Made by a program: the position numbers and the translations under genes. From Desulfotignum sp. (GTDB lineage Bacteria > Desulfobacterota > Desulfobacteria > Desulfobacterales > Desulfobacteraceae): a DNA stretch of 46,631 bases. Below the pieces are notes generated by a model. That model was not told the DNA's origin, ran no database searches, and worked only from the letters and a program-made list of their open reading frames with translations. Below are positions 1-46,631 of the stretch, one piece after another (within the stretch, counting starts at the first letter, position 1; every line of letters begins with the position of its first letter). The DNA lies in NCBI GenBank assembly GCA_021737695.1, contig JAIPDL010000025.1:1-46631 (forward strand), written 5' to 3'.

Positions 1-1
1 C

Positions 2-94
2 CCCAAGAAAAAACAAAAAGCTGAAAATGCACTGAATGCTTTGTCGTTTACCATAAAGGATTATTTTAGACAAAATATGCGGATAGCTGCATAG
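2..94 (+). other. Possible 3' end of a coding sequence entering from the left edge
   Basis: One plus-strand frame is open from the left edge to a TAG at 92-94. It encodes about 30 residues rich in Lys and Gln at the start, with an aromatic patch (DYF) near the end. The composition looks coding, but the piece is too short to assign to a family. It could be the C-terminus of a gene outside the window or a chance frame. From 95 to 277 no gene, repeat or convincing regulatory signal is seen. Confidence 0.2.
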
Positions 95-277
95 AATTTA
101 AATTGCCAAAATACATGGCAGAACTTTTGGGACGGGATAGTAGTGACTTAGGAACGGATTTCCAATCTGAAAATGTTTCGGTCATAAATACTCCTCCAAA
201 TATTTCAGCCCATGGTTGCGGCTGAGAACTTCTTATCCTGTGAGCATAGAGATAAAATATAGCTGATGGTCCAGTTT

Positions 278-1051
278 TCAGTCTTTTTGTCCCATGGGTT
301 TAACACTCACCCCTTCGGATTCAAGTAATTCTCTTATAGATCGAACCAGATCTACTGCAACAGGAGTGTCTCCGTGCACACAAAGTGTCTGGGCATTGAT
401 GTCGATTGTAGAGCCGTCAATGGCAACGACTTCTCTTTCTTTGGCCATTTTCAGGGCCCGTCGGGCGACCTCTTCCGGGTCTTGTATGAGTGCTCCGGCT
501 TGACGGCGAGAGACCAGAGTGCCCTCAGGAGTATAGGCTCGATCCGGAAACGCCTCGTACACAACATGGAGTCCGACCTCTTTACCAATCCTACTCATCA
601 GATCTCCCTTGGCACCTGCCAAAGCCACATAGATTAAATCAGGGTCAACGCTGACAACTGCTGTGGCAACGGCTTCAGCAACAACAGCGTTTTCAACGGC
701 AGTCAAGTATAGATTCCCATGAGGTTTGACATGGCTTAGTTTGATCTTGTTAGCCTCGCAAAAACCTTTGAGTGCACCAATTTGATAAATGACATAATTA
801 CGGATTTCGTCCGCAGTGCAATCCATGTTCCGTCGGCCAAAACCTAACAAATCAGGGAAGCCCGGATGTGCTCCAACACCGACACCTATCGTCTTAGCCA
901 TTTGAATAGTACGGTTCATAACCATTGGATCACCAGCATGCCATCCACAGGCGATATTTGCCGAAGTTATGTATTGAATAACCTCTTTATCCAAGCCTAT
1001 CGTATAATTACCGAAACTTTCACCCATATCGCAGTTAAGATCAATTCTCAT
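278..1051 (-). CDS. pxpA: LamB/YcsF family protein, PxpA-like 5-oxoprolinase subunit A
   Basis: The protein is about 257 aa, the usual length of the LamB/YcsF family. It starts MRIDLNCDMGESFG, the hallmark N-terminus with metal/substrate-site Asp and Glu residues. Further family signatures are NIACGWHAGDP, GVGAHPGFPD, HVKPHGNLY and, near the C-terminus, LCVHGDTP. An earlier in-frame start would add 14 residues, but the ATG at 1051 is preceded by AGGAG at proper spacing and gives the conserved N-terminus. PxpA acts with PxpB and PxpC in ATP-dependent opening of 5-oxoproline to glutamate. Neither partner gene lies in the 277 bases to the left, so the partners are elsewhere or the substrate differs. 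The GntR/FCD regulator gene lies about 107 bp upstream on the same strand, suggesting co-regulation. The fold and family call is firm; the exact substrate is inferred. Confidence 0.88.
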   Translation of the reverse strand: MRIDLNCDMGESFGNYTIGLDKEVIQYITSANIACGWHAGDPMVMNRTIQMAKTIGVGVGAHPGFPDLLGFGRRNMDCTADEIRNYVIYQIGALKGFCEANKIKLSHVKPHGNLYLTAVENAVVAEAVATAVVSVDPDLIYVALAGAKGDLMSRIGKEVGLHVVYEAFPDRAYTPEGTLVSRRQAGALIQDPEEVARRALKMAKEREVVAIDGSTIDINAQTLCVHGDTPVAVDLVRSIRELLESEGVSVKPMGQKD

Positions 1052-1158
1052 CAGTTTATCTCCTGTTCTAATAAATTCGGTCCTAAAAGCCACTGCCTTT
1101 TTCAGCCGTATAAATTAACGATCCATTTTCATTAGAATATAAGCAATACCTTGATATC

Positions 1159-1842
1159 CTAATCCAGTTGATGCCTGAGTACGTTTTCCAAGGTAATGCG
1201 AATATGCTTCTCCATGCTAATAGCAGCTCCTTCAAAATCCCTTTTTGTTAAAAATCCTATAATTTCATCATGTTCGCGGTTTACTTCAGCCATTCGATCA
1301 ATCCGGCTCAGGGCTGTCATCCCCATCCAGTCGATAAGGTCCCGTATGTTTGACAGGGCATTAATCATGTAGGAATTTTGGCTGAGTGACGCTAAATAAT
1401 CATGGAAGGTTCTCTCCAGTTTAAGGTAATTAACCATTCCATTCGATGGCTTGGCATCAAGGCATTTTTTATGGAGACTCAATAGATTATCTATATGGGC
1501 TTCTTCAAATGTATCAGAGATACTCCGGAGCATTGCACCTTCGATAAGCAAACGAAAAGAATAGAGGTTAATGATATCTTCAGTTGTCAAGATATTGATA
1601 CGCACACCTCGTCTTGACAGCAGGGTTACGAATCCCCTGTTGGCTAAGTCAATCAGCGCTTCATGGACAGGGGTTTTAGACATCCCTAATTCCTTGGCAA
1701 GCCCTTGTTCGTTGTAGATGACACCGGGTTCTAAAGTTTTCGTAATAATAGCCTCTTTGATCGATAGATAAGCCATCTCTCTTAGAGACGGAGGAGCAGC
1801 GACCTTTTGAAGTGATGAATTCGAATCTGAGACTTTTTTCAT
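1159..1842 (-). CDS. GntR-family transcriptional regulator, FadR/FCD subfamily
   Basis: The protein is 227 aa. The N-terminal winged helix-turn-helix spans roughly residues 20-85 and contains the GntR signature (LREMAYLSIKEAIITKTLEPG, then LAKELGMSKTPVHEAL and the wing LLSRRGVRI). The helical FCD ligand-binding domain follows to about residue 220, with the expected Arg/His positions (YSFRLLIEGAML, FHDYLA, EHDEIIGFL). The start is supported by AAGGAG seven bases upstream. FCD regulators usually bind small carboxylates and repress neighbouring catabolic genes. The adjacent pxpA-like gene on the same strand is the obvious target, but this is inference from position. The gene appears intact. Confidence 0.9.
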   Translation of the reverse strand: MKKVSDSNSSLQKVAAPPSLREMAYLSIKEAIITKTLEPGVIYNEQGLAKELGMSKTPVHEALIDLANRGFVTLLSRRGVRINILTTEDIINLYSFRLLIEGAMLRSISDTFEEAHIDNLLSLHKKCLDAKPSNGMVNYLKLERTFHDYLASLSQNSYMINALSNIRDLIDWMGMTALSRIDRMAEVNREHDEIIGFLTKRDFEGAAISMEKHIRITLENVLRHQLD

Positions 1843-2071
1843 ATATGCTCCTTTGTTGTTTCAAACGAGTCGTAAAATCTTAGATATCAGATGTTACATA
1901 CCTTGTAAAGGCAAAAATAAAATAACCGGAGATGATCCAGACTACACAACTTTCCTAAGGATATGGGAATCTTCTGAATAGGCTTGGCGGGAGACGGCCA
2001 AGCAGGAGCTAACCCGGCGATATCTTCGATACCGCTACGAATAATAGTATCATCAATCCGATCGATGCTCA

Positions 2072-2215
2072 TTATAAAAGCAAGGTCAGGCCGTAAACCA
2101 ATGCATAGGGTTCCCGTCTTTTGGTGATGATAACTGATTTCCCCGTGTTTTTTACCTGATCAATGATTTTAAGACAGGTTGCCTTGAATTCAGAGATCGA
2201 AATCGTTTGAGTCAT
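2072..2215 (-). pseudogene. Truncated Phd/YefM-type antitoxin
   Basis: The ORF begins MTQTISISEFKATCLKIIDQVKN after a strong GGAGG-type RBS and is nearly identical over its first 40 residues to the intact antitoxin at 17418-17660. After the REPYALV motif the sequence switches to an unrelated tail (YGLTLLL) and stops at 47 residues. The C-terminal toxin-binding region is therefore gone and no toxin gene follows. The DNA-binding half is complete, so the fragment could still bind the operator of the paralogous pair. A short ORF (2072 down to 1887) starts on the antitoxin's stop codon, but its sequence matches no toxin I know and it may be spurious. Confidence 0.75.
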
Positions 2216-2325
2216 ACCATCGCCTCCAGTTTCAAAAAAAATTAACATGGTCAAATTTTGTGGTCAAGGCCATCTATCATACAGTTTTTTTAATATTTCG
2301 TATCCAGTGCCGTAATACCTGTCAG
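2216..2325. repeat. Duplicated antitoxin upstream region (partner at 17661-17761)
   Basis: The sequence in front of the truncated antitoxin is a diverged copy of that in front of the intact Phd-VapC pair. Shared blocks are GCCTCCAGTTT (ACCTCCAGTTT at the partner), TGGTCAA and the run ATTTCG-ATCCAGTGCCG. Similarity ends near 2325 and 17761. Both copies carry the strong ribosome binding site of the antitoxin on the minus strand. This shows a duplication of the toxin-antitoxin control region across the island. Confidence 0.6.
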
Positions 2326-2344
2326 AAACCCAAAGGAGGCGATT

Positions 2345-3285
2345 ATGGCAACACTGGAATCCGCAGCAAGAATCATTCACCGGCCCGAAACCCCTTCCGC
2401 ACCGGCGGCCCCGGCGGAAACCGAATCCCAAACCGATCTGTTCACCCAGGAGGAACTGTTCGGGGTCAAAAAAGGCCAGTACATCAAAAAAGCCCGGTCC
2501 AGGGTAATGGCGGACATCGAGTCTTTGTCCGGCAACTGCCGGTGGCAGGACATTGTCAGCCTGTACCACCCCGTGGAAGAAAAACTGCCGGAGCTGGATC
2601 AGGCCGACCTGGCCGACATGGTCAAAGAAAAAATCGCATCCGCCATGGGACACCTGAAACAGTTCGACGATGCCATTTCATTGCTTGCGGCCTGCATCCG
2701 CAATCATCCGGACAATTTCTACACCCGGTCGTCCCTGGCATATACAGCGTACTCGTCCCTGTTTGCCGCCAAAAACCGGGAAATTTTCCTGGCCGGGGCC
2801 CCCGGGCCAGGCGGATCGATCTGGCCCATGAAAACTTCACCCGGGCCAGAAAACTGCGGCCGGACGGGGTGACCAATAATTACCGTCATGCCATGCTGTA
2901 CCTTCAGATCCAGAACAAACCCAAACCGGCCCTGCACCTGCTGAACCAGGCCATTGCCAACTGGGAAAACCTGTCTGAACAAGACCAGTCCCGGCGGCAT
3001 CAGGAAAAGAAGAACTATGTCAAATCCCTGTACCGCAGTGCCAGTGTGCTTCTGGCAAACGGCGAGGCATTGAAGGCCCTGGAACGGATTCATTCCCTGA
3101 CGGCGGCTGCCGTGGATTTCTGTGATATTCAGCCGGACCATACCGGGTATATTCACCCGCTGATACAGGTCAAGGCAGAAAATGGATGAAAAAAAACGCC
3201 CGTTTCCGGAAAAATCCAAAACCTGACCCAGGCCGTTGAAAACCTGAAAATCGCCATCAGCCAGGTGGAACGGTTTCTGGCATAG
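2345..3285 (+). pseudogene. TPR-like protein gene next to cas1, broken by a frameshift and a stop
   Basis: The reading frame starts at ATG 2345 after AAGGAGGCGATT. It is acidic and helical, with TPR-like helical pairs (SAMGHLKQFDDAISLLAACI, then HPDNFYTRSSLAYTAYSSL). Near 2795-2815, in a GGGGCCCCCGGGCC tract, the coding signal moves to another frame and continues (AHENFTRARKLRP, YLQIQNKPKPALHLLNQAI, YRSASVLLANGEALKALERI). A TGA at 3187-3189 interrupts that frame. The same frame then runs on with plausible coding sequence (NLTQAVENLKIAISQVERF) to TAG 3283-3285. Restored, it would be about 313 aa. It ends 13 bp before cas1, so the two were probably co-transcribed. I do not recognise the exact family; the TPR call rests on helical periodicity and Ala/Leu spacing. 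Its role in CRISPR function is unknown. Confidence 0.6.
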
Positions 3286-3298
3286 GAAAAAAAGACTC

Positions 3299-4120
3299 AT
3301 GGAAAACCTGTATGTCGTGGAACAGGGCAGTTTTCTGGCCAAAAGCGGAGACACCCTGAAAATCGTGAAAAAGGGGACGGTGCTGGATACAGTACCGGCC
3401 AAAGATTTAAAAAAACTGGTCCTCACCGGATATGTGTCGCTCACAGGCCCGGTGCTGGACTATCTGATCAAAAACCGCGTGGAAACAATTTTTCTCACGC
3501 CCACCGGCCGGTTCCGGGCAAGGCTCATGATTGATGAACACAAGCATGTGGCATTGCGGAAAGCCCAGTATGAGGGGTTGTCCGCTCCGGATACCGGCCT
3601 GGAAGTCATGAAAATCATTGTTAAAGGCAAGGTGGAAAACATGGCGGCGTTCCTGCTGCGCCGGGGCAGAGACTACAGCGAGCCGAAACTCAGGGCCGCT
3701 GCAGCAGCTCTGACATCATTGCTGACATCGTTGAAAACCACCCGGGACAAATCTGTGGTCCGGGGAATCGAAGGGGCCGGGTCCCGCATTTATTTCAGTG
3801 TATTTCCCCTGCTGATCCGGAACGATACCTTCTTCTTCAACGGCCGGAACCGCCGCCCGCCCAAAGATCCGGTCAATGCCCTGCTTTCTTTTGTGTATAC
3901 CTTGTTGACAAACGAAGTGATATCTGCCATCAAAACATGTGGGCTCGATCCCTATCTCGGGTCGCTCCATGAAATCAGCTATGGCCGGCCGTCTCTGGCC
4001 GCCTACGAGCAGATCATGCAGGGGCCTTCCGGGAACCGGAACGTGATCCAGGCCCAGGTGCGGTCTTTTGCCGACTTTCTGCTGGGCAGGGAATCATCCT
4101 ACCACCCGGTAAAATTGTAA
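3299..4120 (+). CDS. cas1: Cas1 with in-frame internal deletion, probably inactive integrase
   Basis: Cas1 is the metal-dependent integrase that, with Cas2, inserts new spacers. The N-terminal beta domain (1-90) and part of the helical catalytic domain are clear: GIEGAGSRIYF with catalytic Glu158, PVNALLSF with Asn193, and GSLHEISYGRPSLA with catalytic His224. In Cas1 proteins the LA is normally followed by a DL-E segment holding the third metal ligand and roughly 50 more residues. Here SLA jumps directly to AYEQIMQ and then the usual C-terminus (QAQVRSFADFLLG, YHPVKL). The product is 273 aa against a typical 320-340. The deletion is in frame at a GGCCG-rich stretch near 3995-4003. There is no cas2 and no interference gene. 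Bases 3652-3687 (residues about 119-129) are matched antisense by spacer 1 of the adjacent array. Family call firm; loss of activity inferred. Confidence 0.9.
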   Translation: MENLYVVEQGSFLAKSGDTLKIVKKGTVLDTVPAKDLKKLVLTGYVSLTGPVLDYLIKNRVETIFLTPTGRFRARLMIDEHKHVALRKAQYEGLSAPDTGLEVMKIIVKGKVENMAAFLLRRGRDYSEPKLRAAAAALTSLLTSLKTTRDKSVVRGIEGAGSRIYFSVFPLLIRNDTFFFNGRNRRPPKDPVNALLSFVYTLLTNEVISAIKTCGLDPYLGSLHEISYGRPSLAAYEQIMQGPSGNRNVIQAQVRSFADFLLGRESSYHPVKL

Positions 4121-4394
4121 CGGTTCTTTGACAATTTGTTATGAAAATGACGGACCTCCGGCAGATTTTATGGGTTGCCGTTGCAATTTGCGGAAATATC
4201 CCATAAATTCAATCAATTAAAAAAATATAGGACTTCGGAGGTCTGTAATTTGAAAATTTTATATAAATTCAACTGGTTATCGAAAAATGGCTGACAAAAA
4301 AGGTAGAAAGAAACTTTCCGGACCCCGAAATCGGCATAGGTCTGTAAAAATGACCTTTGAAACCCTTGCCATTCAAGCGTTCCAAGAACCCAGA
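4121..4394 (+). promoter_or_regulatory. AT-rich CRISPR leader region
   Basis: These 274 bases separate cas1 from the first repeat and contain no gene. They are much richer in A and T than the flanking genes. They hold an inverted pair GACCTCCG (near 4154) and CGGAGGTC (near 4237), which may frame a hairpin or a binding site. Position beside cas1 and base composition indicate the leader, so transcription of the array should run left to right. No single promoter stands out. Confidence 0.6.
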
Positions 4395-4649
4395 GTCCGA
4401 AACACCGCCTCGATTAGAGAGGATTGAGACTTCGGCTCGCTGTAGTCTCTGCCCCGGCGCAGCAGGGTGTCCGAAACACCGCCTCGATTAGAGAGGATTG
4501 AGACCAGTCCTGCGGAGTGATTTCCTCACCGTGCTTTTTGGGTCCGAAACACCGCCTCGATTAGAGAGGATTGAGACTGTAGTAAAAATTGACTGTACAC
4601 CGATCAACCGAGTGTCCGAAACACCGCCTCGATTAGAGAGGATTGAGAC
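4395..4649 (+). CRISPR. CRISPR array: four perfect 36-bp repeats, three spacers
   Basis: Identical repeats lie at 4395-4430, 4469-4504, 4542-4577 and 4614-4649. Each begins GTCCGAAACACC and ends GAGGATTGAGAC, with a short CCTC/GAGG stem inside. Spacers are 4431-4468 (38 bp), 4505-4541 (37 bp) and 4578-4613 (36 bp). The repeat end would give a crRNA 5' tag AUUGAGAC, resembling tags of type III and some type I systems. Spacer 1 from 4431 to 4466 is the exact reverse complement of cas1 bases 3652-3687. Spacers 2 and 3 have no convincing match in the window. No degenerate terminal repeat follows; the array runs into a decayed methyltransferase gene after about 30 bases. Confidence 0.97.
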
Positions 4650-4681
4650 TTCGCAAGGAACCTTGCTAACAATTTTTCTAT

Positions 4682-5391
4682 GGCGCATTGCCGTTTTTGA
4701 AGAAAATATCCGGGATGGGTTTGAATTTGACCCCATTGAGGTACAGGTATGGCCGGGCCATTGGCAGAACCAGGCAGGCGGTTGACAAATATATCGCTGA
4801 TTTATGGGCCACGGCGGTGTTTGATCTTGAACTCAAGATTTTCCGGTTACATCAACTGGGGATTCCCCAGGACCGGATTGCCAGAAGAGTCGGTCTGGGT
4901 CAGCAGAGGATTTCTCGGTATTTACGCCTTTTGCCACAAATAGCAAAAGGCGTAAACACGGATTTATCGAAGGGTTTTACCGTCCCGCAAGTGGCGCAAA
5001 AGCACGGCTGGCCTGAATCTCTGGTCTGATCACAGGCGTTGGTAAACGCCGGTGATTTTGACCGGTTCAAGGCACTTCAATGGGGCATTCGAACCTGGGA
5101 TGTGTGGAATTTCATGGAATGTGACCCCCGGTTCGGCGATGACTGGCCCGGCTGGCGTTTATCAATGCCGACTGGCGGGATTTCCAGAACTGCCCGGCGA
5201 AAAAAGAAAATCAGGGCCAGGCGATTTTACTGACCGATTATTATGAGATGTTTAAAAACACGGGCTGGACCCTGACCCATCTCATCCAGGCCCCCATGTC
5301 TTCGGAGCGGTTTAACGGCGGGGTGGTGTCTGCCATGCAGAAAAAAAAGATCCTCGGGGTCACCAGCCGGTATGTGATGGTTTTGAAATAA
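4682..5391 (+). pseudogene. ParB-domain DNA methyltransferase, decayed copy A
   Basis: The fragment enters abruptly inside the ParB-like domain (RIAVFEENIRDGFEF), just after the CRISPR array. A deletion joins VQVWPG to the sequence encoding RQAVDKYIADL. A recognition region follows (HQLGIPQDRIARRVGLGQQR), then a TGG-to-TGA nonsense codon after PESLV. After a restored frame (NAGDFDRFKALQWGIRTWDVWNF), a second deletion removes the SAM-binding motif and joins to an intact C-terminus: NADWRDFQNCPAKK, ILLTDYYEMFK, LTHLIQAPMSSERFNGGV and a TAA at 5389-5391. Copy C (19734-21086) retains parts missing here and vice versa. The intact ancestor would be a ParB/Spo0J-type domain fused to an N4/N6 DNA methylase, a type common on phages and mobile islands. 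Confidence 0.75.
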
Positions 5392-5394
5392 AAA

Positions 5395-5554
5395 GGAACG
5401 CCCGGTTCCAGTCGCGGCCTTTAGCTTTTAGCTGTTAGCTGAGTACTGATGGCTGAGGGCTGATGGCTTTCATATAAAACACAAGAGACAACACACCTTT
5501 TGTTTATGCGGATGTCTTAACTGACTGCGTCAATGTGTCCGTTACCCATTTATT
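5395..5554. repeat. Duplicated block with TTAGCT-rich repeats and a hicB 3' remnant (partner 21160-21295)
   Basis: From AGGAACGCCCG to ACCCATTTATTG the sequence repeats that at 21160-21295 with few changes. At 5418-5470 it has an expanded run of TTAGCT/GCTGAG/GCTGATGGC units, shorter in the partner. At 5504-5554 on the minus strand lie the last 16 codons and stop of a hicB antitoxin (ending QSVKTSA). The rest of hicB and all of hicA are deleted here but present at 21240-21832. The order methyltransferase, hicB is thus the same in both places, showing that one cassette was duplicated. Confidence 0.7.
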
Positions 5555-5698
5555 GTGGATGCCAAGGATTTTTACGTCATCAATGAATGGACGGATGCTG
5601 TCGCAAGACTGGCCGAAGATGCTGATCCCGGCAAGCCGGGCAGAGTGGCACAGAAAGATGATCCCCTCAAACAGGGGATAGCCGCATCCATTATTTAA
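5555..5698 (+). pseudogene. Unidentified C-terminal gene fragment
   Basis: An open frame of 47 codons ending at TAA 5696-5698 has coding-like composition (DAKDFYVINEWTDAVARLAE, then GKPGRVAQKDDPLKQ). It starts exactly where the hicB remnant ends, so it is probably the tail of a gene whose front was lost in the same deletion. I do not recognise the family. Confidence 0.35.
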
Positions 5699-5699
5699 G

Positions 5700-5780
5700 G
5701 AATACTATATACTCTTGCTATATACATACCGACGCTATATACTTCATATATACAGCAAATTAAACATAGGAGATTGCGCT
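5700..5780 (+). promoter_or_regulatory. vapBC promoter/operator region
   Basis: The region in front of vapB holds direct and inverted copies of TATATAC (ACTATATACTC, GCTATATACATA, GCTATATACTTCATATATACAGC), a pattern expected of an autoregulated toxin-antitoxin operator. The RBS is AGGAG six bases before ATG 5781. A diverged copy of the region, without its operon, lies at 21885-21925. Confidence 0.5.
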
Positions 5781-6014
5781 ATGGATATGGGAACCGTCTT
5801 TGTAAATAATAGAACCCAGGCAGTAAGATTGCCTGTTGGCAGCAGGTTTCCCGAAAATGTGAAAAAAGTTGTCGTACGTGTTATCGGTAAAGACCGTGTA
5901 CTTTCACCCGTAGAAAATAGATGGGACAGCTTTTTTCTTTCTGAAGATGGTGTGTCTGATGATTTTATGACGGAACGGGCTTCACAAGACCAGGCTGAAA
6001 GGGAACCTTTTTGA
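5781..6014 (+). CDS. vapB: VapB-type antitoxin (AbrB-fold)
   Basis: The protein is 77 aa. It starts MDMGTVFVNNRTQAVRLPVG, the swapped-hairpin AbrB/MazE signature of VapB antitoxins (NNRTQAVRLP). The acidic C-terminal tail that would wrap the toxin has W-D-FF and ends RASQDQAEREPF. An earlier possible start adds 22 residues that overlap the operator, so ATG 5781 with AGGAG is preferred. The stop codon overlaps the vapC start (TGATG), giving translational coupling. It neutralises the downstream PIN toxin and, as is usual in the family, should repress its own promoter. Confidence 0.85.
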   Translation: MDMGTVFVNNRTQAVRLPVGSRFPENVKKVVVRVIGKDRVLSPVENRWDSFFLSEDGVSDDFMTERASQDQAEREPF

Positions 6015-6421
6015 TGTTAAAGTATATGCTGGACACCAATATTGTTATTTATGTGATCAAGCGACGACCCGTTGAATTATTAGACATTTTTAACGCCCAT
6101 GCCGGACTCATGTGTATCAGCTCAATCACATTGGCAGAATTATTCCATGGTGCTGAAAAAAGCGCTATGATTTCCCACAACCTGCGCAAAGTTGAGGACT
6201 TTGTATCCCGTTTGGAGGTTTTGCCTTATGACGACAACGCCGCTGCCCACTATGGAAATATCAGAGCGGATTTAGAAAAGAAAGGCACGCCAATAGGGGT
6301 CAATGATTTGCACATTGCCGGGCATGCCCGAAGTGAATCTTTGATCCTGATCACCAACAACATGAGAGAGTTTGCAAGAGTCGAGGGCTTGCGGTTAAAA
6401 AATTGGATTGACGCAGAATAG
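6014..6421 (+). CDS. vapC: VapC-type PIN-domain ribonuclease toxin
   Basis: The protein is 135 aa, usual for VapC. The PIN active-site acids are visible: YMLDTNIVIY (first Asp), SSITLAELFHGAEKS (Glu), GVNDLHIAGHA (Asp) and TNNMREFARVEGL (C-terminal acidic/Asn strand). PIN toxins cleave tRNA or rRNA. The gene starts on the vapB stop. Its own stop, TAG at 6419-6421, lies inside a piece of CRISPR repeat (6416-6434), so its last codons were shaped by a recombination junction. The domain is complete and the pair looks functional. Confidence 0.88.
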   Translation: MLKYMLDTNIVIYVIKRRPVELLDIFNAHAGLMCISSITLAELFHGAEKSAMISHNLRKVEDFVSRLEVLPYDDNAAAHYGNIRADLEKKGTPIGVNDLHIAGHARSESLILITNNMREFARVEGLRLKNWIDAE

Positions 6422-6434
6422 AGAGGATTGAGGC
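6416..6434 (+). repeat. Orphan 3' half of the CRISPR repeat
   Basis: Nineteen bases match the 3' end of the array repeat at 17 positions (GA-TAGAGAGGATTGAG-C). The 5' half is absent: the match runs leftward into the end of vapC. No second repeat at spacer distance is present. It is probably a remnant of the far end of the array, left when toxin-antitoxin DNA replaced the intervening part. Confidence 0.6.
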
Positions 6435-6477
6435 TGACAAGCCGGTTTCTCGATCATGATAAGGTGTCCAATATATG

Positions 6478-6669
6478 TTACTGTTCCAAAAACCCGAGCT
6501 TTCTTAGTATCATTTCCAACGGACAGAAGTCCGTAAATCCGGACTGAGTCAGATTCAACCCGACAAAAAGCGTCAGAGCAAACCACCACGGTGAGTGAAG
6601 CAGCCCAAGCAATGCACTGATGGTAACCATAAGCCCCGGTATGATTCTCATTAATTTTTTAATCGTCAT
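6478..6669 (-). CDS. DUF2892 (YgaP-type) small membrane protein, copy 1
   Basis: The protein is 63 aa, starting MTIKKLMRIIPG after a perfect AGGAGG. One or two hydrophobic segments (IIPGLMVTISALLGLL and WWFALTLFVGLNL) are followed by the conserved FTDFCPLEMILRKLG. This is the usual DUF2892 layout, often linked to rhodanese or thiosulfate metabolism but of unknown function. This is the only complete copy of three. Copy 2 (19534-19671) lacks the start and copy 3 (21922-22071) lacks the end. Confidence 0.85.
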   Translation of the reverse strand: MTIKKLMRIIPGLMVTISALLGLLHSPWWFALTLFVGLNLTQSGFTDFCPLEMILRKLGFLEQ

Positions 6670-6699
6670 ATCTTCCTCCTGTGTATCATTTGATGAATG

Positions 6700-7089
6700 T
6701 CAGAACTGCATGGAGATGTCATCATCTTTTCCCCCTATTCTGTCCCTTTCCCTGTCTGTCATTCGTGAAGGCATGGCTTTCAGAAGATCAACCATGTAGC
6801 CATCTTTATTCACCACACGGAACCGCTGTTTCCGGAATATCTGGAAGGTTTTATCAGCCTTGCGTAATACATCGATAAAATCCCCGGGGTCACTGCCTTC
6901 TTTGATGGCCAGCATCAATTTTTTCCGGACATCCCAGAGAAGGTCCACATCCATGGTCGCAATGAGCCCGGAATCAAACCGAACGCCTGCTGCCGCTTCA
7001 TATGCATAGAGCGCATTGGTCCCCAGAATATAGTGGCATCCGTTTGTTTTCCATAAAAAATTGAAACTTGATAAAGTAAATAAAACCAT
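6700..7089 (-). pseudogene. Truncated GSU2403-like nucleotidyltransferase-fold protein
   Basis: The segment contains YILGTNALYAYEAAAGVRF and TMDVDLLWDVRKKL, characteristic of GSU2403-family nucleotidyltransferase-fold proteins (a GT motif followed by the DVD catalytic pair). It then has LRKADKTFQIFRKQRF and GYMVDLLKAMP. The family is usually above 300 aa. Here both the N-terminal half and the C-terminus are missing; the first 15 residues look unrelated and the end is abrupt. Such proteins are found in defence and toxin-antitoxin contexts. It lies just downstream of the helicase operon on the same strand but is probably non-functional. Confidence 0.6.
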
Positions 7090-7190
7090 TTGAATTTAAA
7101 CCATTTTTCCATCAAAAAACAAGTTTTTTTGCATGGTTGTTTTTCAAGCCATGCCAGAGACCCGGACGAATGGTGACGGTGTTCCTTAGA

Positions 7191-10100
7191 TCAACGGCCG
7201 TTCAAATCTGAAAAAACCGCGTCTCTCTTTCGGCAATGGGACAACAATTGCTTGAAACAGCTGTTTTTTGCCAGCAGGGATTCCGTATGGGGGATCACGG
7301 AGAAAAAAGCCTTGCTGCCGACGATCACCAGCTTTTTTCTGGCCCGGGTCATGGCGACGTTGAGCCGGTTGGGACTGTTCAGAAATTCGCTGATCAGAAA
7401 ATCCGGGTCTGACGCGGTCAACCCGAAGAAGATGATGTCCCGCTCCGCACCCTGTATCCGCTCCACCGTGTCCACCAGGGGGAGCGGGAAACCCTTTGGA
7501 GTCAGGACCTTGTCCGGGGTCATTCCTTTTGGGGTCAGACCCGCCTCCGGGATCATCTTTGAAAGCCGTTTGAGGATCTCGTTGTTCTGGGTCCGGTGGG
7601 GGGTGATAATGGCCATCCGGTCCGTAGAAACCCCGTGGCCGTAGATCAGGCGGCAGGCCAGTGCAGCCAGGAGACCCGCCTCTTCATCGGACTGCTGGGA
7701 ACATCCCTGGTGGTCAGTCAGAACCAGGGTGACCGGTTGTTCCGGATCCAGAATCCGGTCAAACCATCGGCCCGATCCCGGTGAATCCTGGTATCCTTCC
7801 CTGACAGGACCCAGGCCCAGCCGAGCCCGGGCCACTTCCGGGGCCGGGGTCAGCATACCGCCATACCAGGTTTTTGAAGAAAATGCACAGATTTCACGGT
7901 TCATCCGATAGGTGATGTTCAAGGTGACCCGGTGATATGCCGGATACCGGTCCCGTATATGGGTGAGAATGGAAGCGCTGAACTGCATCCCGTCCTTTCC
8001 CTCTTTTTCGCTCTCTTCATCCGCCCCGTTCTCTTTGTCGTCATAGGTTCCCAGGACAATGGGGGGCAGCTGGTGTTCATCCCCCAGAAACAAAAATTTT
8101 CCCCTGCCGTAAATCAGACTGAGCAGAGCCTGGGGCACCGGCACCTGGGAGGCTTCGTCAAAGATGATCCAGTCCAGGGCCAAAGGAAACCCCTGGTCCT
8201 TGCTCTTGAAAAGCGAATAAAACCCGTATCCCGTGGCACCCAGGATCAGCCAGGGCCGGGCCGGAAGATCTCCGGCATCCTGGACATATTCCACTTCCTG
8301 GCCAGGGGTGCCAGAGGCGGAGGGACAAGTTTCAGAAGACCTGTTTTCCCCCCATTTCACGCACCGGCCCGGAAAACTCCCGGACAGGTGCCGGGCGGCC
8401 AGCTGAACCACTTTTTCCAGCACCGTGTCAATGGCCTGGTGGGTCATGGCTGTGATCCCGATGCGAAGCGGTCTGCCGGCGTCATGGGCCGCAAGGATCA
8501 AGGCGATGATGATCCAGCCCAGAAGATGGGTTTTCCCGGTACCGGGCGGTCCCTGGATCAGGCCGGTACCGTACCGGAACGGCAGCATCAGGGCCTGCTG
8601 CTGGGCAGGGTTCAGCCCCCGGTCGTCTGTGGCCAGCCATTGCCCCACCCAGTCAAGGGCGGATCCCGGCTGTTCTTGAAGCGCATCGCCTGCCAGCAGA
8701 CGTCTGACATGGTCATGTTTTTCATCTGAGAACATGGCTGTGGCGGCATGGATCATCTTGTCCCGGTTCCAGTCATCCATGTCCTCTTCAAGGGAATAGA
8801 ACAGATCTTTCCGGCACTTCAGCCGGCCGGACCGGGAAACAAGCCCGACCTCTCCTTCGGCCATGTCATACTTTGCCAGGATCACGGGAAATCCGCCCTG
8901 GATATCACCCATGCCGTGAGGAACCAACTTGAGAAAGTCCCCCTGGCGGAATTTGGCTGGAAGGGTCCGGAAAGACAGTTTGAAAAGATGGAGGAACCGC
9001 CCGTCGCAGTCCAGGCGGGCATGAAGAAATGTCAGAAATCCCAGGGACCGGAACCGCTGCATCCGTTCCTCAAGGGGCTGTTCCTGGAGCATCCGGATAT
9101 CCGCGTCTTTCAACCGTTTTTCTTCCTGGATAAAGGTGATGTAGGGCAGGGCCCGTTTATCTGTCCGTTCGCTGGCCGGCCATTCCCGGATCCAGCCGCT
9201 TTCCAGACGTAACACCGCTGTGTCAAACATGTGCGCCATCACGGCAAGCCCCTGTGCCACCTCCCGGACAGCCGGTTCACCGCCGGGGGCACCGCTTTGG
9301 TGGAAAAGGGTCAACGGGGGTGTCAGGGTCTGTCTATATCCAAACACCCGGCCAAGGGTGTAAAAAGAGACCGCCCCGGGCACGGGCATGTAAAAATGGC
9401 GGAGCAGCACCTGTCTGAGATCTGTCCACGGCGAGGGCTGGGTCTGACAGAGGAAGCGACATGAATGATTCGATGTCTGCCCGGCCCACTGAATCAGTGC
9501 CCTGCGGGACCGGGAACCAAGATGAAAAATATGAGGTCCTTGACCGGAATGGATACTGTCCTCCCAGTGCCGCACCAGTTTTCCAGCAAACGTTTTCCAT
9601 ACACGGGACCGCGCATCGTCGCTCTCCATGGTCCACACTCTGGATTCGAGCACCTGCCGGGTATGCGGGTCCCACACCTGCCATCCCAGAACCCGGGGCT
9701 GCTCACTGAAATCTTCTGTTTCCACATGGATGAAAAAAACCCGGGACAGGTTGGCCGGAAACAGGTGGGTCATTTTTCCGTGAACCCGGATGCGGCCGGT
9801 TAAAAACGCATCACACCATCCGGCCAGTTTGGCCCGCTGGCCCGGAGAAAGGTGGGATTTCATGTCCGAACGGCCGTCCTCACCGCCTTCAGCCATGTTT
9901 TCCAGTACCCTGGCTGTTTTTTCCAGGGTGGTGCAGTCCAGGTCCCTCAGTGCCATCAGCTCTCCTTTGGTCAATGCGGGCAGAAACTGGATCTCTTCTC
10001 CGGTCAGGGCCTGGGCGTAACACCCGGCAAACCCTGAACAGGCCGTGCACCGGGTTTGCAGCCGGTGGTCCGCATCCGCCGGACGTTCTGACAGAATCCG

Positions 10101-13100
10101 GCCCAGGGTGTGGCACAGGCTGGGAAATGCGGCCAGGAAAGGCGTTAAATCGAACGTGTATGACTTTCCGGCTGTCAGGGACCGGTCCCCGGGTTGGGGA
10201 GAAATGATGAATCCCGTATGAGAGACCCGGGCAGGGATATGATGATCTTTCACTATTTTTTCCAGGACCTGTGCATACACGGCCACCTGCCATTTCTGAT
10301 AATACCGGGGTTCCGGGCTGCGCTTGATGTCGCCCACCTGGATCACCACCAGGTGGCGGCCGCGGTCCGGGCCGGTTTCGTCATCCACCGGTGGCAGGAC
10401 CAGCTTCAGAAGGTCCGGGATTCCCACCACTTCCATGCCGGGAAATTGCGGCACCAGCCCGCCCGTCTCAAGGCCGCACTGGGAGATCCACACCCGCCGG
10501 GATGCCGGCCCGTTCCCGGCAATGAACTGAGCCACGGTTTCTTTCAGCAGTTTCAGGCCTGCCGCCCAAACCGGTTCGCTTCGCCCTTCCCGTGCCAGTG
10601 TGACCAGAATCTCCCCCCGGGCCTCAAGAAATGCCAGCATGGCCTGCTCATGACGGACCCCCTGGTCCCGGGCAAGGCCCATAAGACCGTCCGGATCCTG
10701 AACCGAATGGTCCAGGCCCAGGTATTTCAGGAAAAACCGGCGGTGACACTGGCCAAAATACATATAGTCACTGACCATGGTGGCCGTCAGGGAACGGCCG
10801 GGATCGATACAGGGATGCCGCCATCTGGAAGAGGGGAAAAAAAGGGGGGCTGATACAGGCATTTCCTGCTGCCGTCTCTTCTGTTTTTCTGTTCCCAGCA
10901 GGGAGGCGCAGGCATCCATCTCCCAGGCCGGGGAGTCATCCGCCCACTCTTTCGCCGGGTGAGGTCCGGCATGATCGGCCATGTCACCGGAAACGATATC
11001 TGAACTGGACGACCGATACCGGGCAAACACCTGCGCCACCCGAAGGTCATACAGAAAATCCGTGATCTCCGCCACCATCAGTGCTCTGGGCAGGGTTTTC
11101 CAGAAAATACTCACCGGCACCAGGCCCCGGACCGCCTGGAAATGGGACGTAACCCACGCATGGAAGGCGGTTTTGTCCACCGGCAGATCCAGTTTCTCGA
11201 ACCGGACCCACCGGGAACATTCCACCCCGGTTTCAGTGGCCGTGACCGAAAGGTCTTCGTCCTGGAAACGGTCCCGAATGGCCCATTCCAGCACCAGGTT
11301 GCCGGCCGCGCCCAGAAAGGTGCAGAAACAGAACCGTTCATGGCTGCCGGGGACCACCTCGATGCCGTTGGCCAGCACCACGGGTCCGGCATAAACAGCC
11401 TGTTCCCAGCCCAGCAGCCGCCGGGTCCGGGACATCAGGCCGCTGTCATTGGTTATGGCACCGGAAGTGAGAATCCGTTTCATGGCCTGGGCCACTTCAA
11501 AAGACACCCGGGGACCCAGCCCTACCCAGACCAGGTCTTTTACGTCCTTTCCCGCCCAGGGCCGGGCCACCACCCTGCCGGGATCTCCCTCTTCCTGAAT
11601 TTTCAAAATCTCCAGGCCCCGGCCTGAAAGCTGGACCCGGTCTCCCACATCCATCTGGGAGACGATGGACTGGGGGATGTCTGCCACGGGTTTTTCCGAA
11701 ACCTCCAGAAGGTATTCCTTTTCCGCTTCCGGAAAATTTCCCCAGATCTTTCTGGCCAGAAAATGGTTCCGGTACTGCCAGCCGCCCCGGACCAGGCCGG
11801 GACGCGGACAGGGCTTGAGCCATCCCTTTTTTTCAAGGGACTCGAAAATGACAGGCAGCCGCTTTTCCGGGTCCGGAAAAAGGGAATCCAGGGCATTCAG
11901 GGAGATTTCCTTTTTTTCATACAGGCAGGAGATCACCTGCTGGCTGAGAACACTTGGCAGTTCTTTGGGAACCGGTGCTTCGATCCTACCTTTACGCCCC
12001 AGTTCCAGAAGAGCCAGGAACCGGACGACCTGGGTGCCCGCGGCGTCTCCGGCACAGATCCCCCAGAAATTAATGACCCCTTCCCGGCGGTTGGCCCGGC
12101 CGATGCGCTGAAGAAAAGAGGACACAGACCCGGGGGGCTGAAACAGCAGCACCGCATCCACATCCCCCACATCGATCCCCAGTTCCAGGGTGCTGGTGGC
12201 GATGCACAGGGCATGCGGGTTTTTCCGGAACCGGTCCTCGGCTTTTTTGCGTTCCAAAGGCTTGAGGTTGGAATAGTGAAGTTCCGTGACCCCCCTAAAC
12301 ACCCCGGACCGGCCAAGGATCCCGGAGAGCCGGTCGCAGGCGGACCGGCTGTTGCAGAAAAGCAGAATTTTGCGGTAGTGCCAGGCATGGTACAGATCGT
12401 TGAGAAGGGCGGTCATCTCCGTTTCGCCGTTTTTCAGGTGAATCAGCCGGGCGGAGATCCTGCGGCCGGTGCCGGCTTTGATGGACACTGTCCCGGGCCT
12501 GAAATTAAAAAATTCCATCACTTCTTTGACCCTGGCGATGGTGGCGGACATGGCGATCTTCTGGATCGGGGCCCGGGTCCGTCTGGACAGCCGGGTGAAC
12601 AGGCAGGCCAGGTGCCGGCCCCGGTACTGGTGGACCAGCGGATGAACCTCGTCGATGATCACAGTTCCCACCCGGGACAAAAACCGTTTCAGGCCCTTGT
12701 TGGCGCTTCCCAGCATCACGTCCAGGGATTCCGGGGTGGTGAACAGGATATCCGGCCGGTGTTTCCCGGCCTGCTTCAGGTCCCCGGTGCGCACCGCCAG
12801 AGTCAGTCCCAGACGCCCGGCGATCACGGGATCGAACCGCCGCACCAGGTCTTTTGCCAGTGCTCGGGTGGGAATGATATACAGGATTCCATGGGTCCTG
12901 CCCGAGGTGATCACCCGCTCCAGGCAGGGGGCTAGCACGGCTTCGCTTTTGCCCGATCCTGTAGCCGCCTGGAGGATCAGGTCTTTGTCCGCCAGGATGG
13001 GCGGGATGACCTGCACCTGGACAGGGTGAAGACGGGTGAAGGCACCGTAAAAGGGACGGAATGTGTTGGGCAGAAGCAACAGGGGATCATGGGCCTGCGC

Positions 13101-13109
13101 CATGGGCAT
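7191..13109 (-). CDS. Giant helicase-nuclease-helicase fusion (Lhr-like SF2 + Cas4-like nuclease + Dna2/Upf1-like SF1)
   Basis: The protein is 1,972 aa with no interruption. Residues 1-350 are an SF2 helicase: Walker A ATGSGKS 50-56, DEVH 153-156, SAT 188-190, then ATSTLELGIDVGDVD 304-318 and QRIGRANR 334-341, the Lhr/BrxHI pattern. Residues 360-700 are an Lhr-like accessory region. Residues 770-1035 are a RecB/Cas4-type nuclease: Cys788, His820, Asp899 (GIPDLL), Asp927-x-Lys929 (GDIK), Gln941-Tyr945, then Cys1021, Cys1024 and Cys1030, enough for a 4Fe-4S cluster. Residues 1120-1250 may be a degenerate RNase H-like segment, as in TM0106-type proteins. Residues 1495-1935 are an SF1 helicase: GPPGTGKT 1520-1527, DEAS 1651-1654, GDEHQLPP 1676-1683, QGAERD 1886-1891, VAMTRARKK 1918-1926. 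All catalytic motifs are kept. Its start codon overlaps the upstream ATPase stop (TGATG). It likely unwinds and degrades DNA at the direction of the ATPases. Domain calls firm; defence role inferred. Confidence 0.9.
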   Translation of the reverse strand: MPMAQAHDPLLLLPNTFRPFYGAFTRLHPVQVQVIPPILADKDLILQAATGSGKSEAVLAPCLERVITSGRTHGILYIIPTRALAKDLVRRFDPVIAGRLGLTLAVRTGDLKQAGKHRPDILFTTPESLDVMLGSANKGLKRFLSRVGTVIIDEVHPLVHQYRGRHLACLFTRLSRRTRAPIQKIAMSATIARVKEVMEFFNFRPGTVSIKAGTGRRISARLIHLKNGETEMTALLNDLYHAWHYRKILLFCNSRSACDRLSGILGRSGVFRGVTELHYSNLKPLERKKAEDRFRKNPHALCIATSTLELGIDVGDVDAVLLFQPPGSVSSFLQRIGRANRREGVINFWGICAGDAAGTQVVRFLALLELGRKGRIEAPVPKELPSVLSQQVISCLYEKKEISLNALDSLFPDPEKRLPVIFESLEKKGWLKPCPRPGLVRGGWQYRNHFLARKIWGNFPEAEKEYLLEVSEKPVADIPQSIVSQMDVGDRVQLSGRGLEILKIQEEGDPGRVVARPWAGKDVKDLVWVGLGPRVSFEVAQAMKRILTSGAITNDSGLMSRTRRLLGWEQAVYAGPVVLANGIEVVPGSHERFCFCTFLGAAGNLVLEWAIRDRFQDEDLSVTATETGVECSRWVRFEKLDLPVDKTAFHAWVTSHFQAVRGLVPVSIFWKTLPRALMVAEITDFLYDLRVAQVFARYRSSSSDIVSGDMADHAGPHPAKEWADDSPAWEMDACASLLGTEKQKRRQQEMPVSAPLFFPSSRWRHPCIDPGRSLTATMVSDYMYFGQCHRRFFLKYLGLDHSVQDPDGLMGLARDQGVRHEQAMLAFLEARGEILVTLAREGRSEPVWAAGLKLLKETVAQFIAGNGPASRRVWISQCGLETGGLVPQFPGMEVVGIPDLLKLVLPPVDDETGPDRGRHLVVIQVGDIKRSPEPRYYQKWQVAVYAQVLEKIVKDHHIPARVSHTGFIISPQPGDRSLTAGKSYTFDLTPFLAAFPSLCHTLGRILSERPADADHRLQTRCTACSGFAGCYAQALTGEEIQFLPALTKGELMALRDLDCTTLEKTARVLENMAEGGEDGRSDMKSHLSPGQRAKLAGWCDAFLTGRIRVHGKMTHLFPANLSRVFFIHVETEDFSEQPRVLGWQVWDPHTRQVLESRVWTMESDDARSRVWKTFAGKLVRHWEDSIHSGQGPHIFHLGSRSRRALIQWAGQTSNHSCRFLCQTQPSPWTDLRQVLLRHFYMPVPGAVSFYTLGRVFGYRQTLTPPLTLFHQSGAPGGEPAVREVAQGLAVMAHMFDTAVLRLESGWIREWPASERTDKRALPYITFIQEEKRLKDADIRMLQEQPLEERMQRFRSLGFLTFLHARLDCDGRFLHLFKLSFRTLPAKFRQGDFLKLVPHGMGDIQGGFPVILAKYDMAEGEVGLVSRSGRLKCRKDLFYSLEEDMDDWNRDKMIHAATAMFSDEKHDHVRRLLAGDALQEQPGSALDWVGQWLATDDRGLNPAQQQALMLPFRYGTGLIQGPPGTGKTHLLGWIIIALILAAHDAGRPLRIGITAMTHQAIDTVLEKVVQLAARHLSGSFPGRCVKWGENRSSETCPSASGTPGQEVEYVQDAGDLPARPWLILGATGYGFYSLFKSKDQGFPLALDWIIFDEASQVPVPQALLSLIYGRGKFLFLGDEHQLPPIVLGTYDDKENGADEESEKEGKDGMQFSASILTHIRDRYPAYHRVTLNITYRMNREICAFSSKTWYGGMLTPAPEVARARLGLGPVREGYQDSPGSGRWFDRILDPEQPVTLVLTDHQGCSQQSDEEAGLLAALACRLIYGHGVSTDRMAIITPHRTQNNEILKRLSKMIPEAGLTPKGMTPDKVLTPKGFPLPLVDTVERIQGAERDIIFFGLTASDPDFLISEFLNSPNRLNVAMTRARKKLVIVGSKAFFSVIPHTESLLAKNSCFKQLLSHCRKRDAVFSDLNGR

Positions 13110-14392
13110 CAGCCGTGCCGGTCCTGCTGTGCCAGGTCCAGCTGGTTGATCAGAACCCGCAGTTTCATGCGGGATTCAGCCCGGGTGTGCCTGGACAGGA
13201 CCCGTGCCGATTCCTGTTCCAGGGTCTCTTTGTCCGGTTCCCATGCATAGGCTTTGCCGTGGAGGACCACAAGCCTGCGGATCAGGTCCTGCCAGTCCCG
13301 GGCCGACAGATCCTGGAGCAGATGGATGTTGAGGGCCTGCTTCCAGGCCCTGTGGTAATTGCGCGCAAAGCAGGGGACCGGTTCCGGCGCTTCCGCGCTG
13401 TTTTTCCGCCTCCGGGGCGCCCGGCTCCGGTCATAAGGTTCTTCCGCCACCAGAGTGAAAAAATCATGGGTAAAGGCAAACACCGGGAAAAGACCCCGGC
13501 TCCCGGTGTCGGGACAGACAAGCTCATGGAGGAGTTCATAGCTTTTGCTGCGGCTGGTGATGCGGGTCTGTCCGATGGACTCTCCCTCATCAAACAACAC
13601 CATCCAGCCCCTGTACCCCATCGTCTTCAACAATTGGGCCAGCCCCCTGACGGCGGCCAGGTATTGGGCCGGATCGTTACAAACCAGGGAATGATCTTTG
13701 TAAAACGGCACCTGGCGATAATGGAACACCGCCTTGAGGCGGTAGGCCGGGATCTCTTTTCCCATGAGGGCGTTTTTCAGTATCCATGGAAATTCCCGGG
13801 GCCTGAACCGGGCGTGCTTTTTGAGTTTCCGTTTAACGGGGGGAAGGTCCATGTTGGGCGATGCCATGGCAGCCAGAATGGCCCTGAACCGGTGGGGCAG
13901 GTCCCCGGGGATGAGATCTTGAAGGGTTCTGTCCCGATTGCCGGGTTGATTCAGCCAGTGATCCGTTGTCTTTTTCCAGACATCTGTAAAGCTGTTCTGC
14001 CCGTCCGGAAAGGTCATGGCCCCCATCAACGCCCGGTACACGGCTTTGAAATCTTGGAACGGGGTCTGCCGCGGGTCCAGATTGATGCTGCTGACCACAA
14101 AATTTTCAGCCAGAGCCCGCTGCTTCAGATAGGCGAGACTGTGGGATTTGCCCTGCCCATAGGCCCCGCAGACACACACATGGCAAGGCCGGCCCGCTTC
14201 AAGCCTTGCCACCCCCTGGTCGAACACCTGATCCAGCTTTTCTTTGCCCGAGGTAAGCCATTGAACCCCTAACGGATCGAACAGCCCGTCCCTGATCCGC
14301 TCCACGGCCCGCCTGAGGAAAAAGTTGTCCGTCCCGTTGACAAGGGCCGCAAACGATGCGGCATCCATATGGTCCGCCACATGATCCACCAC
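13109..14392 (-). CDS. BrxD-like (DUF2791) P-loop ATPase 1
   Basis: The protein is 427 aa. Walker A is GAYGQGKSHS (76-85) and Walker B is WMVLFDEGES (263-272). Around these are the features of the BrxC/BrxD ATP-binding family: FFLRRAVERIRDGLFDP before the P-loop and SYELLHELVCPDTG after Walker B. The C-terminal third is helical with a winged-helix-like RDWQDLIRRLVVLHG. In BREX loci BrxD-type ATPases accompany BrxHI helicases. Here the gene directly precedes the helicase fusion, with overlapping stop and start. It starts 3 bp after the stop of a second ATPase of the same family, so the two may form a hetero-oligomer. No pglX, pglZ or brxC-sized gene lies nearby, so this is not a standard BREX system. 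Confidence 0.82.
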   Translation of the reverse strand: MVDHVADHMDAASFAALVNGTDNFFLRRAVERIRDGLFDPLGVQWLTSGKEKLDQVFDQGVARLEAGRPCHVCVCGAYGQGKSHSLAYLKQRALAENFVVSSINLDPRQTPFQDFKAVYRALMGAMTFPDGQNSFTDVWKKTTDHWLNQPGNRDRTLQDLIPGDLPHRFRAILAAMASPNMDLPPVKRKLKKHARFRPREFPWILKNALMGKEIPAYRLKAVFHYRQVPFYKDHSLVCNDPAQYLAAVRGLAQLLKTMGYRGWMVLFDEGESIGQTRITSRSKSYELLHELVCPDTGSRGLFPVFAFTHDFFTLVAEEPYDRSRAPRRRKNSAEAPEPVPCFARNYHRAWKQALNIHLLQDLSARDWQDLIRRLVVLHGKAYAWEPDKETLEQESARVLSRHTRAESRMKLRVLINQLDLAQQDRHG

Positions 14393-14395
14393 AGG

Positions 14396-15697
14396 TTAAG
14401 AATCCCAGGTCGGCTGCAACTGTTTCATCTTTTCCGCTTCCATCTGCTGCCGGGTTTCCACCATCTGACGGGCCATGTCCATGTCTTTAGGAGATGTACC
14501 CTGTTCCGCCAGATCCAGGATGCTGATCAGCTGCTTGATGAACAGGCGGACCTCACTGATCACGCCCATTCGTTTCTGGCTGTCGCAGATCTGCTCCATC
14601 ACGCTGTCCGTGACCATCTCTTCGGGATGCCAGCGAAAGGCGATGCCATGAAGGGTCCGCAGGGTCCGGCCTAAGTCCAGCAGCTCTTCGGTCTTAAGCG
14701 GGGTCTGGTGAAGGTCCACCAGCACGCCCCGGTAATTGAGGCGTTTTGCATCACCGATGGACCGGACCCGGCTCCACAGGGCATCGTAGGATTTGAATCC
14801 TTTTTCCGACATCAGCACATCCGGTATGATGGAAAAAAACAGGTGCAGATACCGGGCTGTCTCGCTGTTGTCGATGAACAGCCGGACATTCTCATAAGCG
14901 GCGTTGCGAATGGTCGTGCTCATGGTCACCACCGTCTCCATCTCGTCCAGAAGAAGGATCAGGCCCTGGTGGCCGGTATGGCGCAGAAACAGGATCAAAG
15001 AATTCATGAACTGCCGGGCGTTGCCCTTGTTCAGAAACTCATAGATCTGGAAAGGCTTGAGTTCCCGTTTGGTGACCTTGCCTCCTTCAAACCAGTGCAT
15101 CAGAATTTCCCTGTCCGCATCCCGGCGTTCTTTGTCCTCCCCGTCCGCCAGGGGGGCGAACTGGTTGTGGACCAGGGCGGCCAGGGCATTGGCGAAACTG
15201 ATGTCCATCTCCGGAATCTCTTTGAACTGCCCGGCCAGGGCCTGGTATGATGGTCGGGCATCCGGCCCCTGTTCTTTGTCCGGGGCCTGCTCCAGCTGGT
15301 CCAGCCATGCGGTCAGCAACGCCCGGATGCCGGTACCGGCAAAGGTTCCCCTAAGCTGCCGGACAATGGCCTGGTAAACAGTCTCGAATTTATGGATGGG
15401 CACCTCCCGTGTCAGGACCACAAAGGAGACGGCAAATCCTTTTTCCAGGGCCAGGTGCCGGACCACGGACATGAAATGGGTCTTTCCATCCCCGTAATCC
15501 CCGCTGATGAACCGCACCTTGGCCCCGCCCTTTGCAATATAATTGTCCAAGTCATCCTCGATATAGGAAAGCCACTTCTGCCGGCCCACGGTGAACACGG
15601 GGACATATTCCACAGGCACGCTTCCCTTTCGCAGCCCCTCGATGATGGCTCTGGCCTGGAAAGGCTCTAACACCTCGATCGCTTCCAGAGAGATCAT
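14396..15697 (-). CDS. BrxD-like (DUF2791) P-loop ATPase 2
   Basis: The protein is 433 aa. Walker A is GDYGDGKTHF (66-75) and Walker B is GLILLLDEMET (245-255). The N-terminus (EPFQARAIIEGLRKGSVPVEYVP) and the block after Walker B (NAAYENVRLFIDN) are typical of the DUF2791/BrxD family, where ATPases open with a short helix pair that reads as REALRSG-VP in many members. It shares this architecture with the next gene but is clearly diverged, so the pair is an old duplication. It overlaps the upstream gene by 4 bp (ATGA). A coupled pair of different BrxD-type ATPases suggests a mixed ring or a sensor-motor division of labour, which is inference. Confidence 0.85.
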   Translation of the reverse strand: MISLEAIEVLEPFQARAIIEGLRKGSVPVEYVPVFTVGRQKWLSYIEDDLDNYIAKGGAKVRFISGDYGDGKTHFMSVVRHLALEKGFAVSFVVLTREVPIHKFETVYQAIVRQLRGTFAGTGIRALLTAWLDQLEQAPDKEQGPDARPSYQALAGQFKEIPEMDISFANALAALVHNQFAPLADGEDKERRDADREILMHWFEGGKVTKRELKPFQIYEFLNKGNARQFMNSLILFLRHTGHQGLILLLDEMETVVTMSTTIRNAAYENVRLFIDNSETARYLHLFFSIIPDVLMSEKGFKSYDALWSRVRSIGDAKRLNYRGVLVDLHQTPLKTEELLDLGRTLRTLHGIAFRWHPEEMVTDSVMEQICDSQKRMGVISEVRLFIKQLISILDLAEQGTSPKDMDMARQMVETRQQMEAEKMKQLQPTWDS

Positions 15698-16545
15698 GAC
15701 ACTGATTCCTGTTTTTTATGAAAAGAGATGGCGCTGATCTGGCGCAGCTCCCCTTCCGGGTCCAGAAGCCACAGGGCCTTGCTCCGCCCCGGGGTGAAAT
15801 GAATGTCATATCCGTCCGAGGTCCCCCCGGTATCGGACTGAAAATAGCGCCACAGGTCCACGGAAAACTGGTCCAGACTGTATCCTTTGAATTTCCCCTT
15901 GTCCATGTTCTGGAAAAACGTTTTGGGCTGAAGGGAAATCACATAGGCCAGGTAAAAGGTCTGCATGGAAACGGGCCTTCCCGCCGGCAGATCCTCTTTT
16001 TCCAGGATCTCCAAATAAACCCGGCACAGGGAATTGATGAACTGCACCGGATCGTAAGGAGAGTCGTACAGCTGTTTTTTCAACCGGAGCACCGCCGCGA
16101 GTATCCGCCGGGGATCGATGGATTTGAGCACCTTTTTGTTGATCTTTGTGGTACGGCTGCTGAAATCGATCTCCCCGTCAATGCCTTTTAACACGCTAAA
16201 CCGGGGGAAATCCATCTCAATGGGTAGCCCGGCGTCTTCGCACTGTTGGGTCAGATCCGCTATCAGATCCATGCGGTATTGTTCCACCTGTTCATGGGCA
16301 TAGGCTCCCAGGGCCTCGAACACAGGGCCACAGGATGCCAGGTCTTCATCCTGGCGGATATCCTCGGCCGGTTTGCTTCTCAGCAGTTCATCCAGGCGGA
16401 GAAAATCATCTCTTCCCGCACATCGGATGCACAGCTGGATAAAATCCGCTTTTTTCTGCTTCTGGTTCAGGTCCCTTTGAAAAGGCTGGACGATCTGTTT
16501 CAAATCTTCTTGAATCCCCTCAAGAAATTGGTTCGGTTCCGGCAT
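15694..16545 (-). CDS. Unknown 283-aa protein, first gene of the ATPase-helicase operon
   Basis: No known family is recognised. The protein is soluble, without signal peptide or membrane segment, and mostly helical in its first 130 residues (FLEGIQEDLKQIVQPFQRD, HEQVEQYRMDLIADLTQQCED). A mixed segment follows (GIDGEIDFSSRTTKINKK), then SLCRVYLEIL, and a C-terminal beta-rich part (GYSLDQFSVDLWRYFQS, YDIHFTPGRSKALWLLDPEGELRQIS). The RBS is AAAGGGG before ATG 16545. It is co-translated with ATPase 2 (ATGA overlap), so it probably works in the same complex. In some published ATPase-helicase defence systems, such as Shango, the third component is a TerB-domain protein. I cannot see TerB motifs here, so the comparison is only positional. 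A target-recognition or adaptor role is a guess. Confidence 0.75.
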   Translation of the reverse strand: MPEPNQFLEGIQEDLKQIVQPFQRDLNQKQKKADFIQLCIRCAGRDDFLRLDELLRSKPAEDIRQDEDLASCGPVFEALGAYAHEQVEQYRMDLIADLTQQCEDAGLPIEMDFPRFSVLKGIDGEIDFSSRTTKINKKVLKSIDPRRILAAVLRLKKQLYDSPYDPVQFINSLCRVYLEILEKEDLPAGRPVSMQTFYLAYVISLQPKTFFQNMDKGKFKGYSLDQFSVDLWRYFQSDTGGTSDGYDIHFTPGRSKALWLLDPEGELRQISAISFHKKQESVS

Positions 16546-16584
16546 CTGATTCCCCTTTGCAGTTTCAAAATTTTTATCAAATTT

Positions 16585-16613
16585 GTTTTACAGACCTGCC
16601 GGAAAAAATTCAA
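16585..16613 (-). promoter_or_regulatory. Candidate sigma70 promoter of the ATPase-helicase operon
   Basis: On the minus strand TTGAAT (16613-16608) and TAAAAC (16590-16585) are spaced by 17 bp, about 40 bp before the start at 16545. This is a fair but not strong match. It lies in the only intergenic space upstream of the operon, which also divides it from the divergent methyltransferase fragment. Confidence 0.35.
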
Positions 16614-16645
16614 GTCCGAATTACCGCTTACAAGCAGGAAGAGCA

Positions 16646-17028
16646 GATGGAAACGATCAATGCTTTTTTTCAGGAAAATGAAATTTGTGGAATATCATTG
16701 ACACCCCGGGGGGTGTTTTGAGTACACATATCCAGGTGCAGGTGTTGATACAACCATCAGCGGACCATTTTTGGAAGCCATGCCAACAAAACGACTCACT
16801 TTCCAGGATCTTTGGGGATACCGAAAAAAAACGCCGACCGCGGCAAACGACCTGGACCTGATTCTGGGATCCGTGATTTCCCTCCCGCTGACCTACTGGC
16901 GGAAAAACTTTTTCATCAAAGGTTCCGGCCGGATCCGGACTATCTGGCAAGGGTCAGGTACCAGATCCTGGATGCGGCCCAAAAGGCTGGAGGTGATCCA
17001 GCAAATGAGGATTTATTCATTCATCATT
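16646..17028 (+). pseudogene. ParB-domain DNA methyltransferase, decayed copy B (5' part only)
   Basis: The piece starts METINAFFQENEICG after GCAGGAAGAGCAG, the same context as copy C at 19734. It keeps the first 70 codons (LTFQDLWGYRKK), then a run of eight A (16823-16830) shifts the frame. Coding resumes as FPPADLLAEKLFHQRF. A large deletion then joins RPDPD to a fragment reading VRYQILD, and the sequence stops being recognisable before 17028, where the toxin gene of the opposite strand ends. It is non-functional. Confidence 0.7.
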
Positions 17029-17421
17029 TCAAAAGCAGATCTCACGGCTGTCAGAATCAAGAATTTTTTGATCCACCGTCATAAATATCAAATCATAAAC
17101 CAATGCAGTGGCCACGAGGAACCGATCCGCAGGGTCCTGGTGTGGTAATTTCACCTGCCTGCTTTGAACCGCCACCTCATGGTTCAGTGGTGCTTCCTTG
17201 AAAGGGATACTGTTCAGCACCTTTCTGATCCATTTTACCGGATCGCTGTGGTCGATTCGGATTCTATCTTTTTCATGCAGCATCAACATTTCCCAAATGG
17301 TAATAGGCGACAGCCAAAGGGTGTTGGATGGTTCCTCAAGGGCGTTCTTCATTTCCGGCAGCAATCTGTCAGAACCGTTCAGGCTCCATAACAGAATATG
17401 CGTATCAAGCAGCAGATTCAT
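17029..17421 (-). CDS. vapC: VapC-type PIN-domain toxin of a Phd-VapC pair
   Basis: The protein is 130 aa from ATG 17421 (MNLLLDTHILLW). PIN acids are in LLLDTHILLW, SPITIWEMLMLHEK, DPADRFLVATALV and MTVDQKILDSD, the full set for an RNase of this family; the DTHxLLW start is typical of PIN toxins paired with Phd/YefM antitoxins. The start overlaps the antitoxin stop by 4 bp (ATGA). An upstream in-frame start would lengthen it by five residues but lies inside the antitoxin without a better RBS. It appears intact. Confidence 0.88.
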   Translation of the reverse strand: MNLLLDTHILLWSLNGSDRLLPEMKNALEEPSNTLWLSPITIWEMLMLHEKDRIRIDHSDPVKWIRKVLNSIPFKEAPLNHEVAVQSRQVKLPHQDPADRFLVATALVYDLIFMTVDQKILDSDSREICF

Positions 17422-17660
17422 TTCAATGCATCCCATTCGTTTTCATCCACAACCGGTTCCAGAATATCGCCGATGATTTCTATCTGATCTCTGTAGCTGC
17501 CAATCCAGGCTTGATTATTTTCCGGGACCGGGGGGCGGGTCACCAGTGCATAGGGTTCCCCCCTTTTTGTCACGATAATGGACATCCCCGTATTTTTCAC
17601 CTGGTCTATGATTTTAAGGCATGTTGCCTTGAATTCCGATATTGAAATCGTTTGCGTCAT
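17418..17660 (-). CDS. Phd/YefM-family antitoxin
   Basis: The protein is 80 aa. It starts MTQTISISEFKATCLKIIDQ after a strong GGAGGTGATGTC leader. The N-terminal Phd/YefM DNA-binding fold ends at RGEPYALVTRPP, and an acidic tail (GDILEPVVDENEWDALK) should bind the toxin. It is coupled to the PIN toxin by a 4-bp overlap. A truncated near-identical paralogue lies at 2072-2215. Two TTGACC/TTGACT hexamers 14 bases apart upstream may be an operator or an overlapping -35 site. Autorepression is typical of the family and inferred here. Confidence 0.88.
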   Translation of the reverse strand: MTQTISISEFKATCLKIIDQVKNTGMSIIVTKRGEPYALVTRPPVPENNQAWIGSYRDQIEIIGDILEPVVDENEWDALK

Positions 17661-17837
17661 GACATCACCTCCAGTTTTTACTATAAATAATATAGTCAAT
17701 TTTTCTGGTCAAGTCCAATCATTTGCATATTTTTTTAAATATTTCGCATCCAGTGCCGGATAAATCAGAGCCTGCTGAGAAGATGGCGGTTCATAAAAAA
17801 TGCATGTAAGAATTCAAACAACTTCCATGAGAAGGCT

Positions 17838-18355
17838 TATGTCAAGAACTAATTCGTTCACGAATTATCCTTTCCCTCCATCCAACGAGTCTCGACCGTC
17901 ACGCTTCCATCCGCACTCTTTATTGGGGCTGCCATTTGCCCCGGTGCATGTTAATATTCGTGGGTAGGAGCTGCTATCTATCCTGCGCAATTTTTATATG
18001 CCAGAGGCAACTGACTATTGCATAGTTGTTGACGCAGTCTCCTGAATGAGACGTTGTTGGACCCTGGTATCATGTTGCACCATCCTCTTGACCTTTTATG
18101 CAGCAATGATATCCTTTTGCTGCCGGCTCGGAGGATAGTGCAACGCTGGGAAGCAACCCGAGCGCCGCAGCCGGTGACGAAGGCATAAGGGCAGGTACAC
18201 CGCGACTGTACCTGCTCCTCCCTCATGCTTTTGTCCTCAAAGCGATAAATCCCGGGGGGACAGGGGGCTGGCCCCCTTAAAATCGGGTTATCTTCCTTTG
18301 TAATATTCATGTTTCAGCTATTGAACCCTTTGTTAAATTTGCATGATAATCATCT
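17838..18355 (-). ncRNA. Candidate bridge RNA region of the IS1111-type element
   Basis: About 520 bp between the subterminal repeat and the transposase stop has no credible gene. It contains strong secondary structure: a 9-bp perfect stem with a 7-nt loop at 18191-18215 (GCAGGTACA/TGTACCTGC), a perfect GGGGGC/GCCCCC pair at 18263-18276, and other GC-rich stems between 18100 and 18200. IS110-family elements encode a bridge RNA that guides target and donor choice, placed 3' of the recombinase gene in the IS1111 subgroup. The exact ends and loops cannot be set by eye. Confidence 0.5.
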
Positions 18356-19402
18356 TCATGCCGCCTTTTTGTTCATGCCATAAAACGGTTGATATTTATC
18401 TTTGGTAACCCACAGTCGATGCAGCAACACAGAGAGTTTCCGGGCCACTGCCACCGCCGCCCGTTTCTTGGCGTTTTTGCCTCCCCGGGCGGCAATCGAC
18501 ATCCCATGCAGGCGCAGGTTACTCTCCGGCCCGAACGGCCCCATAATATACTGGGCGCTGCCCACCAGTAACCGGCGCAGATAAGTGTTTCCTGCCTTGG
18601 TAATGGGAAGCTGTTTGTCTGTATCTCCGGATTGATCCCGCCGGGGGGTCAACCCCAAAAAAGGCCCTACCTGACGACTTTTGACAAAGCGTGCGGGATC
18701 TTCAATGGCCAACACAAAGCACAGCGCGGTGATGGGACCGATACCGGGTACCTGGCGTAGATATTGTGTTTCCGGGTACCGTTCCATACTCAGCTGCTCA
18801 ATCTGAAGGTCAAGCGCTTTTATCTGTTGGTTCAAATGAAAGAGGGTTTGAAACACAGCATCCAAAGCAGATCGAAGCTCAGGGGGCACAAGGGTTTCAC
18901 ATTTTTTGGCAAAACTCGCTGTACTGCATTTGGGAAAACGCTCTCCATTGGCTTTGATAATTCCTCGAACATGGTTGATCAGCTGGGTGCGGCTCTTGAC
19001 CAGCATATCACGAGACTTGATTGCTGTCAGATCGGCTTGTGCCTGGCTGCTGCGGTGTCTCAATGGATGTAATAATCGGGGTTCTATCCGACAGACCATC
19101 CCCAATATTCGGGCATCACGGGCATCGGATTTATCAGTGCTGTCCCAGATGCATCTTAATTTTCGGGTGTTGCCGACATAAACAGTCAACCCCATCTCGT
19201 CCAGCAGGCGGCTGATCCACGGAGAATGAGTACCTGCCTCCATGGCCACCCTTGCATGTTTGTAGCGCTGAAAGAATTTGCTGACACCGGCCTTTGTATT
19301 GGTCACCTGGGCGGTCTCCAGCTCGTTGCCCTCAACGTCGAAAACCACTGCTATGTGAAATTTGTCTCCCAAATCGATTCCAATTGTGATAGTGTTTTCC
19401 AT
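18356..19402 (-). CDS. IS110-family transposase (DEDD recombinase)
   Basis: The protein is 348 aa from ATG 19402, preceded by AAGGAGGG; a longer in-frame start adds 23 residues and lacks this RBS. The N-terminal RuvC-like DEDD domain shows Asp10 (GIDLGDKFH), Glu55 (VAMEAGTHS), Asp93 and Asp96 (DKSDARDARIL). The C-terminal Transposase_20 domain has the helix-hairpin-helix VPGIGPITAL and the serine motif RRDQSGD with Ser258, then ITKAGNTYLRRLLV. All catalytic residues are present. The enzyme recombines circular IS intermediates into targets chosen by its RNA. Confidence 0.95.
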   Translation of the reverse strand: MENTITIGIDLGDKFHIAVVFDVEGNELETAQVTNTKAGVSKFFQRYKHARVAMEAGTHSPWISRLLDEMGLTVYVGNTRKLRCIWDSTDKSDARDARILGMVCRIEPRLLHPLRHRSSQAQADLTAIKSRDMLVKSRTQLINHVRGIIKANGERFPKCSTASFAKKCETLVPPELRSALDAVFQTLFHLNQQIKALDLQIEQLSMERYPETQYLRQVPGIGPITALCFVLAIEDPARFVKSRQVGPFLGLTPRRDQSGDTDKQLPITKAGNTYLRRLLVGSAQYIMGPFGPESNLRLHGMSIAARGGKNAKKRAAVAVARKLSVLLHRLWVTKDKYQPFYGMNKKAA

Positions 19403-19533
19403 GGCTGGTCCCTCCTTAATCTTTGCAGCCCTTTGGGTGACTGCGTTAATAATTGAGCGTGATTTTATCACAGCTCGCCGGAGGGATCAGCCTTCTCATA
19501 TTATCTATCCCCGAAAAAGAAGCCTGTGATATG

Positions 19534-19671
19534 TTACTGTTCCGAAAACCCGAGCTTTCTGAGTATCTTTTCCAACGGACAGAAATCCGTAAATCCGGAC
19601 TGAACCAGATTCAACCCGACAAAAAGCGTCAGCGCAAAACAGCATGGTGAGTGAAGCAGTCCAAGTAATGC
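19534..19671 (-). pseudogene. DUF2892 membrane protein, copy 2, start missing
   Basis: The minus-strand sequence encodes the last 43 residues of the DUF2892 protein (LHSPCCFALTLFVGLNL, then FTDFCPLEKILRKLG) and its TAA at 19534-19536. Homology stops near 19671, where it changes into the region upstream of methyltransferase copy C; the first 20 residues and RBS are lost. Its downstream flank (ATATGTTACTGTTCC) is the same as at copy 1. Confidence 0.75.
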
Positions 19672-19733
19672 TCGGACTGCTGGGAACATCCCTTGAAAAT
19701 TGTTCTGTTACATCTCACAAGCAGGAAGAGCAG

Positions 19734-21086
19734 ATGGAAACGATCAATGCTTTTTTTCAGAAAAATGAGATTTGTGGAATGTCATTGACACCCCGGGGGT
19801 ATTTTGAATACACATATCAAGGTGCAGGTGTTGATACAACCATCAGCGGACCATTTTTGGAAGCCATGCCAACAAAACGACTCACTTTCCAGGATCTTTG
19901 GGGATACCGAAAAAAACGCCGACCGCGGCAAACGACCTGGATCTGATTCTGCCATCAGCGATTTCCCTCCCGCTGACCTACTGGTGGAAAAACTTTTTCA
20001 TCAAAGGTTCCAGCCGGATAAGGATCCGGTTGATGTGAGTGCCATGAAAGACGGTGTCATCAAAATTCCGATTTCAGATTCAGATATTTTCCTGGATGAG
20101 TCCATTTATCCCAGGGAAACGATTGATCACCGGCGCATTGCCGTTTTTGAAGAAAATATCCGGGATGGGTTTGAATTTGCCCCCATCGAGGTACAGGTAT
20201 GGCCGGACCCGGAAAATCCGGCAAAGGTCAGGTACCGGATCCTGGATGGACGCCACCGGTGGGGCGCGTATAAAAAAACGGGTGCCACCCACATCGATGT
20301 GAAGATTATCACCCTGGACCAGATGGAACCGATCCTGTATGCGGCCCAAATGGCCATCGGGCCCAAACAGCTGACGGAAACAGAAACACGCAATACGGCC
20401 CGCCGTGCGTTTCAAAACAATCCCCGACTGACCTCTGCTGAAATCGGCCAGGCCATTGGCAGATCCAGGCAGGCGGTTGACAAATATATCGCTGATTTAC
20501 GGGCCACGGCCGTTTTTGATCTTGAACTCAAGATTTTCCGGTTACATCAACTGGGAATTCCCCAGGACCGGATTGCCGGAAGAGTCGGTCTGGGTCAGCA
20601 GAGGATTTCACGCTATTTACGCCTTTTGCCACAAATAGCAAAAGGCGTAAACACGGATTTATCGAAGGGTTTTACCGTCCCGCAGGTGGCAAAAAGCACG
20701 GCTGGCATGAATCTCTGGTCTGGTCACAGGCGTTGGTAAACGCCGGTGATTTTGACCGATTCAAGGCACTTCAATGGGGCATCCGGACCTGGGATGTCTG
20801 GAATTTCATGGAGTGCGACCCACGGTTCGGCGATGACTGGCCCGGCCGGATCCCGGCCCAGCTGGTGGCGCACATCCTGTATTTTTTCTCAGAGCCCGGT
20901 GATCTGGTGCTGGATCCCATGGCCGGGGGCGGGGTGTGTGCCGATACCTGCCTTGCCATGGGCCGGCGATGCTGGAGCCTGACCCATCTCATCCAGGCGC
21001 CTATGTCTTCGGAGCGGTTTACCGGCGGGGTGGGTGATGGGAATCCGCATTTTGAACCGAATGCGAGAAGCAATCCGAACTCGTAA
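19734..21086 (+). pseudogene. ParB-domain DNA methyltransferase, decayed copy C (most complete)
   Basis: The gene starts METINAFFQKNEICGMSLTPRG. After LTFQDLWGYRKK a run of seven A (19909-19915) puts it out of frame. Coding resumes (FPPADLLVEKLFHQRF) through the ParB-like domain (IPISDSDIFLDESIYPRE, YRILDGRHRWGAYKKTG), a helix-turn-helix (SAEIGQAIGRSRQAVDKYI) and a second recognition region. A one-base change near 20690 breaks the frame after FTVPQVA. The methylase domain follows (WDVWNFMECDPRFGDDWPG, VLDPMAGGGVCADT = SAM motif I), and a deletion joins CWS to LTHLIQAPMSSERF before the frame is lost. Comparing copies A, B and C rebuilds nearly the whole gene. The intact protein would modify DNA (N4-C or N6-A), with the ParB domain perhaps giving DNA binding or CTPase function. 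Confidence 0.75.
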
Positions 21087-21159
21087 CTACGTCATGACTT
21101 TGCAGTATATAAAACATGAGATAGAACGGATAAAACTGCATCGACAAACTTTTGCCAAG

Positions 21160-21295
21160 GAACGCCCGATTCCAGTCGCGGCCTTTAGCTGTTAGCTGAG
21201 GGCTTTCATATAAAATACAAGAGACAACACACCTTTTGTTTATGCGGAAGTCTTAACTGACTGCGTCAATGTGTCCGTTACCCATTTATTGAGAC
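21160..21295. repeat. Partner of the duplicated block at 5395-5554
   Basis: The sequence from AGGAACGCCCG through TTAGCTGTTAGCTGAGGGC and on into the hicB 3' end matches 5395-5554. Here the TTAGCT-type run is short and the hicB gene continues intact. The 70 bases before it (21087-21159) hold no recognisable gene. Confidence 0.7.
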
Positions 21296-21578
21296 TGGTC
21301 CCTTTTTGTGCAGCAGCCTGGGCTATTTCCGCGTGAGTCTGTGGCGGCAGGCGTAATGTTAATTTGCCTGAATACGGCTTATCCGGTTTTACATTTTCCT
21401 GTTCGCAAATTGATAAGTAATGATCAATTGCGTTATGGAAATCCTCTTTAAGCTCTGTGACTGTCTCGCCTTCAAACGTAATACTATCTTTTATCCCTAT
21501 TACTTTGCCCCAGAATATATTATCCCTGTCATCAAAATTAATTTTGGCAAAGTATCCTTTATATGTCATGCTGTTCAT
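21240..21578 (-). CDS. hicB: HicB-type antitoxin
   Basis: The protein is 112 aa. The N-terminal partial RNase H-like HicB fold is clear (YKGYFAKINFDDRDNIFWGKV, SITFEGETVTELKEDFHNAIDHYL), followed by a C-terminal ribbon-helix-helix DNA-binding segment (SGKLTLRLPPQTHAEIAQAA, SLNKWVTDTL). ATG 21578 overlaps the hicA stop by 4 bp, so it is preferred over the longer in-frame start. It should neutralise HicA and repress the pair. A remnant of another copy's 3' end lies at 5504-5554. Confidence 0.88.
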   Translation of the reverse strand: MNSMTYKGYFAKINFDDRDNIFWGKVIGIKDSITFEGETVTELKEDFHNAIDHYLSICEQENVKPDKPYSGKLTLRLPPQTHAEIAQAAAQKGTSLNKWVTDTLTQSVKTSA

Positions 21579-21832
21579 GGTGTGACCTCCAAACTTATCA
21601 ACCATTCGCGGATTCTTTCCACTATGTATCTTTTAGCTTCTTTCCCCGGGTGCGGGCGGTGAGCATATTCCCTTTTACCGGAAATTTCCAGCATAACACG
21701 AGATCCGCCGGCTCCTTCCCGGACTTCTCCCCCCAGGGCGAGAACCAGAGCTTCAATGTCGCTGAATTTGATATTCGCCCTGGTTGGCGTTGCATAGATT
21801 GCAGTTAATGTTTTTCTGTGTTTTGATCTCAT
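21575..21832 (-). CDS. hicA: HicA-type toxin (double-stranded-RBD fold mRNA interferase)
   Basis: The protein is 85 aa, starting MRSKHRKTLTAIYATP. It has the HicA pattern of the longer subfamily: IKFSDIEALVLALGGEVREGAGGSR followed by the catalytic-histidine strand EYAHRPHPGKEAKRYIVERI. HicA cleaves mRNA. The toxin comes first and the antitoxin second, as is usual for hicAB. A start five codons upstream is possible, but ATG 21832 fits the family N-terminus. It looks intact. Confidence 0.85.
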   Translation of the reverse strand: MRSKHRKTLTAIYATPTRANIKFSDIEALVLALGGEVREGAGGSRVMLEISGKREYAHRPHPGKEAKRYIVERIREWLISLEVTP

Positions 21833-21884
21833 AACGGATGATACCATTTTATGCCACCAGTTTCAAACTGATTTTGAGGAACAC

Positions 21885-21925
21885 TTCATACTCTTGCTAT
21901 ATACTTCATATATACAGCAAATTAA
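21885..21925 (+). promoter_or_regulatory. Vestigial vapBC promoter/operator
   Basis: The sequence ACTCTTGCTATATACTTCATATATACAGCAAATTAAA is a shortened copy of the vapBC control region at 5708-5765. No vapBC follows: it is joined directly to the truncated end of DUF2892 copy 3. The deletion thus removed an entire toxin-antitoxin pair but left its operator, which might still bind the VapBC complex made from 5781-6421. Confidence 0.55.
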
Positions 21926-22071
21926 ATGAAGTCCGTAAATCCGGACTGAACCAGATTCAACCCGACAAAAAGCGTCAGCGCAAACCACCATGGTGAGTCA
22001 AGCAGTCCAAGTAATGCACTGATCGTAACCATAAGCCCCGGTATGATTCTCATTAATTTTTTAACCGTCAT
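21922..22071 (-). pseudogene. DUF2892 membrane protein, copy 3, 3' end missing
   Basis: It starts MTVKKLMRIIPG and follows the complete copy through FVGLNLVQSGFTDF, then ends with one altered residue and a stop at the junction with the vapBC operator vestige. It is 49 aa against 63. The conserved CPLEKILRKLG tail is gone. The membrane segments are kept, so a product could still be made, but function is doubtful. Confidence 0.7.
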
Positions 22072-22104
22072 CCTTTCCTCGAAGGATAAAGGATAATCTA
22101 CTCT

Positions 22105-22118
22105 GTCCGAACACCGCC
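22105..22118 (+). repeat. Possible 5' half of a CRISPR repeat
   Basis: GTCCGA-ACACCGCC matches the first 15 bases of the array repeat with one base missing, and then diverges. It lies 34 bases upstream of DUF2892 copy 3, while the 3' half of a repeat lies 44 bases downstream of copy 1 (6416-6434). The match is short and could be chance. Confidence 0.35.
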
Positions 22119-22269
22119 GCAATTGCGGCACGCACCGACGATAGAATTTCGAAAATACTTGACAGGGCAGTTAAATTTTTCAACTATCAATGATAAGGTT
22201 AGAGGCTAAGTGGAAGACTGGGGCCTTTTTCAATACTATTTTATGATTCTTTATACGAGGAACAACCCA

Positions 22270-23526
22270 ATGACCCATTTGGATTTACCATTTATCAGAA
22301 GTCAGTTTCCGGCATTTGCAGAACCTTCTCTGAAAGGATGGGGATTTTTTGAAAACGCCGGCGGCTCCTATACCTGCCGACAGGTGATCGATATCCTGAA
22401 CAGCTATTATACCCGGACCAAAGTGCAGCCCTACTATAATTATCCGGCATCCCAAAAAGCCGGACAAGCCATGGATGCATCCTACACACGGCTGGCAGCG
22501 TATCTCAATGTCGGTGAAGACGAGGTCCAGTTCGGTCCCTCCACCACCCAGAACCTCTATGTCCTGTCCCATGCTTTTCGGGAACTGTGGGATAAGGGAG
22601 ATGAGATCATCGTGTCTGCCCAGGACCACGAATCCAATGCCGGATTCTGGCGGCGCCTGGAAAAAACCGGCATCATCATCAAAGAATGGTCCGTAGATTC
22701 GGACACGGGCATGCTGAACCCGGAGGATCTGGATGCCCTGCTGTCACAAAAAACCCGGCTGCTGGCATTTCCCCACTGTTCCAATGTGGTGGGCCATGTC
22801 AATCCCGTGGCAGACATTGTCGCCAGGGCAAAGGCCGCTGCTGACGTGTGCGTGGTGGTGGACGGGGTGGCCTATGCCCCCCACGGCCTGCCGGATGTCG
22901 GCGCTCTTGGGGCGGACATCTACCTGTTTTCTTTGTACAAGACCTGGGGTCCGCACCTGGGGCTGATGACCATCAAAAAACAGATCATGGATGCCCTGCC
23001 CAACCAGGGACATTTTTTCAACGCCCACCTGGACCGCAAAAAAATGATGCCGGCCGGCCCGGACCATGCCCAGATCGCGGCAGCTGCCGGAGTGGCACAA
23101 TACCTGGATGCGGTCTACGACCACCATTTTCCCCGGCCGGCTGATGCAGCCAGTCCGGCGGCCGGCCCGGCAGAAAAAGGCAGACAGCTCAAACAATTGT
23201 TCCAGGATCATGAAAGAGATCTTTTGACAACCCTTCTGGCCTGGCTGAAACAGCGCAGCGATATCCGGCTCATCGGACCGGATGATCCTGAACTGCGGGC
23301 CCCCACCATATGCCTTCTACCCAAAGACAAATCCCTGGATGCGGTCTTTGCAGGGCTCACGGCCAAAAAAATAATGGCCGGCCAGGGCCATTTTTACGGT
23401 GTCCGCCCGCTGATGGGAATGCACATCCCCATTGAGACAGGGGTGCTGCGGCTGTCATTTCTTCATTACACCACCGAAGATGAGATCAGCCAGCTCATTG
23501 GCGGACTTTCTTCTGCCCTGGGTTAA
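22270..23526 (+). CDS. Class V aminotransferase (PLP), not a desulfurase
   Basis: The protein is 418 aa from ATG 22270 (MTHLDLPFIRSQFPAF). The class V fold is clear: FENAGGSYTCRQV near the start, FGPSTTQNLYVLSHA, QDHESN with His120, VVVDGVAYAPHG with the PLP-binding Asp198, and YLFSLYKTWGPHLG with Schiff-base Lys224. The C-terminal loop, which in SufS/CsdA carries the catalytic Cys, reads AGQGHFYGVRPLMGM with no Cys. This favours an aminotransferase or lyase (isopenicillin-N-epimerase-like) role over sulfur transfer. The next gene, an MFS transporter 18 bp downstream, is probably co-transcribed. The substrate is unknown. Confidence 0.85.
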   Translation: MTHLDLPFIRSQFPAFAEPSLKGWGFFENAGGSYTCRQVIDILNSYYTRTKVQPYYNYPASQKAGQAMDASYTRLAAYLNVGEDEVQFGPSTTQNLYVLSHAFRELWDKGDEIIVSAQDHESNAGFWRRLEKTGIIIKEWSVDSDTGMLNPEDLDALLSQKTRLLAFPHCSNVVGHVNPVADIVARAKAAADVCVVVDGVAYAPHGLPDVGALGADIYLFSLYKTWGPHLGLMTIKKQIMDALPNQGHFFNAHLDRKKMMPAGPDHAQIAAAAGVAQYLDAVYDHHFPRPADAASPAAGPAEKGRQLKQLFQDHERDLLTTLLAWLKQRSDIRLIGPDDPELRAPTICLLPKDKSLDAVFAGLTAKKIMAGQGHFYGVRPLMGMHIPIETGVLRLSFLHYTTEDEISQLIGGLSSALG

Positions 23527-23544
23527 AAGGAGTCCGTTCGACAA

Positions 23545-24777
23545 ATGCGATCACGCCGAAAGCCATTCCCCGCACCGACCCCCGATACAGCCGCCATGTC
23601 GCCATCCAGACCGGAAGATGACCCGTTTCCTTATCTGCCCGTGTTCTTTCTCACTGCTATCTTTTTTCTGAACTTTATCATCCGCATCATCATATCTCCG
23701 CTCATGCCCACCATCCTGGCGGACATGGGGCTGACCCCGGACCAGGCCGGGTCTTTCTTTTTGGTATCCGCATCCGGGTACTGCGTGGCCCTGTTGTGCT
23801 CCGGGGTCGTGTCTTCCCGGTTTCTGCATGTCAGGACCATCGTTTTTTCCGCCCTTGCCACGGGCCTGATGATGGTGCTGACGGGCCTGACCCATAACCT
23901 GATCCTCATGCGGTGCAGTGTTTTTGGCGCAGGCATGGCTGCCGGGCTGTATCTGCCGTCGGGTATCGCCATTCTTACCCACACCGTGGCCGAAAAAAAC
24001 TGGGGAAAAGCCATGGGGATTCACGAGCTGGCCCCCAATGTGAGTTTTCTGCTGGCCCCCATCCTGTGTGAGGCTCTGCTGTTGTGGATGTCCTGGCGCC
24101 AGGTGCTGTTTTGTGTGGGGACCGCTTCCATCGGGATGGGGATATCGTTTCTGCGGTTTTCCAGGATCCGGGATTTTGCCGGACAGGCCCCGAATTTCAA
24201 AGCCTTCACCCCTCTGGCCGGGACCCCGTCTTTCTGGTGCATGATGCTGCTGTTCAGCCTGGGCGTATCCGGGACCCTGGGGATCTATGCCATGCTGCCG
24301 CTGTTTCTGGTGAACGAACACGGCATGGCCCAGGCCCAGGCCAACACCCTGATCACCCTGTCCCGGGTGGCCACACTGCCCATGCCCCTGGTGATCGGCT
24401 GGGTCGCCGACCGGTTCGGCCTGAAAACGGTGCTGGCCACCGTGCTGGGACTCAACGGCCTGCTGGTGCTGGGCATTGGTGTGTCCCAGGGATTTCTTTT
24501 GCAGGTATGGGTGTTCTGTCAGCCCGTGGTGGCGGTGGGTTTTTTTCCGCCCGCATTTGCCGCCCTGTCCCATATCGGCACAAAGGAAATGCGCAACGTG
24601 GCCGTGTCCTTTACCATCCCGGCCGCCTTTCTGGTGGGCGGCGGAGGGGTTCCCCATCTCATCGGCATCCTGGGGGACAAGGGGCTGTTCGATGCGGGAT
24701 TTATGGTGGCCGGAGGACTGACCCTGGCAGGGGCGGTGGTTCCCTTTTTTTTGACCTTTCACAAACAGGAAGATTGA
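23545..24777 (+). CDS. MFS transporter
   Basis: The protein is 410 aa with about twelve hydrophobic segments. After a polar N-terminus of 30 residues, helix 1 is YLPVFFLTAIFFLNFIIRIII. The loop MGLTPDQAGSFFLVSASGYCVALL and the GWVADRFGLKT cytoplasmic motif in the second half (the D-R-G MFS signature) are typical. It is translated right after the class V aminotransferase and converges with the RND operon, with only 19 bp between stop codons. The pair may import or export an amino-acid-like compound, but the substrate cannot be read from sequence. Confidence 0.85.
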   Translation: MRSRRKPFPAPTPDTAAMSPSRPEDDPFPYLPVFFLTAIFFLNFIIRIIISPLMPTILADMGLTPDQAGSFFLVSASGYCVALLCSGVVSSRFLHVRTIVFSALATGLMMVLTGLTHNLILMRCSVFGAGMAAGLYLPSGIAILTHTVAEKNWGKAMGIHELAPNVSFLLAPILCEALLLWMSWRQVLFCVGTASIGMGISFLRFSRIRDFAGQAPNFKAFTPLAGTPSFWCMMLLFSLGVSGTLGIYAMLPLFLVNEHGMAQAQANTLITLSRVATLPMPLVIGWVADRFGLKTVLATVLGLNGLLVLGIGVSQGFLLQVWVFCQPVVAVGFFPPAFAALSHIGTKEMRNVAVSFTIPAAFLVGGGGVPHLIGILGDKGLFDAGFMVAGGLTLAGAVVPFFLTFHKQED

Positions 24778-24796
24778 ATCGCTCAACAGACACCCT

Positions 24797-27700
24797 TTAT
24801 TTTGCGGCCCCCGTATCCGGCACATCATGGGAGATGACCCGGCCGGTTCCCAGCATGGTGATGTCCTTGACCACCACATACATGGCCGGCACAAACACCA
24901 GGGTGAGGACCGTGGCCGCCGCCAGGCCGAAGCTGATGCTGACGGCCATGGGAATAAGAAACTGGGCCTGGAAACTGGTTTCCGTCATGAGCGGGGCCAG
25001 GCCGGCCACCGTGGTGACCGAGGTCAGCAGCACGGGCCGGAACCGGTTGCGGCCGGCTTCGATCACGGCATTAAACACGGGGTCCCCGCTCCGGACTCCG
25101 GCATTGATAAAATCGATCAGAATCAATGAGTCGTTGACCACGATGCCGGACAGGGCCACGATCCCGAAAATGGAAATCATGGTGATGTCCAGGCCCATGA
25201 TGAAGTGCCCTGAAATAGCGCCCACCAGGCCAAAGGGAATGGCACACATGATGATCACGGGCTGGATATAGGATCTGAACTGGCTGGCCAGGAGCAGAAA
25301 AATCACCATGGCTGCCAGGGCAAAGCCTTTTATCAGGCTTTCCATGGATTCCTGGCTCTGCTGGGCCTGGCCTTCCAGATCAAAGGAAATGCCCGGGTAT
25401 TTTCGGGCCAGTTCCGTCAGATAGGTGCCCTTTAAATCCTGGACGATTTTCTGGGCATTGGCCATCTCTTCATCGAGGTCCGAGGTCACAGTGATGACCC
25501 GGTGCCGGTCCACCCGCTGTATGGTCGAGTACCCGCGCCGGGTTTCGATGCCGGCCACCTGGTTCAGGGGAATCTCCCGGTTGTCCCGGGTCCGGATTCG
25601 CAACTCGTCGATACTGGCCTCGGTCCTGCGTTCCTGTTCCGGGTACCGGACCATGACCTTGATGTCATTTTTTCCGCGCTGCACCTGGAGGACCTCATCC
25701 CCATAATAGGCCTGCCGGATCTGGGTGGCGATATCCGCCATGGTCACGCCCAGGGCTTCTGCGCCGGGTTTGATGGACAGCTGCTTTTCCATTTTTCCGG
25801 GCCTAAAATCATCCGTGATGTCAAAGGTCCCCGGATAGGTGGCGATTTCCGTCTTGAGTTCCTGCACGGCCGCCACCAGCGTCTCAAGATCGTCTCCCTT
25901 CAAGCGGATCTCGATGGGGTTGCCGCCCGGGCCGCCGCCGACAATGCTAAAGGTCAGCTGCTCCGTCCCCAGAATATCCCCCGTCAGTTCCCGCCACATG
26001 GCCGTGATTTGAGACGCCGGGATCTCCGGGCGCATGGCGGCCGGCTGCACCTCGATCCAGATCTCACCGCAATGCCCGCCATACACCCCGGGCTTCCAGT
26101 CCCGCCGGGGAATCACACCGACCATGGAAAAGGTGTTGACAACCAGGTCCTGCCGGCCCTGGACCCGGTCCCTGAAATGATCATTCAGGGCAAAGGCCCC
26201 GTTTTCTATCTGCTGGATCGTCTTTTCCGTGGTTTCAAAGGGCGTGCCCAGCGGATAAATGGTCTCACTGATGATCCAGTTGGAATCGTTTTTGGGAAAA
26301 AAGGTATACGGCACATGTCCCCCCGCGATCAGCCCGATACTGACAATCAGGCATGCCACGCCTAAGGCCACGGTGAAATACCTGTTTGTGATGCAGTATC
26401 TCAACATCGGCAGGTAGGCTCCCTGGATCACCCGGTTCAGCCCGTTTTCCACCCGATGCCGGAGCCAGGCATGCCCGTCGGACAGGTCTTTTTTGAGCCA
26501 TTCAAACCAGAAAAACAGGACCCCGTACCACCGGGGTTTGAAGGACCGCTTTGGGGTCAGGGTCCCGGCCAGGTGGGCGGGCAGAATCAAAAACGCTTCA
26601 AACAGGGAAAGGGCCAGAATACAGATCACCACCTGGGGCATGACGGAAATGAATTTGCCCATGATCCCTTTGATGAACAAGAGCGGGGCAAACGCCACAA
26701 TGGTCGTGGTCACGGCCATGACCACGGGGCCGCCGACCTGGTCCATGGCGGCCATAACCGCCTCTTTGGGACGTTTCCCTTCAGAATAATGGGTATAGAC
26801 GTTCTCCCCCACAATGATGGCATCATCCACCAGAATGCCTAAGGTCATGATGAATCCGAACAAAGAAAGCATGTTCACGGAGGCCCCCAGGTAATCGAGC
26901 ACCAGAAACGCCCCCATAAACGTGATGGGAATGCCCGAGGCCACCCAGAACGCCAGTCCCAGATCCAGAAACAGCGCCAGGACGACAAACACCAGAATAA
27001 TGCCCTGGATCCCGTTTTTCAGCAACAGATCGATCCGGTCCTGAACCAGGTCGGCCATATTGTACCAGTGGCCCAGTTTCACGCCTTCGGGCAGCCTGTC
27101 ACGATGGTCGTCAATATAGGAGAGCACCTGTCTGGAAATGGCAATGGTGTCCTGGGTATCGGTCCGCTCGACCACCACCAGAGCGGCAGGGTGCCCGTTG
27201 AACCGGGGTTTGACATCCGTATCTTCAAACCCGTCTTTCACTTCTGCCACATCCCCGAGCCGGACCGTGGTACCATCCGGCCTTGTCAGAACAGGAATCT
27301 GGGCGTATTCTTCCCCGACATATTTTTTTCCCCTGGCCCGGACCAGGAACTCCCCGCCCGGGGTCTTAATTTTTCCGCCCGGCAGTTCCAGGCTTCCGGT
27401 TCGAATGGCAGCAGCCACCTGGTCAAAGGACAGATGATAGGTCCGCAGGCTCTTTTCCGAGATCTCCACGGATATTTCAAACGCCCGGACCCCCACCAGG
27501 GATGCCAGGGAGATCTCTTCGAATTCCACCAGATCGTCCCGGATCTTTTCTGCGATATCCCGGAGCACCCGCTCCCCCGCATCACCATATACGGCCACAT
27601 AGATGGCCGGTTGATTGTTCTTGATCTCCGTGATCACCGGGTCTTCCGCCTCTTCCGGGAACGTGTCGATCAGGTCGATCTCGGTCCGAACCTCGTCGAG

Positions 27701-28015
27701 TTTTTCATTGATGTCCGTGCCCCCCTCCAGCTCGATGATCACGGACCCATTGCCTTCAATGGCGCTGGAATACATGGTTTTGACATCTTCCAGGCTCTTG
27801 AGCTGCTCTTCGATCTTGATGCAAATGCCCTCTTCCACCTCTTCCGGGGAAGCCCCGGGATAGGGGACGGAAATATGGATCATGTCCAGGGAAAACTGCG
27901 GAAACATTTCGCGTTTCATGGTCACGGCCGTATACAGCCCGGCAACAATCAAAAACACCATGATCAGATTAACACTGACCCGATGTTCCACGGACCATCT
28001 GCCCAAAGCCGTCAT
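24797..28015 (-). CDS. RND efflux pump, inner-membrane permease
   Basis: The protein is 1,072 aa, full length for an AcrB/MdtBC-like HAE-RND permease. The first helix is followed by YPGASPEEVEEGICIKIEEQL, the porter domain, and the central helix motif GILVDDAIIVGENVYTH (near residue 400), whose paired Asp residues relay protons. The second half repeats the layout (FRSYIQPVIIMCAIPFGLVG, GIVALSGIVVNDSLILIDF, GRNRFRPVLLTSVTTVAGL). It overlaps the stop of the membrane-fusion gene by 4 bp (ATGA). No outer-membrane TolC-type gene is in the window, so the pump must use one encoded elsewhere. It likely exports hydrophobic drugs or metabolites. Confidence 0.93.
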   Translation of the reverse strand: MTALGRWSVEHRVSVNLIMVFLIVAGLYTAVTMKREMFPQFSLDMIHISVPYPGASPEEVEEGICIKIEEQLKSLEDVKTMYSSAIEGNGSVIIELEGGTDINEKLDEVRTEIDLIDTFPEEAEDPVITEIKNNQPAIYVAVYGDAGERVLRDIAEKIRDDLVEFEEISLASLVGVRAFEISVEISEKSLRTYHLSFDQVAAAIRTGSLELPGGKIKTPGGEFLVRARGKKYVGEEYAQIPVLTRPDGTTVRLGDVAEVKDGFEDTDVKPRFNGHPAALVVVERTDTQDTIAISRQVLSYIDDHRDRLPEGVKLGHWYNMADLVQDRIDLLLKNGIQGIILVFVVLALFLDLGLAFWVASGIPITFMGAFLVLDYLGASVNMLSLFGFIMTLGILVDDAIIVGENVYTHYSEGKRPKEAVMAAMDQVGGPVVMAVTTTIVAFAPLLFIKGIMGKFISVMPQVVICILALSLFEAFLILPAHLAGTLTPKRSFKPRWYGVLFFWFEWLKKDLSDGHAWLRHRVENGLNRVIQGAYLPMLRYCITNRYFTVALGVACLIVSIGLIAGGHVPYTFFPKNDSNWIISETIYPLGTPFETTEKTIQQIENGAFALNDHFRDRVQGRQDLVVNTFSMVGVIPRRDWKPGVYGGHCGEIWIEVQPAAMRPEIPASQITAMWRELTGDILGTEQLTFSIVGGGPGGNPIEIRLKGDDLETLVAAVQELKTEIATYPGTFDITDDFRPGKMEKQLSIKPGAEALGVTMADIATQIRQAYYGDEVLQVQRGKNDIKVMVRYPEQERRTEASIDELRIRTRDNREIPLNQVAGIETRRGYSTIQRVDRHRVITVTSDLDEEMANAQKIVQDLKGTYLTELARKYPGISFDLEGQAQQSQESMESLIKGFALAAMVIFLLLASQFRSYIQPVIIMCAIPFGLVGAISGHFIMGLDITMISIFGIVALSGIVVNDSLILIDFINAGVRSGDPVFNAVIEAGRNRFRPVLLTSVTTVAGLAPLMTETSFQAQFLIPMAVSISFGLAAATVLTLVFVPAMYVVVKDITMLGTGRVISHDVPDTGAAK

Positions 28016-29310
28016 GGGCTGGTTTTCCGTTTATCTGCCGGCTTGACCGTGACGGCCATGCCGTCAACCGCCCCCGGCAGCGGCGATGCCACGACCTGAT
28101 CCCCGGGCATGAGTCCGGATTCAATAAACACCTGGTTATTGAATTTTCGCAGCACAGAGACCTGTCGGATGTCAAGCCGGTCGCCTGTGACCACATACAC
28201 CTGATTGCCGGGGTGCATCAGGTGTCTGGGCAGCACATGAATGCCGTCAAAGCGCTCCCCGGCAATCCGGCACCGGACAAAGGCCCCGGGTTTCAGGGTC
28301 ATCAACGGATTGCCCCTGTCCGGTTCTGAATCGGGCAGAATTTCAAGGGTCAGGGGAAGGGTCCGGGTTTTTTCATCGATATCCGCCTTGATCCGGGCCA
28401 CCCGGGCCTGCCAGACCCGGGGATCATCGGACACGGGATTGGCCATACGGACCTGGGCTTCGGGCATTTGACCGCTGTCAAACAGGGGCCGGATCCATTT
28501 GAGGTCCTCCAGGGGAATTCTGACATCCACATCCAGGGCACGGGCCTTGTAAATAGTGCCCAGGACCTGGCCGGGATTCACATACTCTCCCTGTTCCACC
28601 TGTCGCGACAGCACAAACCCGGAAAACGGGGCCGAAATCCTGGATTTTTCCAGGATCAGGTCTCTTTTTTGGACATCGTTTCGGGCCAGGGCCAGGGCCG
28701 CCTGCTTTTGGGCCATGAGGGGACCGGCCAGGGCCAGGCGGTTCCGGGTGGTCCGAACCTGGATCCTGGCTGCCAGATACTGCTGCCGGATCTTGTCCAG
28801 ATTGGTTTTCGAGGCAAACTCGCGCTGAGTCAAGGCCTCGATCCGTTCCACCTCTTTCAGGGCCAGGGCCATATTGGCCTCGGCCAGCGTGACATCCCCG
28901 GAAAGATTGTCAATGTCCTGGGTCAGATAGTCGATATCCGCCTCTGCCTGATCAACCCGGGCTTTGGCCGCGGCCCGGTCCAGGATAAATGATCGCCCGT
29001 CGATTTCGATCATGACCTGGTCTTTTTCAATCCGGCCGCCCTCCCGGAATGCCGGATGCATGGTTTCAATCCGGCCGGCCACTTCAACGGCCACGTTGAC
29101 CGTGTTGCGGGGAGCCACCGTGCCCAAGGCCTCCACAAACATCTGCTGTGTTTCCGACTGCACCTCGACCACGCGAACACCGGGAGGGATCTGTTTTACG
29201 GGTTGCCTGTCCGGTGTCTCCCGGATACTGAACAGCCACAGGCCCAGCGCGGATGCAACGGCCAGAACAAGAATGACCCGGACGAATCTGAGTATGAAAG
29301 AACCTGTCAC
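28012..29310 (-). CDS. RND efflux membrane-fusion protein (HlyD/AcrA type)
   Basis: The protein is 432 aa. An N-terminal membrane anchor (FVRVILVLAVASALGLWLFSI) precedes a split lipoyl/barrel-sandwich domain (ALGTVAPRNTVNVAVEVAGRIE and SRISAPFSGFVLSRQVEQGEYVNPG). Between these lies a long helical hairpin, about 110-200. The beta-barrel and membrane-proximal domain follow (LMTLKPGAFVRCRIAGERFDG, ESGLMPGDQVVASPL). It links the permease to an outer-membrane channel. It is first of the two-gene operon, 18 bp after a PAS-domain remnant. Confidence 0.92.
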   Translation of the reverse strand: MTGSFILRFVRVILVLAVASALGLWLFSIRETPDRQPVKQIPPGVRVVEVQSETQQMFVEALGTVAPRNTVNVAVEVAGRIETMHPAFREGGRIEKDQVMIEIDGRSFILDRAAAKARVDQAEADIDYLTQDIDNLSGDVTLAEANMALALKEVERIEALTQREFASKTNLDKIRQQYLAARIQVRTTRNRLALAGPLMAQKQAALALARNDVQKRDLILEKSRISAPFSGFVLSRQVEQGEYVNPGQVLGTIYKARALDVDVRIPLEDLKWIRPLFDSGQMPEAQVRMANPVSDDPRVWQARVARIKADIDEKTRTLPLTLEILPDSEPDRGNPLMTLKPGAFVRCRIAGERFDGIHVLPRHLMHPGNQVYVVTGDRLDIRQVSVLRKFNNQVFIESGLMPGDQVVASPLPGAVDGMAVTVKPADKRKTSP

Positions 29311-29328
29311 CTGTTTCTCCTTATCTGC

Positions 29329-29463
29329 CTATTCCGGCTGCATGGCCGGGTTCCAGGCCACGATCCGGCCATGGGGGTCCAGCACGAAAACGCCGTCTCC
29401 AATGGCTTCCAACAGCCGTTTGACCAGTTCGTTTTTCTCAATTTCCTGGTGGATATGTTTCAT
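29329..29463 (-). pseudogene. N-terminal remnant of a PAS-domain sensor protein
   Basis: The 44-residue frame (MKHIHQEIEKNELVKRLLEAI, then GDGVFVLDPHGRIVAWNPAMQ) is the start of a PAS sensory domain, as found in sigma54 activators or sensor kinases that begin with a short coiled lead-in. It stops after the conserved VAWNPA strand, just before the membrane-fusion gene. There is no sign of the rest of the gene. The RND genes are thus downstream of a regulator's promoter and first codons. It could act as a leader peptide, but is most simply a deletion scar. Confidence 0.6.
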
Positions 29464-29496
29464 GGGCGGATCATCCGGTTTCTGATTAAGGGTGTC

Positions 29497-29522
29497 AAGT
29501 GGCGCCACCATCGGCGCCACTT
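29497..29522. promoter_or_regulatory. Perfect 10-bp inverted repeat in the RND leader
   Basis: AAGTGGCGCC at 29497-29506 and GGCGCCACTT at 29513-29522 are separated by 6 bases. On the minus strand this lies just downstream of the promoter's -10 box, in the 5' leader. It could be a repressor operator or an mRNA hairpin. It has no U-run and is not a standard terminator. Confidence 0.5.
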
Positions 29523-29563
29523 AACGGTTGGCCCATTATAAGTAACGGTTGTTCAGATGTCAA
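29522..29563 (-). promoter_or_regulatory. Consensus sigma70 promoter with direct-repeat operators for the RND operon
   Basis: On the minus strand TTGACA (29563-29558) and TATAAT (29540-29535) are separated by exactly 17 bp, a perfect consensus. The nonamer CAACCGTTA occurs twice, at 29551-29543 within the spacer and at 29530-29522 just after the -10, starts 21 bp apart (two helical turns). Such an arrangement should be tightly repressed by a factor bound to the direct repeats. The likely products are the PAS remnant, the fusion protein and the permease. Confidence 0.75.
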
Positions 29564-29738
29564 TTTTTCCCAATTTCCATCAGCGCATGTAACGAAATAA
29601 AATAAATTTTATATTTATATCAAATAGTTATAATCTATATACCTGTCTTTCCCTTCTTTGTGGCATGCTTGTTGTAATATTGATTGTCAACGTCGATGAA
29701 CGACACCAGGCAAAAACCCAAAACACAGGAGAGCAGCC

Positions 29739-30053
29739 ATGAGTAAATTAAACAAATACATGATGGTTCACAACAACCCGGGCATCAACTGCGAAGAAGT
29801 TCAGGCAAACTGGCGGAAACTGGCGGCCGTGGAAAGCGCCACCTGGGTCCGAACCTATTACAATGACGAAAAAGGGGTCCGCTACTGCCTCTGGCTGGCC
29901 CCTTCCGAAGAGGATCTCAAAGACATCTTCACGGAAATCGGCATCAGCTGGGAGTCCATTGTGCCGGTGGAAGAAACCGTCCCTGATCTCTGGGGCGAAA
30001 AATGGAACGAACACCTGGAAAAAGATGTGGCCGCCGATACACTGGGCAACTGA
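29739..30053 (+). CDS. DUF4242-like small protein
   Basis: The protein is 104 aa. It starts MSKLNKYMMVHNNPGI after GGAGAGCAGCC. The pattern of a short alpha-beta domain (NWRKLAAVESATWVRTYYNDEKG, then YCLWLAPSEEDLKDIFTEIGIS) resembles DUF4242 proteins, of which SCO4226 binds nickel. The C-terminal extension WGEKWNEHLEKD is not typical. It stands alone with its own terminator. A metal-binding role is suggested only by family analogy. Confidence 0.6.
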   Translation: MSKLNKYMMVHNNPGINCEEVQANWRKLAAVESATWVRTYYNDEKGVRYCLWLAPSEEDLKDIFTEIGISWESIVPVEETVPDLWGEKWNEHLEKDVAADTLGN

Positions 30054-30065
30054 AAACCACCACCT

Positions 30066-30103
30066 GGGGTGCCGGCTGGATGATCCGGCACCCCCGCTTT
30101 TTT
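30066..30103 (+). terminator. Rho-independent terminator after the DUF4242-like gene
   Basis: A perfect 10-bp stem (GGGGTGCCGG at 30066-30075, CCGGCACCCC at 30085-30094) with a 9-base loop is followed by CGC and six T. It lies 13 bases after the stop codon. It separates the gene from the convergent dehydrogenase gene. Confidence 0.85.
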
Positions 30104-30180
30104 CTGCCGGCGTTTCCACCCGCCTTTTTACCGGCTTTTTCACCGGCGTCTGGCAAAATTCCACGGAAATGCCGCCGGAT

Positions 30181-31074
30181 TCACCGTCCGGTCAAGGGCC
30201 GGCCCAGACTGTAAATCTCTCCGCAGGTATCAAACTCCCGGACCTGGTCGATGGCACAGATCTCATGGAACCGGTCCTGGATCTCTTCCGCCGCAATGTC
30301 CCGCCGGGTATCGCCGATGCACACCCCTTTGCCCGAAACCATGGCAGACCGGGCAAACCAGCCCGCACTCATGGTGAACACCCTGCCGGACACCCGGTTG
30401 TGCCGGGAACACAGATACACCACCAGCGGCACGTTGAAACCGGGCTTGATCCGGCGGGCCACATCCTCGGGAAACACCCCGTCTGTCATGCCGGTGTCCG
30501 CATTGGGTGCCACCGTGTTTACCCGGATGCCGTAGCGGTTCACTTCCAGTTTCAGGGTGTTCATCAACCCGATAATACCCATCTTGGCTGCCCCATAGTT
30601 GGACTGGCCGAAATTGCCGTACATGCCGGATGTGGAGGCCGTGAATACCACCCGGCCATACTGCTGCTGCTTCATCTGCTGCAGCGCCGGCTGGGTCACA
30701 CAGAACGCGCCTTTCAGATGCACGCTGATCACCTCGTCCCACTCTGGTTCCGTCATTTTCATAAAGGTCCGGTCCCGCAGTATCCCGGCATTGTTCACCA
30801 GGATATGCAGCCCACCGAACCGGTCCACGGCTGTCTGAACCATCTGTTGCCCGCCCGCCGGAGTGACCACAGAATCATGACTGGCCACGGCCTGCCCGCC
30901 GGCGGCCCGGATTTCATCCTTCACAACATCAGCACAAAACAGCCCGTCCCGGGTCCGGCCGATATCATTGACCACCACGTTTGCCCCCCGCCGGGCCAGT
31001 TCCAGGGCATAGGCCCGGCCGATCCCGGCTCCGGCACCGGTCACCAGGGCGGTCTGTCCTTGAAAATCAATCAT
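30181..31074 (-). CDS. Short-chain dehydrogenase/reductase
   Basis: The protein is 297 aa. The Rossmann glycine motif TGAGAGIG (12-19), NNAG (94-97), the catalytic serine region TASTSG (145-150) and YGAAK (Tyr160, Lys164) are all present. The N-terminus and VVNDIGRTRDG loop resemble the 3-hydroxyacyl-CoA dehydrogenase type found in multifunctional beta-oxidation enzymes (HSD17B4-like). The C-terminal tail of about 40 residues is longer than in minimal SDRs. It has AGGAGT before its ATG. Beta-oxidation of acyl-CoA or a related reduction is likely, but substrate is uncertain. Confidence 0.85.
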   Translation of the reverse strand: MIDFQGQTALVTGAGAGIGRAYALELARRGANVVVNDIGRTRDGLFCADVVKDEIRAAGGQAVASHDSVVTPAGGQQMVQTAVDRFGGLHILVNNAGILRDRTFMKMTEPEWDEVISVHLKGAFCVTQPALQQMKQQQYGRVVFTASTSGMYGNFGQSNYGAAKMGIIGLMNTLKLEVNRYGIRVNTVAPNADTGMTDGVFPEDVARRIKPGFNVPLVVYLCSRHNRVSGRVFTMSAGWFARSAMVSGKGVCIGDTRRDIAAEEIQDRFHEICAIDQVREFDTCGEIYSLGRPLTGR

Positions 31075-31197
31075 TTTTTACTCCTGTTTGAAAATATTTC
31101 ATGGCAATTCGCTCATGTTGTATTACATTTTTCATAAACGGGCAATGGCGGCCATCATGCCGCCGTCCCGGAAACCCAGCCTTAAAGGAGGCCTGAC

Positions 31198-31497
31198 ATG
31201 GCTCAGATTCATATCAATCCGGAAAACCAGACCCCGGAAACCATCCATATGACCATCACTGAAGATACCTTCAATTTTTCATCCGCCAAGCAGATGGCCA
31301 AAGACATGGCTTTTGAAAAATGCGATGCCCCCATGATCCTGTCATGGAAAAACAGCCAAACGGGCGAATCCTATCCTGACTATGAATGCGGGGTGTCGGA
31401 CCGCCCCTTCTGGATCCGGTACGCTGAAGGCAGAGGCGCCAACCTGACCATTGATTTCAATGACGGGGAATATATATTCATGATCCTGAAAATGTAA
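31198..31497 (+). CDS. AF1514-like small protein
   Basis: The protein is 99 aa, preceded by AAAGGAGG. It has the features of the AF1514/DUF5619-type family: SAKQMAKDMAFEKCDAPMILSW, YECG, PFWIRYAEGRGANLTIDFND, EYIFMI. Members are short, soluble and widespread in anaerobic archaea and sulfate reducers, with no known function. It seems to be transcribed alone, between a divergent SDR gene and the hybrid kinase. Confidence 0.6.
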   Translation: MAQIHINPENQTPETIHMTITEDTFNFSSAKQMAKDMAFEKCDAPMILSWKNSQTGESYPDYECGVSDRPFWIRYAEGRGANLTIDFNDGEYIFMILKM

Positions 31498-31554
31498 CAG
31501 CAACCGGCATCCTCCAGCATGTCAGTCCTTTTTTGATGACATCTGACAAGTCAA

Positions 31555-31583
31555 TTGACATTACCTATCACCAACGGTATCCT
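31555..31583 (+). promoter_or_regulatory. Candidate sigma70 promoter for the hybrid kinase gene
   Basis: TTGACA at 31555-31560 and TATCCT at 31578-31583 are separated by 17 bp, about 70 bases before the kinase start. The -35 is perfect and the -10 matches four of six. The surrounding 157-base gap shows no gene. Confidence 0.45.
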
Positions 31584-31654
31584 GTCTGATAGATTGAGCT
31601 GGCAACTTTCACATTGCTTGTCAACCAAGGGGATCAATAGCCAGAAAAAACGTC

Positions 31655-34600
31655 ATGACAGAAAAAAATCCCATAAAAACAGTATATTGTATCTTGTGGA
31701 TTGCAGCCGCTCTTATCGGGGTTGGTTGCTTTACCCCATACGCCCATCCTGTTTTTGCCGGCGACGCCGATACCGCCGCCAGGCAAACGATCCGCTCAGG
31801 CGCGGAAGTCGACTATCCCCCTTTCAGTTTTGTTGACGAACATGGCAAGGCCAATGGTTTCTCCGTAGAATTGATGCGAGCGGCACTGGCCGTCATGGGC
31901 CGGGATGTCACCTTTCGCACAGGACCGTGGACAGACGTCCGCACCTGGCTGGAACACGCTGAAATCGATGCACTTCCCCTGGTCGGCCGCACGCCCGAGC
32001 GGGAAGCATTGTTTGATTTCACAGTGCCTTACATGTCTTTGCACGGGGCCATTGTGGTGCGTGGCAATGAAACCGGCATCAGGGACCTGGCTGATTTACG
32101 CGGGCGCAAGGTGGCGGTGATGACGGGCGATAACGCCGAGGAATTTTTAAGGCGGGAAGATCGGGGAATTGACATCCATACCCGACCCACGTTTGACATC
32201 GCCCTGCAGGAACTGTCAGACGGCAGATATGATGCCGTGGTGGCCCAGCGACTGGTGGCCCTGCGCCTGATACAGAAAGCCGGACTCACGGACCTGCATG
32301 TCATAGAGCGGCCGATTGAGGGTTTCGAGCAGGACTTTTGTTTCGCCGTCCATGACGGCGACCGTGACACCCTGGCCCTGCTCAATGAAGGGCTGGCCAT
32401 CGTCATGGCGGACGGCACGTATCGCCATCTGCATTCCAAATGGTTTGCCGCCATGCAGCTGCCTTCGGATCGACCCATCGTTGTCGGCGGGGACCGGAAT
32501 TTTCCGCCCTATGAATTTCTGGATGAAAACGGTCAGCCCGCGGGATACAATGTGGATCTGACACGGGCCATTGCCAGTGAAATGGGTCTGAATATCGACA
32601 TCCGGCTCGGCCGATGGACAGAACGGATAGAGGCCTTAGAAAACGGCAGAATCGATGTGATGCAGGGCATGTTTTATTCACCGGACCGGGATCTGACATT
32701 CGACTTTTCCCAGCCCCATGCCGTCAGTCACTATGTGGCGGTTGTGAGAACCGGTGAGGGTCCGGCACCGGAATCTGTCCAGGATCTTTCCGGAAAACGC
32801 ATCGTTGTGGAACAAGGTGACATCCTGCATGATTTTGTCATCACAAACGACCTGGACAACCAGGCGGTTGCCGTGGCGGATCAGGAAACAGCCCTGCGCG
32901 AATTAAGGGAGGGCAGACACGACTGTGCGCTGGTGTCTTTGATTACGGCCCTTTACCTGACAAACAAACACGGCTGGTCAGATGTGGTCATTGGAAAACA
33001 AACAATTTTTGCCGCCGAGTATTGCTATGCCTCCGCCAAGGGCCAAAAAGCGTTGCTGGCCCAGTTCAGCGAGGGATTGAAGGCCCTGGACAACACGGGT
33101 GAATACCGGCGAATCCATGACAAGTGGCTCCGCGTTTACCAAGACACGCCCACCTCATTGACAGATGCGCTCCGGTACTCGGCCATCGTCATCATTCCGC
33201 TTCTGGTTATCATCCTGCTCGCTGTCACATGGTCGTGGTTGTTGCGCCGCCAGGTCGCTGAAAAAACCAACGCCCTGCAGGAAAGCCTGGACCGGTTCAA
33301 ATACGTTTTCGAAGCGGCAAATGTCGGAAAATCGATCACTCTGCCCACGGGGGAAGTTAATGCCAACAAAGCCTATGCCGATTTTCTGGGGTATGCGCCC
33401 GAGGAGCTGGAAGGCAAAAAATGGCAGGATCTCACACCCGCCCAAGATATCGAAAAAATTGACAGGATAATCCGTCCGCTGCTGACCGGAGAGAAGCGGG
33501 CGGATCGTTTCGAAAAGCGCTATGTTCACAAAAACGGCACCCTCCTCTGGGCGGATGTCAGTGTCGCTATTTGGCGTGACGACAAAGGTACCCCCCTTTA
33601 TTTTATGACAACGATCGTTGATATCACTGAACGCAAAAAAGTCGAGGCGGACCACGACAAACTTCAATCCCAGCTGCTCCAGGCACAGAAGATGGAATCC
33701 GTGGGCCGTCTGGCAGGGGGCGTGGCCCATGATTACAACAATATGCTGGGTGTGATCATGGGGTATGCGCAACTGGCGATTGATAAAACAGATCCTGAAG
33801 ACCCTTTGCGTGCTGATCTGAAAGAGATCGTCACGGCGGCGGAACGATCCACGGATATCACCCGGCAGCTTCTGGCATTCGCCCGAAAGCAGACCATCGA
33901 TCCGAAAGTGCTGGACCTCAATGAAGCCGTGGAGGGCATGCTCAAGATGATCCGCCGTCTCATCGGCGAAGACATCGACCTTTCCTGGAAACCCAAACCC
34001 GGGGTGTGGCCGGTAAAAATAGATCCCTCACAGCTGAACCAGATCCTTGTCAACCTGTGTGTCAACGCGCGGGATGCCATCGCGGATGTAGGTAAAATCA
34101 CCATTGAAACCGATACCGTTCGGTTTGATGATGCGTATTGTGCCGATCATGCCGGATTTATACCGGGTGAATATGTCCTTCTGGCCGTCAGCGATGACGG
34201 ACGCGGCATGGACAGGAAAACCCTGGACAATATTTTCGAACCCTTTTACTCGACCAAAGCCATCGGCAAAGGCACGGGGCTCGGCCTGTCCGTGATCTAT
34301 GGCATTGTCAAGCAAAATGAAGGTTTCATCAATGTTTACAGTGAACCTGGAAAAGGAAGCACTTTCCGGCTGTATTTCACCCGTCATGCAGACGACGTCA
34401 GCCCGATTGAAACGGTGGCACCTGAGGAAACCCCGGTCGGATCAGGGGAAACCGTGCTGGTGGTCGAAGACGAAACCTCCATTTTAAAACTTGCCAAAAG
34501 AATCCTCGAACAGTTGAACTACACCGTCCTTACCGCTGAAACCCCGGGTGAGGCAATCGCTGTGACAAACGAAAATGACGGGGATATCCACCTGCTGATC

Positions 34601-34810
34601 ACCGACGTGGTCATGCCGGAGATGAACGGCCGGGACCTGGCTGAAAAATTGCTGGCGGAATATCCAAAACTCAAAGTGCTCTTCATGTCTGGATATACGG
34701 CCAATGTCATTGCCCATCACGGCGTTCTGGATGCCGACGTGCATTTCATTCAAAAACCTTTTTCCAACAAAGATCTCGCCGTGAAAGTGAGAAAGGCTTT
34801 GGAGAGGTGA
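31655..34810 (+). CDS. Hybrid histidine kinase with two periplasmic solute-binding domains, PAS and receiver
   Basis: The protein is 1,051 aa. A signal anchor (10-36) leads to two SBP_bac_3 domains, about 45-268 and 275-500, each with a family start (DYPPFSFVDEHGKANGFSVEL; NFPPYEFLDENGQPAGYNVDL). One membrane helix lies at about 508-530, a PAS domain with PAC at 545-663, then the kinase: His692 (GGVAHDYNNML), N-box Asn804 (NLCVNARDAI), DDGRGM 847-852 and GKGTGLGL 871-878. A receiver domain ends the protein with Asp984 (LITDVVMP) and the KPF lysine. It is built like BvgS/EvgS but lacks their Hpt domain. It should sense amino-acid-like ligands in the periplasm. No separate DNA-binding response regulator lies next to it, so its output partner is elsewhere. 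Confidence 0.92.
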   Translation: MTEKNPIKTVYCILWIAAALIGVGCFTPYAHPVFAGDADTAARQTIRSGAEVDYPPFSFVDEHGKANGFSVELMRAALAVMGRDVTFRTGPWTDVRTWLEHAEIDALPLVGRTPEREALFDFTVPYMSLHGAIVVRGNETGIRDLADLRGRKVAVMTGDNAEEFLRREDRGIDIHTRPTFDIALQELSDGRYDAVVAQRLVALRLIQKAGLTDLHVIERPIEGFEQDFCFAVHDGDRDTLALLNEGLAIVMADGTYRHLHSKWFAAMQLPSDRPIVVGGDRNFPPYEFLDENGQPAGYNVDLTRAIASEMGLNIDIRLGRWTERIEALENGRIDVMQGMFYSPDRDLTFDFSQPHAVSHYVAVVRTGEGPAPESVQDLSGKRIVVEQGDILHDFVITNDLDNQAVAVADQETALRELREGRHDCALVSLITALYLTNKHGWSDVVIGKQTIFAAEYCYASAKGQKALLAQFSEGLKALDNTGEYRRIHDKWLRVYQDTPTSLTDALRYSAIVIIPLLVIILLAVTWSWLLRRQVAEKTNALQESLDRFKYVFEAANVGKSITLPTGEVNANKAYADFLGYAPEELEGKKWQDLTPAQDIEKIDRIIRPLLTGEKRADRFEKRYVHKNGTLLWADVSVAIWRDDKGTPLYFMTTIVDITERKKVEADHDKLQSQLLQAQKMESVGRLAGGVAHDYNNMLGVIMGYAQLAIDKTDPEDPLRADLKEIVTAAERSTDITRQLLAFARKQTIDPKVLDLNEAVEGMLKMIRRLIGEDIDLSWKPKPGVWPVKIDPSQLNQILVNLCVNARDAIADVGKITIETDTVRFDDAYCADHAGFIPGEYVLLAVSDDGRGMDRKTLDNIFEPFYSTKAIGKGTGLGLSVIYGIVKQNEGFINVYSEPGKGSTFRLYFTRHADDVSPIETVAPEETPVGSGETVLVVEDETSILKLAKRILEQLNYTVLTAETPGEAIAVTNENDGDIHLLITDVVMPEMNGRDLAEKLLAEYPKLKVLFMSGYTANVIAHHGVLDADVHFIQKPFSNKDLAVKVRKALER

Positions 34811-34939
34811 CTCGTTTTTTTCCATGGTGAAAAATCCGATGAAGATGCCCATGAAAAAAAGCACGACTGATCTGACTTTCTGGTTTGATACCGTGCGCTG
34901 ATAAATGCGGATGATTTTGCACTTTTGCACCGGTTCATG

Positions 34940-35950
34940 TCATTTCATCAGGGCCAGGATCTCCGAGCTGTCTTTTGCGGTTTTAATCGCCTGTTTGATT
35001 TCAGCCAGGGTGTCAACGTCATTCATTTTGTTTATCCTGACCATCACCGCTTCAATATCACCTGGAAATTTAAGGGTCATGCCTAATTCTATGGCTTCTC
35101 TCAAACCTTCCAGCTTGCCTTCCAGCTTGCCTCTCTCCTCGCCCTCTTTGCGTAATTTCTCTGCCAGTGTCATAATATATCCCCCCGTCTCTTTGGAAAT
35201 AGCCTGTTCCGCTATCTTTTTTATTTGTTCCAGCGATAGTTCATCTTCATCCAGCACCGATGCCAGATACCGTATCACCACCTCCAGCCATTGCAGACCG
35301 GTTTTTTTGGACATCAACGTTTGCAGCAGTGCCATGATGCCCGGCAGTTTCTGCCGTAAATCCGGATCTCTGATGTGCTTGAACAGCAGCAGCACCACCC
35401 GACTCATGATCGTCCCTTTGATCTGATCATCCGAGAACCGGTGCAGGTCATACAATTCGAACCCGAAATCCGGAATGTAACCGGCAAGGTCATCCACCGG
35501 GCCTGACAGCAACGAGGTCAGCCGCATGGTGTCTTCCAGCCATTCTTTCCTGCCGTGACAGATCAGCAGCGGGATCACAATGGGCAGATAAACCGGTTTC
35601 TTTTTGTGCTGATTTATGTGCAGGCGCCAGATCTTGACCATGTATTCCAACAATTGCAGATGCACAAACCTGTCATGATAACTTTTATGCTCAAACAATA
35701 CGTATATGAACCCCTAGCTGCCACCAACCAGATTCACCTTGTACAGCAAATCAGAATAATAGTCGGACAGATCCTTTTCTATGAAACTATCCTTGCTGAT
35801 CTCCAGGGTGTTCAGGTCCACTATCTTCCGCACCTTGTCCGGCAGGTAATGGGTCAAAAAGCTGCGGGCATTGTCCCGGTCACTGTATGTTTTTCTGAAC
35901 ACCTTGTCATGGGGATTGGTTACCCCTGCGGTATTTTTTTCGTCTGCCAT
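34940..35950 (-). pseudogene. Rpn/PD-(D/E)XK transposase-like nuclease with in-frame amber codon
   Basis: The gene starts MADEKNTAGVTNPHDKVFRKTYS, the Rpn-family (YhgA-like) start. The first part ends at YYSDLLYKVNLVGGS and a TAG (35716-35714). The same frame then continues with GFIYVLFEHKSYHDRF, exactly what follows in intact members, where the interrupted position is usually Glu (GAG to TAG would suffice). The rest of the protein to 34940 is full length (VIPLLICHGRKEW, LYDLHRFSDDQIKG), with the typical Lys/Glu coiled tail. The catalytic EHK region is after the stop. The intact protein would be 336 aa, a recombination-promoting nuclease. No frameshift is involved, only one nonsense codon. 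Confidence 0.8.
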
Positions 35951-36286
35951 GGTAAAATTTTATCCGGCATGGGTATTTTCGTCAAGGGGAAAACTCTTTT
36001 TCTTGTTTTTTCAGCAGGATACAGCAGATTGCCACTGAGCCCCTGCACTTGTTCAGGCTGGGTCCGGATCAACCATGAAAAAATCCGATCAGTTGCCCCG
36101 CCAGCGAACCCTGGTAGAACGTGGCAAATAGACACCCGATCAAAAGACCTGAATACTGGGGTGGATATCCGGATTCTGCCGGTTTCTCAAGCCGGAATAT
36201 TGTGGTAATGTTATGTCATCCTGGAAGTGATCTTCCGGGGTGACAAACAATGGTTGACATTTTGATCGACAAAAAGGGGGCCTGAC

Positions 36287-38713
36287 ATGAATCCGTTTCT
36301 TACGGAAAGATTCATGCGACACACTTTCATACGTTCATTTGGTTATCTGTGTTTCATCCTGGTATTGTCTGTATGTATTCTGCACCCATGCAGGGCAGAC
36401 CTCCAGGGGGATGTCTCCGGAAACACGGATCCCTCCAGGGCCGGTATTGAAAAATTACTTCAGGATCTGGAAGACCCGCACAAGCTGGAAATCCTCAAGC
36501 AGGACCTGCAAGTGCTTCTCAGGGCGGGCGAAGCATCACCTGAAAAAACGGCAGCTGAAACCAAAGGCTTTGCCGGGCAGCTATTGGTCACAATGTCCGG
36601 ATATACGCAGCAAATCAATCATGTGCTGGCGGAGGTAGGGCAGAATATGCTCCAGATCCCCGGCCTGGCCAGACAAGTTGCCGGGAAGGCCCGGGACCCC
36701 GAAATACGGGGGCGCTGGGGGGAAATGGGCAGCAAAGTCATACTGGTTTTGCTGGCAGGGTTCCTGGCACAGTTGCTGGTTTCCCGCCTCCTGTCCAGGG
36801 CCCGGGCCTCTCTGGAAGACCGGGACACATACAGCAAGGCATTCAGAATCGTTCTGACGTCCGGCAGTACGTTGCTGGAATTGATTCCCATCGCCGCTTT
36901 TGCCGCTGCCGCCTATGGCCTGCTTCCCCTGCTTGAACCGCGCGAAGGCACCCGGCTGATGGCCTTGACCCTGATAAACGCCAGCGTCCTGGTCCGGGCG
37001 GTCATGGCCTTTACCAGGCTGTTGCTCATGCCCGGGGCTCCTTCCCTGAGATTGTTGCCGATAGACAGCGAATCCGTTCAGTACCTGTATATCTGGGTCA
37101 GAAGAATCGTCAGGACTTCGGTTTACGGCTTTTTTATCCTTGAAGCACTCCTGATTCTCGGGCTGGCCGTGAGTCTGTACCTTTTCTTTTTGAAAATGCT
37201 GGGGCTGATCATTGCCTTGATGGTGATCATTCTTGTTTTACAGAATCGGGCAGATGTGGCCCGATGGCTTCGCAGAGATCAGAAACTGACGGAAACACCG
37301 GCTGCCCATTCCCAAAAAATCCAGACGGCAACGGCGTTACGCCGGCGGTTTGCCGATTTCTGGCACATCGCCGCCATATTGCTTACCCTGGGCATATTTG
37401 GAACCTGGGCTTTGGAAATCCAGGGGGGTATTTTTTTTCTGGTTCGGGCCCTGGTCCTGACTGTCATGGTGGCTGCCCTGACCGCTTTTCTTGTCCGCAT
37501 CAGCCAGCGGGGCCTGGATCAGCTGTTCAAGATCAGTCCTGAATTAAAAAAGAATTACCCAAACCTGGAAGCCAGAGCCAACCGGTATCTTCCTTTGCTC
37601 AGACATACCGTCAAAGGAGCCCTGTATATCGTTTCCGCTTTTTCGATCATGCAGGCCTGGGGAATCGGCACCTACAGCTGGATACTGTCACCCCAGGGCG
37701 GCGCCATTGTTTCCAAGCTGCTGGTGATTATCCTGATTGTTGGTGGGGCTTTTCTGTTCTGGGAGCTGGCCAGTCTGAAAATCGAAGCCTATATGACCCG
37801 GGAGCGGGAAGGTGCTGCCGGACGGACGGCCAACAAAAGAATACTGACCCTGCTGCCGTTGTTGAACAACGTGATCCGCATCACCCTGGTTCTGGTGGCA
37901 GGCATGAGTGTTTTGTCCCATATCGGCATCAATATCGCGCCATTGCTGGCCGGAGCGGGGGTGGTCGGCCTGGCCGTAGGCTTTGGCGCCCAGACCCTGG
38001 TCCGGGATGTCATCACTGGGGCCTTTATCCTGATGGAGGACTCCATTTCAGTAGGCGACTGGGTGGAAGCCGGCGGATATGCCGGCACCGTTGAAAAGCT
38101 CACCATCCGGACCCTGACCCTGCGCGACCTGACAGGCGCGGTATTTGTGATTCCCTTCGGAGAAGTGACCACCGTAAAAAACAGCAACCGCGACTTTGGT
38201 TTTGCCCTGGTGGACGCAGGCGTCGCTTACAGGGAAGATTACGGCGAGGTGGTCCAGGCCCTGCAGGATGTGGCCACGGCGCTGCAGCAGGATGATGTCT
38301 GGGGACCGGATATTATCGGGGACCTGGAACTGTTTGGCCTGAACAATCTGGGGGATTCCGCCGTAGAAGTCCGGGTCAGATTGAAAACCAGGCCCATGCG
38401 CCAGTTTGCGGTTCGAAGGGCGTTTCTGGAAAAAATGAAGCGGATTTTCGATGAACGCGGCATTGAGATTCCATTTCCGCACCAGACCATCTGGTTTGGA
38501 GAAGACAAAAAGGGAGCGGCCCCGCCCATGCGTCTTCTCAAAGCGTCTCACCCAGCGACGTCCCACCAGCAGGCCGTCGCATCAACGCCTAACAAAGATC
38601 ACCCGGAAATCGAAATGACGCATTTTTCTGAATCCGAAGCATCCGGGGAAGTGGTAGACACCCTTGCCGATACTGAACGCGACCCGGATGAAAACAACCG
38701 GACCAAACCTTGA
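36287..38713 (+). CDS. Large MscS-family mechanosensitive channel
   Basis: The protein is 808 aa. A signal peptide (about 1-37) precedes a periplasmic helical region to about 145, then some ten membrane segments. The MscS pore helix and beta domain are clear at about 550-640: LLAGAGVVGLAVGFGAQTLVRD, then GDWVEAGGYAGTVEKLTIRTL and VIPFGEVTTVKN. The C-terminal cage follows (VRLKTRPMRQFAVRRAF), with a variable hydrophilic tail of 90 residues. The size and layout resemble E. coli YbiO or YnaI relatives. It opens on hypo-osmotic membrane tension. The stop codon overlaps the start of a glycerate kinase relic. Confidence 0.9.
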   Translation: MNPFLTERFMRHTFIRSFGYLCFILVLSVCILHPCRADLQGDVSGNTDPSRAGIEKLLQDLEDPHKLEILKQDLQVLLRAGEASPEKTAAETKGFAGQLLVTMSGYTQQINHVLAEVGQNMLQIPGLARQVAGKARDPEIRGRWGEMGSKVILVLLAGFLAQLLVSRLLSRARASLEDRDTYSKAFRIVLTSGSTLLELIPIAAFAAAAYGLLPLLEPREGTRLMALTLINASVLVRAVMAFTRLLLMPGAPSLRLLPIDSESVQYLYIWVRRIVRTSVYGFFILEALLILGLAVSLYLFFLKMLGLIIALMVIILVLQNRADVARWLRRDQKLTETPAAHSQKIQTATALRRRFADFWHIAAILLTLGIFGTWALEIQGGIFFLVRALVLTVMVAALTAFLVRISQRGLDQLFKISPELKKNYPNLEARANRYLPLLRHTVKGALYIVSAFSIMQAWGIGTYSWILSPQGGAIVSKLLVIILIVGGAFLFWELASLKIEAYMTREREGAAGRTANKRILTLLPLLNNVIRITLVLVAGMSVLSHIGINIAPLLAGAGVVGLAVGFGAQTLVRDVITGAFILMEDSISVGDWVEAGGYAGTVEKLTIRTLTLRDLTGAVFVIPFGEVTTVKNSNRDFGFALVDAGVAYREDYGEVVQALQDVATALQQDDVWGPDIIGDLELFGLNNLGDSAVEVRVRLKTRPMRQFAVRRAFLEKMKRIFDERGIEIPFPHQTIWFGEDKKGAAPPMRLLKASHPATSHQQAVASTPNKDHPEIEMTHFSESEASGEVVDTLADTERDPDENNRTKP

Positions 38714-38850
38714 AACAAATTGCAACCGCCATATTCAACGCCGGTGTCCGGGCCGTGGCGCCGGATGCCTGTATAAAAAAACATGTGTGCATTTCCAGCA
38801 CCAATGTCACGGATATGCAGATTCTGCTGATGGGTTGGTTCCGGATTTGA
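38710..38850 (+). pseudogene. Glycerate kinase relic with most of the gene deleted
   Basis: A 47-codon frame starting TTG on the MscS stop reads KQIATAIFNAGVRAVAPDAC near its start and STNVTDMQILLMG near its end. These are the N-terminus and the C-terminus of the glycerate 2-kinase encoded in full at 43685 (KKISKAIFDAGIRAVMPEVC and TRTNVMDIQILLI). About 390 codons between them are missing in one in-frame deletion. It lies just upstream of the TRAP operon that ends with the intact kinase. Confidence 0.8.
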
Positions 38851-38932
38851 AAAGAACCGAACCATTTCTTCCAATTCGTTGTTCATCTCATTTAAACAGT
38901 TAAATTCACGATATATGGTTACTAATTTTTAA

Positions 38933-38960
38933 TTATATCTTATATTTCAATTAGATATAA
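38933..38960. promoter_or_regulatory. Inverted repeat in the TRAP operon control region
   Basis: TTATATCT at 38933-38940 and AGATATAA at 38953-38960 form a perfect 8-bp inverted repeat with a 12-base gap, in an AT-rich gap of 219 bases with no gene. TTGACA at 39000-39005 may be the -35 of the operon promoter, but no good -10 is seen 16-18 bases after it. The repeat is a candidate operator, perhaps for the XRE-cupin regulator encoded in the same cluster. Confidence 0.4.
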
Positions 38961-39069
38961 AAAATTTAACCTATTAATCGGCATTGTCATAAAAATATAT
39001 TGACAAATAAAATTATTCCAGATAAACATTTTTTAGTATTTATTAACATTCTGTGAAAGGAGACTAAGT

Positions 39070-40035
39070 ATGAAAAAAGTATTAGCAATCGTTTTAATCT
39101 GTGTTATGGGGGTGTTTGCAAATAATGCCTTTGCCAAGGATGTCGTACTGAAACTGGCCCATATCACGGCCCCCGGTGGCATGCTTGACATGAAAGCCCA
39201 GAAATTCGCGGAACTGGTAAAGGAAAAAAGCAGTGGCAAAATCACCGTAGATATCTATCCGGCCCAGCAGTTGGGTAACATCAAGGAACTGCTCCAGGGA
39301 ATGAGCATGGGTACCATTGATATCGTTCAGGAAGCGGAATCGTTCATGGATACCTTTGACAAGGATTACGCAATTTTTGGTACGCCTTTCATGTTTTCCA
39401 GAGAGGAACTCAAATCCAGCGAATATATCAAAGAGGTCAGAGAAAAGGTGCGCAAAAAAACCGGTATCCGCACATTGCCTGGCTTTGCATTCCGGCCGGC
39501 CTTTCATTTGTGGACCCAGAAAAGACAAATCATGATCCCAGAAGAACTGAACGGCGTCAAACTGCGGGTCTGGCAGGCAAAAGCCCTGGTGGATACCTGG
39601 AACGGCCTGGGCGCTACTGCAGTTCCCTTGGCCTGGGGGGATGTGTATCTGTCTTTGTCACAGAAAGTCGTGGACGGCATGGTTCACAATATCGTCCAGG
39701 TAAGGGATGAAAAATTCTACGAACAGCTGGATTTCTGCACCAAGCTGGATTTCATGCAGCTCTATGACGTCACCTGGATTTCCGATATCAAATGGCAGAC
39801 GTTGTCGCCCGAAGACCAGGCAGTATTGAGCCAGGCAAGCGAAGAATGCGCTGAATGGTTTGTGGATTATGGACAGAGCCTGGAAGCAGAAGCCCAGCAG
39901 CAGATGGAATCGGCCGGGATCACGTTTGCAGTTGCCGACCGGGAAAAATGGACAGAAAAAGCCGGCATGGTTCATAAAGAACTTGAAAAAAGCGGTTTGT
40001 GGTCTGAAGGCCTGCTCAAAAAACTGAACAAATAA
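39070..40035 (+). CDS. dctP: TRAP transporter substrate-binding protein (DctP family)
   Basis: The protein is 321 aa. It has a signal peptide (about 1-22, ending NAFA-KD), then the DctP pattern: LKLAHITAPGGMLDMKAQKFAEL, GKITVDIYPAQQLGN, GTIDIVQEAES, and the substrate-binding Arg segment ELNGVKLRVWQAKALVDTWNGLGATAVPLAWGDVYLSL. AAAGGAGA precedes the start. It delivers an organic acid to the DctQM permease encoded next. The substrate may be glycerate or a related hydroxy acid, given the kinase at the end of the cluster; that is inference. Confidence 0.93.
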   Translation: MKKVLAIVLICVMGVFANNAFAKDVVLKLAHITAPGGMLDMKAQKFAELVKEKSSGKITVDIYPAQQLGNIKELLQGMSMGTIDIVQEAESFMDTFDKDYAIFGTPFMFSREELKSSEYIKEVREKVRKKTGIRTLPGFAFRPAFHLWTQKRQIMIPEELNGVKLRVWQAKALVDTWNGLGATAVPLAWGDVYLSLSQKVVDGMVHNIVQVRDEKFYEQLDFCTKLDFMQLYDVTWISDIKWQTLSPEDQAVLSQASEECAEWFVDYGQSLEAEAQQQMESAGITFAVADREKWTEKAGMVHKELEKSGLWSEGLLKKLNK

Positions 40036-40048
40036 CCCGGGAGGGAGC

Positions 40049-40564
40049 ATGGGTTTACAGGGATTGAACCGGAAACTGGCAAAGATGCTGGATTGGGCCA
40101 TCGGGTTGATCATGGGCGCCGTTGTTGCTATCCTGTTTGTGGGAGTAATCATGCGGTATGTCTTCAATGCCCCGCTGTTTTGGTCTGAAGAGGTGGCGGT
40201 GATGGGACTGATCTGGATGACCTTTCTGGGCGGAGCTATCCTGGTACGTCAGGACAAAAACGTGTGCATCACCCTGTTCAGCGATATCTGCCCTGCCCCG
40301 GTGGGCCGGTTCATGAAAATCCTGTCCGGCGTACTGGTCATCCTCATGCTGTGTATCATGATCTACCAGAGTTGGCAGCTTACCGGCAGGCTGGCCCATG
40401 CCACCACCCCGGCCCTGCGGATAAAGGAATCCTGGTTCGGCTGGGCCATGATCTGCGGGTTTGTTATCATGCTGTATTACCAAATACTGCACCTGATTGC
40501 CCTGTTGAGAAACAAGGCCGCCTTTCCTGAAACAGCGGACCAGGACCGGGGATGTGTCTTATGA
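40049..40564 (+). CDS. dctQ: TRAP transporter small permease (DctQ family)
   Basis: The protein is 171 aa with four membrane helices. Conserved DctQ features are AIGLIMGAVVAILFVGVIMRY, APLFWSEEVAVMGLIWMTFLGGA and RQDKNVCITLF. It starts 13 bp after dctP behind GGAGGGAGC, and its stop overlaps the dctM start (ATGA). Confidence 0.93.
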   Translation: MGLQGLNRKLAKMLDWAIGLIMGAVVAILFVGVIMRYVFNAPLFWSEEVAVMGLIWMTFLGGAILVRQDKNVCITLFSDICPAPVGRFMKILSGVLVILMLCIMIYQSWQLTGRLAHATTPALRIKESWFGWAMICGFVIMLYYQILHLIALLRNKAAFPETADQDRGCVL

Positions 40565-41844
40565 ATGCCATCATTTTGATCTCGGTTTTAATGGTACTGA
40601 TGGCCCTGCGGGTGCCGGTGGTGTTTTCTCTGCTTTTATCCTGCCTTTTCTATGTGACATTCCTCAAAGAGATCCCCATGATCATACTGGCCCATCGGAT
40701 GCTGGGCAGTCTGCAGATTTTTCCACTGCTGTCACTGCCCCTGTATATCCTGGCGGCAGATATCATGAACTCCGGCCGGATCACTGAAGAGATGTTTAAT
40801 CTGTCTCGTTCGCTGGTGGGCCATATCCGAGGGTCTATGGGCCATGTCAATGTGGTGGCGTCCATGATTTTTGCAGGCATGAGTGGTTCCATTACCGCGG
40901 ATACGGCCGGTCTGGGCAAGATCGAAATCCCCATGATGACCAAGGCAGGGTATGACAAATCCTTTGCCGTTGCAGTGACAGGGGCCAGCTCTATTATCGG
41001 TCCCATCATGCCCCCTAGCATCCAGATGATCCTGTATGCAATGATCGCCGAGCAATCAGTGGGCCGTTTGTTTGTGGGCGGGGCCATCCCCGGAGTGGTC
41101 ATGGGACTCGCCATCATGGTCACCATCTATTTTTATGCAGTCCGCCGCAAATATCCTTACGATGCAAACCGGGCTCCCTGGACGAAAATCTGGAAAAGTT
41201 TCAGGCGGTCCGTCTGGGCCTTAATGACCCCGGTGATCATACTGGGAGGAATTATCACCGGCATCTTCACTCCTACAGAAGCCGCAGTTGTGGCGGTGGT
41301 GTATGCCTTTGTCATCTCTTTTTTCGTCTATCGCACCCTGCAGTTGAAAGACATGTTGAAAATGATGGTGGGTTCGGCTGTAACATCTGCCCTTATACTT
41401 GTCATCATGGGGGCGGCCTCGGTGTTCGGGTGGATTGTCACCATGGAAAATATCCCGGCCCTTATCCGGGATTTTATTATGGCCACTACAGACCAGCAAT
41501 GGGTGGTGCTGATCATCCTGAACCTGGTGTTTCTGGTTGCCGGATGTTTTTTTGATATCTGCGCCATCATTCTGGTGTTCACCCCCATGATACTGCCAGT
41601 GCTGACCGCTTTTCAGATCGATCTGGTGCACTGGGGCGTGGTGGAAGTACTCAATGTGTGCATCGGGTTTCTGACCCCACCGTTCGGGGTGGGCCTGTAC
41701 GTGCTCAGTGATTTATCCGGCCTGAGTGTGAGTCGGGTTATGAAGGCAGTGACCCCGTTTCTGATTCCACTGTTGATCTCGCTGGCATTGATCACATTTT
41801 TTCCGCAGCTGGTCCTGTGGCTGCCGGAAATTGTATTTGGATAA
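40561..41844 (+). CDS. dctM: TRAP transporter large permease (DctM family)
   Basis: The protein is 427 aa from ATG 40561, overlapping the dctQ stop. It is very hydrophobic, with the DctM signatures SMIFAGMSGSITADTAGLGKIEIPMM, GASSIIGPIMPPSIQMILYA, GIITGIFTPTEAAVVAVVYAF and LTPPFGVGLYVLSDL. It forms the Na+-driven transport channel of the TRAP system. The longer frame beginning three codons earlier lies inside dctQ and is not needed. Confidence 0.94.
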   Translation: MNAIILISVLMVLMALRVPVVFSLLLSCLFYVTFLKEIPMIILAHRMLGSLQIFPLLSLPLYILAADIMNSGRITEEMFNLSRSLVGHIRGSMGHVNVVASMIFAGMSGSITADTAGLGKIEIPMMTKAGYDKSFAVAVTGASSIIGPIMPPSIQMILYAMIAEQSVGRLFVGGAIPGVVMGLAIMVTIYFYAVRRKYPYDANRAPWTKIWKSFRRSVWALMTPVIILGGIITGIFTPTEAAVVAVVYAFVISFFVYRTLQLKDMLKMMVGSAVTSALILVIMGAASVFGWIVTMENIPALIRDFIMATTDQQWVVLIILNLVFLVAGCFFDICAIILVFTPMILPVLTAFQIDLVHWGVVEVLNVCIGFLTPPFGVGLYVLSDLSGLSVSRVMKAVTPFLIPLLISLALITFFPQLVLWLPEIVFG

Positions 41845-41877
41845 GCACAGGGCATCCTATTTTCCCAAGGAGAAAAA

Positions 41878-43020
41878 ATGAACAGTAAAGAACGATTCAC
41901 TGCCGCCATAAACCATGAAGAACCGGACCGTGTCCCGCTGGACCTGGGTGGATGGGTGACCACCATCAGTGTCAAAACCTATGACCGGCTGCTCAAAAAA
42001 CTGGGTATCCAGCGGAAAGCCGTCGCATTTGACTGGCTGCGGCAGAATGTGAAACCGGATGAAGATGTGCTGGAACGGCTCGGAGTGGACACTCGCTATG
42101 TCCACATAGGCAACCCCGGATTCTGGCGGTTTGAACCGAAACAAACGGAAAAAGGCCTGTATGTGACCGATGAATGGGGATGCGGGTTTCTCATGCCTGA
42201 ATATTCACTGTATTACAACCTGGTGGACAGTCCCCTGAAAAATGCCACGGTAGATGATCTGGCAGCCCATGCCTGGCCGGACCCGGATGACCCCGGATAC
42301 CTTGACGGAATCGAAGAACATGCCAGACAACTGTCAGAGGCCGGAGAATACGGCGTGGTGGGAAGTTTTGCCTGGGAAACATGGTTTGAACGGGCCTGGA
42401 AACTGAGAGCCATGGACCGGTTTTACATGGATATGGTGGGAAACAAGGAATTTGTCCATGCCCTCCTGGACAAGACCCTGTCTTTACACATGCGATTGTT
42501 GGATAATGTACTCAGGGTGTGCGGCCAATACCTGGATGTGATCATTCAGGGCGGGGATCTGGCCGGCCAGAAGACCACGCTGATGTCACCGGCCACATAC
42601 CGGGAATTTATCAAGCCCCGCCAGGAAAAAATCATCCGGTTCATCAAGCAGAGAACCGATGCAAAAATTTTCTGGCATTCCTGCGGTGCAGTTTCCAGTC
42701 TTCTGGATGATTTCATCGATGTGGGGATTGATATCCTCAATCCGGTCCAGGTCCGGGCGCACGGCATGGATGCGGCATCACTGAAAAAACGGTATGGAGA
42801 CCGGCTGGTATTCTGGGGCGGAATCGATTCCCAGCAGGTGCTGCCGTCCGGCACGGTCAAAGATGTGGAAAATGAAGTGGCACATCTGATTAAAAATGCT
42901 GGATCAGGCGGCGGACTGGTGATATGTTCAGTACACAACATCCAGGCGGATGTTCCGGAAGACAATGTCCTGGCTTTGTATGATACTGCCAGGAAACTGG
43001 GCCGATACCCGCTGAAATGA
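41878..43020 (+). CDS. Uroporphyrinogen decarboxylase-family protein (MtaA-like methyltransferase fold)
   Basis: The protein is 380 aa, starting MNSKERFTAAINHEEPDRVPLDLGG after AAGGAG. It has the UroD barrel with GDLAGQKTTLMSPATYREFIKPRQ, FWHSCGAVSSLLDDFIDVGIDILNPVQ and HNIQADVPEDNVLALYDTAR. The H-x-C-G zinc-type motif and the family context point to the methyltransferase branch (MtaA or corrinoid-linked) rather than haem synthesis. No corrinoid protein lies in the window. It follows dctM by 33 bp and is probably in the same transcript. Its reaction in this pathway is unknown. Confidence 0.82.
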   Translation: MNSKERFTAAINHEEPDRVPLDLGGWVTTISVKTYDRLLKKLGIQRKAVAFDWLRQNVKPDEDVLERLGVDTRYVHIGNPGFWRFEPKQTEKGLYVTDEWGCGFLMPEYSLYYNLVDSPLKNATVDDLAAHAWPDPDDPGYLDGIEEHARQLSEAGEYGVVGSFAWETWFERAWKLRAMDRFYMDMVGNKEFVHALLDKTLSLHMRLLDNVLRVCGQYLDVIIQGGDLAGQKTTLMSPATYREFIKPRQEKIIRFIKQRTDAKIFWHSCGAVSSLLDDFIDVGIDILNPVQVRAHGMDAASLKKRYGDRLVFWGGIDSQQVLPSGTVKDVENEVAHLIKNAGSGGGLVICSVHNIQADVPEDNVLALYDTARKLGRYPLK

Positions 43021-43065
43021 CCGCTGGAACATCCAGGCGGCAAACCCCATGGAGAAATAGAGCCG

Positions 43066-43608
43066 TTGATAGAGGGAAAACGAATCAAGGAATACAGGGA
43101 GAAAAAAGGCTGGTCCCTGAGAAAGCTGGCGGGCAAGGCCGGAATTTCTCCCAGCATGCTCAGCCAGATTGAATCCGCCAAAGTGGATCCATCCCTGTCG
43201 ACATTGAGAAAAATCGCCATCTGCCTGGAGGTCCCTTTGTTTTTCCTGGTTCTTGATTATTCCGCACCGGCCCATAAAAAAGTTAAAGTGGACGAGTCCC
43301 GACTGGCGGTTTTCCCCAATGACGGCCTGACCTACCAGATCATCCATTCCGACCCGGAAAAAAAAATGGGCATTCATATCGGTGTCCTGGAAAATGGGGG
43401 CGCCACCAGCGCTGACCTGCTGCCCCATGACGGTGAAGAATGCCTGATTATCCTGGAAGGCCGCATGCAGGTGGTGTATGAACATGAAATCATCGATCTG
43501 GCAGCCGGAGAAAGCCTTTATTTTGACAGTTCAGTGCCCCACAAGCTGCAAAACATTCAGGATGACCCGTGCCGGTTCTATCTGATTATTTCACCCCCTA
43601 AATTCTGA
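43066..43608 (+). CDS. XRE-family regulator with cupin domain
   Basis: The protein is 180 aa. The start is TTG 43066 (MIEGKRIKEYREKKGWSLRKL) behind GGAGAAA. The helix-turn-helix covers residues 5-60 (LRKLAGKAGISPSMLSQIE, then VDPSLSTLRKIA), and a cupin domain covers about 105-178 (DLLPHDGEECLIILEGRM, ESLYFDSSVPHKLQN). This is the usual build of small-molecule regulators that control a neighbouring transport or catabolic operon. It sits inside the cluster between the UroD-family and kinase genes, and probably senses the imported compound or a product. Confidence 0.9.
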   Translation: MIEGKRIKEYREKKGWSLRKLAGKAGISPSMLSQIESAKVDPSLSTLRKIAICLEVPLFFLVLDYSAPAHKKVKVDESRLAVFPNDGLTYQIIHSDPEKKMGIHIGVLENGGATSADLLPHDGEECLIILEGRMQVVYEHEIIDLAAGESLYFDSSVPHKLQNIQDDPCRFYLIISPPKF

Positions 43609-43684
43609 TCTCTGACGCTTGAAATTATTCAATTGCCGAGAATTTCCGATGACGAAGCCAAAACGATAATATGTTGAAAATTCA

Positions 43685-45001
43685 ATGAAGAAAATTTCAA
43701 AAGCCATATTTGACGCCGGGATCAGAGCGGTCATGCCCGAAGTCTGTGTGGCAAGGCATTTAAATCTTTCCGGCAGCCAGCTGAGTACCGGGGGAATTGA
43801 CCTGGACCTGGACCCAATCCGGCGTATCTATGTGGCCGGGGCCGGCAAGGCATCGGCAGCCATGGCAAAAGAAGTGGAAAAAATCCTGGGTTCCCGGATC
43901 CATGACGGGGTGGTGGTGACCAAATACGGGCATGGCCTGCCCCTGACACACTGCCGGGTGGTGGAAGCCGGGCATCCGGTGCCGGACGAAAACGGCAGGA
44001 CAGGGGCGACGGCCCTGCTGGATCTGGTGTCGGAAGCCGGGCCGGACGATCTGGTTCTGTGCCTGATATCGGGCGGGGCATCAGCTCTGACCCCGCTACC
44101 TGCAGACGGCATCACCCTTGGGCACAAACAGGAGACCACCCGGCAGCTTTTGGGATGCGGGGCCACGATCCACGAAATCAACACCATCCGCAAGCACCTG
44201 TCCAAAATCAAGGGCGGGCAGCTGTGTGCCGCAGCCAACGGGGCCCGGGTGATATCGCTGATCCTGTCCGATGTGATCGGTGATGACCTGGATATCATCG
44301 GTTCCGGCATAACGGCCCCGGACACCGGACACTTCAGGGACTGCCGGGCCATCCTTGAACGCCAAGGGATCTGGGATTCGATCCCTGAACCCGTCCGAAA
44401 ACATATCCGGTCCGGCATGGACGGTCGAATTCCTGACACGCCCAAACCCGGCGATCCGATTTTTTCCCGGGTTACGAACCAGGTGGTGGGCAGCCTGTCC
44501 GATGCCCTGAATGCTGCGGCAATAGAAGCGGAAAATCAGGGAGTCACGCCCCTGGTGCTGTCATCCATGATCCAGGGGGAGGCAAAAGAAGCCGCCAAAG
44601 TGCTGTGCGCCGTTGCCCGGGAAGTCCGGCGGTTTGGCCGGCCGGTAAAACCCCCGGCCTGCCTGCTGTGTGGCGGTGAAACCACCGTCACCATCACAGG
44701 GAGCGGCACAGGCGGCCGGAACATGGAACTGGCCCTGGCCGGTGCCCTTGCCCTGGCAGGAGAAGGAGAAATTCTGCTGTTGTCCGCGGGCACGGACGGG
44801 ACTGACGGCCCCACAGATGCGGCCGGGGCCTTTGCCGATGGAAACACGGTGTCCCGGGCAAAGGCCCTGGGCCTGTCGGCAGAAAACCATCTGGCGGAAA
44901 ACAATTCATACCCCTTTTTCAAGGCCATAGATGATCTAATGATCACCGGCCCTACCCGCACCAATGTCATGGATATTCAGATTCTGCTGATTTCAGAATA
45001 A
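43685..45001 (+). CDS. gckA: Glycerate 2-kinase (DUF4147/MOFRL family)
   Basis: The protein is 438 aa, full length. The N-terminal DUF4147 domain reads IYVAGAGKASAAMAKEVEKIL, VEAGHPVPDENG, LISGGASALTPLP and NTIRKHLSKIKGGQL; the C-terminal MOFRL domain reads CLLCGGETTVTITGSGTGGRNMELAL, LSAGTDGTDGPTDAAGA and PTRTNVMDIQILL. It phosphorylates glycerate at carbon 2, feeding 2-phosphoglycerate to glycolysis. It ends the TRAP cluster, which suggests that the transporter brings in glycerate, hydroxypyruvate or a precursor. A deleted relic of a second copy is at 38710-38850. Confidence 0.92.
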   Translation: MKKISKAIFDAGIRAVMPEVCVARHLNLSGSQLSTGGIDLDLDPIRRIYVAGAGKASAAMAKEVEKILGSRIHDGVVVTKYGHGLPLTHCRVVEAGHPVPDENGRTGATALLDLVSEAGPDDLVLCLISGGASALTPLPADGITLGHKQETTRQLLGCGATIHEINTIRKHLSKIKGGQLCAAANGARVISLILSDVIGDDLDIIGSGITAPDTGHFRDCRAILERQGIWDSIPEPVRKHIRSGMDGRIPDTPKPGDPIFSRVTNQVVGSLSDALNAAAIEAENQGVTPLVLSSMIQGEAKEAAKVLCAVAREVRRFGRPVKPPACLLCGGETTVTITGSGTGGRNMELALAGALALAGEGEILLLSAGTDGTDGPTDAAGAFADGNTVSRAKALGLSAENHLAENNSYPFFKAIDDLMITGPTRTNVMDIQILLISE

Positions 45002-45102
45002 GTCACTGGTTTTTTTTCAATTGACAGACATCGCATGCATTGCTTACAATGAGAGCACGACTATCTCTTGGGATGATGACAAAATTGGAGGGCATTTCTA
45101 AA

Positions 45103-45360
45103 ATGGCCAGTTTGACGTTAAGAAATATCGATGAATCCATTAAGGTAAAATTACGCATTGTAGCTGCCGCAAATAACCGATCAATGGAAGAAGAAGCCAG
45201 GCAAATTCTCAGGAAATATTTATTGGCAGAGCGATGCGCCCAGGGAATTGGCACGCGTATCGCCAAGCGGTTTTCAGAATTGGGTGGCATTGAATTGCAT
45301 CTGCCTCAAAGATCTTATCCGCGTGATACAACATTATCTGAATTGGAAACTCCTTTGTGA
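45103..45360 (+). CDS. FitA-like ribbon-helix-helix antitoxin
   Basis: The protein is 85 aa from ATG 45103 (MASLTLRNIDESIKVKLRIVAA), after GGAGG. The ribbon-helix-helix motif (SLTLRNIDESIKVKLRI, then NNRSMEEEARQILRKYL) is that of FitA/VapB-type antitoxins, which bind promoter DNA as dimers. A longer frame from 45040 would add 21 residues with no RBS. Its toxin partner directly after it is deleted, so the antitoxin is now an orphan. Confidence 0.82.
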   Translation: MASLTLRNIDESIKVKLRIVAAANNRSMEEEARQILRKYLLAERCAQGIGTRIAKRFSELGGIELHLPQRSYPRDTTLSELETPL

Positions 45361-45550
45361 TCCTTTTGGATACCAATATCGTATCTGAATTGATGCGGCC
45401 CATGCCCAACTCTAAAGTGATTTTCTGGCTTGATGATCAGCCCGAAACCGACATTTGGATCAGTGCTGTCACTTTAAGTGAAATATTATTGGGCATCGCG
45501 CTGCTACCGGAATTGAAAAACTGAAATTCATCAATCCATGGGAACTATAA
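45357..45550 (+). pseudogene. FitB-type PIN toxin, internally deleted
   Basis: Starting GTG 45357 over the antitoxin stop, the frame encodes the N-terminus of a FitB toxin (VILLDTNIVSELMRP, AVTLSEILLGIALLPE) with the first PIN Asp and the Glu. About 80 codons are then missing, and the family C-terminus (TGIEKLKFINPWEL) follows in another frame, ending TAA 45548-45550. The third and fourth acids are lost. The in-frame stop is at 45522-45524. From 45551 to 45734 I see no gene. Confidence 0.75.
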
Positions 45551-45734
45551 AAAACGATCTATAGCGGGCATCTATTGAACTGATAGCTCACTGCATTGAT
45601 CAGGGCCGTGGGCACACAGTCATATTCAGACACCTGGTAATGAAGGGGGGGATTCATGGATTCTCCCGGCACTTGGTTTGCTGCAAAAAAAAAATTCTAT
45701 ACGCCTTTGTCCGCCATTTTGCAAGAAATACAGA

Positions 45735-46631
45735 TCATGACGGACCGGCCGTCAGCAAGGGGATGACAAGAAACGCCGTGTATCCCAGATAAACGGCCAG
45801 CAGCCCGGCCCCTTCCAGCCGGTTGATACGCCCCGGCCGGCCCCTGAACCCGTATCCGATAATGAAAAGGGACAGGGTCAGCCCCCCCATCACCGCCATA
45901 TCCCGATACAGAACCGATGGGTCCACCCCGAAAGGATGAATGACACCGGCAATCCCCACCACTGACAGGGTATTGAACAGATTGGATCCCAGCACATTGC
46001 CCAGGGCGATATCATGTTCGTTCCGGCGGGCCGCAATAATGGAGGATGCCAGTTCCGGCAGGGATGTGCCCACCGCGACAATGGTCAGCCCGATGATCAT
46101 GTCGCTGACATGAAACATCCGGGCCAGTTCTACAGCCCCCCAGACCAGTATCCGGGAACTTAAGATCAAGAGAACCAGACCTAGAACCAGCCGGAAACCC
46201 GCCCGCTGGATGGACAGGTCCGAATCCATGGCCCGGACTTCCATCTGTTCAGCCAAGGGATCGGTCTTCCAGCGGATTCCCTGCACAATGGTCCAGCCCA
46301 TCAAAACAGCGAACACCCCCAGCAGTATCAATGCATCTGACAGGGAAATCATCAGATCCGCCACCAGCCATACGGATCCTGCGGTAATCAAAGTCAAAAT
46401 CGGGAGTTCTTTTTTCAATATGGCGGAATGCACCATGACCGGACTGATCAATGCCGTGATGCCCAGAATCAGAGCGATATTGGCGATATTGGATCCATAG
46501 GCATTTCCCAGGGCAATTCCGGGACTGCCCTGCACGGCGGCCAGCGCCGATACCACCATTTCCGGCGCTGACGTGCCGAATCCCACGACCACCATGCCGA
46601 TGAGCAGCGGGGGCATGCCAAAATACGTGGC
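45735..46631 (-). CDS. Ca2+/Na+ antiporter (CaCA, YrbG type), partial at right edge
   Basis: The reading frame is open through the right edge, so the first 40 or so residues lie outside. Both CaCA alpha repeats are present: GFGTSAPEMVVSALAA with GNAYGSNIANIALILG, and AVGTSLPELASSIIAARR with GNVLGSNLFNTLSVVG. This is the YrbG-like bacterial calcium/sodium:proton antiporter layout. About eight membrane segments are seen. The ATG at 46616 is not the true start, since the conserved PPLLIG segment comes after an upstream region in this family. Confidence 0.9.
   Translation of the reverse strand, partial: ATYFGMPPLLIGMVVVGFGTSAPEMVVSALAAVQGSPGIALGNAYGSNIANIALILGITALISPVMVHSAILKKELPILTLITAGSVWLVADLMISLSDALILLGVFAVLMGWTIVQGIRWKTDPLAEQMEVRAMDSDLSIQRAGFRLVLGLVLLILSSRILVWGAVELARMFHVSDMIIGLTIVAVGTSLPELASSIIAARRNEHDIALGNVLGSNLFNTLSVVGIAGVIHPFGVDPSVLYRDMAVMGGLTLSLFIIGYGFRGRPGRINRLEGAGLLAVYLGYTAFLVIPLLTAGPS

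What the first reader, a model, noticed from the sequence alone, without database searches (positions are those of the whole stretch)
7191..16545. Four-gene operon: unknown protein, two BrxD-type ATPases, helicase-nuclease-helicase fusion
Four coupled genes (overlaps ATGA, 3-bp gap, TGATG) are intact in an island where almost everything else has decayed, suggesting selection. BrxD plus Lhr-like helicase is a module known from BREX subtypes, but pglX, pglZ, brxA, brxB and brxC are absent. Two diverged BrxD-type ATPases in tandem, a 283-aa protein of no known family and a helicase carrying its own Cas4-type nuclease make a set I cannot assign to BREX, DISARM, Zorya or Wadjet. Positional similarity to Shango (ATPase + helicase + TerB protein) is possible but TerB is not visible. 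This is the best candidate for a new anti-phage or anti-plasmid system.
Basis: partly seen in the sequence, partly recalled or inferred. Interest (0 to 1): 0.92.

Follow-up and report, generated by a model that had tools for sequence, protein, structure and literature searches.

The report
Undescribed four-gene helicase-loader defence candidate
Four bacterial genes that travel together, two ring-type ATPases, a giant DNA-unwinding and probably DNA-cutting enzyme and a protein of unknown family, look like an undescribed system against invading DNA that is related to, but distinct from, the known BREX and Shango systems.

Summary
In detail: four intact, coupled genes (A-B-C-D) lie on the minus strand at 7191-16545. 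A (283 aa) matches no family; B and C are two diverged BrxD-type ATPases with intact Walker motifs; D (1972 aa) joins a BrxHI/Lhr-like helicase, a probable Cas4/Dna2-type iron-sulphur nuclease and a Dna2/Upf1-like helicase. The set recurs in Desulfobacterota, in the phylum of a Chlamydiae MAG and on two plasmids (one cyanobacterial). B follows A in 23 of 23 family genomes with a full A; where the set is split, C was found elsewhere in 4 of 4 genomes, D at least in part in 3 of 6. It is under purifying selection and is missing, or deleted to scraps, in close relatives. Trees separate its helicase from BrxHI and SngC; A is not the Shango TerB protein. The nuclease-helicase half of D is an add-on: other modules have a plain ~700-aa helicase. 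Some loci adjoin BREX-2, R-M, AbiE or cas1, many do not, and a paired control showed no clear enrichment. Best reading: an undescribed anti-invader module whose ATPase pair loads the helicase-nuclease on foreign DNA. Defence is inferred, not shown; DNA repair is the main rival.

The parts
15694..16545 (-). gene A, 283 aa, family without a name; long N-terminal helices and a C-terminal part that looks like a winged helix (low-confidence model)
   Evidence: no Pfam, PADLOC or NCBIfam hit; relatives in alignments A1, A2, A7; model
14396..15697 (-). gene B, 433 aa, BrxD-type (ORC/Cdc6-like) AAA+ ATPase, Walker A and B intact
   Evidence: Pfam BrxC_BrxD 4.1e-63; PADLOC BrxD 8.4e-51, SngB 2.5e-35; invariant Walker residues in 18 of 18 rows
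13109..14392 (-). gene C, 427 aa, second, more diverged BrxD-type AAA+ ATPase, Walker A and B intact
   Evidence: Pfam BrxC_BrxD 1.1e-22; PADLOC BrxD 1.7e-21, SngB 2.7e-9; invariant Walker residues in 18 of 18 rows
7191..13109 (-). gene D, 1972 aa, helicase-nuclease-helicase fusion
11019..13040 (-). D residues 24-697: complete BrxHI-like (Lhr/Ski2-type SF2) helicase
   Evidence: PADLOC BrxHI 2e-88 over 24-697, profile 22-689 of 698; best PDB relatives 5v9x 3.8e-29 and 7lhl 1.9e-28, labelled ATP-dependent DNA helicase
9930..10826 (-). D residues 762-1060: probable PD-(D/E)XK (Cas4/Dna2-type) nuclease domain with cysteines 788, 1021, 1024, 1030 and D899, D927, K929
   Evidence: Pfam PDDEXK_1 E 0.0015, under its cut-off; Foldseek top hits Cas4 8d3l E 1.1e-3 prob 0.99, AdnA, MGME1, Exo5, AddB, Dna2, from a model of mean pLDDT 56; motifs
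7281..8624 (-). D residues 1496-1943: Dna2/Upf1-like SF1 helicase
   Evidence: Dna2 5eax phmmer 3.6e-21; Pfam AAA_12 4.7e-28, AAA_11 2.8e-16

Best explanation
The operon is a distinct, so far undescribed four-gene anti-invader module. B and C form a mixed ORC/Cdc6-like AAA+ ring; A, with a helical stalk and a winged-helix-like end, is the adaptor that brings the ring to DNA; the ring loads or switches on D. D's BrxHI/Lhr-like motor opens the DNA, its Dna2-like second motor pulls on one strand and its Cas4/Dna2-type iron-sulphur nuclease degrades it. The core is A+B+C plus the SF2 helicase; the nuclease-helicase half is an added effector in one lineage. Shown: the genes, motifs, relatedness, co-inheritance, loss of nearly the whole operon in relatives. 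Inferred: complex formation, loading, DNA degradation and defence. How self is spared is not known; the window type carries no methylase.
For: Conserved gene order and co-occurrence even when split: C on another contig in 4 of 4 genomes searched that show A-B alone or A at a contig end; of 6 genomes searched with A-B or A-B-C and no D in view, 2 hold full-length D elsewhere (G626, G600), one holds fragments (G686) and 3 none found. Distance matrices of A, B, C and D (first 720 residues of D) correlate at r 0.96-0.98 in 19 loci and 0.90-0.96 in 15 long-type loci, 0 of 999 permutations as high (shared descent alone would give much of this). Walker motifs kept in both ATPases, helicase motifs kept in D. 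D forms one side of a branch (SH-aLRT 100), apart from SngC (99) and BrxHI (97). Purifying selection. Accessory status: about 9 kb deleted in a congener; two Desulfobacter-type genomes with nothing at the site and a third with a remnant. Plasmid copies: D. tiedjei about 3 kb from AbiEi/AbiEii, Aulosira directly behind a locus that I read as BREX-2. Other defence neighbours: HsdR, Eco57I-type methylases, Schlafen-AlbA. Relatives of B and D belong to BREX-2 and Shango, which act against phages (PMC12839542 and PMC10250203, sections and passages seen).
Against: Many loci, above all in the Desulfobacter-type genus, sit among genes that look like housekeeping genes (judged by eye). Paired control, 107 flank proteins of 20 modules against 107 proteins of 20 other regions of the same genomes: restriction-type or PDC families in a few members each, controls AbiEi, AbiEii and PDC-S01 in one member each; no clear enrichment. 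No copy found in phages or viral contigs, so no direct link to phages. The nuclease triad is incomplete in 4 of 13 long D proteins. In 3 of 6 genomes no D was found, and G003 shows A-B-C with 2.9 kb beyond and no D. Models are of low confidence (mean pLDDT 68 and 56). No experiment.
Confidence: 0.55

Rival explanations
1. A DNA-repair or replication-restart module: the ATPase pair loads a helicase-nuclease on broken or stalled host DNA, as AddAB, AdnAB and Dna2 do, and defence is at most a side effect.
For: D's nuclease and second helicase resemble repair enzymes: AdnA, AddB, MGME1, Exo5, Dna2. In the Desulfobacter-type genus the operon often sits at the same chromosomal place among genes that look like housekeeping genes, and gene trees group mostly by family.
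Against: Present in only 24 of 86 family genomes and 13 of 345 phylum genomes; missing from close relatives, with or without a remnant; on plasmids near AbiE and BREX-2; relatives of B and of the first half of D belong to phage-defence systems.
Confidence: 0.25
2. A subtype of BREX type 2 or of Shango that lost or replaced its other genes.
For: B and C hit BrxD and SngB models, D hits BrxHI and SngC; one module lies directly behind BREX-2.
Against: No pglX, pglZ, brxC or TerB gene among the four; A unlike SngA (hhalign probability 0.3%, 8 SngA proteins); D, SngC and BrxHI are separate groups; in Aulosira a BrxD and a BrxHI that group with the BREX ones and the module stand side by side; B (170.7 bits) and C (76 bits) lie far below the NCBIfam BrxD cut-off of 350.
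Confidence: 0.1
3. An anti-plasmid or anti-transformation system rather than an anti-phage one: D attacks DNA that enters single-stranded or with ends.
For: A Dna2/Cas4-type nuclease suits single-stranded ends (substrate recalled); patchy presence.
Against: Two of the modules found are themselves on plasmids; nothing else bears on it.
Confidence: 0.1

Closest known systems
BREX type 2 (BrxD ATPase + BrxHI helicase)
   Same: B and C are BrxD-like; D residues 24-697 cover the BrxHI profile. Rakesh and Krishnan (PMC12839542, section 24 read) suggest that BrxD may load or activate BrxHI.
   Different: No pglX, pglZ, brxC/pglY or pglW among the four genes; two ATPases instead of one; protein A; helicase separate from BrxHI in the tree; nuclease and second helicase fused to D.
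Shango (SngA TerB protein, SngB ATPase, SngC helicase)
   Same: Gene order first protein - ATPase - SF2 helicase; B hits SngB, D hits SngC. Shango is anti-phage in P. aeruginosa (PMC10250203, passages seen).
   Different: A is not TerB/SngA; second ATPase; SngB and SngC form their own groups; the SngC proteins fetched are about 720-780 aa, without a nuclease-helicase half.
Dna2, AddAB/AdnAB helicase-nucleases
   Same: Second half of D: PD-(D/E)XK nuclease with four conserved cysteines followed by an SF1 helicase; C-x2-C-x5-C spacing (seen in D; the same spacing in Dna2 is recalled); Dna2 5eax 3.6e-21.
   Different: Fused behind a complete BrxHI-like helicase and tied to A-B-C.
ORC/Cdc6-Cdt1 helicase loading
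   Same: Two ORC/Cdc6-like ATPases, a possible winged-helix partner and a helicase; the top Foldseek hits of A are Cdt1, weakly (E 0.44, prob 0.21).
   Different: The Cdt1 match is not significant; the helicase is SF2, not a hexameric ring.

Membership tests
BREX type 2 | BrxD-type ATPase | tested here: met
   B 4.1e-63 and C 1.1e-22 to Pfam BrxC_BrxD, though under the NCBIfam BrxD cut-off
BREX type 2 | BrxHI-type helicase | tested here: met
   PADLOC BrxHI 2e-88 over 24-697, but separate from BrxHI in the tree
BREX type 2 | pglX methylase, pglZ, brxC/pglY and pglW in the locus | tested here: not met
   none among the four genes or the 19 other window ORFs scanned with Pfam or PADLOC; the rest of the genome was not searched for them
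Shango | SngA protein with TerB domains | tested here: not met
   no SngA or TerB hit for A; profile comparison probability 0.3% with 8 SngA proteins
Shango | SngB-type ATPase and SngC helicase of the Shango groups | tested here: not met
   SngB (99) and SngC (99) are closed groups without B, C or D
Cas4/Dna2-type PD-(D/E)XK nuclease | D...(D/E)xK active site and four iron-sulphur cysteines | tested here: met
   window D899, D927, K929 and C788, C1021, C1024, C1030; all three active-site residues in 9 of 13, all four cysteines in 13 of 13 long D proteins; iron binding itself not testable
Cas4/Dna2-type PD-(D/E)XK nuclease | fold | tested here: inconclusive
   Foldseek best Cas4 prob 0.99, E 1.1e-3, from a model with mean pLDDT 56
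anti-phage defence system | protects cells from phage | not testable with these tools
anti-phage defence system | enriched in defence islands | tested here: inconclusive
   individual loci near BREX-2, AbiE, R-M genes; paired control without clear enrichment

The most novel reading that the evidence does not exclude
A helicase-loading immune system: a two-ATPase ORC/Cdc6-like ring with a winged-helix partner (A) recognises invading DNA by its replication or end structure and places a helicase on it, as replication initiators place the replicative helicase; in one lineage the loaded helicase has become a single-chain helicase-nuclease-helicase that unwinds and destroys the DNA.
Probability: 0.3. 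Interest if true: 0.82.

Novelty: new variant of a known kind. Interest (0 to 1): 0.66.

Why it matters
BrxD-helicase pairs recur in BREX-2 and Shango, but how they act is not settled. Here the pair stands without the modification genes of BREX or the TerB protein of Shango, with a doubled ATPase and, in one lineage, a probable nuclease built into the helicase. That gives a compact set in which the proposed loader-helicase mechanism can be tested directly, adds an unnamed protein family (A) to the defence candidates, and shows the kind in Desulfobacterota, Chlamydiae and a cyanobacterial plasmid.

Tried and rejected
Considered and rejected: A as a TerB protein; A as a named family (distant A proteins); the operon as BREX or Shango; a link to the YprA helicase systems ARMADA/BRIGADE/TALON: the preprint PMC12458937 (outline and find passages seen) does not mention BrxD, Lhr or Dna2. 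The stretch of D at about residues 1100-1490 matched no family and no solved structure. Profiles of B and C found no close solved structure, the nuclease profile none either, so the nuclease call rests on motifs, one sub-threshold Pfam match and a low-confidence fold. Phage and viral collections gave nothing. The five weak lone A-like matches (G118, G273, G248, G159, G123) show no B, C or D beside them and are not counted as modules. One exception to linkage inside the family: G003 (L038) has A-B-C and 2.9 kb beyond C without D. Literature searches for the module; no listed title or abstract start describes two BrxD-type ATPases with a helicase and a protein like A. PADLOC-DB is of 2023, DefenseFinder was not at hand and the library holds few preprints, so an earlier description is not excluded.
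Full report
Observation. Against three relatives the genes show dN/dS of 0.09-0.27 and no internal stop in 12 of 12 comparisons; ratios are higher for C and D than for A and B.

What the proteins are. A has no match in Pfam, PADLOC or NCBIfam and none of weight in the PDB. Its model (mean pLDDT 68) has long N-terminal helices and a C-terminal helix-and-strand part that I read as a winged helix; the best Foldseek hits are Cdt1 domains, but at E 0.44 and probability 0.21, so this is only a hint. B and C match BrxD (Pfam 4.1e-63 and 1.1e-22; PADLOC), are about 25% identical to each other and both keep Walker A and Walker B in 18 of 18 aligned relatives. D begins with a complete BrxHI-like SF2 helicase (2e-88, residues 24-697). 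Residues 762-1060 look like a PD-(D/E)XK nuclease: Pfam PDDEXK_1 at E 0.0015, below its cut-off; Foldseek of a low-confidence model (mean pLDDT 56) gives Cas4 first (E 1.1e-3, probability 0.99), then AdnA, MGME1, lambda exonuclease, and further down Exo5, AddB and Dna2. Cysteines 788, 1021, 1024 and 1030 are invariant in 13 of 13 long D proteins aligned; D899 is kept in 11, D927 in 13, K929 in 11, and all three in 9 of 13. The window protein keeps all. Residues 1496-1943 match Dna2's helicase (5eax, 3.6e-21). Residues about 1100-1490 match nothing.

Distribution and co-inheritance. In its own family A is found in 24 of 86 genomes: 23 full length (window included), one a fragment. In those 23, B follows A in 23, C follows in 22 of 22 where the contig goes on, D in 21 of 22 (18 with D1 to D3 all present, one of them with a frame break at a contig end; the exception is G003). 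In the phylum sample 13 of 345 genomes match: 8 have A-B-C-D (window included), 5 have only a weak lone A-like match. In the order sample 31 of 291 match, 8 of them from the family already counted; of the other 23 genomes I fetched 22 (G480, a 22-residue match, was left out), 23 loci: B lies beside A in 22 of 22 with room (in G673 and G590 A is known from the profile alone). In the most diverged modules (G307, G585, G448, G671) the second ATPase hits B better than C. Some genomes split the set. C was searched in five: in four that show A-B alone or A or B at a contig end (G493, G580, G435, G458) it is on another contig, in the fifth (G481) in the module; the three of those C contigs that I read carry no D beside C. 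D was searched in six genomes with A-B or A-B-C and no D in view: full length elsewhere in G626 (two copies) and G600, fragments at contig edges in G686, none in G676, G564 and G656, whose loci run into a contig end. In the phylum sample around the MAG titled uncultured Chlamydiae 6 of 151 genomes match: 5 have A-B-C-D, one of them with a short D, and one has only a broken remnant of A. On plasmids A occurs in 2 records by two searches: Desulfomonile tiedjei pDESTI.01 and Aulosira laxa plasmid3. Phage and viral collections gave none. Distance matrices of the four proteins correlate at 0.96-0.98 in 19 loci and 0.90-0.96 in the 15 long-type ones, 0 of 999 permutations as high; shared descent alone would give much of this.

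Two forms. D of the D. tiedjei, Aulosira, G267 and G307 modules is only about 700 aa, a plain SF2 helicase; so is D in G448 (723 aa) and in one genome of the Chlamydiae sample (718 aa), and G673 and G590 have about 530 aa. In two genomes (G381, G481) the long D lies in two ORFs, parted between nuclease and second helicase. The nuclease-helicase half is therefore an add-on, and A+B+C+SF2 helicase the core. In a tree of 31 helicases D of both forms is one side of a branch (SH-aLRT 100), SngC another group (99), BrxHI a third (97). In 50 ATPases BrxD (100) and SngB (99) are each closed groups that hold no B or C; B and C of the short and long forms do not each come out as one clean group, and long branches make that part unsure. 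Both are quick searches without bootstrap.

Gain and loss. In a congener (G063) nearly the whole operon is gone: flanks align at 90-98%, and about 9.05 kb between positions 5206 and 14253 of the intact relative L021 are missing at a joint with a 4-base overlap, leaving the first 35 codons of A and a 46-base piece near the end of D; a second, smaller stretch beyond it is missing too. The two contigs that show it are 99.98% identical and probably one place. In the Desulfobacter-type genus two genomes without the operon (G029, G023) have about 175 bases between the flanks that border it in others, and a third (G018) holds a remnant of about 370 bases of D. Whether the clean sites are losses or never filled is open. 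So it is an accessory set, and I saw it go as a unit rather than gene by gene in these cases.

Neighbours. Defence genes adjoin some modules: a locus that I read as BREX-2 (an alkaline-phosphatase-type protein, then a BrxD and a BrxHI that group with the BREX ones) directly before it in Aulosira, AbiEi/AbiEii about 3 kb away in D. tiedjei, HsdR with a probable HsdS in G671, Eco57I-type methylases in G585 and G448, Schlafen-AlbA proteins in G448 and G481, an OLD-type TOPRIM protein in G521, a shortened cas1 and PIN toxins in the window. I picked these by eye for scanning. Many others, above all in the Desulfobacter-type genus, stand among genes that look like housekeeping genes (by eye). As a control I scanned 107 proteins from the flanks of 20 modules (window and plasmids not among them) and 107 of 151 proteins from 20 other regions of the same genomes against PADLOC at E 1e-15. 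Modules: type IIG enzyme models in up to 2 members, type I enzyme, type I specificity and type III enzyme models in 1 each, PDC-S01 in 2, PDC-M04A and PDC-S68 in 1 each, besides matches that look unspecific (mads, DndA/SspA, RtcR, RecD); the output shows 25 of 89 families and not which member matched. Controls, all 16 families shown: AbiEi 1, AbiEii 1, PDC-S01 1, mad2 2, RtcR 1. I ran no statistical test; this is not a clear enrichment.

Mechanism. Rakesh and Krishnan suggest that BrxD may load or activate BrxHI, akin to replicative helicase loading (PMC12839542, section 24 read). The anatomy here fits that idea and sharpens it: a doubled ATPase, both halves active by motif, a possible DNA-binding partner, and a helicase that in one lineage carries its own probable nuclease and second motor. 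Order of events (inferred): A finds the target, the B-C ring assembles, D is loaded, the SF2 motor opens the duplex, SF1 motor and nuclease remove a strand. The target feature and the protection of self are unknown; the Eco57I-type methylases beside two distant modules could mark self there, but the window type has none.

Novelty. No model of the 2023 PADLOC library matched A, and seven literature searches (listings seen) showed no paper describing the set; DefenseFinder and most preprints could not be searched. I rate it as a new variant of the BrxD-helicase kind with a new protein family, probably anti-invader, not yet shown.

Noticed in passing
window 4668-5555 and 20118-21291; 2097-2272 and 17542-17717: Decayed stretches are duplicated on both sides of the operon, about 15.5 kb apart (blocks 81-95% identical), so the operon lies between imperfect direct repeats; one block looks by eye like part of a ParB-like gene seen at greater length in L043 17732-19168.
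   Followed up: partly
window 16621-16939 and 19708-20024: The stretch just upstream of gene A is duplicated 3.1 kb further on (92-97% identity).
   Followed up: no
window 6526-6678, 19582-19734, 21928-22080: A 153-base stretch occurs three times (67% and 92% identity to the first copy).
   Followed up: no
window 3299-4120: Shortened cas1 (273 aa, Pfam Cas_Cas1 1.4e-71, profile 1-230 of 283); in the congener G063 (L043 11448-12464) a 338-aa ORF that looks by eye like cas1 stands beside the deleted operon.
   Followed up: partly
L194, L195, L196: In G626 and G600 the unlinked long D stands beside an 833-aa PIF1-like helicase with HRDC and HTH domains (91% identical copies); tblastn at 1e-10 found it in no other locus held.
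   Followed up: partly
L127 1086-5060 and L128 11303-14785: Two distant modules with a longer A (about 367 aa) and B (about 605 aa) have an Eco57I-type methylase upstream, in L127 with a DprA-like gene between; perhaps a modifying subtype.
   Followed up: no
L067 9150-9509 and L110 7299-7679: PemK/MazF-type toxin genes lie between C and D or just behind the module.
   Followed up: no
L123 and L124 (G435): One genome holds two modules, a long-type A at a contig end (its C on another contig) and an Aulosira-type A-B-C-D.
   Followed up: partly
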